Below, in pieces: positions 1-52,801 of a stretch of 52,801 bases of DNA. The DNA is from an uncultured Alphaproteobacteria bacterium (GTDB lineage Bacteria > Pseudomonadota > Alphaproteobacteria > Rhodobacterales > Rhodobacteraceae). Each line of letters starts with the position of its first letter. Within the stretch, counting starts at the first letter, position 1. The notes beneath the pieces are model-generated. The model ran no database searches and was not told where the DNA came from. It saw only the letters and a program-made list of their open reading frames with translations. The stretch lies in contig CACMAH010000010.1 in NCBI GenBank assembly GCA_902611605.1, positions 1 to 52,801 on the forward strand. The letters are read 5' to 3'. Made by a program: the position numbers and the translations under genes.

Positions 1-147
1 GATGCAACTGTAACTTTTAGTAATGAAAAAAATAGGAAAAATGAAAAAGGTGCTATCGTACGAATAATGTTTGAAAGAGAAAAAATTGAAGTAAATCCTG
101 ATGGTAAAAATTTAAAAGATAAGAATGGAAAAAATGAAGCTAATTAA
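1..147 (+). CDS. C-terminal end of a probable sensor histidine kinase (5' end outside window)
   Basis: The frame is open from base 1 to a TAA at 145-147 and encodes the last 48 residues of a protein. The segment GAIVRIMFERE resembles the final strand of a histidine-kinase HATPase domain, and a lysine/asparagine-rich tail follows. In many alphaproteobacteria a PAS-type sensor kinase lies just upstream of tsaE, which supports the guess. The next gene, tsaE, overlaps this one by 23 bases, suggesting translational coupling. Too little is visible to be sure of the family. Confidence 0.4.
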   Translation, partial: DATVTFSNEKNRKNEKGAIVRIMFEREKIEVNPDGKNLKDKNGKNEAN

Positions 148-652
148 GGAGGAATTATTAATAAACAGTCAAAGTTTCAAAGATATATCTTTAATTGCAA
201 AAAGATTATCTAAAATTTTAGAAATAGGAGATATTTTATTCTTAAAAGGATCAATTGGAGCTGGTAAATCTTTTTTTGCACGTTGTATAATAAGAGAGTA
301 TTTAAACATTTCAAAAGTTTATGAGGATATTCCTTCACCGACATTTAGCCTAGTTCAAACCTATGACAATATTAAACCAAAAGTATGTCATGTTGATTTA
401 TATAGAATTTCATTTTCGAGTGAACTAGAAGAAATAGGTTTGAATAATATTTATGAAAATTTTCTTACAATAGTTGAGTGGCCTGAAAGACTTGGTGAAA
501 AATTACCAGACACATTTATGCAAATTGAATTTAAAGATTGTCATAAAAATTATGACGAAAGAAACTTGAAAATAAGTTCAGTTGGTATCAATAGAAAAGA
601 TATTCGTTTTTTTCTAAAAGAATTAAAAAATGATTTTGGAGTGTTGAGTTGA
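125..652 (+). CDS. tsaE: tRNA threonylcarbamoyladenosine biosynthesis ATPase TsaE
   Basis: TsaE is the ATPase that works with TsaB and TsaD to install threonylcarbamoyl on A37 of ANN-decoding tRNAs in the cytoplasm. The 175-residue protein has the Walker A loop GSIGAGKS at about residues 42-49, the family segment PSPTFSLVQ, and the WPERLGE motif near residue 120. Length is normal for the family. Two in-frame ATGs (125 and 134) can serve as start; neither has a clear Shine-Dalgarno, as expected for a gene overlapping its upstream neighbour. Its stop at 650-652 overlaps the TTG start of sbcB. Confidence 0.93.
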   Translation: MEKMKLIKEELLINSQSFKDISLIAKRLSKILEIGDILFLKGSIGAGKSFFARCIIREYLNISKVYEDIPSPTFSLVQTYDNIKPKVCHVDLYRISFSSELEEIGLNNIYENFLTIVEWPERLGEKLPDTFMQIEFKDCHKNYDERNLKISSVGINRKDIRFFLKELKNDFGVLS

Positions 653-2136
653 GATTTATATTTTATGATTTTGAAACTACAGGACGGAATTATAATTGGG
701 ATCAAATTATTCAAGTAGGAGCAGTAATAACAAATGAAACATTAGAAGAAATAGATAACTTTGAATGTTCCTGCATATTAAAACCAGGTGTAGTCCCTGA
801 GCCTGCAGCTTTATTAGTAAATAAAAGAATTCCAGGAGAGCACACAAATTTGTCACATTATAATTTGGTGAAGTTGATGTGGAAAAAATTTAATCAATGG
901 ATTGAAGAATACGGTCCATTAGCATTTTTTGGATATAATTCAATAAATTTTGATGAAGAATTTTTAAGAAGAACATTTTATAAAAATCTTTTTCCACCTT
1001 TTTTAACAAGTTCAACTAATTATGGTGTGTCAAATAAGAGAGGAGATATTATAAACTTGGCAAGATCTGCAAATCATTTCTACCCTGGTACTTTAAAAAC
1101 TTCTTTTAATGAAAAAGGTAAGGAAATCTTTAAATTGGAACAACTTGCCAGTGATAATATTATATCTGATCAAGGAAATAATTTAACATTTCATGATGCA
1201 CTAGATGATACTAGAGCAACTATAGGCATAGCCAAAATAATCAAAAATAAAGCGCCTATTTTATGGGAGTCAGGTTTAAAAACTATGAGTAAAATTGAAG
1301 CTCTTGATTTTATCAAAGAGGAAGAATTTGTAATTTCAGCAGAGTTTTATTTTGGATTGACGCGTTTCTATGTAGTTTCTTATATCTGCGAAGATACAAA
1401 TGGTAATATAAAAGCTTTTGATTTAAGGAATGACCCTATACAATTTATGAGATTAGGAGATAATGAATTTAAAGAAATTATAAATAATACTACTCCTAAA
1501 ATATTGAGAACTGTTATAAAGAATAAGCATCCAATCCTTATGAAAGGTGAATTTGCAAATGCAGTTATTGGATATGAGACTATTGGTTTTGACGAATTAA
1601 AAAGGAGAGCTAAATTTCTTAGTGAGAATAATGAAATATTATCTAAACTAAAGAGATTTATTATGGATGATCAAAAAGAATATAAAATAGATCAACTGGA
1701 TAAAGAGCCTGAAGAATCTATATATGCATATGGATTCGCTAATAAATCTCAAAAATTGTTAATGCAAGAATTTCATGAAGAAAGTTGGGAAAAAAAGCTT
1801 GAAATTTCAAAAAAATTTATCGATCTCACAACTCAAGACTTTAATTCAATGCAGAGAGGAAAAATTTATAGTGAATTTTCAAAAATATTATTATTTGAAG
1901 AAAATCAAAACATTTTAGAAAAAGATGAAAAGGCGAGAATAAAAAAAAAATTAGCAGATAGAGTTTTTTATCCTGATACCGATACAGTTAAATCACCATG
2001 GAATAATATTAATAGAGCATTTATGGAAATAGAAAATCTTGGAGCCAAACTTGAAGATGAAGGAAAGGTAGAAGATTTAAAATTTTTATATAAAATAAAA
2101 GATCTTTTAGAAAATATTGAAAATGAATTTAAATAA
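649..2136 (+). CDS. sbcB: Exodeoxyribonuclease I (ExoI, SbcB)
   Basis: ExoI is a 3'-5' exonuclease on single-stranded DNA used in recombination and mismatch repair. At 495 residues it has the usual length. It starts with the DEDDh Exo I motif (FYDFETTG, D7 and E9), has the Exo II region GYNSINFDEEF near residue 105 and the Exo III segment HDALDDTRAT near residue 183, and ends with the helical ExoI C-terminal region. The start is TTG at 649-651, interlocked with the tsaE TGA. It sits between tsaE and trxA, where many alphaproteobacteria carry addB and addA, so recombination enzymology here may differ from theirs. Confidence 0.92.
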   Translation: MRFIFYDFETTGRNYNWDQIIQVGAVITNETLEEIDNFECSCILKPGVVPEPAALLVNKRIPGEHTNLSHYNLVKLMWKKFNQWIEEYGPLAFFGYNSINFDEEFLRRTFYKNLFPPFLTSSTNYGVSNKRGDIINLARSANHFYPGTLKTSFNEKGKEIFKLEQLASDNIISDQGNNLTFHDALDDTRATIGIAKIIKNKAPILWESGLKTMSKIEALDFIKEEEFVISAEFYFGLTRFYVVSYICEDTNGNIKAFDLRNDPIQFMRLGDNEFKEIINNTTPKILRTVIKNKHPILMKGEFANAVIGYETIGFDELKRRAKFLSENNEILSKLKRFIMDDQKEYKIDQLDKEPEESIYAYGFANKSQKLLMQEFHEESWEKKLEISKKFIDLTTQDFNSMQRGKIYSEFSKILLFEENQNILEKDEKARIKKKLADRVFYPDTDTVKSPWNNINRAFMEIENLGAKLEDEGKVEDLKFLYKIKDLLENIENEFK

Positions 2137-2179
2137 CCTTATTTAAGTACTATACTACAATTTAACCCAGGATAATATT

Positions 2180-2500
2180 ATGGCAATTACACAAGTAACA
2201 GATGAAAATTTTGATGACAAAGTGATTGGATCAAAACTACCAGTTGTGGTTGATTTTTGGGCTGAGTGGTGTGGACCTTGCAAACAAATAGCTCCTGCCC
2301 TGGAAGAATTAGCATCCGAGTATGAAGGTGAAATTACAATAGCCAAGGTAAATGTCGATGAAAATCCAGTATCACCTAGTAAATTTGGCGTTCGTGGGAT
2401 ACCTGCATTATTTCTATTCAAAAATGGTGAAATGGTGTCTTCTAAAGTTGGCGCTTCTCCCAAAGCTTCTTTGCAAAGTTGGATTGAAGAAAATAAATAA
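2180..2500 (+). CDS. trxA: Thioredoxin 1
   Basis: This 106-residue protein is a single thioredoxin domain. The redox motif WCGPC (C31, C34) follows the strand [10 protein letters not shown], and the cis-proline loop is GIPALFLF. It is a cytoplasmic protein-disulfide reductase that uses thioredoxin reductase. The ATG at 2180 gives the typical TrxA length. It lies downstream of sbcB in the same direction and is convergent with folC after a 14-base gap, the same trxA/folC arrangement seen in other alphaproteobacteria. Confidence 0.97.
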
Positions 2501-2514
2501 TAATTATTGATTTA

Positions 2515-3738
2515 TTAATTTTTTTCCAGAAATGACCCTACTAAATAAAGTGATCCCGTAATCAGTATTATTTTTGGAATGTATGTTTTTTCATTGTATA
2601 CAATTTGTAATGCCTTTTCCAGACTTTCAGTGACTTGAGAATTAATATCAAGAGACTTAGTTTTTTCAAAAATATCTTTGGCATCGTATGAGTTTTTTTG
2701 TTGAGGTATTTTAATTGCAATTAATTTGTAAATATATGGTTTTATTGGCTTAAGAAAACCTTCAACGTCCTTGTTGTTCATCATTCCTAGTATGATATAA
2801 AATTTAATCTTTTCGAAATTTTTCACCCATTTTGATAATGCTATTCCTGCTGATTTATTATGACCACCATCTAAAAATACTTCTCCATTAGGTTCTGAAT
2901 TTTTAGGTATTAATTTACCTTTTTCTATTTTCTGTAATCTTCCTTGCCAAGAAACCTTGGTTAGCGCATCAACTAGGTTTTTTTTTCTACATTTTAATTC
3001 TATAAGTGCAGCAATTGAAACTGAGGCATTTTCTATTTGATGGATTCCATTAAGCAATGGGATTGGAAGTTTTATTTTTTTTCTTTTTGTTATAAATAAA
3101 AAAGAATTTTTACAGTATTTTGCCTTAAAATCATTTCCATATATATATGTTTTACAATCAACCTTATTTGCTTCATTTTTTATAACTTTTAGGGCAGCAT
3201 TTTTTTGTTTTGAAATAATCACTTTTGAATTCTCTTTAATGATACCACTTTTTTCAAAGGCAATTTTTTTTATGTTATTACCTAAAAATTCCTGATGATC
3301 CATAGAAATTGGAGTTATAATGCTTAATAAAGGACTTTTAATAACATTGGTAGAATCCAATCTACCTCCCAAGCCAACTTCTAAAATTGTCCAATGAGCC
3401 TTTTCTCTTGAGAATGCTAAGAAAGCAACTGCTGTGATTAGTTCAAAAAAACTCAGGTCATTGTTACCATTGGCTTTTACACATTCCTCTAATAAGACAT
3501 TAAAGTGTTTTAAGTCAATTTTTTTTCCAGCTATTAAAATTCTTTCTGTTATGTCTACTAAATGTGGTGAAGTAAAAACGTGTACTTTATCACCTCTGGA
3601 TTCTAGTCCTGCTTTTATAAATGCTACTGTAGAACCTTTTCCGTTTGTCCCTGCAATATGAATTACAGGAGGTAAGGATTCATGAGGATTTCCAATTTTG
3701 TTTAAAAGCTTTGAAATTCTTAATTTATTTAAACCCAA
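2515..3738 (-). CDS. folC: Bifunctional dihydrofolate synthase / folylpolyglutamate synthase
   Basis: FolC adds glutamate to dihydropteroate and polyglutamylates folates. Near the N-terminus is the P-loop AGTNGKGSTV, followed by the family segment FTSPHL and HQEFLG. The coordinates use the TTG at 3738, giving 407 residues, but this start cuts into the normal N-terminus. The frame stays open without ATG or GTG to a TAA at 3829-3831, and the extra residues (CKKILNNFPKRLGLNKLR) align with the usual N-terminal helix. A CTG at 3805-3807, about 10 bases after an AAGGA, is the best longer start. An ATG five bases after that AAGGA is in another frame and stops after five codons. It is probably co-transcribed with accD. 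Confidence 0.9.
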   Translation of the reverse strand: MGLNKLRISKLLNKIGNPHESLPPVIHIAGTNGKGSTVAFIKAGLESRGDKVHVFTSPHLVDITERILIAGKKIDLKHFNVLLEECVKANGNNDLSFFELITAVAFLAFSREKAHWTILEVGLGGRLDSTNVIKSPLLSIITPISMDHQEFLGNNIKKIAFEKSGIIKENSKVIISKQKNAALKVIKNEANKVDCKTYIYGNDFKAKYCKNSFLFITKRKKIKLPIPLLNGIHQIENASVSIAALIELKCRKKNLVDALTKVSWQGRLQKIEKGKLIPKNSEPNGEVFLDGGHNKSAGIALSKWVKNFEKIKFYIILGMMNNKDVEGFLKPIKPYIYKLIAIKIPQQKNSYDAKDIFEKTKSLDINSQVTESLEKALQIVYNEKTYIPKIILITGSLYLVGSFLEKN

Positions 3739-3844
3739 TCTTTTTGGGAAATTATTTAAGATTTTTTTACAATAGTTTTTTTCTTTTACATTAACTAAAT
3801 TTGACAGTGCATAAAATTCCTTTTTTATTTAAAAAGTATATAAA

Positions 3845-4744
3845 TCAAGAATTGATTTCGTCTATATCTTTTTTAATATCACCTCTGATAGCACGAGGTT
3901 TTTTCATAAGTATATGTAATAAAAGTATAAGTTCATCCCTTATTTTGTCCCTACTAGTAACCATATCAATCATACCATGATCAAGTAAATATTCGGATTT
4001 CTGAAAACCATCAGGTAATTTTTCGCCAATTGTTTGTTCTATTACTCTGGGACCAGCAAAACATATAAGTGCGTTTGGTTCTGCAATTGTTATATCTCCT
4101 AGCATTGCATAGGAGGCAGTAACACCTCCAGTAGTGGGATTTGTTAAGACTACAATATAGGGTAATTTTGCTTCTTTTAATGATTGAATAGCAACAGTGG
4201 ACCTTGGCATTTGCATAAGTGAAAGAATACTTTCTTGCATTCTAGCTCCACCAGCTGCTGCAAACATTACAAAAGGTGTTTTAAATTTTATACAATTATT
4301 TACTCCTGCAATTATACTATTACCTACTGACATGCCCATTGATCCACCCATAAATAAAAAATTTTGAACGGCTACAGTTACTTTTAACCTACCTATATCT
4401 CCAACAGTCAGTAGCATGGCGTCTTTTTCACCAGTCTTTTTTCTTGTTTCTTTCATTCTATCCGTATATTTTTTTGTATCTTTAAAATTTAAAGGATCCT
4501 CGATAACATCCTCATAATCAATTCTTGAGTAAATACCACCATCAAAGAGGTTTAATAACCTTTCTTTAGGAGGAATAAGCATATGGTGTCCACATCCATT
4601 ACATACACACAAAGCATCTTTTACTTCCCTATGGAAAAGCATCATTCCACAATTTGGACATTTTTGCCAAAGATTTTCTGGCGTATCTTTTTTAGAAAAA
4701 ATAGCGTTAATTTTAGGTCGAACGTAGTTTGAGATCCAATTCAT
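3845..4744 (-). CDS. accD: Acetyl-CoA carboxylase carboxyltransferase subunit beta
   Basis: AccD with AccA forms the carboxyltransferase that moves CO2 from biotin to acetyl-CoA, the first step of fatty acid synthesis. The 299-residue protein has the N-terminal zinc ribbon (C29, C32, C48, C51) and a crotonase-fold carboxyltransferase domain with GGSMGMSVG, AAGGARMQE and NPTTGGVTASYAMLGD. It is transcribed toward folC. Many alphaproteobacteria have trpA/trpB on the other side of accD; here a divergent lipoprotein gene lies there instead. Confidence 0.97.
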   Translation of the reverse strand: MNWISNYVRPKINAIFSKKDTPENLWQKCPNCGMMLFHREVKDALCVCNGCGHHMLIPPKERLLNLFDGGIYSRIDYEDVIEDPLNFKDTKKYTDRMKETRKKTGEKDAMLLTVGDIGRLKVTVAVQNFLFMGGSMGMSVGNSIIAGVNNCIKFKTPFVMFAAAGGARMQESILSLMQMPRSTVAIQSLKEAKLPYIVVLTNPTTGGVTASYAMLGDITIAEPNALICFAGPRVIEQTIGEKLPDGFQKSEYLLDHGMIDMVTSRDKIRDELILLLHILMKKPRAIRGDIKKDIDEINS

Positions 4745-4910
4745 TTTTTTCCTTCAAAAATATTTTTTTATAAATTTATAGAATAATTCAAAAACATATA
4801 TACATTTATAAAATGTACAAATAATAATTAATTAGACATATATTCAACATAAAGTTTATATACCAACTGAAAAATAAAAAAAAGGGTGTAAAAGTTTTTA
4901 CAAAAATATC

Positions 4911-5522
4911 ATGCTATTGAAAATTATAAAAAACTTTCTTCCTATCAGCCTTTTATTAATGTCTTGTGTTAATAATCAAGTAAGTGATATTCAAAAATCT
5001 GCTAATTATAGTTTAGATGATTATCAAATAACTATAAAATCAACTAAAGAATTTTGTCTTAATAGTGATTTAACCCAAGAAAAAAATAATAGCTTGGTTT
5101 TAATTCTCACGGAATGTATCACAAACCGAAATTCAAATCAATTAATCAGAAGACCCATATCATCTATAATTACTGTAAGATTTCAACAGGAATCTGTATT
5201 GAATTCGTATTCAAAAATTTCAGATCTTATAAAAAGTAATGATGTTAAATTAAATAAGATATTTAATATGAATGGTCAAAAAATTATCAAATCTTATCAA
5301 AAAGGAAATACTCTTTACATGTCAATGTCTACAAAAAAAATGAACGATACTCTTAATACGGGAAGTAAGTTTTGGAAAGCATTAAGTCTTTATGATAATA
5401 TTTTAATTTCAGCAAGTGCATATGGTTTTTCTAAAAAAAATAGTAATTACTCTTCTTACAGAAAACTTGAGGAAAAATTAAAGTCTGTAGTTAATTCGAT
5501 TGAAATAAATAAAAGTACTTAA
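4911..5522 (+). CDS. Putative lipoprotein of unknown function
   Basis: I do not recognise a family. The 203-residue product starts with a short basic segment and a hydrophobic stretch ending in LLLMSC, a plausible lipobox with the acylated cysteine near residue 19, so it is likely an envelope lipoprotein. The mature part is rich in Ser, Asn and Lys, with no visible catalytic motif. It is divergent from accD across 166 bases of very AT-rich DNA and 39 bases upstream of the fadH-like gene. Confidence 0.6.
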   Translation: MLLKIIKNFLPISLLLMSCVNNQVSDIQKSANYSLDDYQITIKSTKEFCLNSDLTQEKNNSLVLILTECITNRNSNQLIRRPISSIITVRFQQESVLNSYSKISDLIKSNDVKLNKIFNMNGQKIIKSYQKGNTLYMSMSTKKMNDTLNTGSKFWKALSLYDNILISASAYGFSKKNSNYSSYRKLEEKLKSVVNSIEINKST

Positions 5523-5546
5523 AAAAGTTTTAGGTTTAAACACTAA

Positions 5547-8569
<3,023 letters not shown>

Positions 8570-8623
8570 GGTTGATGAATTGTTTTAAAATATTAAATAT
8601 CAATAAAGTTGTAGGAATATACT

Positions 8624-9364
8624 ATGAAAAAAAATGCTGAAGTAGACAAGGACGAAATTTCTAAGTTTGAATCTATGGCCACTGAATGGTGGAATCCTAA
8701 TGGAAAATTTAAACCACTGCATATGCTCAACCCCTGTCGTCTAGAATATATTGTAGATCAAATTAAAATACATTTTAATTGTGACTATGATAGTCTAGAG
8801 CCTTTTAAAAAATTAAGGATTTTAGATATTGGTTGTGGTGGTGGTTTATTAACAGAACCTATGGCTCGGTTAGGTGCATCTGTAGTTGGTGTGGATCCAG
8901 TAGAAAAAAATATTAAAGTTGCAAAGTTACATTCAGAAAAGTCTGGTTTAAAAATAGATTATAGAATCTCTACAGCTGAAAAACTTTTAGCTAAAAAAGA
9001 GATTTTTGATGTAGTTTTAAATATGGAAGTGGTCGAACACGTTCCAGAACCAAAAAGTTATCTTCTAACCTGCTCTAGCCTTATAAAGAAAAATGGTTTA
9101 ATGATTTGTTCTACAATAAACAGAAATTATAAAAGCTATTTGTGGGCAATTATTGGAGCTGAATATATAATGAAATGGCTTCCAAAAAAAACTCATGATT
9201 GGAATAAGTTTATTAAACCTGAAGAATTATTTAATTACATTGAACAATCCAATTTAAAAGTAATTGACAAAAGAGGTTTCGTTTTTAATTTTTTTAAGTG
9301 GAATTGGAATTTATCTCATCAAGATCTTTCTGTGAATTTCGTTATCTCTTCTATAAAAAATTAA
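8624..9364 (+). CDS. ubiG: Ubiquinone biosynthesis O-methyltransferase UbiG
   Basis: UbiG performs both O-methylations of the ubiquinone head group. The 246-residue class I SAM methyltransferase begins with the family signature [19 protein letters not shown]. Motif I is [19 protein letters not shown], and the C-terminal [12 protein letters not shown] segment is typical. The start ATG gives normal length. It ends one base short of the convergent unknown gene. Confidence 0.95.
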
Positions 9365-9365
9365 T

Positions 9366-10094
9366 CTAAATTTCTTTCTGAATAGAAGATAACCATAATT
9401 CATCAATTAATTTAATTTCTTTGTGGTCAAATTTATCCATTTGTTTCCAGTATTTTCCATCTGGTATAAAATAACCAGTTTTTTTTTCTTTTTGTAATGC
9501 TAAATTAATTTTTTCCTCTTTAAACTTGTTGGAGTGTATTTTAAATGCATTGTCTAAGTCATTAACATTTACTTTGGGAAAAGTAAGATTGCTTTCCAAT
9601 ATATTTGATAAGTTAAGGATCTTACATTTATTTAAAAATGCAATTGCTTCCAACCTTGCAGATTTTGCTAATAAATTATTTAATGTTTTATCTTTCCTAA
9701 GAGGGTCTGCTTTGCCTTTTCCATAAAAGTGAGTTTTTTCTCCTGTGTAAACCATATCACAGCCAGTATAACATATTATTTGAGGTTTAAACTTATATAG
9801 AACCCAATATCCGGCCGTAAAAGCCATAGTACCTCCAGCATATACAAAACCACCAAAGTGATTTTGTGCTTTAACATATTCTTCCGAAGAATGCAGAGTT
9901 TGTGTTTTGCTAGATTTTGGTCTTTTATGTTCTGGAAAATCTTCTGGATAAATACAATTAGTCCAATCTTTTCTTACTTTCCAAGCGTTATTTATAGCTA
10001 CAATTTTATCAAATGAAATATTTTTCCATTTAGTTGCATTTACAGAATCTGGAGCACTTCCAATTATCAGTATTTTTTTTGTCTTCCCAATCAT
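9366..10094 (-). CDS. Unknown protein with a possible glycosyltransferase-like N-terminus
   Basis: I do not recognise this 242-residue protein with confidence. It opens with KKILIIGSAPDS and DKIVAINNAWKV, a beta-strand/loop pattern that recalls the nucleotide-sugar site of DUF115 and bacterial sialyltransferase-like proteins. A central FGGFVYAGGTMAFTAGYW and CYTGCDMVYTGEKTHFYG look conserved. There is no signal peptide or membrane segment. It directly follows the marR gene (no gap), so the two may be one transcript. The glycosyltransferase link is inference. Confidence 0.55.
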   Translation of the reverse strand: MIGKTKKILIIGSAPDSVNATKWKNISFDKIVAINNAWKVRKDWTNCIYPEDFPEHKRPKSSKTQTLHSSEEYVKAQNHFGGFVYAGGTMAFTAGYWVLYKFKPQIICYTGCDMVYTGEKTHFYGKGKADPLRKDKTLNNLLAKSARLEAIAFLNKCKILNLSNILESNLTFPKVNVNDLDNAFKIHSNKFKEEKINLALQKEKKTGYFIPDGKYWKQMDKFDHKEIKLIDELWLSSIQKEI

Positions 10095-10535
10095 TTAATT
10101 TATTAAAATATTCCTAAGCTCTCTAATAATTGGTAAAGCTAAATCTGCTTTTTCTTTACCAAGTTTACTAATTACTTTATCCAAAATTGGTGTAATGGAT
10201 TTTATAGCCTCGCGTTGAGCTTCTGCTCCAGCTTTACTAATTTTAACTTGTTTTTTTCTAGCATCATTCCAATCTGGTCTTATATTGATATACCCAGATG
10301 CTTCTAATTTCGAAAGTGTATTAGTCATAGCGCCCTTTGTCACATGAAAACTTTTAGCTAACTGCATGGGGGTCTTTTCATTTTGTATAGAAGATAAATG
10401 GTTTAATACTGATAAATGAGAAATAGCCATATTATCAGGCAAGATTTTTGAAATTTGAGCTCTTATTAATTGATCAATAGTTGAGATTTCAGAAAATAAG
10501 ATCAGAGGAGCCAAATTATTTGATATTTTTTTCAT
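10095..10535 (-). CDS. MarR-family transcriptional regulator
   Basis: The 146-residue protein is a winged-helix MarR regulator. The recognition region TPMQLAKSFHVTKGAMTNTLSKLEASGYI is followed by the wing NDARKKQVKIS, with the usual helical dimerisation parts at both ends. It would bind DNA as a dimer, often near its own gene. The ligand and targets are unknown. It sits immediately upstream of the unknown 242-residue gene. Confidence 0.88.
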   Translation of the reverse strand: MKKISNNLAPLILFSEISTIDQLIRAQISKILPDNMAISHLSVLNHLSSIQNEKTPMQLAKSFHVTKGAMTNTLSKLEASGYINIRPDWNDARKKQVKISKAGAEAQREAIKSITPILDKVISKLGKEKADLALPIIRELRNILIN

Positions 10536-10597
10536 TTATATAATTTGAAATCATTACTTATATCATAGGCTATAATATCTTTGAAAATTTGCAACAT

Positions 10598-11368
10598 TTA
10601 ATCATTTTTTAATCTTAGTACACGATAGCCTGGATTATTCCCTAAATCACAAAGTATTTTTCCATTAGGATTTATAATTAATGAGTGGCCCCAAGTTTTT
10701 CTTGTGGAAGTATTTTGCCCACATTGAGCTGGAGCAAGAATATAAATCTTATTTTCTATAGCACGTGCTTTTACTAAAGTCTCCCAGTGATCCTGTCCAG
10801 TTTTCGTAGTAAAAGCAGATGGAATACAAATTATATCAGCACCACTTTCTTTGAGTTTACTAAATAAGTATGGAAATCTTATATCATAACATATAGTAAG
10901 ACCAATATTAGCAAATGGTGTTTTTGCCAGTACCGTATTTTTACCAGGCATAAATTTTTTTGATTCTCTATAAGTTTCTTTACTATCTATAATCGCATCA
11001 AACATATGAATTTTGTCGTATCTTGCTATAATTCTACCATTTGGATTTACTAGAATAGATCTATTAACAAATTTTTCTTGTCCAAATTTTTTTATTTTTA
11101 GTATGACTGATCCAATTAATGACCAAACTTTAAATTTACTACATGAATTTTTCACTGTATTGATAATAGGGTCTTCTTTCTCAAATTTTATAGATTTTTT
11201 TTTAAGTTCTCTATTTGTGGAGATGAAATTTGAAACTTCAGGACTTAAAATAAAATTAGCGCCATCTTTTAAGCATTGGTTGAAATAATAATCCATTTGA
11301 TTACAGTTATCTTGTAAATTATCATTTGAAGTTAACTGTATTATTCCTATTTTTATATCTGGATCCAT
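10598..11368 (-). CDS. Carbon-nitrogen hydrolase (Nit1/Nit2-like amidase)
   Basis: This nitrilase-superfamily amidase is 256 residues long. The catalytic triad is visible: E44 (SPEVSNF), K119 (YDKIHMF) and C160 (TICYDIRFPY). The YDKIHMFD and GHSLIINPNGKIL segments match the Nit branch, whose members hydrolyse deaminated glutathione or omega-amides. In many alphaproteobacteria such a gene lies near ubiG and a BioC-like methyltransferase; both are close here, with the usual intervening genes (grxC, DUF1178) absent. It is divergent from the methyltransferase-like gene across 59 bases. Confidence 0.88.
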   Translation of the reverse strand: MDPDIKIGIIQLTSNDNLQDNCNQMDYYFNQCLKDGANFILSPEVSNFISTNRELKKKSIKFEKEDPIINTVKNSCSKFKVWSLIGSVILKIKKFGQEKFVNRSILVNPNGRIIARYDKIHMFDAIIDSKETYRESKKFMPGKNTVLAKTPFANIGLTICYDIRFPYLFSKLKESGADIICIPSAFTTKTGQDHWETLVKARAIENKIYILAPAQCGQNTSTRKTWGHSLIINPNGKILCDLGNNPGYRVLRLKND

Positions 11369-11427
11369 TTAAAAAAACTTCTTAGTATTACTCTTTATTT
11401 AGATAAATTTTTATAAATTATCATCTC

Positions 11428-12189
11428 ATGATTAATCAACAAAATATTTTTGACGAAAACCTAATTAATATTAGAAAAAAAAGGATCATAAATAAATTTT
11501 CTTCTTTTTTACATAGCTTAGCTATTGATGATTTAAAAGAAAGATTAGTAGAAATTGGAGACGAATTTTTAGAAACATTAGTAGTTGGTCCTTTTGCAAA
11601 ACACTGGGCTCATAACATTAGTCAAAAAAAAACAAGCACTATTGATGATAATGAATTTCTAAAAATTATTCCAAGTTCCAAAGATCTTATTATTAGTGCT
11701 TTGCACCTTCATAGTGTTAACGATCCAATTTCAAAATTAGTACAGATGAGGTTTGGATTAAAAAAAACTGGTATTTTTATGGGGTATGCGTTTGGAGAGG
11801 GAAGTCTATTCGAATTAAGGAAATCACTGGAATATGCAGAATTAAAAAATTTTGGAGGTATTTCTCCAAGAGTACATCCTATGATAGATACCCCTACCTA
11901 TGGTTCATTACTCAGCAGGTCTGGTTTTAAATTTTGTGTTACTGATAAGCTCCACTTTGAAATTGAATATCAAGATCCTTGGGATCTAATCATAGATTTA
12001 AAAAGTATAGGAGAAACTAACTGTTTGATAAAAAGAAGTAAAAGGCCGTTAACAAAAATTTTTTTAAACGATGTTCTAAATTTTTACAAAAACAACTTTT
12101 CATCCAGTAAAATACATAACAAGTATATTGCAACATTTGACATAATTTGTCTAACAGGTTGGAATACAAAACCTAAGTCAGTTGTTTAA
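11428..12189 (+). CDS. BioC/NDUFAF5-like methyltransferase homologue with degenerate SAM loop
   Basis: The 253-residue protein matches the alphaproteobacterial BioC-like/NDUFAF5 family over most of its length. It starts with NIFDENLINIRKKR, the middle reads IISALHLHSVNDP and MRFGLKKTGIFMGYAFGEGSLFELR, and it ends with ATFDIICLTGW. Family members are SAM-dependent methyltransferases or, in the mitochondrial NDUFAF5, a complex I assembly hydroxylase. The usual glycine-rich motif I is not visible: where LDLGCGTG is expected the sequence reads TLVVGPFAKHW. It may bind SAM differently or have lost catalysis. Its neighbour, the nitrilase gene, supports the family call. Confidence 0.72.
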   Translation: MINQQNIFDENLINIRKKRIINKFSSFLHSLAIDDLKERLVEIGDEFLETLVVGPFAKHWAHNISQKKTSTIDDNEFLKIIPSSKDLIISALHLHSVNDPISKLVQMRFGLKKTGIFMGYAFGEGSLFELRKSLEYAELKNFGGISPRVHPMIDTPTYGSLLSRSGFKFCVTDKLHFEIEYQDPWDLIIDLKSIGETNCLIKRSKRPLTKIFLNDVLNFYKNNFSSSKIHNKYIATFDIICLTGWNTKPKSVV

Positions 12190-12261
12190 ATACTTTAAAG
12201 TTTTCTTTAAGAGTTATTGAAAAAAAAATAGATAGACTTAACTATCCTATATGTCGCAATA

Positions 12262-13353
12262 TTGTATAAAAATTTTATAGATCAGGATAGTCAGTTGAAA
12301 TTAGAAAAACCGGGAGAAGGAAGGTTAAAATTTGCAGATAAAGATCATCCCCAATTACCTTCGGCAAAAGTTGGAATTCTTATTGCTAATTTAGGTACAC
12401 CTGACAATACAGACTATTGGTCAATGCGTCGATATTTAAGTGAATTCTTGTCTGATCAAAGAGTTATAGATTATCCAAAATGGCTTTGGCAACCACTACT
12501 TCAACTCGTTATTTTATCAAAAAGACCTTTTTCTTCTGGAGAGGCATATAAAAGTATTTGGAATAAAAAGGAGAATGAAAGTCCTCTACTTACCACTACT
12601 AAGCTTCAGTTAAAAAAAATATCTAATTATTTTAAAAAAAAGTATGGGAATAAAGTAATTTTGGATTTTTGCATGAGATATGGAAATCCATCAACAGAAA
12701 AGGCTATAAAAAATTTACAATCTTTAGGTTGTGAAAAAATAATTTTTTTTCCTTTGTATCCGCAGTATGCAGGTCCAACAACTGCAACAGCTAACGATCA
12801 AGCATTTAGAGCTTTAATGAAAATGAAATGGCAACCAGCATTTAGAACTGTACCAGCATATTTTGATAATAATCTTTATTTGGATTCTTTAGCTAACTCA
12901 ATTAATGAAGCATATACTAAATCTAAACGTAAGCCTCAGCATCTAGTTGTTTCTTATCATGGAGTCCCAGAGAGATATTTAATGGCAGGAGACCCTTATC
13001 ACTGCCAATGCCAAAAAACAACAAGACTACTAGCAGAAAGACTTAAGTGGGATAAATCCCATTTTACAACAACTTTTCAATCAAAATTTGGGCCTGAAAA
13101 GTGGGTTGGCCCATCCACAGTAGATTTTGTAGCTGAATTAGCGAATAAAGGTAAAGTAAATATAGCTGTCGTAGCACCAGCATTTTCTTCTGATTGTGTT
13201 GAGACCTTAGAAGAAATAAATGAAGAAATAGCAGAGAGTTTTTCGGAAGCTGGAGGAAAAGACTTTTTATATATTCCATGTTTAAATGATAGAGATGATC
13301 ATATAAAAGCTCTAACAAATATTTTGGAGAAAGAATTATCTGGGTGGCTTTAA
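12262..13353 (+). CDS. hemH: Ferrochelatase
   Basis: Ferrochelatase inserts Fe2+ into protoporphyrin IX in the last step of haem synthesis. The 363-residue protein has the N-terminal GILIANLGTPD, the metal-site His in VSYHGVPERY and the acidic metal-site stretch FSSDCVETLEEINEE. The signature around FTTTFQSKFGPEKWVGP is also clear. The start given is TTG at 12262; a later in-frame TTG also exists and no ATG precedes the conserved core. The ATG at 12251 is in another frame and stops within ten codons. Haem demand fits the bc1 operon and hemF at 25-31 kb. Confidence 0.95.
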   Translation: MYKNFIDQDSQLKLEKPGEGRLKFADKDHPQLPSAKVGILIANLGTPDNTDYWSMRRYLSEFLSDQRVIDYPKWLWQPLLQLVILSKRPFSSGEAYKSIWNKKENESPLLTTTKLQLKKISNYFKKKYGNKVILDFCMRYGNPSTEKAIKNLQSLGCEKIIFFPLYPQYAGPTTATANDQAFRALMKMKWQPAFRTVPAYFDNNLYLDSLANSINEAYTKSKRKPQHLVVSYHGVPERYLMAGDPYHCQCQKTTRLLAERLKWDKSHFTTTFQSKFGPEKWVGPSTVDFVAELANKGKVNIAVVAPAFSSDCVETLEEINEEIAESFSEAGGKDFLYIPCLNDRDDHIKALTNILEKELSGWL

Positions 13354-13411
13354 ATTCTACCTTAGGTTATATTTTATAATTAACATTATATCATTTAGTT
13401 AGGATTTTATC

Positions 13412-14314
13412 ATATCTATCACGCACAGTTCTAAAGACGACATAAGAAATTCAAAAATTAAAATAAATATTTCTGGTAAATTATCGTATAGAGATGAAGC
13501 TAAGGTTTCAGTTTTCGATAGTGGTTTTCTTTTAGGTGATGGGATTTGGGAGGGTTTAAGACTCCATAAAAACAGATGGATATTTTTTGAAGATCATATG
13601 GAAAGATTTTTTGAGGCTTTAAAGCTTGTTGAGATTAATTTTAATTTTTCAGTAAACCAAATTTATGAACAACTAGAAAAAACAAGACTTTCTAATAATA
13701 TGAATACTGATGTTTATGCAAGATTTATGGTTACTAGGGGAAAAAAAATCAAACCATTTCAGCACCCTGAATTTTCTGTTTATGGACCTACGTATGTTAT
13801 AATTATGGAACATTCTAAGCCAGATTTGAAAGATAATAAAAAGGGCGTTAAGCTAATAACTGTTCCTCAAGTAAGATCACTTCCTATGATACAAGATCCT
13901 AAGTTAAACAGTCACTCAAAACTTAATTGTGTATTAGCTTGTATTCAAGCAAGCCGTGTAGGAGGCGATGAAGCATTAATGTTAGACCCTTACGGTTTTG
14001 TAAATACAACTAACTCCTGTAATCTATTCATAGTAAAAGGAAAAGAAGTTTGGACCTCTACGGGTGATTATTGTATGAACGGAGTTACAAGGAAAAAAGT
14101 AATTAATCTTTGTAAAGATTTAAATATACCTATCTTTGAAAAAAATTTTACTTTGTTAGATACTTACTCGGCAGATGAAATTTTTTTAACTGGTACTTTT
14201 GGAGGATTAACAAGAGTAGAATCCTTAGATGGCCATAAGATTCTATATAAAAGTAAAGATTCTATTTTGAAACTACTTAGAGATTCATATGAGGATTTAA
14301 TTGAAAAATATTAA
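13412..14314 (+). CDS. Class IV (D-amino-acid/branched-chain type) PLP aminotransferase-like protein
   Basis: The fold-type IV core is clear: GKLSYRDEAKVSVFDSGFLLGD at the N-terminus, the PLP lysine in SHSKLNCVLA and GVTRKKVINLC near the end. An ATG at 13598 would delete the conserved first 50 or so residues. The frame is open upstream to a TAG at 13400-13402 with no ATG, GTG or TTG. The start is therefore probably a rare codon (ATC 13409, ATA 13412 or ATC 13418, after AGGA at 13401-13404), and the coordinate given is approximate. The glutamate that normally contacts the PLP ring nitrogen (as in VTEGSxSN) reads NTTNSCN here. The 3' end overlaps the next gene by 14 bases. Confidence 0.78.
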   Translation: MSITHSSKDDIRNSKIKINISGKLSYRDEAKVSVFDSGFLLGDGIWEGLRLHKNRWIFFEDHMERFFEALKLVEINFNFSVNQIYEQLEKTRLSNNMNTDVYARFMVTRGKKIKPFQHPEFSVYGPTYVIIMEHSKPDLKDNKKGVKLITVPQVRSLPMIQDPKLNSHSKLNCVLACIQASRVGGDEALMLDPYGFVNTTNSCNLFIVKGKEVWTSTGDYCMNGVTRKKVINLCKDLNIPIFEKNFTLLDTYSADEIFLTGTFGGLTRVESLDGHKILYKSKDSILKLLRDSYEDLIEKY

Positions 14315-15041
14315 ACGTATAGCCGTTTGGTCTGGACCTAGAAACTTATCTACAGCACTTATGAGAAGTTTTGGAACAAGAAATGATTTTGAAATTCTAG
14401 ATGAGCCATTTTATGCTGCCTATTTAAAAAAGACTGGAATTCAGCATCCTATGTTTGATACAATCATAAGCAGTCAACTATCCAATTATAAAGAAGTTGC
14501 TGATTATTGTATTAATGGTCAAGTAGATAAACCATACCAATATCAAAAGCACATGACACATCATATGATAAAAAAAAATTATAAAGATTTCATTTTATCT
14601 CTTAACAATGTTATTTTGATTAGAAAACCAGAATTGGTTTTAAATTCTTATAAAAAAAAAAATAAAAACTACGAATTTAAAGATTTAGGGTTTCAGCAAC
14701 TCTATGAGATATATGAATTTATTTATAATAGATTAGGTTATTTTCCGTTAATAATTGATGCAGATGATCTACAAAATAATCCTGAACTTACGTTAAGAAA
14801 ACTTTGTAATTGTCTGGGAATTCCTTTTTTTGCATCAATGCTCAATTGGAGCTCTGGTTCAAAAAAATATGATGGAATTTGGGGAGTTCATTGGTACGAA
14901 GAAATAAACAAAACAACAGGTTTTAGCAAAAGTACTAACGATAATATTAATAAAATAAATAAAAAGATATCTCAAAAAGACAAAAACATAATAGAGAGAG
15001 CAAACAGAATATACCTTAAAATCTTAGAAAACAAAATATAA
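14301..15041 (+). CDS. Sulfotransferase-like P-loop protein
   Basis: The 246-residue protein starts with RIAVWSGPRNLSTALMRSF, which matches the 5'-phosphosulfate-binding loop of sulfotransferase-family proteins. LILEPFY-like EILDEPFYAAYL and NNVILIRKPELVLNSY (the 3'-phosphate-binding type segment) follow. The start is TTG at 14301, inside the last codons of the aminotransferase gene, implying translational coupling. From memory, some plant proteins annotated as branched-chain-aminotransferase-like join a domain of this type to a class IV aminotransferase domain, which would fit a shared function. The substrate is unknown. Confidence 0.75.
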   Translation: MKNIKRIAVWSGPRNLSTALMRSFGTRNDFEILDEPFYAAYLKKTGIQHPMFDTIISSQLSNYKEVADYCINGQVDKPYQYQKHMTHHMIKKNYKDFILSLNNVILIRKPELVLNSYKKKNKNYEFKDLGFQQLYEIYEFIYNRLGYFPLIIDADDLQNNPELTLRKLCNCLGIPFFASMLNWSSGSKKYDGIWGVHWYEEINKTTGFSKSTNDNINKINKKISQKDKNIIERANRIYLKILENKI

Positions 15042-15061
15042 TCAATTTTTTATAATGAATA

Positions 15062-17191
15062 TTATGATTTATTTTGTGTTACTTCTTTACCAGTTTTTTG
15101 ATCAACTGTTTTCATAGATAAACGAACTTTCCCCCTATCATCAAAACCAATCAATTTTACTTTAACTTCCTGACCTTCTTTAAGAAAATCTTTTGGATGT
15201 GCAACTCTTTCAGTTGAAATCTGACTAACATGTACTAATCCATCTTTTTTACCAAAGAAATTCACAAAAGCTCCAAACTCCATAAGTTTTACGATCTTAC
15301 CATTATAGATTTTACCAACTTCTGGTTCATCAACTATAGATTTAATTAACTCTATAGCTTTATTAATCTTTTCAGAATCATTTGACGCAATTTTTATTAT
15401 GCCTTCATCATTTATATCTACTTTTGCACCTGAAACTTCGACTATTTCACGAATCATCTTTCCGCCTGACCCGATTACTTCTCTTATTTTATCAGTTGCA
15501 ATTTTTAGAGACTCAATTTTAGGAGCATATTTAGAAAATTCATTCGGTTTACTGATTGATTTTGACATTTCATTTAGAATATGAAGCCTTCCTTCTTTAG
15601 CCTGTTCTAATGCTTTTTCCATTATTTCAGGGGTAATTCCAGCAACTTTTATATCCATTTGTAAGGATGTTATTCCTTCGGATGTTCCAGCAACTTTAAA
15701 ATCCATATCTCCCAAGTGGTCTTCATCACCCAAAATGTCCGTAAGAACTGCATATTCTTTTCCTTCTAAAATAAGACCCATTGCTACTCCTGCTACAGCA
15801 GATTTCAAAGGTACGCCTGCATCCATCATAGATAAAGATCCACCACATACAGAAGCCATTGAAGACGAGCCATTAGACTCTGTGATTTCAGATACGATGC
15901 GAATTGTATATGGAAAATCAGAACTTTTTGGTAGAACAGCTTGTAGAGCTCGCCACGCCAATTTTCCATGGCCTATTTCTCTTCTACCTGGCCCTGCAGC
16001 CCTTCCTGTTTCTCCTACCGAATAAGGAGGAAAGTTATAATGAAGTAAAAATTTTGATCTTCCTTCTTTGTGAAGAGAGTCTATTATCTGCTCATCCTCA
16101 CCAGTACCAAGAGTAGTAACAACTATCGCTTGAGTTTCACCTCTTGTAAATAAAGCAGAACCATGTGTTCTTGGGAGAAATCTTGTTTCACTTTCAATTT
16201 GTCGAACTTTATCAAGTTTTCTTCCATCAATTCTCTTTCCTTTTTTAAGGATATTAGATCTTACAATTTCAGATTCAACTTTTTTAAAGCAATAATCTAG
16301 TTCTTCATTTTCTAAATCTTCGTCTGAAAGGTTATCTAAAACATTTTGTTTAGCATCGTTTAATGAGTTTTGTCTCTCTTGTTTATCAGCAATTGAAAAT
16401 GCTTTACTGATATTTTTTTCACCAAGTGATTTTATTTTATTTATTAATTCTTTATTATCAGTAGGTATAAAGTTATAAGGTTCTTTTGCTGTTTTTTCTG
16501 CTAAACTTATGATGAGATCTATAACTTTTTGTATTTGATCATGACCAAATTTAACAGCACCTAGCATTTCTTTTTCACTAAGTTCATAAGCTTCGGATTC
16601 AACCATCATAACCGCATCTTGTGTCCCTGCTACTACAAGATCAAGTCTTTGTTTAGAATTTTCTCTTATATTATCCATATCTTCTATTGAAGGATTAAGA
16701 ACGTAAGAGTCTTCAATAAAACCAACCCTAGCGGCTCCAATTGGACCTAAGAAAGGTGCACCAGAAAGTGTAAGAGCAGTAGATGCTGCTATCATTGAAA
16801 GTATATCTGGGTCATTTTCTCCATCATGACTCAAAACTGTACAAGTAACCTGTACTTCATTTTTGAAACCCTCAACAAATAAGGGTCTTATCGGTCGATC
16901 TATAAGACGGCTGGTTAGAGTTTCTTTTTCTGTAGGTCTTGCCTCTCTTTTAAAAAAACCACCTGGAATTTTACCTGCTGCGTAATATTTTTCTTGATAA
17001 TTAACTGTTAATGGAAAAAAATCTTGACCCGCTTTGGCTTCCTTCGCAAAAACAACATTAGCCATTACTACAGTTTCACCATATGTGGCTATAACAGATG
17101 AATCAGCTTGTCGTGCTATTTTTCCTGTTTCAAGTGTAAGTTTCTCATGACCCCAAGTTATTGATTTTTTTATAGACTTTAACATATCCAT
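15062..17191 (-). CDS. pnp: Polyribonucleotide nucleotidyltransferase (PNPase)
   Basis: PNPase degrades RNA phosphorolytically from the 3' end and is a degradosome component. The 709-residue protein has two RNase PH domains separated by a helical linker: [14 protein letters not shown] and [10 protein letters not shown] in the first, [15 protein letters not shown] and the D-rich [15 protein letters not shown] in the second. A KH domain ([15 protein letters not shown], about residue 560) and an S1 domain ([18 protein letters not shown], about 625) follow. It lies downstream of rpsO, the usual order. Confidence 0.98.
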
Positions 17192-17294
17192 CCTTTTATA
17201 ATTTTAATAAAATACCCGTTTGATATTTTATGTACACGTATGATTTTTTTTGAAATTAATATTATTTAGTTTATCAGAATTATTAATGTTTATA

Positions 17295-17564
17295 TTATCT
17301 TCTAATTCCAAGTTGCTCTATTAAAGTCTTGTAACGACTTTCGTCTTTAGACTTAACATAGTCTAGAATTTTCCTTCTTTGTGATACAAGTTTTAAGAGC
17401 CCTCGTCTTGAATGATTATCTTTTTTGTGAGTTTTAAAATGTTCAGACAGGTTTGTAATTCTAGTAGTTAAAATTGCTACTTGAACTTCTGGTGATCCAG
17501 TGTCGTTATCTTTTCTAGCAAACTTTTTAATTAAATCCTGTTTCGTTTTTGTATCAATCGACAT
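17295..17564 (-). CDS. rpsO: 30S ribosomal protein S15
   Basis: S15 binds the central domain of 16S rRNA early in 30S assembly. The 89-residue product has the family signature [21 protein letters not shown] and [21 protein letters not shown] strong Shine-Dalgarno (AAGGAGA, read on the minus strand) precedes the ATG at 17564. It is upstream of pnp as in most bacteria, with 103 bases between. Its leader carries an inverted repeat (17590-17614) that could be an autoregulatory element. Confidence 0.98.
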
Positions 17565-17589
17565 CTTTGTCTCCTTTATATAAGTTAAA

Positions 17590-17614
17590 ACTGCCAGGAT
17601 GTCGTCCAGTCAGT
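17590..17614 (-). promoter_or_regulatory. Interrupted inverted repeat in the rpsO leader
   Basis: Arms ACTG/CAGT (17590-17593 and 17611-17614) enclose a second short pairing AGGA...TCC around the loop TGTCG. It ends 26 bases upstream of the rpsO start. S15 controls its own mRNA in several bacteria, so this may be a structured operator. The stem is interrupted, and this reading is weak. Confidence 0.28.
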
Positions 17615-17661
17615 ATATTTGTAATGCCTATATCCTGTTTTTAAAAATTTGAAAAGTCTTT

Positions 17662-18192
17662 TTAAAACCATTTAGTTAGAATTTTATTATAACTTATATA
17701 TAAAAGGTGTTTCGGTTGATTGTTTTTTGTTAAACCCAAATGAAAGGAAGGCGTTTTATATTTTTTTATTAATTGAATAACCTCTAAATTTCTTTCTTTT
17801 AAAATTCCAAATCTTCCCCATGAACATATTATTTTATCTGACCATTTTATACTTTTTTTTAAAATTTCATTATTGTATGGACCAATAGGGTCAGAAACTT
17901 TCTGAAGTTCTTTCGGTTTGGTTGCTCTGTAAGCAAATAAATTACAAACTCTAAATTGATTAACACAAGAGTAAATAGCTCTTTTTTTACAACGAAGTAG
18001 TGTAGGGTCATATACTTTCTCTGTTGCAGTAGATGGGTTCAAAAGTATAAATAGTAATCTTCCTCTCCCTGAGTTGAATTTATTGGTAATTGAGTATCTG
18101 AACTTTAAGCATTTTGAAAAAACTGCTTTAGAAGTAATCTCTTTATTTTTAAACTCTGTAGAAATAACATCCAGCATATATGATTTTATCAA
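17662..18192 (-). CDS. DUF1643 family protein
   Basis: The 176-residue protein has the DUF1643 hallmarks RLLFILLNPSTATE, DPTLLRCKKRA, FRVCNLFAYRATKP and CSWGRFG, with the C-terminal HLGLTKNNQPKHLLY. Function of the family is not known to me; a nucleotide-related role is sometimes guessed from the fold. Its start overlaps the truB stop by four bases (ATGA type), so it is translated with truB. It separates truB from rpsO, which are usually adjacent. Confidence 0.85.
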   Translation of the reverse strand: MIKSYMLDVISTEFKNKEITSKAVFSKCLKFRYSITNKFNSGRGRLLFILLNPSTATEKVYDPTLLRCKKRAIYSCVNQFRVCNLFAYRATKPKELQKVSDPIGPYNNEILKKSIKWSDKIICSWGRFGILKERNLEVIQLIKKYKTPSFHLGLTKNNQPKHLLYISYNKILTKWF

Positions 18193-19109
18193 TTGTTGAT
18201 ATTTTTATATAAATTAAGAACTCTAAAAGGATAGAAAACAGAGTTTTTTATTTTTCCAATTGCTAGTGGAATATTTTTATAATGCGTCCAGGCCAAATTA
18301 TAATCTCCATTTTTCAAATTAATAATTTTAATAGGATTTCCATTTGAAATAATATTTAAATCTTCAATCGAGCATTCAAAGTTAGGGTAATCTTTTAACA
18401 AAATATTTATTGTAAAAATGTTTGCTTCTAGATCTTCATCTTTAAAATATTCTAAAGCATCAAGATGTACACATTTTTTTAAATTAAAAGGACCGTATTC
18501 TGTTCGTCTTATATTTTTTGCATGAGCAAAACAACCTAGTTCATTCCCCAGATCTCTTGCCAACGATCTTACATAACATCCCTTTCCACATATAATTTTG
18601 AGATTAATATTCTCATTATCTATTCTTTCAATTATTTCAATTTCACTAATAAAAATTGTTCTTGGGGACAATTGAAATTCTAATCCTTCCCGGAATAGAT
18701 CGTAAGCTCTCCTTCCATTAAATTTTATTGCAGATAATTTTGGTGGTAATTGTTGAATCTCTCCTTTAAATTTTTTTAATGCACGTCTTACACTCATCAT
18801 ACTAGGCCTTTTTTCAGACATTCCAATTATTTTTCCTGATGAATCGTCTGTATCTGTACAAGAGCCAAAAGTAACTGTGAATTCATACGTTTTTAATAAA
18901 TTTTCAGTAAAACGTATTGTTTTTGTAGCTTCACCAATTGCAATGGGCAGTAAGCCAGTTGCATCTGGATCCAGAGTTCCCCCATGTCCTACTTTCGTTG
19001 ATGGAATTTTTTTCTTAACTAAATTTACTATATTAGTAGAGCCTATTCCGCTTGGTTTATTAATAACTAGCCAGCCGTTTATATTAGGCAATTGAAAATT
19101 TTGATCCAT
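18189..19109 (-). CDS. truB: tRNA pseudouridine(55) synthase
   Basis: TruB makes pseudouridine 55 in the T-loop of tRNAs. The 306-residue protein has the catalytic-Asp motif GHGGTLDPDATGLLPIAIGEATK (Asp near residue 46), the preceding NKPSGIGSTN, and the substrate-binding KFNGRRAYDLFREG and CGKGCYVRSLARDLG. It follows rbfA after 11 bases in the familiar rbfA-truB order, and overlaps the DUF1643 gene. Confidence 0.96.
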   Translation of the reverse strand: MDQNFQLPNINGWLVINKPSGIGSTNIVNLVKKKIPSTKVGHGGTLDPDATGLLPIAIGEATKTIRFTENLLKTYEFTVTFGSCTDTDDSSGKIIGMSEKRPSMMSVRRALKKFKGEIQQLPPKLSAIKFNGRRAYDLFREGLEFQLSPRTIFISEIEIIERIDNENINLKIICGKGCYVRSLARDLGNELGCFAHAKNIRRTEYGPFNLKKCVHLDALEYFKDEDLEANIFTINILLKDYPNFECSIEDLNIISNGNPIKIINLKNGDYNLAWTHYKNIPLAIGKIKNSVFYPFRVLNLYKNINN

Positions 19110-19120
19110 AACAGTAAGAT

Positions 19121-19501
19121 TTATATTTCTCTTTTGCTTTTTGATAATTTCTCAAGTATTTCAGAAGTTTTTTCAAAAGCATCAAAACTATTGTCTTCGA
19201 TAAATCTTAGTTCTGGAGTATACTTCAATTGTATTTTTTTCCCAAGATATTTTCTAATTTCTTTTTTTCTACTATTAACCGCTTTTTCTATTGACTCAGA
19301 ATTTTTCATTCCTGTTGGAATATAATAAATTTTTGCAATTCTTATATCTTTACTACACTCGACATCAGTTAAGGTCAAATTAAGATTTTTTATGCCTTGT
19401 TCCTCCCATTCCATACCTTGTAAAAGCGAGGAAAGTTCTCTTTTAATTAGTTCATTTACTCTTAACAGCCTATGAGAGTTATTGTTAAAACCTTTATTCA
19501 T
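19121..19501 (-). CDS. rbfA: 30S ribosome-binding factor RbfA
   Basis: RbfA is a small KH-fold protein needed for late 30S maturation and 16S 5'-end processing. The 126 residues show the N-terminal RVNELIKRELSSLLQ, the KH core LTDVECSKDIRIAKIYYIP and the C-terminal LKYTPELRFIEDNSFDAFE. It is the first gene of the leftward rbfA-truB-DUF1643-rpsO-pnp group. The infB gene that often precedes it is absent; dapB is divergent instead, as in some other alphaproteobacteria. Confidence 0.93.
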   Translation of the reverse strand: MNKGFNNNSHRLLRVNELIKRELSSLLQGMEWEEQGIKNLNLTLTDVECSKDIRIAKIYYIPTGMKNSESIEKAVNSRKKEIRKYLGKKIQLKYTPELRFIEDNSFDAFEKTSEILEKLSKSKREI

Positions 19502-19531
19502 CTTATTTGAAATAAATTATCTTTATAATTA

Positions 19532-19558
19532 TTGACTTATACTGTTTGTACATACATA
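19532..19558 (+). promoter_or_regulatory. Possible promoter for dapB
   Basis: TTGACT (19532-19537) is followed after 15 bases by TACATA (19553-19558), or after 17 by CATAAC, in the rbfA/dapB divergent spacer. The -35 box is good and the -10 is mediocre. The dapB TTG start is 55 bases beyond. Confidence 0.3.
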
Positions 19559-19613
19559 ACTCAAGAATGAGTACTTTGTCGATACGCTTTAATTCTTAAA
19601 TGAGACCAACAGA

Positions 19614-20429
19614 TTGAATAATAAGGTACATAAATTAAGTATTATTGGTGCAAGTGGTAGGATGGGGCAGATGTTAGTTCATGCTGCTCAAGAAAAAAAA
19701 GACTTTCAGTTAGTTGGATTACTTGAGGAAAAAGGTCATGACTTAATTGGAACTAATGCTAATGAGTTATTTCCAAGTTTAGCAAAAAATTTAGTCATTT
19801 CAGATTCTTTAGATAAAATTTTAAAAATTTCTGATGTAGTTATTGATTTTACTAATCCAGAAAATTCTGTAAAAGTTGCTGAGGAAGCAGCAAAATATAG
19901 AGTTGTTGATGTTATTGGAACAACAGGTTTTTCAAAATCACAGATTAAAAAAATTCAAAATTTTTCAAAAAATACTACAATCATTAGGGCTGGCAACATG
20001 AGTTTGGGAGTAAATATTCTAACCGGTATTTCTGCGAAAATTGCAGAAGCTCTAGATTCTGATTTTGACATTGAAATTGTTGAAATGCATCACAATAAAA
20101 AAGTAGACGCACCCTCTGGAACAGCACTAATGCTAGGAGATTCAATCGCAAAAACGAAAGGTAAAAAGTTAGATAATTTAAAAGATATTCAACGTGATGG
20201 TATAATTGGACCTAGAAAAAAAGGAAAAATTGGATTTTCTGTGATAAGGGGTGGTGATATTGTAGGTAATCATTCAGTAATTTTTGCGGGAGCAGGTGAA
20301 CAAATTATTATAAAGCATAATGCTACTGATAGAATGATATTTGCACGTGGGGCTCTTAAAGCTGCAAGATGGGGTATGACTGCAGAAAAAGGAGAGTATT
20401 CAATGCAAGATGTTCTTAACTTAAATTAA
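19614..20429 (+). CDS. dapB: 4-hydroxy-tetrahydrodipicolinate reductase
   Basis: DapB reduces the DapA product with NAD(P)H on the way to diaminopimelate and lysine. The 271-residue protein has the nucleotide-binding GASGRMGQML at residues 12-21, the DFTNPEN segment, the catalytic EMHHNKKVDAPSGTA and GEQIIIKHNATDR. Start is TTG at 19614, with no ATG before the Rossmann motif. dapF at 34.2-35.0 kb belongs to the same pathway but is not linked. Confidence 0.96.
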   Translation: MNNKVHKLSIIGASGRMGQMLVHAAQEKKDFQLVGLLEEKGHDLIGTNANELFPSLAKNLVISDSLDKILKISDVVIDFTNPENSVKVAEEAAKYRVVDVIGTTGFSKSQIKKIQNFSKNTTIIRAGNMSLGVNILTGISAKIAEALDSDFDIEIVEMHHNKKVDAPSGTALMLGDSIAKTKGKKLDNLKDIQRDGIIGPRKKGKIGFSVIRGGDIVGNHSVIFAGAGEQIIIKHNATDRMIFARGALKAARWGMTAEKGEYSMQDVLNLN

Positions 20430-20441
20430 ATAATCAATTTC

Positions 20442-21656
20442 ATGTTACAATTTTATTTTATTTTAAAAAATATTTTTTTTATTTTTGTATTTATTTTTAT
20501 TCAAAGTAATTACATATTTGCTGATAAACTTTTAGTAAATTGTGGGGGAGATTTTAACACATTTTTGAGAAATATAGGTAAAGTCGCTATAAATCAAGGA
20601 ATTGATAAAAATGATGTGTTTCTTGTTTTAAAAAACACTCAAAGGTTGAAAAAAGTGCTTTCTTTTGATAGAAAGCAAAGTACCTTTAGGTTAAGTTTTA
20701 CAGACTTTTCAAAAAAAGCAATTAATTCTTATCGATTAAAAAATGGTAAAAAAAATATCGAAAAATATAGAGATCTATTTTTAGTTGCAAAATCAAAATA
20801 TGGGATTCCCCCAGAAGTTATAACTGCTTTTTGGGCTATGGAAACAGATTTTGGTGCAGTTCAAGGTAATTTCCATACAATAAGCGCTCTAGCAACTCTA
20901 GCACATGATTGCAGAAGACCTGAAATGTTCCAACAAGAATATATTGCAGCCATTCATTTATTTTCGAACGGAGTTATTGATCTAAAAACAACTGGTGCAT
21001 GGGCTGGAGAGGTTGGTCAAGTTCAAATGTTGCCTTCTGATATTTTAAGATTTGGGTCAGATGGTAATAAGGATGGAATTATAGACCTTAAGAAAAGTCC
21101 AGAAGATTCAATATTTACCGCTGCAGCTCTTATTTCAGAACTAGGTTGGAAACCTAATCAACCTTGGATTGAAGAAGTTATAATTAATGATATTAACTTT
21201 CCTTGGCAAGAAGCTGGTTTTGGACGTAACCGAACAGTATTTTCATGGAAAAAACTTGGTATAATTTCAAGGAATAAAAAATTCATGGCATCAGATGACA
21301 CTATGGCAACACTTTTGTTACCACAAGGTCTAAAGGGTCCTAAGTTTTTAGCATATCCAAATTATGATATATATTTAAAATGGAACGATAGTTTTATATA
21401 TACTGTCACAGCAGCTCACCTTGCTTCTAGATTAGGCGGACAAAAAAAATTTTTAAGTAGTAAACCAGAAAAAATACTATCTGTTGAAGAGATGTTAAAA
21501 TTACAAAAAATATTACAATCAAAGGGTTATGATGTTGGAAAAGTTGATGGTATATTGGGTAGAAAAACTAGGCAAAGCGTTAGAAGTATCCAGATAAAGC
21601 TTGGGCTCCCTGCAGATAGTTGGCCAACAGCTGATCTTTTTAGCACCTTAAATTAG
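20442..21656 (+). CDS. mltB: Lytic murein transglycosylase (MltB family) with peptidoglycan-binding domain
   Basis: This exported enzyme cleaves the glycan strand of peptidoglycan, leaving 1,6-anhydro ends. A hydrophobic signal sequence covers about residues 1-27 (ends SNYIFA). The SLT-type domain has the catalytic Glu in TAFWAMETDFG near residue 135 and WAGEVGQVQMLPSD. The C-terminal 60 residues form a peptidoglycan-binding repeat (LQSKGYDVGKVDGILGRKTR). No lipobox cysteine was seen, so it is likely periplasmic. The 3' end overlaps the convergent Nudix gene by 17 bases. Confidence 0.9.
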   Translation: MLQFYFILKNIFFIFVFIFIQSNYIFADKLLVNCGGDFNTFLRNIGKVAINQGIDKNDVFLVLKNTQRLKKVLSFDRKQSTFRLSFTDFSKKAINSYRLKNGKKNIEKYRDLFLVAKSKYGIPPEVITAFWAMETDFGAVQGNFHTISALATLAHDCRRPEMFQQEYIAAIHLFSNGVIDLKTTGAWAGEVGQVQMLPSDILRFGSDGNKDGIIDLKKSPEDSIFTAAALISELGWKPNQPWIEEVIINDINFPWQEAGFGRNRTVFSWKKLGIISRNKKFMASDDTMATLLLPQGLKGPKFLAYPNYDIYLKWNDSFIYTVTAAHLASRLGGQKKFLSSKPEKILSVEEMLKLQKILQSKGYDVGKVDGILGRKTRQSVRSIQIKLGLPADSWPTADLFSTLN

Positions 21657-22089
21657 CCTTTAATCCAAAGTAATTTTTAACAAAAAAACGATCGCCAGGG
21701 CTTTCCAGTAAACACACTGCTTCTCTGGGCTTCATTAATACAGCTTTATGTCCTTTTTCCAAAGGAGATGTTAGATTATATAAACCTTTACATATATAAA
21801 TATGGCAAACTTTTTGAGCCCACTTACTATATTCTGGCATGTAAACAAATCTATGAAAAAAACCTAATCTTTTAACTGGTTGTATTTTCCACCCAGTTTC
21901 TTCAAATGTTTCTCTTACTAGGGCTGTAATATAATGTTCTCCTTCATCTATACCACCTCCTGGAAGTTGAATTTCTTCTTCATTTTGTTCAGTTAGTAAG
22001 ATATTGTTATTAACAATAATTATACCATAAATACCTGGTCTGTAGTGATACTTTATATCTTTTTTTACTGATTCACCTATTCTAAACAT
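21640..22089 (-). CDS. Nudix hydrolase
   Basis: The 149-residue protein has a complete Nudix box, GGIDEGEHYITALVRETFEETGW, which places the metal-binding glutamates in REtfEE. It hydrolyses some nucleoside-diphosphate-linked compound in the cytoplasm; the substrate cannot be read from sequence. The gene is divergent from hslO with a 67-base gap and overlaps the mltB end. Confidence 0.9.
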   Translation of the reverse strand: MFRIGESVKKDIKYHYRPGIYGIIIVNNNILLTEQNEEEIQLPGGGIDEGEHYITALVRETFEETGWKIQPVKRLGFFHRFVYMPEYSKWAQKVCHIYICKGLYNLTSPLEKGHKAVLMKPREAVCLLESPGDRFFVKNYFGLKANLRC

Positions 22090-22156
22090 TCATTTCACTT
22101 GTTTAATATTTATATAATTAATAACAGATACAAGAATATAATTTTTAAAAACTGTC

Positions 22157-23134
22157 ATGACTAATAACAAAAAAACAGAATACGATAAAGTTATGTCTTT
22201 TCAATTTGAAGATTTACCAATAAGGGGAAGAATCTGTCAAATGTCTAACTCTCTCAATAAGATTATATTCCAGCATAGCTATCCAGATGAAATATCAAAA
22301 GTATTAGGAGAAACTATGGTTTTAAATGTGTTAATGGCCAATTCCATTAAACTTAAACACAAGCTATCTCTTCAAGTTCATGGAAATAAAGATTTAAAAT
22401 TAATAGCATCGGATTATATAATTCCAAAAAAACCTGAAACTATTTCATTAATAAGAGGTTACGCCAAATTTAACAGAGAACTAAACTTTTATTCAAAAAA
22501 ATTTAAAGATCTTTTAGGCAATGGCTACTTTGCTACGATTCTTGATCAAGGTGATGGTAACTTACCCTATAAAGGAATTTCTAGCTTGAATGAAAATAGT
22601 CTTACAAATTCAGCTGAAGAATTTTTTAAAAACTCAGAACAATTAGATACGAAGTTTAATGTATTAATTAAAAAAACTTTGAACAAAAAAGAAAAGGTAA
22701 TTTTCAAAGGTATTGGTATAATGTTGCAAATTTTACCACAGGATAAAAAATCAAATGATACAAATAATGATAAATATAAAATTAATGAATTATCAAATTT
22801 AGCGAAAGAAAAAATTTTTAATAACATAGATGAATGGAATAAGATATCGTCTATTTTTGAAAACTATTTATGTTCAGAAAATAATAATTTAAAAAATACA
22901 TTTTCGGAATTGTTATTACAGTGTTTTAGAGAAAAAGATATTAGAGTTTTTGAAGAAAAAGAATTTGATTTTGGATGTGGGTGCAGCATAGAGAAAGTCA
23001 AGCAAACTATGTCAATATATTCAATGAAAGAAATTGAAGTAATGACTAATGATTTAGGTAAGGTAACAGCTGACTGTCAGTTTTGTGGGACTCAATACAT
23101 ATTAAGTCCATCTGAATTAGTAAGAAATATCTAA
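22157..23134 (+). CDS. hslO: Redox-regulated chaperone Hsp33
   Basis: Hsp33 is a holdase activated when its zinc-bound cysteines are oxidised. The 325-residue protein has the N-terminal domain segment FQFEDLPIRGRICQMS and the C-terminal zinc motif: CGCSIEKV (CxC) and CQFCGTQY (CxxC). All four cysteines are present, so redox sensing should be intact. It is followed after 21 bases by the CoA-pyrophosphatase Nudix gene. Confidence 0.94.
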   Translation: MTNNKKTEYDKVMSFQFEDLPIRGRICQMSNSLNKIIFQHSYPDEISKVLGETMVLNVLMANSIKLKHKLSLQVHGNKDLKLIASDYIIPKKPETISLIRGYAKFNRELNFYSKKFKDLLGNGYFATILDQGDGNLPYKGISSLNENSLTNSAEEFFKNSEQLDTKFNVLIKKTLNKKEKVIFKGIGIMLQILPQDKKSNDTNNDKYKINELSNLAKEKIFNNIDEWNKISSIFENYLCSENNNLKNTFSELLLQCFREKDIRVFEEKEFDFGCGCSIEKVKQTMSIYSMKEIEVMTNDLGKVTADCQFCGTQYILSPSELVRNI

Positions 23135-23155
23135 TTAATATATTAAGGTTATCAT

Positions 23156-23791
23156 TTGAAAAATATTTCAATTTTAAAGAAAATCAAACGTTGTCTTAGA
23201 AAAACAAACCATGATAAAAAATTTAATTTTAAAAAAATTAAATTTACTACAGATTTGAATTGTTTGTATATAGATCAACTCAGATACGAACATCAATACT
23301 ATAAAAAGGCGTCAGTTTTTTTTCTCTTACAAGAATTTGAGCAAAAATTATATGTTGTTTTTACCAAAAGGTCAAAAAACCTATCTTCCCATCCAGGTCA
23401 GATATCTTTTCCTGGTGGAAGAGTAGACAAAAAAGATAACTCTATACTACATGCTGCATTTAGAGAGGTGGAAGAAGAGATAGGTGTTAAAAAAGATAGC
23501 ATAAAAACTCTTGGCTTATTACCTCCTCATGAAACTATAAGTCAGTTTATAATCTATCCATTTGTTGGATTTATCAAAAAACCTATTAAATTTTTTATAA
23601 ATAAAAATGAGGTCGAAGAATTATTTTTAGTTCCATTAGACTTTTTTCTAGACACTAAAAGTATGCGATATCATAAATTTATCTCAAGTTACGAAGATAG
23701 AGGTTATTTTGCTGTACCCTATGGACCCTATTATATCTGGGGAGCAACTGCTAGAATTATAAAAAGCTTTGTTGAAAATTATCAGAATTAA
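23156..23791 (+). CDS. Nudix hydrolase, CoA pyrophosphatase type
   Basis: The 211-residue protein carries the segment SSHPGQISFPGGRVD just ahead of the Nudix box (GGRVDKKDNSILHAAFREVEEEIG), the pattern typical of the NudL/CoA-diphosphatase branch, which cleaves CoA to phosphopantetheine and 3',5'-ADP. LLPPHETISQF and YPFVGF are further family features. Start is TTG at 23156. It precedes the CCA/poly(A) polymerase gene, a pairing common in alphaproteobacteria. Confidence 0.88.
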   Translation: MKNISILKKIKRCLRKTNHDKKFNFKKIKFTTDLNCLYIDQLRYEHQYYKKASVFFLLQEFEQKLYVVFTKRSKNLSSHPGQISFPGGRVDKKDNSILHAAFREVEEEIGVKKDSIKTLGLLPPHETISQFIIYPFVGFIKKPIKFFINKNEVEELFLVPLDFFLDTKSMRYHKFISSYEDRGYFAVPYGPYYIWGATARIIKSFVENYQN

Positions 23792-23795
23792 AAAG

Positions 23796-25070
23796 ATGAA
23801 ATCATATCTAAAGATTAACAAATTCAAAGCCCCTTTTGATATTTCTTGGTTGTTTAAAAAAGATATTTTAAAAATAACAAAAATCTTAACTTCAAAAGGT
23901 GCAGACGTATATGTAGTAGGAGGAAGTGTTAGAAACTCATATTGGCAAGAAGAATTTGATAATATAGATCTTTCAATAAGTATAAGTCCAAACGAAGTTA
24001 AAGAATTATTTAAGAACATTAAATGCACAATAATTGAGACTGGAATTGAGTACGGAACCTTATCAGTAGTATACAACAAAAAATTATTTGAGATTACAAG
24101 TTTTAGAAAAGATATTAAAACCTTTGGAAGAAAAGCTATCGTTAAATATACAAGTAGTATAGAGGATGATGCTAGGAGAAGAGATTTTACTTTTAATGCT
24201 ATCTATTTAAATATGAAGGGTGAAATATTAGACCCTTTGGGTAATTTTTCTGATTTGGTAAATGGGAAAGTAAGATTTGTAGGTCAACCAAAAAAAAGAA
24301 TTGAAGAAGATCATCTCAGAATTCTAAGGTTTTTTCGTTTTATAAGTAAATACCCTTCCCAAAATAGAAGTATAAATTTGAAAACCCTAGCAGCGATTAA
24401 GCAAAGTAAGTATTTATTAAAAAAACTAAGCAAAGACAGAATATGGAAGGAGTTTAAACTTATACTGTCTAGTGACGGAGTTTGCTTAGCACTAAGGTTT
24501 ATGAAAGAAACAGGGGTATTAAATATTTTGTTTACAAACAAAGCCTTGAAAAATATTGAAAATCTTGTTGAGCTAGAAAAAAAAATTATTTCAGAATTTT
24601 TAGGTAAACACTACTTCAATACTTTTGAACTTAAAGATCCTATATTGAGGTTGAGCATATTATTAGATCCTAAAGAAAAATATTTAGAAAGAGTACTTAG
24701 TTTAAAAAAAAATGAAATTAAGAAGTTAAACTTTTATAACAAATTTGACGTATTTCCAAAAAATTTTAAATCACTTGGTTTTAATTATGGTTTAGAAAAA
24801 GGATTAAGTTTATTATTATTATATATAGCAAAGAAAAAAAACTTCGATATTTATATAAAATCAAAAAAATTTGAAATAGAATTTCAATTGAATTGCAAAG
24901 ATATTATAGAAGGTGCAAAAGCTGTTAAAAAATTTCCTATTACTGGTATTGATTTACTGCAAAGAGGTTATTCAGGTAAAAAACTAGGAGAAATTCTAGA
25001 GAAATTAAAAAAAGTTTGGATAAACTCAGAATTCAAATTAAATAAAAAACAATTGCTTTCAAAATCTTAA
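23796..25070 (+). CDS. CCA tRNA nucleotidyltransferase / poly(A) polymerase family protein
   Basis: The protein belongs to the class II nucleotidyltransferases that add CCA to tRNA 3' ends or poly(A) to RNA. The motif VYVVGGSVRNSYW with IDLSIS supplies the metal-binding region (the usual DxD reads DNIDLS), and EDDARRRDFTFNAIYLN and RIEEDHLRILRFFRF follow. I chose the ATG at 23796 (424 residues) over an upstream TTG at 23769, because it avoids overlap with the Nudix gene and has AAAAAG before it. The genome encodes CCA on its tRNA-Lys gene, so the role may be repair. Confidence 0.88.
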   Translation: MKSYLKINKFKAPFDISWLFKKDILKITKILTSKGADVYVVGGSVRNSYWQEEFDNIDLSISISPNEVKELFKNIKCTIIETGIEYGTLSVVYNKKLFEITSFRKDIKTFGRKAIVKYTSSIEDDARRRDFTFNAIYLNMKGEILDPLGNFSDLVNGKVRFVGQPKKRIEEDHLRILRFFRFISKYPSQNRSINLKTLAAIKQSKYLLKKLSKDRIWKEFKLILSSDGVCLALRFMKETGVLNILFTNKALKNIENLVELEKKIISEFLGKHYFNTFELKDPILRLSILLDPKEKYLERVLSLKKNEIKKLNFYNKFDVFPKNFKSLGFNYGLEKGLSLLLLYIAKKKNFDIYIKSKKFEIEFQLNCKDIIEGAKAVKKFPITGIDLLQRGYSGKKLGEILEKLKKVWINSEFKLNKKQLLSKS

Positions 25071-25072
25071 GA

Positions 25073-25975
25073 CTATGGCCATTTTGCTATAGGTGGCATA
25101 CTCATTAACACTGCCTCAGGATTGTGACCTGTTTGCAGGCCAAATTGTGTTCCTCTATCATATACAAGATTAAATTCAGCATATCTTCCTCTTTTTATAA
25201 GTTGCCATTCGCGTTCTTCTGGAGACCAAGTTTTTTTCATATGACTTTTAGTAATTTTAGAAAATGCTTCAAGAAAAGCCTTCCCTACATTTTTAACAAA
25301 ATTAAAATCATTTTCCCAATTTTCAGTATTTAAATCATCAAAAAAAATACCACCTACGCCTCTAGCTTCATTCCAATGCTTTATCATAAAGTATTCATCT
25401 GCCCATTTTTTAAATTTGGGATAATAATCTTTATCAGCTATATCGCACACTTTTTTTAGTTCATTATGAAAGTATCTAGTATCTTCTTCATTTTCCACCA
25501 TCGGATTTAAGTCTGAGCCACCTCCAAACCAACTCAAACTTTTAGTCCAAAACATTCGTGTATTCATATGGACTGCAGGAGTTTTTGGTGATTGCATATG
25601 TGCAACTAGGCTTATTCCAGAAGCCCAAAACTGAGGATCCTCTTTAAGACCAGGAATGTTATGTCTGGATGATAAACTTTTCTGGGCTAAAGGTTCTAAA
25701 GTACCATACACTGTTGAGATATTAACACCAACCTTTTCAAATACTCGACCATCTCTCATCACAGACATAATACCACCTCCGCCATCTTCGCCATTTTTAC
25801 TTTTTCTAAAAGTTTGCTTTCTTTTGAATTTTCCTGGAGGTTTTTTACAAAGCTCATTTGAATTTTGTAGCATTTCAATTTTTTCAAATTCTTCACATAT
25901 AATATTTCTTAATTCCTCAAACCATTCTTTTACAACCTTCTTTTCGTCGTCCCCTACAGTTAAATTTTTTTCCAT
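25073..25975 (-). CDS. hemF: Oxygen-dependent coproporphyrinogen III oxidase
   Basis: HemF converts coproporphyrinogen III to protoporphyrinogen IX using O2. The 300-residue protein has GGGGIMSVMRDGRVFEKVGVN, the active-site WFGGGSDLNP, GIFFDDL and the C-terminal EFNLVYDRGTQFGLQTG. Its presence indicates aerobic haem synthesis, matching the bc1 genes nearby and hemH at 12.3 kb. It abuts the end of the CCA/poly(A) polymerase gene. Confidence 0.97.
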   Translation of the reverse strand: MEKNLTVGDDEKKVVKEWFEELRNIICEEFEKIEMLQNSNELCKKPPGKFKRKQTFRKSKNGEDGGGGIMSVMRDGRVFEKVGVNISTVYGTLEPLAQKSLSSRHNIPGLKEDPQFWASGISLVAHMQSPKTPAVHMNTRMFWTKSLSWFGGGSDLNPMVENEEDTRYFHNELKKVCDIADKDYYPKFKKWADEYFMIKHWNEARGVGGIFFDDLNTENWENDFNFVKNVGKAFLEAFSKITKSHMKKTWSPEEREWQLIKRGRYAEFNLVYDRGTQFGLQTGHNPEAVLMSMPPIAKWP

Positions 25976-26065
25976 GCTGATGTCCTTTGAAAAATATTAA
26001 CTTTTAATTTTATATTCATAATAGTACTTAACTTTTTATTCATTCAAAAGAAATAACTTAATTTT

Positions 26066-26827
26066 ATGAACAAAATAAATTTAAAAAGTACTGACAAAAG
26101 TTCTAGGTTAGATTCAATGGTTTTTAATTTGGGTTTATCAGAAAGTAGAGCAAAAGCTAGCGATCTTATAAAAGAAGGAAAGGTATTAGTTAATTCTAAA
26201 ACTATTTCAAAACCTTCTTATTTAGTAAAAGTTGGTGATGAAATTGTAATTGAAGAGAATTCAAAGCAATGGGTAAGTCGTGGTGCTATAAAATTATTAT
26301 TTGCAATAAATAGTTTTAAATTAGATGTGGTAGAAAAGGTTGTATATGATATAGGAGCGTCTACTGGAGGATTTACTCAGGTTTGCTTAGAAAAAGGTGC
26401 TAAATTAGTTTGTTCAATTGATGTAGGAACTGATCAATTACATGAAAAATTAAAAAACGATAAAAGAGTTTTTGACATTTCTTCAACAGATATAAGAGCA
26501 ATACGCAATCTAAATATACCCACTCCAGATTTGTTGGTAGTGGATTTATCTTTTATATCATTAACGGTAGCGTTACCAATAATAATGTTAACAGTGCCCT
26601 CTAAAACAAAAATGATTTGCTTAATTAAACCACAATTTGAATTATCTAAAAAAAGTTTAAATAAAAATGGTGTTGTAAAAAAAGATGAGTATATTGAAGA
26701 AGTGATTAATAAAATTAAGGATTTTATGAAAGCAATTAAATGGCAAGTGATTGGAATAAAGAATAGCCCAATACGGGGAAGATCAGGAAATAAGGAATTT
26801 TTACTATATGCTAGTAAGGGAAAATAA
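26066..26827 (+). CDS. tlyA: TlyA family rRNA 2'-O-methyltransferase
   Basis: TlyA proteins methylate ribose 2'-O positions of 16S and 23S rRNA. The 253-residue protein has an N-terminal S4 RNA-binding domain (RLDSMVFNLGLSESRAKASDLI) and an FtsJ-type methyltransferase domain (SRGAIKLL, then VVYDIGASTGGFTQVCLEKGA). The KPQFEL motif near residue 190 and the C-terminal SPIRGRSGNKEFL are family features. In other alphaproteobacteria tlyA often follows dxs; not here. Confidence 0.92.
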   Translation: MNKINLKSTDKSSRLDSMVFNLGLSESRAKASDLIKEGKVLVNSKTISKPSYLVKVGDEIVIEENSKQWVSRGAIKLLFAINSFKLDVVEKVVYDIGASTGGFTQVCLEKGAKLVCSIDVGTDQLHEKLKNDKRVFDISSTDIRAIRNLNIPTPDLLVVDLSFISLTVALPIIMLTVPSKTKMICLIKPQFELSKKSLNKNGVVKKDEYIEEVINKIKDFMKAIKWQVIGIKNSPIRGRSGNKEFLLYASKGK

Positions 26828-26828
26828 T

Positions 26829-27929
26829 TTAACCTATTTGTCCTCTATTTATTAAATATTGATCTAATAAGACGCAAGCAAGCATTGCCTCACCCACTGG
26901 TACAGCTCTAATACCTACACAAGGATCGTGTCTTCCAGTAGTTTGAATTTGTACATTATTATATTTTTCATCAATAGTATTTTTTGGTTTAAGAATAGAA
27001 GAAGTTGGTTTTACTGCAAATCTAGTTATTATATCTTGCCCAGTAGAAATACCTCCTAAAATTCCTCCTGATTTATTTGATTTGTAAATAGTATTTTTTT
27101 TACTGTTAGATCTAATTTCATCAGCATTTTCATCTCCAGTAAGAGTTGCAGCGTTCATACCTTCTCCAATTTCAACTCCTTTTACCGCATTAATTGACAT
27201 CATAGCCGAAGCAATCTGAGTATCTAATTTATTATAAATTGGAGCTCCAATACCAGCCGGAAGATTTTTTGCAATTACTTCTATTATTGCACCAATAGAG
27301 TTACCATCCTTACGTATTTTGTTTAAATATAATGACCATTCTTCAACTATTTCTTTGTCAGGGCACCAGAATGGATTTTTAGAAATTTGTCTTTTATCAA
27401 AATGATTCCAATTAATTTTTTTATTTCCTATCTGTACTAAATAACCTAGGATTTCTAATCTAGGTAAAATTTTTTTTAATGCAATCTTAGCCACAGCTCC
27501 AGCTGCTACTCTTGCAGCAGTTTCTCTTGCAGACGATCTTCCACCACCTCTATAATCTCTAATTCCATATTTTTGGAAATAAGTTATATCTGCATGGCCT
27601 GGTCTGAAAGAAGTAGAAATTTTTGAATAATCTTTTGACCTTTGATCTAAATTTTTTATCATTAACTGAATTGGAGTACCTGTAGTTTTCCCTTCAAAAA
27701 CTCCTGATAAGATTTCTACGGTGTCGGGTTCTTTTCTTTGAGTAGTGAACCTACTTTGTCCGGGTTTTCTTTTATCTAAAAATTTTTGTATTTTTGTTTC
27801 AGTTAAATCAACTTTTGGAGGACAACCATCAATAGTAACACCAATTGCTTTTCCATGACTTTCTCCCCATGTGGTAAAACGATAAAGATGACCAAAGCTA
27901 TTCATAGACACAGGATTTACTCTCTTCAA
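26829..27929 (-). CDS. aroC: Chorismate synthase
   Basis: AroC eliminates phosphate from EPSP to form chorismate, using reduced FMN. The 366-residue protein has all three family signatures: [21 protein letters not shown] at the start, [20 protein letters not shown] in the middle and [20 protein letters not shown] near the end. Length is normal. It ends one base from the convergent tlyA end. Confidence 0.98.
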
Positions 27930-27988
27930 TATAATAGAGGCATTAAATAATCATAATATTATAGTTACTATTACAGCAATAAAAAAAA

Positions 27989-28777
27989 CTAAACTTGTTT
28001 TCTTTTTACATTTGCCCAAATTTTCTTATTTGTAAAATATAATAATAAAGCTAGTACAATTAAGTATGATGCTGCTGTAAATCCAAATTCTTTTCTAGCA
28101 TTTAACTTTGGTTCAGCAGCCCACATTAAAAAGGCGGCAACATCTTTTGCTTGTTGTTCAATTGTAGCTTCAGTGCCGTCAATGTATTCTACATCATCAC
28201 CCCACAAAGGCTGAGCCATTCCAATCCATTTGCCTGGATAATATTTATTTTCATATAAAGTTACACCAGCTTGCTCTTTTTCCTCACCAGTAAAACCTGC
28301 TAACAAATTTACAATGTACTCTGGTCCACCCATCCCTTTTATTAACTGATTAATACCAGTTCCATAAGGACCATGAAATCCAGCCCTTGCTTTAGCAATA
28401 AGACTTAAATCGGGCGCGTTTTCTACACCTGAAACTGGGAATTTGTCTGAAGGCTTTCCATCTCTATAATCATCCGTTTCAGAATCGTAAATTTCATACT
28501 GCGCTGCATAAGCTTTTACTTGTTTTGGTTCTAATTCAGGTCCACCAGGGTCTCCTAATGTTCTAAAAGCAACTTGTTTCATTCCGTGGCAACCGGCGCA
28601 TACTTCAGTATAAACTTGAAGACCTCTTTGTAGTTGATTTCTATCATAAGTACCAAAGGGTCCTTCAAAAGAAAATTCAAAATCCTTTATTTTTTCTGCT
28701 TCACCAGCAGAGTAGGATGGGTTAGCAAAAATGAAAAAGCAACAGCATACTAAAAAAGTAGAAATAAATTTATTCAT
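27989..28777 (-). CDS. petC: Cytochrome c1 of the ubiquinol-cytochrome c reductase
   Basis: Cytochrome c1 carries electrons from the Rieske centre to soluble cytochrome c. From the ATG at 28777 the product has 262 residues; that start directly precedes a standard signal peptide (cleavage after NPSYSA), whereas the upstream ATG at 28807 adds a charged leader. The haem c motif is CAGCH, the axial-Met segment lies around [13 protein letters not shown], and a C-terminal membrane anchor ([12 protein letters not shown]) is present. It is the last gene of the petABC operon. Confidence 0.96.
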
Positions 28778-28810
28778 AATGTGTTTCTTCTTTAAAAAAT
28801 AAATCATAAA

Positions 28811-30163
28811 TTACTCCGCAGGAACTGAACTACCATCAATATTAGGAGATTGAGAAGGTTTCTTTTTTTTAGCTAATTCTACAGCTTCTTCAATAGTTTC
28901 TGGCTGTTTATCTGGTGTTTCTATAATCCCTAATATTGGTAATACAATTAAAAAATACGCAAACCAGTATGCAGAGCCTATCAAAGCGATAGTTGCGTAG
29001 GGTTCTTCGGCAGGCATTGCACCGCACCACATCAAAACTATAAAATCAATTACTAAAATAGCAAACCACCATTTGAATTGAGGTCTGTATCTTCCAGACC
29101 TTACTGAAGAAGTATCTAGCCATGGTGCAAGAGCCATCACAACAATTGCTCCAAACATTGCAATTACACCAAAAAGCTTAGCAGTAACTATTCCCCCAGT
29201 TATAAAAGTAGCAAATTGTACAACCCAAACGTCTGCTGTAAAAGCTCTTAAAATAGCATAAAAGGGTAACAAGTACCATTCGGGAACAATGTGGGCGGGT
29301 GTCACCAGTGCATTTGCTTCAATATAATTATCAGGATGACCAAGATAATTTGGCATAAAAGCTACAACTGAAACAAAAGCTATTAAGATTAGAACTAATG
29401 CAAACATGTCTTTTATTACATAGTATGGCCAAAAAGGAACAGTATCCTTTTCTGCATCTTCTTTTGAGGTTCTTCTTACTTCAACACCTGTTGGATTATT
29501 GTTACCAGTTGTGTGAAATGCCCATATGTGTAAGACAACTAATCCTAATATTACAAAAGGTAACAAGTAATGAAGACTAAAGAATCTATTTAATGTTGCG
29601 TTATCTACTGCTGGTCCACCTAATAGCCAAGTTTGAAATGGTTCTCCAATAACCGGAATTGCTCCAAAGAGACTAGTAATTACAGTTGCTCCCCAAAATG
29701 ACATTTGGCCCCAAGGTAAGACATATCCTAAAAAAACTGTAGCCATCATTGCCACGTATATGAGCATCCCTAGAATCCAAGTAATTTCACGTGGTTCTTT
29801 GTATGACCCATAATACAACCCTCTAAAGATATGCATATATACTGCTATGAAAAATAAAGATGCACCATTGGCATGAATATATCTAATTGCCCATCCAGCA
29901 TTTACATTTCTCATGATATGTTCAACACTGTTGAATGCATTATCAACATGTGGTGTGTAATGCATTACTAAAACTATTCCAGTAATAATTTGTAAAACAA
30001 GACAAAAAGTTAGAACAACACCCCAAATCCACATCCAATTCAGATTTTTTGGAGTAGGGATCATTAATGTGTCATACATCAACCCAAAAATTGGTAGTCT
30101 TTTGTGCATCCATGTCTGAAATCCTGGCTTTGGTTTATAATGATCGTGAGGAATACCACTCAT
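28811..30163 (-). CDS. petB: Cytochrome b of the ubiquinol-cytochrome c reductase
   Basis: Cytochrome b contains both quinone sites and haems bL and bH. The 450-residue protein has eight or so membrane helices. Haem-ligand helices are seen at [16 protein letters not shown] and [20 protein letters not shown], and the Qo motif is [14 protein letters not shown]. The Lys/Pro-rich soluble C-terminal tail ([13 protein letters not shown]) is longer than the usual core. It lies between petA and petC with gaps of 12 and 33 bases. Confidence 0.98.
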
Positions 30164-30175
30164 AATTTTTTCCTT

Positions 30176-30733
30176 TTAACCGAGTTTAATTATCAAATCT
30201 TCAATAAATTTTGCTGTAGGTACGGGCAAGTTCTTTGGTGCCGGTCCCTTCCTAATTCTACCAGCAGTATCATAATGAGAACCATGGCAAGGACAAAACC
30301 AACCATTGTAATCTCCAGCCTCTGATAAAGGTACACATCCAAGATGTGTGCAAACACCAACCATTACAAGCCACTCGCCTGATTCATCTAAGGTTCTGTT
30401 TATATCATTAGCATCAGTGTCTGGTTTATTCTCATTAAAAGATGAAGGGTCAGGTAAAGTTGATATATCTACACTCCTTGCTTCATCAATTTCTTCTTGT
30501 GTCCTTCTTCTTATGAAAACAGGCTTACCAAGCCATTTCACAGTTATTTGAGATCCAGGTTCTACATCGGCTACATCAACTTCTATGGATGACAGAGCTT
30601 GGACATCTGCTGAGGGATTCATTTGATCAATTAATGGCCATATAGCTGCTGCCCCAGTAACAGCACCAGCTGCAGCTGTAGCTACATAAATGAAATCTCT
30701 TCTGGATGGTTCTTTTGTATTAGAATCAGACAC
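30176..30733 (-). CDS. petA: Rieske iron-sulfur protein of the bc1 complex
   Basis: The 185-residue Rieske subunit has the two cluster-binding loops CTHLGC and CPCHGSHYD, and [10 protein letters not shown] at the end. The N-terminus carries a twin-arginine motif, [12 protein letters not shown], which also acts as the membrane anchor. The start is GTG at 30733, fixed by the strong Shine-Dalgarno AAGGAG eight bases or so upstream. It is the first gene of petABC. Confidence 0.97.
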
Positions 30734-30784
30734 TATCTTCTCCTTAAAAAATACATAATAATAAAAAATATATCTTCAACTGTT

Positions 30785-30813
30785 TTGAATTCATATATAT
30801 CTTTAAATCTAAT
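30785..30813 (+). promoter_or_regulatory. Probable sigma-70-type promoter for trmL
   Basis: TTGAAT (30785-30790) and TCTAAT (30808-30813) are separated by 17 bases in the divergent spacer between petA and trmL. Both boxes are one or two bases from consensus. The trmL ATG lies 34 bases beyond the -10. Confidence 0.42.
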
Positions 30814-30847
30814 TAGTCTAGCAGACTTTCGGACGCAGGTTTATTGA

Positions 30848-31309
30848 ATGTTTAAACAAGAAATAAGATTAGCAATATATGAACCAGATATACCTCAAAA
30901 TCTTGGTGCTATGATAAGATTATGTGCTTGTTTTGGAATTGATATAGATTTAATTGAACCTTGTGGATTTCCTTTTTCCTTAAAGGCTTTAAAGAGAACA
31001 GCTATGGATTATATTGATTTAGCCAAAATTGATTGCCATGAAGATTTTGATTCTTTTTTAAAAAAATACCAACATAATAGAAGACTTATTCTTCTTACCG
31101 TAAAATCACCAGAAACTATTTGGGATTTTAAATTTAAATCAAATGACATATTAATTGTTGGAAGTGAAAGTAAGGGAGTTCCTAATTATGTTAGGGAATC
31201 AGTGCCATTTAATATTAGGATTCCGATATTATCTCATACAAGATGCTTAAATGTCACTACGGCAGCTTCTATTGCAGTGTCTGAGGCTATAAGACAAAAC
31301 AATAAATAG
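30848..31309 (+). CDS. trmL: tRNA (cytidine(34)-2'-O)-methyltransferase
   Basis: TrmL methylates the ribose of the wobble base in tRNA-Leu species. The 153-residue protein is a minimal SPOUT domain: EPDIPQNLGAMIRLCACFG at the start, the knot elements ILIVGSESKGVPNYV and IRIPILSHTRCLNVTTAASI at the end. It is divergent from petABC, a neighbourhood shared with other alphaproteobacteria. Confidence 0.93.
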   Translation: MFKQEIRLAIYEPDIPQNLGAMIRLCACFGIDIDLIEPCGFPFSLKALKRTAMDYIDLAKIDCHEDFDSFLKKYQHNRRLILLTVKSPETIWDFKFKSNDILIVGSESKGVPNYVRESVPFNIRIPILSHTRCLNVTTAASIAVSEAIRQNNK

Positions 31310-31399
31310 ATGTATAAAATTATCTCTTAAGAACTTGCCATTTTGACAACACTTTTATATCTTAACATGTAAGAGATTTCTTTTGAAATTGGGGTTTAT

Positions 31400-32884
31400 A
31401 TGGACAAAATTATAGAAAATAAAAAACTATCATCAATGCTTTCTGATCCATCATTATTAAAGGATAAGGCATATGTTGCAGGTGAATGGGTAAATTCCGC
31501 CAATGGTGATACTTTTGAGGTAAGAAACCCAGCCAACTTGGAAGTTATAAGTAAGGTACCTGATCTAGGATTAGATGAAACTAGGAAGGCAATTGATTTA
31601 GCCTATGATGCTCAAAAATTATGGTCTTTAAAAACAGGTAAAGAAAGATCATCAATTCTAAAAAAGTTTTATGAATTAATGATGGTTAATGCTGATGATC
31701 TAGCAATGATTATTACTGCAGAAATGGGTAAGCCATTAGCTGAGGCCAAAGGTGAAATTGCTTATGGTGCAAGTTTTATTGAATTTTTTGCTGAAGAAGC
31801 CAAAAGAATTTATGGTGAAACAATTCCTGGTTATCAAGCTGATAAGAAAATATTAGTAATCAAACAGCCAATTGGAGTAGTAACTTCGATTACACCTTGG
31901 AATTTTCCTAACGCTATGATTACTAGAAAATTAGGACCTGCTCTTGCAGCAGGTTGTTCTTTTGTTGCCAAACCAGCTGAAGACACACCTTTATCAGCCT
32001 TAGCTATTGCTGTAATTGCAGAAAGAGCTGGAATACCAAAAGGTGTTTTGTCCATTATTACTTCTAATAAGTCACAAATTATTGGCGAAGAATTCTGTAC
32101 TAATTCTAAAGTTCGAAAGCTTACATTTACTGGATCAACAGAAGTTGGAAAAATTCTTCTTAAGCAAGGTTCTTCTCAAGTCTTAAAAATGTCAATGGAA
32201 TTAGGTGGTAATGCTCCTTTCATTGTTTTTGATGATGCCGATTTGGACGCAGCTGTAGAAGGTGCAATTCTTTCTAAATACAGAAATAATGGCCAGACTT
32301 GTGTATGTGCAAATAGATTATACGTCCAGGAGAAGGTTTATGATGAATTTGCACAAAAGTTATCTAATGCAGTAAGTAAATTTGAAGTTGGTGATGGTTT
32401 TAATGAAAATGTAACTTTAGGTCCCTTAATAACTGCGGATGCAGTCTTAAAAGTAGAAAATCATATAAATGATGCTTTATCAAAAGGTGCAAAGTTAATT
32501 ACTGGAGGCAGCCGTCATAAATTGGGTGGGAATTTTTTTGAACCTACACTCCTTACAGAAGTTACAAAGAATATGGTAGTTTCTACTAATGAAACATTTG
32601 GTCCTGTTGCTCCTCTATTTAGATTTAAGGACGAAGATGATGTAATAAATCAAGCTAATGATACTATTTTTGGTCTTGCAGCCTACTTCTATTCAAAAGA
32701 CTTATCTAGAGTATGGAAAGTTTCAGAAGCACTCGAATATGGAATGGTTGGAGTAAATGCTGGAGTAATTTCAACTGAGTTAGCTCCATTTGGTGGTGTT
32801 AAACAATCAGGTTTAGGTAGAGAAGGTTCTAAACACGGAATAGAGGAATTCTTAGAAATGAAATATATTTGTATGTCTGTTTGA
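31400..32884 (+). CDS. gabD: NAD(P)-dependent succinate-semialdehyde dehydrogenase
   Basis: This aldehyde dehydrogenase of 494 residues has the cofactor-binding TPWNFPNAMITRK and FTGSTEVGK, the general-base Glu in MELGGNAPF and the catalytic Cys in NNGQTCVCANR. The latter segment and overall similarity fit the GabD branch, which oxidises succinate semialdehyde to succinate in 4-aminobutyrate and polyamine breakdown. Close relatives oxidise other semialdehydes, so specificity is likely but not proven. A good -35 box (TTGACA, 31343-31348) precedes it. Confidence 0.87.
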   Translation: MDKIIENKKLSSMLSDPSLLKDKAYVAGEWVNSANGDTFEVRNPANLEVISKVPDLGLDETRKAIDLAYDAQKLWSLKTGKERSSILKKFYELMMVNADDLAMIITAEMGKPLAEAKGEIAYGASFIEFFAEEAKRIYGETIPGYQADKKILVIKQPIGVVTSITPWNFPNAMITRKLGPALAAGCSFVAKPAEDTPLSALAIAVIAERAGIPKGVLSIITSNKSQIIGEEFCTNSKVRKLTFTGSTEVGKILLKQGSSQVLKMSMELGGNAPFIVFDDADLDAAVEGAILSKYRNNGQTCVCANRLYVQEKVYDEFAQKLSNAVSKFEVGDGFNENVTLGPLITADAVLKVENHINDALSKGAKLITGGSRHKLGGNFFEPTLLTEVTKNMVVSTNETFGPVAPLFRFKDEDDVINQANDTIFGLAAYFYSKDLSRVWKVSEALEYGMVGVNAGVISTELAPFGGVKQSGLGREGSKHGIEEFLEMKYICMSV

Positions 32885-32891
32885 AAATAAT

Positions 32892-34163
32892 TTAATTTAT
32901 TGGAATGCCGAAAAGTTCATTGTTAGACTGCTTTTTTATTTTCATTTCAATTATCTTTCCTATTTCTGGACCATGAATAAATGATACTTTGCTGTAATCT
33001 TCTGTAAAGCCCTTTGCATTTCTTTCTACTAAAACCTTCTGGATACTTCCAATTTTTTTATTTAGATGTTTTTTTAACCTTTCAGTACTTTTTTTTCTAA
33101 GTATCTCAGCTCTTTTTTCAATTTCTTCTTTTGGGATTTGTGGCATCTTACTTGCTGGAGTTCCTATGCGTGATGAATAAGGAAAAACGTGTATCCAATC
33201 AATATTACACTCATCAATTATTGAAATTGTGTTTTTGAACATTTCTGCAGTCTCAGTTGGAAAACCAGCTATTATGTCAGCACTAAATGTAATTTCAGGC
33301 CTAATTTTTTTTAGTGTTGAGCAGAATTTAATTGAGTCTTCTCTAAGGTGTCTTCTCTTCATTCTTTTTAAAATCATATTATCACCCGATTGAAGGGAAA
33401 GATGTAAATGGGGCATTAATCTACTATCGTGGCATAACAAATCCATTAATTTGGGATCAATTTCGATACTATCGATTGAAGAAATTCTCAATCTTTGAAG
33501 TGAAGGAATAGACTCCAAAATAAATTCAATCAGGTCACCCAATCTTTCTTTATTTTTAAAATCTAATCCCCAAGATGTTATATCTACACCAGTCAAAACT
33601 ATTTCCTTTACTCCACTAAGTACAAGTGATTTGATTTGATTTTTTATTTCTACTTTTGAAATAGATCTAGAATTTCCTCGAGCATACGGAATAATACAAA
33701 AAGTACACCTATGATCACAACCATTTTGTATACCAATAAAAGCACGAGTATTTGATTTTGATGGGGATAATTTATTAAATGGAAGAGTATTTTCTTCCAT
33801 AATATTTGATACTAGTTTGGAATTATATTTATTCTTTTTATTTTCCAATAGAGAATTAATTTTTGACCAGTTTTTACTAATTAACTTTTCTTGATTTCCT
33901 AAAACTAAATCTACTTCATTCATCTGTTCAAATGTTTCTTGTTTTAATTGGGATGCACAGCCAGTAACTATAAGAAAAGAATTCTTATTTTTATTTTTTA
34001 TTTTTTTTATTTCACGCTGTGATTTTTTTTCTGCTTCCTTTGTTACAGCACAAGTATTGAGAACAGAAACATTTTTCATTTTGTTCTTGGTTATAAAATT
34101 TTTAATAACTTCAGTTTCAAAAATATTTAATCGACATCCAAATGTTTTTATAATGTTATTCAT
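32892..34163 (-). CDS. mtaB: tRNA (N6-threonylcarbamoyladenosine(37)-C2)-methylthiotransferase MtaB
   Basis: MtaB is a radical-SAM enzyme that thiomethylates t6A37 in tRNA, acting after the TsaE pathway seen at the left end. The 423-residue protein has the N-terminal UPF0004 domain (TFGCRLNIFET, LNTCAVTKEAE, TGCASQ supplying cluster cysteines), the radical-SAM motif CDHRCTFCIIPYARG, and a TRAM-like end. The FGCRLN form places it in MtaB rather than MiaB or RimO. It is three bases downstream of dapF. Confidence 0.92.
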   Translation of the reverse strand: MNNIIKTFGCRLNIFETEVIKNFITKNKMKNVSVLNTCAVTKEAEKKSQREIKKIKNKNKNSFLIVTGCASQLKQETFEQMNEVDLVLGNQEKLISKNWSKINSLLENKKNKYNSKLVSNIMEENTLPFNKLSPSKSNTRAFIGIQNGCDHRCTFCIIPYARGNSRSISKVEIKNQIKSLVLSGVKEIVLTGVDITSWGLDFKNKERLGDLIEFILESIPSLQRLRISSIDSIEIDPKLMDLLCHDSRLMPHLHLSLQSGDNMILKRMKRRHLREDSIKFCSTLKKIRPEITFSADIIAGFPTETAEMFKNTISIIDECNIDWIHVFPYSSRIGTPASKMPQIPKEEIEKRAEILRKKSTERLKKHLNKKIGSIQKVLVERNAKGFTEDYSKVSFIHGPEIGKIIEMKIKKQSNNELFGIPIN

Positions 34164-34166
34164 TAT

Positions 34167-35012
34167 TTATTCCGATTTATCAAAAAGAAAAGAAGATATT
34201 TTACCAGAAAAAACATATTCAATATTACCTGATATCCAAACTCCATCCTCTTGGCATTTTACATTTACTAACCCACCGTCCAAAATTATTTGTACTTCAT
34301 CTTTTGTCAAATTTAATCTTTTTGCAGAAAATGCAACTGCGCAAGCTGATGATCCAGAGGCCATTGTTATCCCACTTCCCCTCTCCCAAACTTTCACTTT
34401 AATTGTGCTATCATCAATAACTTCCGCAATTTGAACATTTGTCTTTTGAGGGAAAAGAGAGTTTATTTCTGTTTCTTTACCAATTTCAGAGATTGAAAAT
34501 TTATTCAAATCCTCTACAAAGAAAGTACAATGCGGGTTTCCAAAAGATGTAGCAATTGGATTACCTTCTATTGGTAATTTACTTGTATCACATTTAACTG
34601 ATAAAGGGATCTCTCTCCATTTTATTCTAGGAATACCCAAATTGGTAGAAATTTGGCCATTTTTTAATTTTTTGCATTTGATTATTTCTGCACTTGTCGA
34701 AATACTGATTGTATCTAATCCTGTCTCAAGCATTATTATATCTGCAACGCAACGAGTTGCATTTCCACAAGTCGAAGATATAGAACCATCCGAATTCCAA
34801 AACTTTAAATTGGTTTGGACATCATCTTTATCTGATTTATACATTAAAACAAATTGATCAAAACCGATACCTAGGTTTCTATCTCCTAATAATTTTATTT
34901 GATTATTCGAAAACTCATAATCATTTTCTCTACAATCTATTATCACAAAATCATTTCCCAAACCATGCATTTTAATGAAGGGTATTTTAAATTTATGGTT
35001 AATTTTTTCCAT
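34167..35012 (-). CDS. dapF: Diaminopimelate epimerase
   Basis: DapF interconverts LL- and meso-diaminopimelate for lysine and peptidoglycan. The 281-residue protein starts KMHGLGNDFVIID and has the two catalytic cysteines in GNATRCVAD and in the ASGSSACAVAF loop. The usual second-Cys motif GSGTCA/GSGACA is recognisable. dapF-mtaB adjacency is common in alphaproteobacteria; the ftsY often found after them is missing. Confidence 0.95.
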   Translation of the reverse strand: MEKINHKFKIPFIKMHGLGNDFVIIDCRENDYEFSNNQIKLLGDRNLGIGFDQFVLMYKSDKDDVQTNLKFWNSDGSISSTCGNATRCVADIIMLETGLDTISISTSAEIIKCKKLKNGQISTNLGIPRIKWREIPLSVKCDTSKLPIEGNPIATSFGNPHCTFFVEDLNKFSISEIGKETEINSLFPQKTNVQIAEVIDDSTIKVKVWERGSGITMASGSSACAVAFSAKRLNLTKDEVQIILDGGLVNVKCQEDGVWISGNIEYVFSGKISSFLFDKSE

Positions 35013-35090
35013 GCAGATTTATAACGCAGTGTTATTTTTTCTTCTAGTATAAAATATTTAACCAATTTCACATAAAAATTTAAATTAAAC

Positions 35091-35116
35091 TTGACCATCT
35101 TTAATTGAAATAATAC
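35091..35116 (+). promoter_or_regulatory. Possible promoter for tRNA-Lys
   Basis: TTGACC (35091-35096) precedes TAATAC (35111-35116) by only 14 bases; a weaker TACACA at 35114-35119 would give the preferred 17-base spacer. The tRNA begins about 10-12 bases beyond. The -35 is convincing, the -10 uncertain. Confidence 0.32.
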
Positions 35117-35128
35117 ACAAAAACTTGT

Positions 35129-35204
35129 GGGCCCGTAGCTCAGTTGGTAGAGCAACTGACTTTTAATCAGTGGGTCACAGGTTCGAATCCTGTCGGGCTC
35201 ACCA
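35129..35204 (+). tRNA. tRNA-Lys (anticodon UUU)
   Basis: A full cloverleaf can be drawn over 76 bases. The acceptor arm is GGGCCCG/CGGGCTC with one G-T pair, the D-arm starts TAGCTCAGTTGGTAGAGCA, the anticodon stem ACTGA/TCAGT encloses the loop CTTTTAA (anticodon TTT), and the T-arm contains GGTTCGAATCC. The discriminator A and a genomically encoded CCA close the gene. The next coding gene starts 32 bases downstream. Confidence 0.98.
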
Positions 35205-35235
35205 CTTTTTTATAGAATCAAAAAAGAGTATAATA

Positions 35236-35844
35236 ATGCAATTGGGTTTTTCTATACCTATACATTTAACTGAATCCAATTTAGAAAATTCATTTCTTGA
35301 AGATCTAAAAAAAGATATTTATTTACTCAGAAAGAATGATAGTGGTGCCAATATTTCCAATAATCAAGGTTGGCATTCAACTCCAGATCTTTTTTTAAAA
35401 AAAGAAGAGACATTTAAAAAAGTCTGTTCCACTTGTGCTTCATCAATTGCATCCATTATGAAAAGTTACGATGGTGAATTTAATCCAGAGACACTTGATG
35501 CTAGGTTTTCAGGTTGGATAAATGTCAATCATAAGGGGGGATCAAATATTTTGCATTCTCATCCTAATTCTCATTGGTCGGGAGTTTTATATGTTCAACA
35601 GCCAACTGAGGTTGAAGGTTTTTCGGGAATGATTGAATTTGTTAACCCAAATCAGGAGGGTAGAGAACTAGCTAAGCTATTACCTAAGTCTGGTTTTGAT
35701 AATATGATTAGAATAAGGCCAAAAACAGGTCAAATAGTTATATTTCCATCTTATGTTTTGCATAGTGTTTATCCAAACAGTTCGAACCAAGATCGAATAA
35801 CTATAGCATTTAATTCCCTATTGTTAAAAAAGAAGAAGTCTTAA
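35236..35844 (+). CDS. Putative 2OG-Fe(II) oxygenase (TIGR02466-like)
   Basis: From the ATG at 35236 the product has 202 residues. An upstream in-frame start lies inside the tRNA and is excluded. The cupin-like core shows WINVNHKGGSNILHSHPNSHWSGVLYVQ, with a likely iron-ligand His pair, then IEFVNP and RPKTGQIVIFPSYVLHSVYP with the distal His and the Arg expected to hold 2-oxoglutarate in RITIAFN. This layout matches the TIGR02466 family of putative oxygenases, common in marine bacteria and phages. The substrate is unknown. Confidence 0.78.
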   Translation: MQLGFSIPIHLTESNLENSFLEDLKKDIYLLRKNDSGANISNNQGWHSTPDLFLKKEETFKKVCSTCASSIASIMKSYDGEFNPETLDARFSGWINVNHKGGSNILHSHPNSHWSGVLYVQQPTEVEGFSGMIEFVNPNQEGRELAKLLPKSGFDNMIRIRPKTGQIVIFPSYVLHSVYPNSSNQDRITIAFNSLLLKKKKS

Positions 35845-35848
35845 AGAT

Positions 35849-36769
35849 TTATTTGCTATGAATTACATCAAGGCACATTTCTGGTAGATCATCCATGGTA
35901 TAATCTCTAGCCCCTTTTTTCTTTTTTGTGGGAGGTTTCTTTTTTGTGGGATCTGCTGGCTCCAAAGCTTTTGTAACCCACCAATATAAAGTTTCATCAC
36001 ATCCAGTTAAGCTTTTTGAAATTTCAGAAACAGTTGGTCTTTGTGTAATACATTCTGTAGAATCTTGTGGACATTTTAGTCTTACATGAAAATGAGAATG
36101 ATGACCCCATATGGGTCTTATTTTTTGAAGCCATTTTTTTGACCCCTGAATATTTTCACACATCCAAATTTTTGCAGGTGCGTTTATAAATATTCTGTCA
36201 ACACGATTATCTAATGCGGCTTCTCTTAATATTTTCGCATGTACCAAAGTCCAATTCTTATTTACTTCTTTTAAGTTTTTTTTCCTTACAGATAGTGCTT
36301 TCATATTATCTCGTTCTTTTTTTGTAAGTGTAAGGCTTTTGGGTGGAGTAAGCCAAATATCAACATCTAAGCCAGTTTGGTGGGATTGATGTCCATATGG
36401 CATTGGACCACCCCTAGGTGCTGCTATATCACCTATATAAAGACCTTTCCATCCAACCTTTTTTGCTGACTCACTTAAATTTATTATATAGCTTATTACA
36501 TCTGGGTGTCCCCAATTTCTATTTCTACTAGGTCTCATCACTTGCCAAGTAGGTCCAGTATCTTTTAATTTTACTCCCCCACTAAGGCATCCTTTTGCAT
36601 AAAACCCTATTGGTTTACTTTCACCAAAGGTGGGAAGATTAAATTTTTCAAAAATTTTATTAGCTTGTAAGTTTTGATTTGGGTCATGCCCAAAGCTAGG
36701 ATTTATTTTAAATAGAAAAATAAATATTATTGATATTAATTTAGTATAAAACACAAGATTTATTACCAT
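35849..36769 (-). CDS. mepA: Penicillin-insensitive murein endopeptidase MepA
   Basis: MepA is a LAS-type zinc peptidase that cuts D-Ala-mDAP cross-links in the periplasm. The 306-residue protein has an N-terminal signal sequence (hydrophobic stretch to about residue 26), the metal ligands in GHQSHQTGLDVDIW, and the distal His in WGHHSHFHVRLKCP. A lysine/proline-rich patch (KKKPPTKKKK) precedes the short C-terminal end. Its start overlaps the preceding small gene by 29 bases, so the two are probably translated together. Confidence 0.92.
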   Translation of the reverse strand: MVINLVFYTKLISIIFIFLFKINPSFGHDPNQNLQANKIFEKFNLPTFGESKPIGFYAKGCLSGGVKLKDTGPTWQVMRPSRNRNWGHPDVISYIINLSESAKKVGWKGLYIGDIAAPRGGPMPYGHQSHQTGLDVDIWLTPPKSLTLTKKERDNMKALSVRKKNLKEVNKNWTLVHAKILREAALDNRVDRIFINAPAKIWMCENIQGSKKWLQKIRPIWGHHSHFHVRLKCPQDSTECITQRPTVSEISKSLTGCDETLYWWVTKALEPADPTKKKPPTKKKKGARDYTMDDLPEMCLDVIHSK

Positions 36770-37013
36770 TTTTTTCTATAGTACACCAAAAAAAATCGTT
36801 ATCGTATTCTATAACAAGATGTTTATGGTCCTCTTCATTTATGGTCTCTTGAACTAAACCTGATTTAATGATTCGATCCGCTTCTTTTCCCTCGTAGAAA
36901 TCTTCACCAGACAAAGCACTAAAAGTTGGTATAATGAAAAAAATTTTTATCAGTATAAAAATTTTTATTATAATAAAAATCCTATTAGCAATATTTAATA
37001 TAAATCTTTTCAT
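36741..37013 (-). CDS. Small exported protein of unknown function
   Basis: The 90-residue product starts with a basic residue pair and a long Ile/Phe-rich hydrophobic stretch (to about residue 33), a signal peptide or membrane anchor. The mature part is acidic and has two cysteines (FWCTIEKNGNKSCVLY) that could form a disulfide. It overlaps the HugZ-like gene by four bases (ATG within the stop) and mepA by 29, so it looks like a real member of this leftward operon. I know no family for it. Confidence 0.6.
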   Translation of the reverse strand: MKRFILNIANRIFIIIKIFILIKIFFIIPTFSALSGEDFYEGKEADRIIKSGLVQETINEEDHKHLVIEYDNDFFWCTIEKNGNKSCVLY

Positions 37014-37489
37014 GTGTTTCCTTGATAAGCTTTTCCAAAACCTTCAACAAAAATTTTCTTTTTCTCTTTAAAAGCATAGAAATTAAAATCAGCAAACATA
37101 CCCCACATTTTTGAACCGGGTTCAACTTTATTATAATTTTGTAGTAGCATTTGAAAGTTTGGATCATCCTTTTTTAATTCTACCTTTTTAAATTTGCCTT
37201 GGAGTGTAAGTCTAGGATTATTTGATTTTATCTTATGAGTTTCTTCTTGGGCAAAATACAGTGAGGCATTTGGGTTTGCATTCAAGTTTTTTGTATGCTC
37301 ACTTAAATCACTAATCAGAAGGTATATGGTATCATTATAATTCATTGGAATTACTTTTGTAACCATAGGTATACCTGTGTCATCTATCGTGCCTAGGGCT
37401 GCCTGTTGATAATTACCACCTATAATTTTTTTAATTTTAAGTGCAACATCTTCAGTTATTTCATGAGTAAGCGGCTTTTTTTCTTTCAT
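37010..37489 (-). CDS. Pyridoxamine-5'-phosphate-oxidase-like FMN-binding (HugZ-like) protein
   Basis: The 159-residue protein is a split-barrel flavin-fold protein. LGTIDDTGIPMVTKVIPMN and LISDLSEHTKNLNANPNASLYF match the FMN-binding region, and the end DFNFYAFKEKKKIFVEGFGKAYQ resembles the HugZ branch, some members of which degrade or bind haem. It lacks the extra C-terminal haem domain of full HugZ. Function as haem protein or oxidoreductase is inference. Confidence 0.78.
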   Translation of the reverse strand: MKEKKPLTHEITEDVALKIKKIIGGNYQQAALGTIDDTGIPMVTKVIPMNYNDTIYLLISDLSEHTKNLNANPNASLYFAQEETHKIKSNNPRLTLQGKFKKVELKKDDPNFQMLLQNYNKVEPGSKMWGMFADFNFYAFKEKKKIFVEGFGKAYQGNT

Positions 37490-37534
37490 TTTTATATAAT
37501 AAAAAAAAATTAGAGTTAAACAACTTTAAATTTT

Positions 37535-38230
37535 TCAATTTGCAAATAAATCGTTATGTGGTGATTTTTCTAATTTTTTACCTAATTTTTTTTCTTCTTC
37601 GTCTGAGTAACTAAAAAATCTTCCAAGTAAAGACTTCCTTTTTTTTAGTCCAATTAACCTTATTTCAAAGACAGCAGACTGTTGAATATTCTCTAAGTGT
37701 GCTTTGGCTGGTACTGCAACATGAGGCTCAATATACTCTCTCTTTAAAGCTGCTTTAATTCTTTGAATTGCATCACTTTTAATTCTAGCAATCCTTGATA
37801 TTGCGGATCTTTCAATTCGTTTAGTCTCACCTGCAAATTCATTAAGTTGATTTTGGGTTGGCTCAGGTATTTTTATTAAAATGTGGGTTGAATCTTTAAC
37901 CCTATTAACTTGTTTAAAACCATTTTGTTTAATAATAAATATTATATCTTCAATTAAATTTTCACGAAAAACATTTATTCTAAAGCTATCTGTTGATTTA
38001 TCATTTTGATCAATGTTTTCATCATCATCTTCATTTATTATTTCAGAAAAATCAGATAACCTACGATTTTTTCCTTCTACTATTAATCTGACACCATAAA
38101 GAATATTTTTAAATGCATCTTTAGAACCAACAACATTGAGATCCTCAACTAAAAAACCTAATATATCTTCTGTTCTTGCCATAGCCGCTAAAGAATAGGA
38201 ATCTAGAGGAGTGTCTATATCTAATTTCAT
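37535..38230 (-). CDS. Ribosome-recycling-factor-like protein (divergent RRF paralogue)
   Basis: The 231-residue protein resembles RRF from about residue 82 to 200. RINVFRENL corresponds to KINVFDRSM of E. coli RRF. IKIPEPTQNQLNEF corresponds to the PLPPLTEERRKDL hinge. AISRIARIKSDAIQRIKAAL corresponds to the VRNVRRDAND helix, and LENIQQSAVFEI to the last helix. The first 80 residues do not match: the IRTGRA motif is absent and an acidic segment (NEDDDENIDQND) is present. A lysine-rich tail extends past the RRF end. The true frr gene should be elsewhere. It heads a leftward group with the HugZ-like gene (45-base gap). The match is by eye. Confidence 0.62.
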   Translation of the reverse strand: MKLDIDTPLDSYSLAAMARTEDILGFLVEDLNVVGSKDAFKNILYGVRLIVEGKNRRLSDFSEIINEDDDENIDQNDKSTDSFRINVFRENLIEDIIFIIKQNGFKQVNRVKDSTHILIKIPEPTQNQLNEFAGETKRIERSAISRIARIKSDAIQRIKAALKREYIEPHVAVPAKAHLENIQQSAVFEIRLIGLKKRKSLLGRFFSYSDEEEKKLGKKLEKSPHNDLFAN

Positions 38231-38448
38231 AATTAACCACTAATTATCATTGGTTTTTTTGAAAAATTGTATTGAACAGAATTTTTATGGAATTAGAATA
38301 CATAAAACTAAAAAAAAAAATTAAAACAACAAAAATTTGCTATTCTGCCAAAAAAAAAAGCAAACTTTATATAGTTAGTAAACAAAATTGAAAATTAATT
38401 AAATATATTTTAAATTATTCAGCTGTCTTCTGTCGGAGAAAATTCTTA

Positions 38449-40107
38449 TTGAAACTTAGATCTCAAAATAGGACTGGTGCACAAATATTAGTTGGGAGCC
38501 TTTTAAAACATTCGGTGGACAAGGTTTTTTGTGTACCTGGGGAGAGCTATTTGGCTGTATTAGATGCACTTTATGACCACAGCCATGAAATAAGTTTAAT
38601 TAATGCAAATCATGAATCAGGAGCTTCGAATATGGCTGAAGCTTACGGAAAATTAACTGGAAAGCCTGGTATAGCATTTGTTACAAGAGGTCCAGGCGCC
38701 TGTCATGCTTCTATTGGGGTTCATATATCAAAACAAGACAGCACACCAATGATATTATTTATAGGACAGGTTGAAAGTTCATCATATGGGAAAGAATCTT
38801 TTCAAGAAATCGATTATGTCAGTATGTTTTCTAAAGTTGCTAAATGGAGTTATCAGATTTCAAATGCTGATGAAATAGAGGAAATTATTCATAAAGCTTT
38901 TGAAGTTTCTAATACTGGTAGAAAAGGTCCTGTGGTTATTTCTTTACCAGAAGACATGTTATCAAAAAAAACTTCTTCAAAAAATTTGAAGGTTTATAAA
39001 ATCAAAAAACCAAAAATAATAAAAAATAAAATATCAGAACTTAAGTCTTTACTTGATCTATCAATAAAACCAATCATGATTTTGGGAGGTGGAAATTGGA
39101 CAATAGAATCAAGATTTAGTATTGAAAAATTTTCTTTGCAAAATCATTTGCCAGTTGTTACCAGTTTTCGCCGTCAAGATTTAATAGACAATAGGTGTGA
39201 AAATTTTATTGGTACTTTGGGTACTTCTGTTTCTCCAAAATTGTTAGAATCATTTAGAGAAGCTGATGTTATTTTAGCTGTTGGGTCTAGATTGAGTGAC
39301 ATGACAACTAATAGTTACAATCTTTTTGATTCATCCTCAAACAAAGTTAAATTAATTCATGTTTATCCGGATGAAAAAGAAATCAATAGAGTTTTTCCTT
39401 CTGAATTAGCCATAATATCTGATATAAACGAATTTGTAGGACAGATTTCAAATTTTTCTTGGTTTAACAATAAAAAATGGGATAAATGGCTTAGTAAACT
39501 TAGGAATGAATATAAACAAGATTTAGCTATTTCCAATAAAACCCTAAATTCAGATTTCACATCTATTTGTCGTAACTTGAGTGAAAATTATTTTGGTAGT
39601 GGTGAATATATTATCACATTAGATGCTGGAAATCATACAGGATGGCCACAAAGATTTCTCAAGTATCATCAAAATTGTCTACAGATTGGATCTACTTGTG
39701 GATCAATGGGTTACTCTATTCCTGCTTCTATAAGTTCAGCATTAGTTTATCCTCAAAAAAAAATTATTTCTTTTGTTGGTGATGGTGGGTTTCTTATGTC
39801 GGGTCTAGAAATATCTACTGCAGTAAATAATAATCTGAATATAATGATTATTTTAATAAATAACTCTTCATACGGAACGATAAGAATGCACCAAGAAAAG
39901 TACTATCCCAAAAGAGTAATAGGAACTGATATTAAAAATCCTGATTTTGTTTCACTTGCAAGGTCAATGGGATCAGAAGCAGTAAAAGTAAAAAATAAAA
40001 AAGAATTTTTAATAGCTTTCAATAAATTTATTAAGTTAAAAGGAGTTTCTTTGATAGAATTTATTACAGATCCCAAAGACCTTTCAACCAGATTAAAATT
40101 AGATTAG
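38449..40107 (+). CDS. Thiamine-diphosphate-dependent enzyme, acetolactate-synthase-like
   Basis: The 552-residue protein has the three-domain ThDP fold of the IlvB family. The N-terminal PYR domain has the cofactor-activating Glu in NHESGASNMAEAYG, a central domain follows, and the C-terminal PP domain has the ThDP/Mg motif GDGGFLMSG ... NNSSYGTIR. No small subunit gene (ilvH) is adjacent, so it is probably not the biosynthetic acetolactate synthase; relatives include sulfoacetaldehyde acetyltransferase, glyoxylate carboligase and benzoylformate decarboxylase. Start is TTG at 38449 with GGAG 10 bases upstream. The 218-base upstream spacer is divergent from the RRF-like gene. Confidence 0.85.
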   Translation: MKLRSQNRTGAQILVGSLLKHSVDKVFCVPGESYLAVLDALYDHSHEISLINANHESGASNMAEAYGKLTGKPGIAFVTRGPGACHASIGVHISKQDSTPMILFIGQVESSSYGKESFQEIDYVSMFSKVAKWSYQISNADEIEEIIHKAFEVSNTGRKGPVVISLPEDMLSKKTSSKNLKVYKIKKPKIIKNKISELKSLLDLSIKPIMILGGGNWTIESRFSIEKFSLQNHLPVVTSFRRQDLIDNRCENFIGTLGTSVSPKLLESFREADVILAVGSRLSDMTTNSYNLFDSSSNKVKLIHVYPDEKEINRVFPSELAIISDINEFVGQISNFSWFNNKKWDKWLSKLRNEYKQDLAISNKTLNSDFTSICRNLSENYFGSGEYIITLDAGNHTGWPQRFLKYHQNCLQIGSTCGSMGYSIPASISSALVYPQKKIISFVGDGGFLMSGLEISTAVNNNLNIMIILINNSSYGTIRMHQEKYYPKRVIGTDIKNPDFVSLARSMGSEAVKVKNKKEFLIAFNKFIKLKGVSLIEFITDPKDLSTRLKLD

Positions 40108-40157
40108 TTACTTAAACGTTAATTAATTAAATAATTTTATCTTGAAATCACTAAAGA

Positions 40158-41015
40158 TTATAGACCCATTTGGTATATGAGAGCCGAGGTAAGAGGACTA
40201 TTTAAGTTTCGTAATTCTCCAACCACATTAACGTGGTCATGGTTCTCTACTTCTAGATAGCTAACATCAAAACCATGTTCACGGCATTTATCAGTATAAA
40301 TCCTTGATTGTCTTCTAAATTCATCAGTTTCACCTCCACCTACAGCTACTACTGTTGGTGGCATAAATTTTGGTAAGTTATGTACAGGACTAACATCAAC
40401 ACACTCTTCTTTTGTCATATGAAGATCAGCATTTAAATAAGAAATTCTTAAAGGTTCAAGGTCAAATAATCCGCTGATTGGTACCGCACCATTTATAACG
40501 TCAAAAGGAAGATCATATTGTTTCCAGTTAGTTGCCATTAACATTGCAGTTAGATGTCCTCCTGCAGAATGTCCAGTAACATGTATCCTACCAGGATCTC
40601 CCCCTATCTTTTTTGCATTCTGGTATATCCATTTCAATGCTGATCTATTTTGAGAAATAATCTCCCTCATAGTAACAGTTGGGCAAAGGTCATAGTTGTT
40701 TAAAACTACACATGCACCCTTTTCCACAAATCGTTCTGCTATAAATTGAAACATATTTTTGTCAAAAGCTTTCCAATAACCGCCATGAATAAATAAAAGG
40801 ATTGGGGACCCTCCTTTTCCCTTCCATATATCAAGTTTTTGTAAATCAGTATTTCCAAACTCTACATCTAGCATGCATTCGTAATTATTTCTCATTCTCA
40901 GATTAAGAGGTTCTAAACTTTCAAAGGTTTCAGCAAAATGTGGGCATCTTCTTCTCATATCGTATTCAAGATCAAGCGCTTCTTGTGTATAGTTTGAATA
41001 TACTACTTTTTTCAT
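40158..41015 (-). CDS. Alpha/beta hydrolase, esterase or kynurenine-formamidase-like
   Basis: The product has 285 residues from the ATG at 41015, which starts at a natural N-terminus (KKVVYSNYT); a longer frame to 41096 looks like untranslated leader. The oxyanion motif HGGYW and the nucleophile GHSAGGHL are those of the BD-FAE/arylformamidase branch, with the acid and the catalytic His near the end (EVENHDHVNVVGE). Kynurenine formamidase is one option, a carbamoyl or formamide esterase another. It is convergent with the ThDP gene. Confidence 0.82.
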   Translation of the reverse strand: MKKVVYSNYTQEALDLEYDMRRRCPHFAETFESLEPLNLRMRNNYECMLDVEFGNTDLQKLDIWKGKGGSPILLFIHGGYWKAFDKNMFQFIAERFVEKGACVVLNNYDLCPTVTMREIISQNRSALKWIYQNAKKIGGDPGRIHVTGHSAGGHLTAMLMATNWKQYDLPFDVINGAVPISGLFDLEPLRISYLNADLHMTKEECVDVSPVHNLPKFMPPTVVAVGGGETDEFRRQSRIYTDKCREHGFDVSYLEVENHDHVNVVGELRNLNSPLTSALIYQMGL

Positions 41016-41116
41016 TTTTAAAATATCACCCTTTTTTTGAAATTCTATATGTGATAAAGCTTTCTTGCAAGCAAATATATTTATGATATATTTCAATTAA
41101 AACATAAGGAGAAATT

Positions 41117-41416
41117 ATGTTTGTAAGAATGTCACATTGGAAATGTAAAAAAGAATTTTGGACAGAAGACTTTAAACTTTTTAATAAGGGTGCTGTTCCG
41201 ATTATGAAAAATCATAATGGTTTTATAAAGGCAATGTTATTAGGAGGTAAAAATACTTCAGAAAGAATAGCTTTTACAATGTGGGAAAATGAAGAAGCAT
41301 ATAGTAACTTTTCAAGGCATAAAGATTTAGAAAAAATTATAAAAATGTTTGAGCATATGTATGAAAAAAATGGAAGTCCAAAACCATTTGAGTATGAAGT
41401 GAGGGCTGAGAGTTGA
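41117..41416 (+). CDS. Small ABM-like (antibiotic biosynthesis monooxygenase fold) protein
   Basis: The 99-residue protein has the alpha/beta ferredoxin-like pattern of ABM-domain proteins: VRMSHWKCKKEFWTED at the start, a central NGFIKAMLLGG strand, then SERIAFTMWENEEAYSNF with the usual aromatic pair. A strong Shine-Dalgarno, AAGGAGA, precedes the ATG. Some ABM proteins oxidise aromatic substrates and many have no known function. It is followed after 19 bases by the DinB gene. Confidence 0.7.
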   Translation: MFVRMSHWKCKKEFWTEDFKLFNKGAVPIMKNHNGFIKAMLLGGKNTSERIAFTMWENEEAYSNFSRHKDLEKIIKMFEHMYEKNGSPKPFEYEVRAES

Positions 41417-41435
41417 ATTTATCAGGAGAATTAAT

Positions 41436-41960
41436 ATGTCAAGTTTGATGGATGTCAAAACTGCTGCTCAATACAATAAGTGGGCGAATAATCGAATTTA
41501 TAACTGCTTAAAACAACTTAGTGATGACGAAAGAAAAAAAGACAGAAAAGCTTTTTTTAAGTCCATCCACAATACATTAAATCATATTTTATTGGCAGAT
41601 TTGTTATATAGGCAGAGAATAGAAAAAAAACCAATTACTTTTACAGCATTAGACGAAATAATACATACTGAGTTTATAGAATTGGAAAATCATCATAGAG
41701 CAAATGATGAATGGTATGAAAGTTATTGTGCAAAATTAACTCTGAGTAATTTACAAGAGGAATTTCCATTTGAAGCTGTAGGTTTGAATGAAAGAGAATT
41801 TTTTTCATTGTCATTAGCAACTTGTTTAACCAATTTATTTCAACATCAAATCCATCATCGGGGACAAATCCATCACATGATTAGTCATGCAGGGAAAGAA
41901 CCTCCTCCAGTTGATGTTGTAAAATTTGCAAGGGGTGATGTGGATAAATGGACAATTTAA
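41436..41960 (+). CDS. DinB family protein
   Basis: The 174-residue four-helix protein shows the DinB/YfiT pattern: AAQYNKWANNRIYNCLKQL at the start, the first metal-ligand His in HNTLNHILLAD, and the paired His of HQIHHRGQIHHMI in the last helix. These bind a divalent metal. Members include thiol-dependent transferases, and no specific reaction can be assigned. It lies 15 bases before the flavoprotein gene, in the same direction. Confidence 0.88.
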   Translation: MSSLMDVKTAAQYNKWANNRIYNCLKQLSDDERKKDRKAFFKSIHNTLNHILLADLLYRQRIEKKPITFTALDEIIHTEFIELENHHRANDEWYESYCAKLTLSNLQEEFPFEAVGLNEREFFSLSLATCLTNLFQHQIHHRGQIHHMISHAGKEPPPVDVVKFARGDVDKWTI

Positions 41961-41975
41961 AATATTTTATTAAAT

Positions 41976-43229
41976 ATGGAAAAATCTGAAAAAGTAATAA
42001 TCATAGGTGCTGGTCAAGCAGGTTTAAGTGTCAGTTATTACTTAACTAATTTAAAAGTACCACATTTGATACTTGAAAAAGGTAGTATTGGAAACTCTTG
42101 GAAAAATGGGCGATGGGACTCTTTTTGTTTGGTCACACCCAACTGGACTATAAATTTGCCAGGAAAACCCTATGCGGGTAAAGATAAATTTGGATTTATG
42201 AAACGGGATGATTTTGTAAAATATCTAGAAGATTGGGCTGAAAGTTTTTGTGCCCCAATTAAAGAAAATGTTGAAGTTAAAAATATTTCTGGGAAACCAG
42301 GATTATTTAAAATTACTACAAATATTGGAACTTTCATATGTGAAAATGTAGTGATTGCAACAGCTACTTATCAAAAACCTAGGATGCCTAACTTTATCAA
42401 TAATTTGCCTAAAAATATAAATTTTTTTCATGCCGAAACTTACAAGAATCCCCAACAGATAAAGTCTAAATCTGTTCTTGTTATAGGCTCAGGTCAAACG
42501 GGTTGTCAGATAGTAGACGATCTATTGAGAGCAAATTTCAATATCTATTTCTCAGTATCTTCCAATGGTAGATTACCAAGAACTTACAGAGGGAAAGACT
42601 GTATAGAATGGCAGAACGATATGTTAATGCTTGATAGAACCCCTGATATGCTAGAGAAATCTTCTGATCGTTTTAAAGGTGATCCTCACTTGAGTGGCAG
42701 GGATGGAGGGAAAACTTTAAGTTTACATGATTTTAGAAGAAAAGGAGTTAAACTAATTGGAAAAGTTTTGGAAATAAATGGTTTTGTGCTTAAAATTGGC
42801 AGAAATGTTGAGAGTAGTATAAAATTTTCAGACTCTTTTGCTTCAGATTTCTATAAAAAAATTGATGATTACATTGATAAAAAAAATATCAATGCTCCTT
42901 TACCATCAGAACAGGATTATTTTGGCTTTAAAGATGAGGGAGATGATCCAATTATTGAAATTGACAAACTTGACCTTCAAAAGAAAAATATTTCGACAAT
43001 AATTTTAGCAACTGGTTTTTCATTTGATTTTAATTGGGTTAATTTTCCAATTTTAGATGATTTTGGATATCCAATTACCAAAAATGGGGAAACTGAAATT
43101 AAAGGTATTTATTTTTGTGGGTTAAACTGGATGAATAAAAGAAAGTCTGGAATTATTTGGGGTGTAGGGGAGGATGCTGAAATAGTTTCTAATTCATTAT
43201 ATAAAAACTTACAAAAAATGTATGCTTAA
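41976..43229 (+). CDS. FAD-dependent monooxygenase-like flavoprotein (CzcO / MSMEG_0569-like)
   Basis: The 417-residue protein has the FAD-binding GAGQAGLSVSYYL, then WDSFCLVTPNWTINLPGKPY, a segment characteristic of the MSMEG_0569-type branch of CzcO-like oxidoreductases. A second Rossmann motif (VLVIGSGQTGCQIVDDL, near residue 165) binds NAD(P)H, and IILATGF near the end is the flavoprotein ATG motif. It may be a monooxygenase on an N- or S-containing substrate. It lies 23 bases before hyuA, so it may be expressed with the hydantoinase module. Confidence 0.82.
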   Translation: MEKSEKVIIIGAGQAGLSVSYYLTNLKVPHLILEKGSIGNSWKNGRWDSFCLVTPNWTINLPGKPYAGKDKFGFMKRDDFVKYLEDWAESFCAPIKENVEVKNISGKPGLFKITTNIGTFICENVVIATATYQKPRMPNFINNLPKNINFFHAETYKNPQQIKSKSVLVIGSGQTGCQIVDDLLRANFNIYFSVSSNGRLPRTYRGKDCIEWQNDMLMLDRTPDMLEKSSDRFKGDPHLSGRDGGKTLSLHDFRRKGVKLIGKVLEINGFVLKIGRNVESSIKFSDSFASDFYKKIDDYIDKKNINAPLPSEQDYFGFKDEGDDPIIEIDKLDLQKKNISTIILATGFSFDFNWVNFPILDDFGYPITKNGETEIKGIYFCGLNWMNKRKSGIIWGVGEDAEIVSNSLYKNLQKMYA

Positions 43230-43252
43230 TAGGTTAGAGAATAGGATTTAAA

Positions 43253-45292
43253 ATGTATGTTGGTGTAGACGTAGGAGGTACCTTTACGGATATTGCAATT
43301 AATTTTGGAGATGGAGAGAATGTAAAATTTTATAAATTACCGTCATCACCAAAATCACCTGAAAATGCAATTGTTTTAGGTTTAACGGAAATTTTTAAAT
43401 CTTATAATATTTTACCTGAAAGAATAGTCAGGATGTCTCATGGAACTACAGTTGGTACAAATGCACTTATAGAAAAAAAATCAGGTAAAGTAGCTTTAGT
43501 AACTACGAAAGGTTTTAGAGATTTGTTAGAACTTGGTCGTCAAACAAGACCAACTGTATACGATATGCATAAAGATCATCCAACCCCTATAGTCGACAGA
43601 GCTTTAAGATTTGAAATAAACCAAAGAACACTTTCAGATGGAAAAACTAAATCAAAACTTAAAGAAGAGGAAATAAAAAAATTAGCAAAAAAAATTGGAA
43701 AACTTCCAATTGATTGTGTTGTAATATGCTATTTACATTCTTATGCATTTCCAAGTGATGAAGAAAAAACAGCCAAAATATTAAAAACACTACTTCCAGA
43801 GAAAGTAAAAGTCCTCACATCATCTTCTGTCTATCCAGAATTTAGAGAATATGAAAGATTTTCAACTGCTGTCTTAAATGGTGCATTAATAACTATTCTA
43901 TCATCCTATCTAGATAGATTATCAAGTAAGGTGTCAGAAATGGGAATTTTTTCGGATGTAAAAATATGCCAAAGTTCTGGTGGATTAATGTCATCATCGA
44001 TGGCAAAACAATTTCCTGTTCGCGCTAGTCTCTCAGGTCCAGCTGCAGGAGTTCAAGGTGCAATAAATAGGTCTGTAACAGCAGGTTTTAAAAACATAAT
44101 TACTTTAGATGTAGGAGGAACTAGTGCCGATGTAGCTCTTATCTTGGATGGTAAACCTATGGAAGTAAATGAGCGTTTGCTGGCAGGGTTTCCAATTAGA
44201 ATACCCGCTCTTGATGTAAATGCTGTAGGTGCAGGAGGTGGATCGATAGCTTGGGTTGATAAAGACGGACTTTTAAAAGTTGGACCTCAATCTGCAGGAG
44301 CTGAGCCTGGACCAGCATGCTATGGCAAAGGTGGAAAGTCTGCAACTGTTACAGATGCTAATGTTTTCTTAGGTAGATTGAACAATAGGGCTCTTTTAGA
44401 AGGAAGAATGCCAATTAAAGAATCTTTGGCGAGGAAGGCTATAGATACTCTAGCTAAACAAATAAATTTATCTAAAGAAGAAACGGCAATTGGTATTATA
44501 AAAGTTGCCTGTTCTACAATGGTAAAAGCTATTAGGTCAATTTCTGTTGAAAGAGGATATGATCCTAGAGAATTTGTTTTGTTTGTATATGGTGGTGCTG
44601 GAGCTCTACATGCAATTGAAGTTGCAAAAGAATTGGGTATAAAACAAATTGTGATCCCCCCTTCCCCCGGTATTCTTTGCGCGGAAGGTGCAATGAATTC
44701 GTTTCTTACTAATGAGTTTGTTCAAACTGTTTTTACTAAACTAGATGAGGAAGGTATTGCTAAAATTCGTTCATTTAGAGAAATCCTAAAACTAAAAATT
44801 CTAAAATGGTTCAGTGAAGAGGAGATTCAAAAAAAATCCCAAGAAGAAAACTGGTTTATTGGGGTAAGATATTTTGGCCAGAATTATGAGTTGAATTTAC
44901 CCATAAATTTTAGACAAAATGATAAAGAATTAATAATTAAATTAAAAAGTGCATTTCAAAAAGCTCATGAATCTAATTATGGTTTTGCTTCAGATTCAGA
45001 ACCAATACAGATTGTAAATATTTTAGTAAAGGGAATAGGAAAATTAGATCGCCCAAAATTACCTTTAGAAAAAAATGGAAAAAAAAATAAACCCGAAAAT
45101 TACAGAATAACTTTCTTTGAAAAAAATAAGAGTTTTAAAACACCAGTTTACAAAAGAAATCAATTAGTACGAGGGCAAACAATAAGAGGACCTGCAATAA
45201 TTGAACAAATGGATTCTACAGCAATAATTTTTCCTAAAGATATTGGTAAGGTTGATAATTGGGGAAACCTAATTATTTCAACTAAAGGATAA
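43253..45292 (+). CDS. hyuA: Hydantoinase/oxoprolinase subunit A (HyuA-like)
   Basis: HyuA is the ATP-hydrolysing subunit of N-methylhydantoinase/5-oxoprolinase enzymes that open imide rings. The 679-residue protein starts with the ASKHA ATPase motif YVGVDVGGTFTDI, has RMSHGTTVGTNALIEKK near residue 65, SGPAAGVQGA and the second ATPase motif ITLDVGGTSADVAL, and VNAVGAGGGSIAW. Length is typical. It is followed after six bases by hyuB, so the two form one enzyme. Acetone carboxylase-type relatives share the fold, so the substrate is uncertain. Confidence 0.93.
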   Translation: MYVGVDVGGTFTDIAINFGDGENVKFYKLPSSPKSPENAIVLGLTEIFKSYNILPERIVRMSHGTTVGTNALIEKKSGKVALVTTKGFRDLLELGRQTRPTVYDMHKDHPTPIVDRALRFEINQRTLSDGKTKSKLKEEEIKKLAKKIGKLPIDCVVICYLHSYAFPSDEEKTAKILKTLLPEKVKVLTSSSVYPEFREYERFSTAVLNGALITILSSYLDRLSSKVSEMGIFSDVKICQSSGGLMSSSMAKQFPVRASLSGPAAGVQGAINRSVTAGFKNIITLDVGGTSADVALILDGKPMEVNERLLAGFPIRIPALDVNAVGAGGGSIAWVDKDGLLKVGPQSAGAEPGPACYGKGGKSATVTDANVFLGRLNNRALLEGRMPIKESLARKAIDTLAKQINLSKEETAIGIIKVACSTMVKAIRSISVERGYDPREFVLFVYGGAGALHAIEVAKELGIKQIVIPPSPGILCAEGAMNSFLTNEFVQTVFTKLDEEGIAKIRSFREILKLKILKWFSEEEIQKKSQEENWFIGVRYFGQNYELNLPINFRQNDKELIIKLKSAFQKAHESNYGFASDSEPIQIVNILVKGIGKLDRPKLPLEKNGKKNKPENYRITFFEKNKSFKTPVYKRNQLVRGQTIRGPAIIEQMDSTAIIFPKDIGKVDNWGNLIISTKG

Positions 45293-45298
45293 AAGATA

Positions 45299-46987
45299 AT
45301 GACAATTTCTCCTATTGATGCAGAACTACTCAGAAATGCAATGTCTAGTATTGTTGATGAAATGTTTATTTCTTTAATGAAAAGTTCTTACTCAACAAAT
45401 ATTAAGGAAAGAAAAGATCATTCAACAGCTTTATTTGATAAAAACGGTAGAGTAGTTGTCCAAGGAGAAAGTATGCCATTACACTTAGCATCGATGCTTG
45501 GTCTTGTTGAAATAGTTTTAGAAAAATATGGTGAAAAAAACATAAATCCTGGAGATGTTTTCTTATCTAATGACCCATATGTTGGAAAAGGATCCCATCT
45601 TCCAGATGTAGCAATGGCAGCTCCAATTTTTTATGATAATCAACTATTGTTATTTGTATGTAATATTGCACATCATGCTGATATAGGAGGTATGTCACCT
45701 GGCTCAATGGCAGGTGGTATGACAGAAATATATCAGGAAGGTCTTAGGATCCCTCCAATTCGTCTTTTTAAAAGTGGAAAATTAATGGAAGACGTTATGG
45801 ATATGATATTACTTAACGTTAGAGTACCTGAAGAAAGAAGAGGAGATTACAATGCCCAAATTGCTTCTAACAAACTAGGTATAAAAAGGTGTTTGGATTT
45901 AATTAAAAAGTGGGGTTCCAAAAATATTGATGAAGGTTGCGATGTAATTATAAAATCCGTTGCCAAACGAACTAGAAAATCAGTATCAAGTTTGCCTGAT
46001 GGTACTTATACTTTTGAAGACATAGTAGATGATGATGGGCTATCAAGAAAAAATATAGTTCTAAAAGTATCTATTACAGTAAAAAAAGATCAAATAATCT
46101 TTGATTTTTCTGGTACTGATCCTCAAGTAGAGGGTAACAACAATGTGACTATGGCAGGGCTTCAGGCCTGTTGTCTTTATTGTATTAAGGTTCTACTTGA
46201 CCCTGATTGTCCACAAAATCATGGAATGCTTGATCCCATTTCAATCATTGCCCCTGAAGGTACTATTGTTAATGCAGCATTTCCTTCAGCTTCGGCAGCA
46301 AGAGCCCAAACAGGGCAAAGGATTGTAGACGTTATATTTGGAGCCTTGGCATCAGCTTGTCCAGAAAATATAATAGCAGCAGGTAACGGAGCCAACACAT
46401 CTGCTGCTTTCTTTGGTAAAAGTAAACATGGGAAGTACTATGTATATCTTGAAACGCTAGGAGGAGGTGCTGGTGGTAGATCTTACAAAGATGGAAGTGA
46501 TGGAATTCAAATTCATATGACAAATACATCCAATTTACCAATTGAAGCTCTTGAGAGTGAATATCCGCTTATGATTGAAAGATACGAATTTGTAAAAGAT
46601 TCTGGTGGTGCTGGAAAATATAGAGGCGGTTTGGGAATTAGAAGAGATTATAGACCTATTAAGCACGACACTACATTTTCTGGACAGGGTGAGAGATTTG
46701 TCAATAAACCTTGGGGTATTTTTGGAGGAAATTATGGTGGGACAGGACATTTTTCAATAATACAAAAAAATGGAAAAAAAATAAGGATAGCTAATAAACC
46801 TTCTGCACTAAAAATAGGACCTAATTCTGTAATAAGTGTTGTGACAGCAGGTGCTGGTGGGTATGGAAATCCAAAAAATAGAACAAAAAAACAAATCAAA
46901 GATGATTTTAGAAGTGAAAAATTTTCTAAAGCTTTTCTTTTAAAAAACTATCCTCAGTCAAAAAAAATTAAGTTAGAGGAAAATTAA
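45299..46987 (+). CDS. hyuB: Hydantoinase/oxoprolinase subunit B (HyuB-like)
   Basis: HyuB carries the hydrolytic site of the complex. The 562-residue protein has SIVDEMFISLMKSSYSTNIKERKDHS at the N-terminus, then FLSNDPYVGKGSHLPDVAM and FVCNIAHHADIGGMSPGSM with probable metal ligands, FSGTDPQVEGNNNVT, and the end ALKIGPNSVISVVTAGAGGYG. Length and motif order match the family. It directly abuts the start of the GntR gene, which indicates a single transcript. Confidence 0.93.
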   Translation: MTISPIDAELLRNAMSSIVDEMFISLMKSSYSTNIKERKDHSTALFDKNGRVVVQGESMPLHLASMLGLVEIVLEKYGEKNINPGDVFLSNDPYVGKGSHLPDVAMAAPIFYDNQLLLFVCNIAHHADIGGMSPGSMAGGMTEIYQEGLRIPPIRLFKSGKLMEDVMDMILLNVRVPEERRGDYNAQIASNKLGIKRCLDLIKKWGSKNIDEGCDVIIKSVAKRTRKSVSSLPDGTYTFEDIVDDDGLSRKNIVLKVSITVKKDQIIFDFSGTDPQVEGNNNVTMAGLQACCLYCIKVLLDPDCPQNHGMLDPISIIAPEGTIVNAAFPSASAARAQTGQRIVDVIFGALASACPENIIAAGNGANTSAAFFGKSKHGKYYVYLETLGGGAGGRSYKDGSDGIQIHMTNTSNLPIEALESEYPLMIERYEFVKDSGGAGKYRGGLGIRRDYRPIKHDTTFSGQGERFVNKPWGIFGGNYGGTGHFSIIQKNGKKIRIANKPSALKIGPNSVISVVTAGAGGYGNPKNRTKKQIKDDFRSEKFSKAFLLKNYPQSKKIKLEEN

Positions 46988-47749
46988 ATGGAAGAAAAAA
47001 GTAAAATAATAAATATTGAAAAAAAAATCTCTGATCACAAAATCTATCAGGGTTTGTCACTTACTAAACAAGCAACATCAGATTTAAGAAATAGAATTCT
47101 TGACCTGTCATTATCCCCAGGTGAGCATTTAGACGAAAAAATGCTTTTAAAAAAATTCCCATTTGGTCGTACACCTATTCGTGAAGCTTTAAATAGGCTC
47201 ATAGCTGAAGGTTTAGTTAAAACAAAAAATACCAGAGGTGCTTATGTTGCCTCAATGAATATAAGTGATACTCTTCAGTTATTAGATGCATATGTAATAT
47301 CAGAAAGAGTTATCTCAACTTATGCTGATTTATCTCAAGAAAGTTTATTAAATGATTTAAAAATATTTCAAAATGAGTATGAAAAAGTTTGTTTGAAACC
47401 AAACTTATTATTAATTACTGAAATAAACAGTAAATTTCATAATAGGATTGCTGTATCTACTAATAATCAATTTTTAATATCTCATTCCGCTCATTTACAT
47501 AATCTTTCAAGAAGATTATCTTATTTTGTTTATAAGTTTGAAAGTCATTCACAAGAAAAGCTTTTGAAACATTTGAAAAAAATAAACAAAGATCATCGAG
47601 CAATTATTAATCAGGTAGAGTTAAGAAATCAAAAAAAATTAGTCAAATTATGTACAGAACATGCAGAAATGTTTAGAAAAAGGTTACAAAAAGTAATTAA
47701 TAGAAAGGGTATTAACAAATTAGATCTAACTGAAATAAAATTAAAATAA
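46988..47749 (+). CDS. GntR-family regulator, FCD (FadR) subfamily
   Basis: The 253-residue regulator has an N-terminal winged helix (ATSDLRNRILDLSLSPGEHL then GRTPIREALNRLIAEGLV) and a C-terminal all-helical FCD domain. Likely metal ligands are in EINSKFHNRIA, a later HLHNLSRR and CTEHAEMFRKR. FCD regulators usually respond to small organic acids or amino acid derivatives. Abutting hyuB with no gap, it most likely controls the surrounding hydantoinase/transport genes. It is convergent with the isochorismatase gene. Confidence 0.9.
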   Translation: MEEKSKIINIEKKISDHKIYQGLSLTKQATSDLRNRILDLSLSPGEHLDEKMLLKKFPFGRTPIREALNRLIAEGLVKTKNTRGAYVASMNISDTLQLLDAYVISERVISTYADLSQESLLNDLKIFQNEYEKVCLKPNLLLITEINSKFHNRIAVSTNNQFLISHSAHLHNLSRRLSYFVYKFESHSQEKLLKHLKKINKDHRAIINQVELRNQKKLVKLCTEHAEMFRKRLQKVINRKGINKLDLTEIKLK

Positions 47750-48427
47750 TTATGTTTTTTTTATTAGATCTATAACATCCCCAGTAGTTCTAACATCAGC
47801 TACTAATTGCATAAGATTTATCAGCGCAGCATTATGTTCAATATCTGTTCTAGTTGCAGTTCCATCACTTAAGAATAGGATTTTATAACCTAGAGCAGCA
47901 GCATCTCTTGCAGAAGATTCACAACAGGCATTAGTAAGTGTGCCACTAATAATCAAAGTGTCACATCCTTTTTCTTTAAGGACCTTCTCAATATCACTAG
48001 ATCCCTGTATAAATGCACTTGGACGATACTTTTTGCAAATTACATCTTGAGATTTATACTCCATCTTTTCATATATTTTAAATCCATCGTGCTCTTCACT
48101 AGTTTCTTCCATCATTTTATTGATTATATTTCTATCAGCATAGTTTTCATACATCTGAGGTGTCCATGCACAATTAAAAGTAGACTTAGTCCAAATGACG
48201 TGTCCACCTGCAGTTCTTAATGCTTCCGCTATTTCATTAATATTATTTATTATTCCCCTTGTTTTTGGAATCTCTAAGACAGACATATTAGGTTTTACCC
48301 AGCTATTTTGCATGTCTATTACAATCAAAGCAGTTTTTAAGGGATTAATTTTTTCAAATACATGTAACCTTCCCCTTCTTTTTATACAGGAATCAATTAT
48401 TTCTTTTGGAATGGAAATAGGATGCAT
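47750..48427 (-). CDS. Isochorismatase-family amidase (N-carbamoylsarcosine amidase / ureidoacrylate hydrolase-like)
   Basis: The 225-residue cysteine hydrolase shows the triad of the superfamily: Asp in VIDMQNSW, Lys in KKYRPSAF, and the nucleophile Cys in GTLTNACCESSARDA. Members near this position cleave carbamoyl or amide bonds (for example N-carbamoylsarcosine). Next to hyuA/hyuB, which would make an N-carbamoyl product, a role in the second hydrolysis is reasonable but unproven. It is transcribed toward the GntR gene with no gap between them. Confidence 0.85.
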   Translation of the reverse strand: MHPISIPKEIIDSCIKRRGRLHVFEKINPLKTALIVIDMQNSWVKPNMSVLEIPKTRGIINNINEIAEALRTAGGHVIWTKSTFNCAWTPQMYENYADRNIINKMMEETSEEHDGFKIYEKMEYKSQDVICKKYRPSAFIQGSSDIEKVLKEKGCDTLIISGTLTNACCESSARDAAALGYKILFLSDGTATRTDIEHNAALINLMQLVADVRTTGDVIDLIKKT

Positions 48428-48495
48428 TTTAAACCCTTTGGTTAGTTTAATTTAAAGTAAAATTTTTCAAAACAATTTAAGTAATAATGTTAATT

Positions 48496-48510
48496 TAATT
48501 ATGATAATTA
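48496..48510. promoter_or_regulatory. Candidate operator: TAATTAT-G-ATAATTA
   Basis: A perfect dyad of 7-base arms around one G lies immediately upstream of the -35 box of the importer promoter. Its position suits a regulator such as the GntR protein. All arms are A/T, so chance is a real alternative. Confidence 0.28.
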
Positions 48511-48539
48511 TTGACCGAGTTAATATCTCAGAATATATT
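48511..48539 (+). promoter_or_regulatory. Probable sigma-70-type promoter of the ABC importer operon
   Basis: TTGACC (48511-48516) and TATATT (48534-48539) are separated by exactly 17 bases. This is the best promoter match I found in the window. It lies 68 bases upstream of the GTG of the binding-protein gene, with the 15-base dyad just upstream of the -35. Confidence 0.55.
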
Positions 48540-48606
48540 AGAAATATATTTAGCAAATATTACGAACTGAATCAAAAGAAATATATATCTATTGAAGGAG
48601 GCTCTA

Positions 48607-49689
48607 GTGAAGAAAAATAAAAATAAATTATCTACAATCAGTCGTCGAGAAATTATTAAAGGTGCTGGTGCGGCTACCGCAACAGTTTTAGTAACACCTT
48701 ATTTTTTTGTAAAAGCTCATGCGGCAAGTGATCCAAAACACATGAGAATGTACAACTTTGACGGTAATCTGGGCGATTTTTACACAAAGCACTGGTACGG
48801 CCCTTTTATGGAAAAATTTGATGTAAAAATGGATTTTATTAGACTGAAGGGTAGTAGGGCACCTCTTGAGAAAGTTCAAGCGCAGATAAATGCGGGGCAA
48901 CCTGAAACAGATGTTTTACCATTACACCCTGATCAAGTTATATTCGCCAAAAGAAATGATTTGATGAGAAATGTTACAAGATCTGAAATTCCTGAATCAA
49001 AGAATTTCTATGATCAATTTTTTACAGAATATGGTCCAAACTTAGTTCTATGGTGCTATGGTTTAGCTTATAATACAGAAAAAGTAAAACCTGCTCCTAC
49101 ATCCTGGAAAATCTTATGGGATAAACAATACGCAGGTAAAGTAGCTTTAAATGAAGGTTTAAAAGATCAAACATTACAAATGGTTAATTTAGCATTCAAA
49201 GGTAGCCCTTATCCTGTTGATGCAGAAACCTTTAAACACCTTTCTGATATAAGGCCAGGTTTGGTTTCATTATGGGGAAGTGGTGCTGATGCAGAACAAT
49301 TATTTAGAAATGATGAAATAGTGATGACCCCTTTCTGGAATGGTAGAGTAACTAAATTAAAGAAAGAAGGTCTTCCACTAGAATTTGCAACTCCTGATGA
49401 AGGTTTCTTTGTAAGATCCAGTGTTTATGGAATTCCAAAAAATGCTAGAAATCCAGAAATGGCTCTTGAATGGTTAAATTGGGTAATGGGTAAAGGCCCA
49501 CAGAAGAAAATGGTGGAATTTGGTTATGGTACTCCAAATAAGTTGGTTGAACACACACCCGAAGAAGCCAAGGCAGTTATTGTTGCTGATCCTGAGGTTG
49601 TGAAAAAAGCTGTTAAAGAAGACTTTACCAGAATTCTAGATAATTCAGCTTCTTGGACAGATATGTGGACTAAGTGGAAGTCAACATAG
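48607..49689 (+). CDS. ABC importer substrate-binding protein, PotD/spermidine-putrescine type, Tat-exported
   Basis: The start is GTG at 48607, set by the strong Shine-Dalgarno AAGGAGG at 48595-48601; a longer frame from the TTG at 48592 contains that site and is rejected. The 360-residue protein has a twin-arginine motif (ISRREIIKGAG) and hydrophobic stretch ending near VKAHA, then a type II periplasmic-binding fold of the Fe3+/polyamine/2-aminoethylphosphonate type (VLPLHPDQVIFAKRN, LWGSGADAEQLFRNDE). The ligand is unknown. It heads a four-gene transport operon and is separated from the permeases by the stem-loop at 49701. Confidence 0.88.
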   Translation: MKKNKNKLSTISRREIIKGAGAATATVLVTPYFFVKAHAASDPKHMRMYNFDGNLGDFYTKHWYGPFMEKFDVKMDFIRLKGSRAPLEKVQAQINAGQPETDVLPLHPDQVIFAKRNDLMRNVTRSEIPESKNFYDQFFTEYGPNLVLWCYGLAYNTEKVKPAPTSWKILWDKQYAGKVALNEGLKDQTLQMVNLAFKGSPYPVDAETFKHLSDIRPGLVSLWGSGADAEQLFRNDEIVMTPFWNGRVTKLKKEGLPLEFATPDEGFFVRSSVYGIPKNARNPEMALEWLNWVMGKGPQKKMVEFGYGTPNKLVEHTPEEAKAVIVADPEVVKKAVKEDFTRILDNSASWTDMWTKWKST

Positions 49690-49700
49690 TTATATCTGAA

Positions 49701-49730
49701 TTTAGTGGATCATTTTTTTGATCCACTAAA
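49701..49730 (+). terminator. Perfect 12-bp stem-loop between binding protein and permease
   Basis: TTTAGTGGATCA (49701-49712) and its exact complement TGATCCACTAAA (49719-49730) flank a six-T loop. No long T-tract immediately follows (ATTCTCAATTTTCC), and the same-strand permease gene starts 69 bases later. It may be a partial terminator or an RNA-stabilising hairpin that keeps binding-protein mRNA high, as known in other importer operons. It is the strongest stem-loop seen in the window. Confidence 0.7.
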
Positions 49731-49772
49731 ATTCTCAATTTTCCATTTTTTTTTAATTTTTATTTAAAGTAA

Positions 49773-49784
49773 TACCAATTGGTA
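49773..49784. promoter_or_regulatory. Palindrome TACCAATTGGTA upstream of the permease gene
   Basis: A 12-base perfect palindrome ends 15 bases before the permease ATG. GC-containing palindromes are rare in these AT-rich spacers. It could be an operator; the GntR regulator of the locus is the obvious candidate, but no second copy was found near the other genes of the module. Confidence 0.35.
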
Positions 49785-49799
49785 GTATCCTATTAATAC

Positions 49800-50651
49800 A
49801 TGGAAAAGATAGACAATAATAAGATTTCATCTTGGTGGCTTTTAGTACCAACTAGCTTTCTTTATATAATTACTTTTTTTATCCCTCTTATAACTTTGTT
49901 GGTTATGAGTTTCTCTAGGTTTGAGTCAAGTGTAACAACTGTAGGTTTTTATTTAGACAACTATGAAAAAATTTTGACTGATGGAATTACACTAAAGATT
50001 TTTTTTCAAACCGTAGAATTATCATTAATGATTACACTTTTTTGCTTATTACTTGGATATCCTGTTGCAATGTTAATGCGAAGAGTAGGTCCAAAAGCTC
50101 GTCTATGGATATTGCTACTTGTCGTTTCACCACTTCTTACAAGTATTATTGTAAGAAATGTTGCCTGGGTTTTGATACTTGGAAGATCAGGTATGATTAA
50201 CGATTTACTTATTTCATGGGGATTAATAAGTAAACCCTTACCTTTAATGTATAATACATTTGGTGTGGTATTAGCAGTGGTTCATGTTTACCTTTCTTTT
50301 ATGGTTTTGCCTTTATTTGCAGCATTAAGTTCAATAAATAATTCATTAGAAGAAGCAGCCGCAAGCCTAGGTGCCAAACCTTTGAGTATTTTTTTAAATG
50401 TAACTCTCCCTTTAAGCCTACCTGGTATTATGGCAGGTTGTACACTTGTATTTATATTATCAATGGGCGTATATCTTACTCCTGTGATTATGGGAGGGAA
50501 CTTTGTTGTTACACTTCCTATGTTAATCGAAGACGCAGTTAGAAACAGATACAACTGGCCTGAAGCTTCTGCTATGGCTTTACTATTACTTATAGCTATT
50601 GGAATAATGATAGTTATTTCGTCCAGTATACAAAAATGGGTAAAAAGTTAA
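49800..50651 (+). CDS. ABC importer permease 1 (PotB-like)
   Basis: The 283-residue membrane protein has about six helices and the permease EAA loop EEAAASLGAKPLSIFLNVTLPLSLPGI, which contacts the ATPase. The order and helix pattern fit PotB-type permeases of polyamine-family importers. The ATG at 49800 follows the 12-base palindrome. Its stop TAA shares bases with the ATG at 50651, a possible start of the second permease. Confidence 0.9.
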   Translation: MEKIDNNKISSWWLLVPTSFLYIITFFIPLITLLVMSFSRFESSVTTVGFYLDNYEKILTDGITLKIFFQTVELSLMITLFCLLLGYPVAMLMRRVGPKARLWILLLVVSPLLTSIIVRNVAWVLILGRSGMINDLLISWGLISKPLPLMYNTFGVVLAVVHVYLSFMVLPLFAALSSINNSLEEAAASLGAKPLSIFLNVTLPLSLPGIMAGCTLVFILSMGVYLTPVIMGGNFVVTLPMLIEDAVRNRYNWPEASAMALLLLIAIGIMIVISSSIQKWVKS

Positions 50652-51466
50652 TGTCAAATTTAGAAGGATATCGTTCTTTATGGCCAAGAAGAATTCTAGT
50701 AATTTTTAGTAGTCTAGTACTATTTTTTCTAACCGCTCCTTTAGTAATTTTAATAATTCAGTCTTTTACTAATGAGTCTTATTTAAGTTTTCCTCCCCCT
50801 ACATATGGGACTAGGTGGTATACAGAAGTGATTTATTCTGAGGATTGGCAAAATGCAACCTTTCTGAGTCTTACAATAGCAATTATAGTAACACCATTAT
50901 CCCTTGTTCTTGGGACATTAGTTGCTTTTGGATTAGAGCGCGGACCTAAAAAGGGTAAACAAACTATTCAGGCAATTATGATTTCACCTATGGTATTACC
51001 ACATATAGTGCTTGGATTAGGTCTATTCAAAATAGCACTTCAATTCAATATCTCTGATAGTTTGTGGGCTTTTGTACCTGCACACTTAACCATAACTATA
51101 CCTTTTGTAATAGTTACTGTAGGAGCTAGTCTTCAAACATTTAATACTTCATTAGAGGAAGCAGCAAGAAGTCTTGGTGCTTCAAAATTTTGGGCTGTTT
51201 GGTATATAACTTTACCAATAATTAGTCCTGGCTTAATTGCGGGAGCAATTTTCAGCTTTATAATATCATTTGACGAATTTATCATTACATTTTTCTTAGC
51301 TACTTTTCAAAGAACATTGCCCTTAGAAATGTTTTCAACATTAATGTATCAGGTGAAGCCTTCAATTGCAGCTGTATCAGCTCTTACTTTAGCTATTACA
51401 GCTATTCTGACGGTTGTATTAATGTTTAGAGGTCAAGTGGTGGGAGGTGGTAAAATAATAAAATGA
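50651..51466 (+). CDS. ABC importer permease 2 (PotC-like)
   Basis: The protein has six helices and the EAA motif EEAARSLGASKFWAVWYITLPIISPGL. I chose the ATG at 50651 (271 residues), which overlaps the previous stop as TAATG, typical of translational coupling; an ATG at 50636 five codons earlier is equally in frame. It pairs with permease 1 to form the channel. The ATPase ATG overlaps its stop (ATGA). Confidence 0.9.
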   Translation: MSNLEGYRSLWPRRILVIFSSLVLFFLTAPLVILIIQSFTNESYLSFPPPTYGTRWYTEVIYSEDWQNATFLSLTIAIIVTPLSLVLGTLVAFGLERGPKKGKQTIQAIMISPMVLPHIVLGLGLFKIALQFNISDSLWAFVPAHLTITIPFVIVTVGASLQTFNTSLEEAARSLGASKFWAVWYITLPIISPGLIAGAIFSFIISFDEFIITFFLATFQRTLPLEMFSTLMYQVKPSIAAVSALTLAITAILTVVLMFRGQVVGGGKIIK

Positions 51467-52536
51467 GTAATATTCAATTAAATAATTTAACAAAAAAGTA
51501 TGGATCATTTAATGCTGTAGACTCAATTAATTTATCTATTAAAAATGGTGAATTTGTGACTTTATTAGGTCCTTCTGGTTGCGGTAAGACTACTACTCTA
51601 AGAATGGTGGCTGGTTTTATAAAGCCTACTTCAGGTGATTTAATTATTGGTGGTTCAAATATGGTTGGAGTACCGCCACATAATAGAAAAGTAGGTTTAG
51701 TTTTCCAAAATTACGCACTTTTCCCACATATGTCAGTTAGAAAGAATGTGGCATTTGGATTAAAAATGCAAAAAATGCAGCAATCACTTATTGCAGAAAA
51801 AGTAAATAAAATTTTGGAAACTGTTCAATTACAAGAATTATCTGAAAGAATGCCCAGTGAATTATCTGGAGGTCAGCAACAAAGAGTTGCATTGGCAAGA
51901 GCATTAGTAATTGAACCTGAAGTATTATTGTTAGATGAACCTTTTGGTGCTTTAGATAAGAATTTAAGAGATCATATGCGTATTGAATTACGTGATTTGC
52001 AAAGAAAACTAAACATTTCTACAATATTTGTAACTCATGACCAGGATGAAGCTTTATCAATGTCTGATAGAATTGTAGTTATGGAAAAAGGTAAAATTTG
52101 CCAAATTGGTTCACCAAATGAAATCTATGAAAATCCGGCCTCTGTTTTCGTAGCTGGATTTTTGGGGCTTTCAAATATTTTTTCAGCTGTATGTACAAAA
52201 ATCACTAGGGCAAAAAAAACTATAGAATTTGAGGGTTTAACCATTGAAATAGAAAGTGAAAAGTTAAATAAAAGTGATGAAATATCTATCATGATAAGGC
52301 CTGAAAATATTCAAATTTATAAGAAAAAAAATGCCTCAAACAAAGAGGATTTTTTAGGATTTATAAAATCAAAGATTTATCTAGGATCTACAATTCAATA
52401 CCAAGTAAAAATTAAAGATGGACCAATTATTTTAATAAATGCAAATAACTCAAAAATTTTAAATTTCCAAGATTTTGATACTAACGAAGAAGTACTGGTT
52501 CATCTTTCCAAAAATGCTATATATCCAATAATATAG
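51463..52536 (+). CDS. ABC importer ATP-binding protein (PotA-like)
   Basis: The 357-residue ATPase has Walker A GPSGCGKTT (about residues 38-46), the Q-loop FQNYALFPHMSV, the signature LSGGQQQRVALARAL, Walker B VLLLDEPFGALD and the switch His in FVTHDQDEAL. A TOBE-type C-terminal domain (about 280-357) fits the polyamine/Fe3+ class. It completes the SBP-permease-permease-ATPase operon. Confidence 0.95.
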   Translation: MSNIQLNNLTKKYGSFNAVDSINLSIKNGEFVTLLGPSGCGKTTTLRMVAGFIKPTSGDLIIGGSNMVGVPPHNRKVGLVFQNYALFPHMSVRKNVAFGLKMQKMQQSLIAEKVNKILETVQLQELSERMPSELSGGQQQRVALARALVIEPEVLLLDEPFGALDKNLRDHMRIELRDLQRKLNISTIFVTHDQDEALSMSDRIVVMEKGKICQIGSPNEIYENPASVFVAGFLGLSNIFSAVCTKITRAKKTIEFEGLTIEIESEKLNKSDEISIMIRPENIQIYKKKNASNKEDFLGFIKSKIYLGSTIQYQVKIKDGPIILINANNSKILNFQDFDTNEEVLVHLSKNAIYPII

Positions 52537-52554
52537 GAATTTTGGTTGGGATTT

Positions 52555-52801
52555 TTAAACTTTATCAATTAAATGTATTTTTTCAGGTTTCAGAAATCTA
52601 TTAATTACATTTTCAGTTATTTTTGATACATCGTTTTCACAATTATTCCATAAAAGAGATGTTGCCCATGCTATAGAACCTGTTGACCAAACAGCTCCTC
52701 CAGAAGATGTTGAGAAAATGACCATATCTGCTCGAACATGAGCATGTTGACTTCCATCTAGAGCACGAGTTGTTGTAATAAATTCTTCTCCTGTCAAGAG
52801 T
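52555..52801 (-). CDS. C-terminal end of an N,N-dimethylformamidase large-subunit-like protein (partial)
   Basis: The frame stays open to the window edge on the minus strand and ends at a TAA at 52555-52557, so only the last 81 residues are present; a TTG inside the frame is not its true start. The segment GGAVWSTGSIAWATSLLWNN followed by NDVSKITENVINRFL resembles the C-terminus of the DMFase large (beta) subunit, an amidohydrolase acting on formamides. Being next to hyuAB and an amidase suggests an amide-utilising locus. Identification from the tail alone is tentative. Confidence 0.6.
   Translation of the reverse strand, partial: LLTGEEFITTTRALDGSQHAHVRADMVIFSTSSGGAVWSTGSIAWATSLLWNNCENDVSKITENVINRFLKPEKIHLIDKV

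Follow-up and report, generated by a model that had tools for sequence, protein, structure and literature searches.

A ribosome recycling factor paralogue of marine Alphaproteobacteria that goes with one type of flagellum

The window analysed here is a 52,801-nucleotide stretch of DNA (contig CACMAH010000010.1, assembly GCA_902611605.1) from an uncultured member of the Rhodobacteraceae. On its minus strand, at 37535..38230, lies a gene for a 231-amino acid protein that profile matches, predicted fold and phylogenetic position identify as a paralogue of ribosome recycling factor (RRF), denoted here type A or copy A. The next genes on the same strand encode a PPOX/HugZ-like protein of 159 amino acids (37010..37489), a 90-amino acid protein with a hydrophobic N-terminus (36741..37013) and the penicillin-insensitive murein endopeptidase MepA (35849..36769; Peptidase_M74, E 1.7e-90); each of the first two families is represented in 8 of the 9 type A loci of the genus. 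The PPOX/HugZ-like protein, which lies between copy A and mepA in the genus, scores under the heme_HutZ and HugZ cut-offs. On the plus strand, at 38449..40107, there is a divergent gene that resembles those of the acetolactate synthase type, a name read from the sequence, and this family is present in all 9 type A loci. The rpsB-tsf-pyrH-frr context is absent around the paralogue gene, which itself is not inside a flagellar cluster or a motAB operon either. Upstream of copy A, a TTTGCT-N-GGCA block (38344-38364, minus strand) is common to most of the seven aligned sequences from the genus; a scan of the flagellar loci found it a single time, within a gene. The promoter comparison revealed no sigma-28 or sigma-54 consensus at copy A or at copy B (the second paralogue of the genus, see below).

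The type A protein scores 33.8 bits against the Pfam RRF family (PF01765), above the gathering cut-off of 29.7, and 24.2 bits against the frr equivalog TIGR00496, far below the cut-off of 149.1; six other paralogues score 18-46 bits against PF01765, four of them under the cut-off. A single-sequence search of PDB chains returned nothing except a chance match (catalase, E 2). The predicted model, by fold search, matches full-length RRF structures, with both a three-helix bundle and a beta domain, and the model of paralogue B has the same two-domain fold. Among the fold search matches are organellar RRFs (6eri, 7nsh, 6zs9) and 1ise, by its title the Arg132Gly mutant of the E. coli RRF. Thus the RRF-likeness proposed in the earlier note is confirmed, and the two checks suggested there, a profile search and a structure model compared with RRF, yielded an RRF match and a modelled three-helix bundle, respectively. 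The note had also described an N-terminal region of 80 residues that lacks the IRTGRA motif and contains an acidic stretch. Both features are present; this region is no extension, since it covers helix 1 of RRF and the first part of domain II. Helix 1 begins with D10-S11-Y12-S13 (38192..38203, minus strand, converted from residue positions), a mark of the paralogue clade. The beta domain, which according to the model and the alignment corresponds to domain II of RRF, spans residues 37-121 (37868..38122, minus strand), including R56 and R57, and the acidic stretch is a loop within it (residues 66-79; 37994..38035, minus strand), where the pLDDT of the model is partly below 50. The longer tail claimed in the same note is borne out, in that residues 205-231 (37538..37618, minus strand) lie outside the modelled RRF fold.

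The protein therefore shares with canonical Frr (PF01765/TIGR00496) the two-domain fold, an alignment over the whole length and a Pfam score above the cut-off, but differs from it in the absence of RTGRA, the extra tail, the location outside rpsB-tsf-pyrH-frr and the narrow distribution of its clade (9 of the 385 class genomes sampled). Chloroplast and mitochondrial RRFs are similarly diverged relatives of the bacterial factor with the same fold. According to the entry titles, however, the organellar proteins have been solved on ribosomes, whereas the paralogues occur in bacteria alongside a canonical frr and have lost most of the invariant residues.

The window assembly is 74% complete, in 53 contigs, and yields two weak RRF matches, copy A in the window and copy B on contig C6; a canonical frr was not found in it. 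The earlier note had held that, in the absence of any other frr from the genome, the gene would simply be the RRF of the organism. Because this assembly is incomplete, the test cannot be read from it alone, and the sister genomes decide: a separate canonical frr, lacking in the window's own assembly, is present in theirs. Altogether, the genus has 12 assemblies, of which 7 contain a canonical frr (194-207 bits) and 10 contain A, B or both, with all three genes found in G001, G002, G003 and G006. In both sister genomes that were opened, the canonical gene lies in the order rpsB-tsf-pyrH-frr-cdsA-dxr-rseP (names read from the sequences), in agreement with the claim that the window gene is outside the usual frr context. 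That the window protein is simply the diverged recycling factor of this organism is accordingly very improbable. This explanation draws on the absence of canonical frr from the window assembly and four other assemblies of the genus, but these five are 60-74% complete (60-70% for the other four), four of the seven assemblies with canonical frr also carry A and B, the canonical gene occupies its normal operon in the two opened genomes, and the window protein lacks the invariant recycling residues. The window gene is a paralogue and not the recycling factor of the lineage, as had been proposed.

Nor does the gene appear to be decaying. Pairwise comparisons within the genus give dN/dS ratios of 0.03-0.12 for copy A and 0.02-0.08 for copy B, leaving aside the pairs whose dS is saturated (5 of the 21 A pairs and 14 of the 21 B pairs), so that the paralogue is under purifying selection. 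The strong divergence, together with copy A of G006, which is split into ORFs of 68 and 161 amino acids (L039:2744-2950 and 2974-3459) by a sequencing error or as a broken gene, might be taken as signs of a degenerating frr duplicate. Given the low dN/dS, the residue conservation across the clade and the occurrence in several families, we consider this the least probable of all explanations.

A tree built from 39 paralogues and 12 canonical RRFs separates the two groups with support of 100/100, which further upholds the status of the window gene as a paralogue. Relatives were sought with paralogue alignments as search models, and true ones occurred in 9 of the 385 class genomes, in 76 of the 136 genomes from the order of Candidatus Puniceispirillum marinum IMCC1322 (G249), taken here as SAR116 (Puniceispirillales) following a passage of PMC8547437, and in 8 of the 28 genomes from the order that includes G186. 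Six weak matches in the class (28-43 bits) were read as ordinary frr genes, four with RTGR or RSGR and two from 0.6-Mb genomes with an altered motif. A sample of 398 genomes from across the phylum gave matches in 112, with paralogue-level scores (281 and 279 bits) in the window's own genome alone; the remaining matches reached at most 68 bits, and all 19 loaded loci among them have RTGR or RSGR, the other 92 genomes being judged from the score alone. Single genomes of 25 other Rhodobacteraceae genera each gave one match with a canonical score and no paralogue. A and B of the window's genus sit in different branches of the paralogue tree, with A close to the IMCC1322 copy that carries a BLUF domain, albeit with weak support (83/82). 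A recent duplication giving rise to A and B is thereby ruled out, and an obligate A-B pair is ruled out by the many genomes with a single copy. No match to the paralogues was detected among 50,697 phage and 72,556 plasmid records that would point to such an origin, and PADLOC gave no match that would suggest a role in defence.

We compared residues between 70 distinct paralogues and 53 canonical RRFs, numbering the canonical positions by a 185-amino acid gammaproteobacterial RRF, which we take to be equivalent to the E. coli numbering; the RTGR motif, R110, R129, R132 and the other invariant positions presumably represent ribosome contacts or are required for recycling. At ten positions that are identical in all 53 canonical proteins, the paralogues differ almost throughout. 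Glycine at G30, tyrosine at Y45, glutamate at E122, arginine at R129 and threonine at T164 are each retained in none of the 70. R28 is replaced by Gly in 41 and Lys in 20, with Arg left in 2; R31 is Asp or Glu in 54 and never Arg; at R63, 49 paralogues have a gap and 3 have Arg; at R110, Leu predominates (47), followed by Lys (7) and Arg (6); and at R132, 67 paralogues have Lys and a single one has Arg. Other canonical positions are kept to various degrees, namely, P103 (66/70), K178 (Lys in 55, Arg in 14), K140 (Lys or Arg in 60) and D134 (25/70). The window protein has GSKD, L129, A148 and K151 at the places of RTGR, R110, R129 and R132, respectively; K151 is encoded at 37778..37780 (minus strand, by alignment).

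The paralogues have a conserved set of their own (window numbering): Y12 (69/70), S13 (65/70), R56 (68/70), R57 (60/70), D60 (62/70), F105 (62/70), K151 (67/70), E165 (67/70), an aromatic residue at 166 (69/70), I167 (68/70) and G203 (60/70), with Asp (32/70) or Glu (23/70) at residue 10. These amount to a set of motifs: helix 1 opens with (D/E)SYS, domain II contains KxRR, Lys stands in place of R132, and E-Y/F-I follows helix 2. Judging from the alignment, most of the invariant residues of canonical RRF have been traded for this set. Positive charge is kept at R132 and K140 and, through the lysines, partly at R28, so that binding of nucleic acid by the paralogues is conceivable.

The main rival to the interpretation developed below is that the paralogue still acts on ribosomes in an altered way, on the 50S subunit in stress or in the translation of a subset of messages, for example, flagellar ones. 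The predicted models retain the entire RRF fold, domain II included, positive charge persists at the places of R132 (68/70), K140 and K178 (69/70), and the canonical RRF of the sister genomes is available for the normal job, all of which would fit such a role. Against it stand the near-complete loss of the arginines at R28, R31, R110 and R129, with acidic residues prevailing at R31, and a recurrent gene context that is flagellar and not translational; furthermore, at E <= 1, Pfam and NCBIfam report RRF and frr and no hibernation-factor family. This rival is weakened and, in our assessment, unlikely. The binding of ribosomes or free subunits during stress or hibernation suggested in the earlier note is not supported, as most of the canonical invariant positions are changed and the context shared across families is flagellar.

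This context emerged from the loci in other genomes, where flagellar names were read from sequence and gene order, and MotA, MotB, FlhB, rod or hook proteins and FliM were identified with Pfam in the loci and genomes tested. Among the SAR116-order loci, motB lies directly upstream of the paralogue on the same strand in 20 of 30 loaded loci and 1 of 9 further distinct ones (21/39; L217, which repeats one of the 30, is not counted). In family f175, this is the case in all 19 loci, and two loci of family f109 also have the paralogue in a motAB context. MotA and MotB were confirmed by Pfam at the loci tested. The gap between motB and the start of the longest paralogue ORF is 15-50 nucleotides in 18 of the 19 loci (among the 20) with a recognised motB and 167 nucleotides in the remaining one. 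In family f9, one copy (a) lies inside a flagellar cluster, where MotA, MotB and a 307-amino acid gene are followed by the paralogue on the opposite strand, and its strand continues with a PDZ-like gene, a 241-amino acid gene, FlhB and onward. Three genomes of the window's genus have the same cluster order up to flhB, a 249-amino acid gene, a PDZ-like gene, motB and motA; no paralogue adjoins motB in the two gaps read, and A and B are located elsewhere. The loci read in the window's genus, families f19 and f176 and several genera of f109 likewise have the paralogue away from flagellar genes.

Several other genes recur around these loci. The uncharacterised flhB-adjacent gene pair (L171:15288-16037 and 16061-16897), of which one probably encodes a coiled-coil protein with a single transmembrane segment and the other a protein with a DUF2628 match and a weak resemblance to PDZ proteins, is found in this flagellar cluster in several families. 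Near the paralogue, three genomes of the SAR116 order encode homologous small proteins with signal-peptide-like starts (L090:8683-9144, L210:8551-9000, L216:1957-2370), and another family of small proteins with such starts lies beside it in three genomes (L209:8273-8674, L212:7598-7912, L215:1005-1370).

At 100/100, the FliM of the window's genus falls with those of SAR116, f9, f19 and f104, and the FliMs of three other Rhodobacteraceae lie elsewhere, the one split used from a tree with extreme branch lengths. A small-genome Rhodobacteraceae genus (L171, L173, L184) has a SAR116-like flagellar cluster, possibly through horizontal transfer or as a further flagellar type. In the window genome, contig C11 encodes six rod- or hook-type genes, flagellin and flhA-flhF-flhG-fliA-like genes, several of which match a region of IMCC1322 a few kilobases from its BLUF-fused copy; FliM and the marker of the cluster were not found in this assembly and may lie in its missing quarter.

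We used as the marker of this cluster type the gene of about 245 amino acids between flhB and the PDZ-like gene. The 385 genomes of the class comprise 8 with both marker and paralogue, 1 with the marker only (G140), 1 with the paralogue only (the window genome) and 375 with neither, excluding three weak marker matches (E 7e-6 to 6e-4) as coiled-coil noise and counting a match in G178 that spans positions 1-63 only (Fisher p 7e-15; since the genomes are related by descent, this and the following p values overstate the association). In the order of G186, 10 of the 28 genomes have FliM; the paralogue accompanies it in 8 of them and is present in none of the 18 without FliM (p 1.4e-5). The association is modest in the SAR116 order, where the 136 genomes divide into 60 with both, 16 with the paralogue only, 34 with FliM only and 26 with neither (p 0.008); for genomes at least 90% complete (38 readable in the tables, including G514 with 7% contamination), the respective numbers are 23, 3, 8 and 4. 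The three paralogue-only genomes in this subset include G509 and G466, which have other flagellar genes, and G504, in which the one family tried gave no flagellar gene. The 12 assemblies of the window's genus include 5 with FliM and 10 with the paralogue (4 with both, 6 with the paralogue only, 1, G005, with FliM only and 1 with neither); rod or hook genes, one or more per assembly, are present in 5 of the 6 paralogue-only assemblies, all six incomplete, the exception being G010.

A search with a wider model detected no further paralogue in the 34 FliM-only genomes of the SAR116 order or in G559, G564, G005 and G140. Its low matches in nine genomes (30-49 bits) were read as canonical frr, four with RTGR, four with RVGR or RIGR, and that of G564 (48.5 bits) assigned by score; a 17-bit fragment in G005 was left unassigned. 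FliM thus occurs without the paralogue in 34 of the 136 SAR116-order genomes. We conclude that the paralogue goes with this flagellar type without being required for the flagellum.

Conceivably, the paralogue is a conserved accessory protein whose link to the flagellum merely reflects the shared ancestry of the lineages that keep both. The loci mentioned above in which it does not adjoin flagellar genes and the many flagellated SAR116 genomes without it are compatible with this alternative. Three observations argue otherwise: in the order of G186, the paralogue is confined to two genera with FliM; motA, motB and the paralogue stay together in the f175 loci despite differing genes on the other side; and within the Rhodobacteraceae, one genus has both, against 25 of 25 other sampled genera (one genome each) without the paralogue. 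We regard coincidental co-inheritance as somewhat less probable still than an altered action on ribosomes.

Some of the paralogues are connected to sensory domains. A C-terminal BLUF domain (PF04940, E 2.9e-24) is fused to one copy of Ca. P. marinum IMCC1322, the sole such fusion seen; in this respect that copy joins the BLUF-domain proteins, unlike the window protein, in which Pfam detected no BLUF match. Genes for cyclic nucleotide (cNMP)-binding proteins adjoin the paralogue in G186 (by Pfam) and, by clustering, in all 5 loaded loci of its genus, whereas clustering showed no such neighbour in the 3 loci of the sister genus g322. Elsewhere, a cNMP-binding gene neighbours the paralogue in G545, lies three genes from it in G521 and is found at a distance of about 4 kb in G492. 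The cNMP-binding proteins near paralogues, which belong to several genera, are encoded at L212:6353-6772, L214:6031-6360, L210:12807-13169 and L093:2567-3919. One fusion and a few neighbours give a slight hint that the paralogue may be an output module under sensory control.

Taken together, these observations favour a reading, to which we assign a probability of about 0.6, in which an RRF paralogue gave up ribosome recycling to serve one type of alphaproteobacterial flagellum as an accessory or control protein. Such a protein, soluble and cytosolic, would bind a flagellar partner. Its likely docking site would be formed by the conserved residues where helix 1 begins and those of the turn between helices 2 and 3, which would come together at the far end of the bundle. 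Because the SAR116 gene starts 15-50 nucleotides behind motB, MotA/MotB or the switch would be the first candidate partner. The BLUF domain at the C-terminus of the Ca. P. marinum copy would render this action blue-light-dependent. The window's genus carries two paralogues of different lineages, A and B, neither of which is now beside motAB. More tentatively, and with the odds against this fuller version, RRF might have been copied and repurposed once, early in marine Alphaproteobacteria, as a sensor-fed cytosolic control of the motor (a brake, clutch or stator gate), responding to blue light through BLUF in Ca. P. marinum and perhaps to cNMP through neighbouring proteins elsewhere.

Recruitment of this kind has a precedent in the Rhodobacterales, for which passages of PMC12363192 describe three flagellar types with lineage-specific accessory proteins. 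There, CP1-4 of the fla1-type flagella are conserved proteins recruited to the flagellar type of one lineage, as we propose for the paralogues; however, CP1-4 are described as fla1-specific and essential for motility, whereas the paralogues are relatives of RRF, accompany a SAR116-like cluster and are not required for the flagellum. The literature searched, with subscription papers mostly outside the search, contained nothing relevant on an RRF paralogue in connection with flagella, the stator, SAR116 or BLUF, no paper naming both BLUF and ribosome recycling factor and none on R132 mutants; a word search of PMC12262181 and PMC11813361 gave no relevant passage.

The paralogue clade concerns bacteria of the ocean, including SAR116 and a small-genome genus of the Rhodobacteraceae, in which automatic annotation may label such genes as ribosome recycling factor. 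RRF is among the most uniform translation proteins of bacteria, normally encoded by a single gene and performing one job. If the proposed flagellar function is true, these paralogues, which keep the fold while exchanging the residues of ribosome contact, would be an unusual example of a core translation factor taking on a new cellular role.
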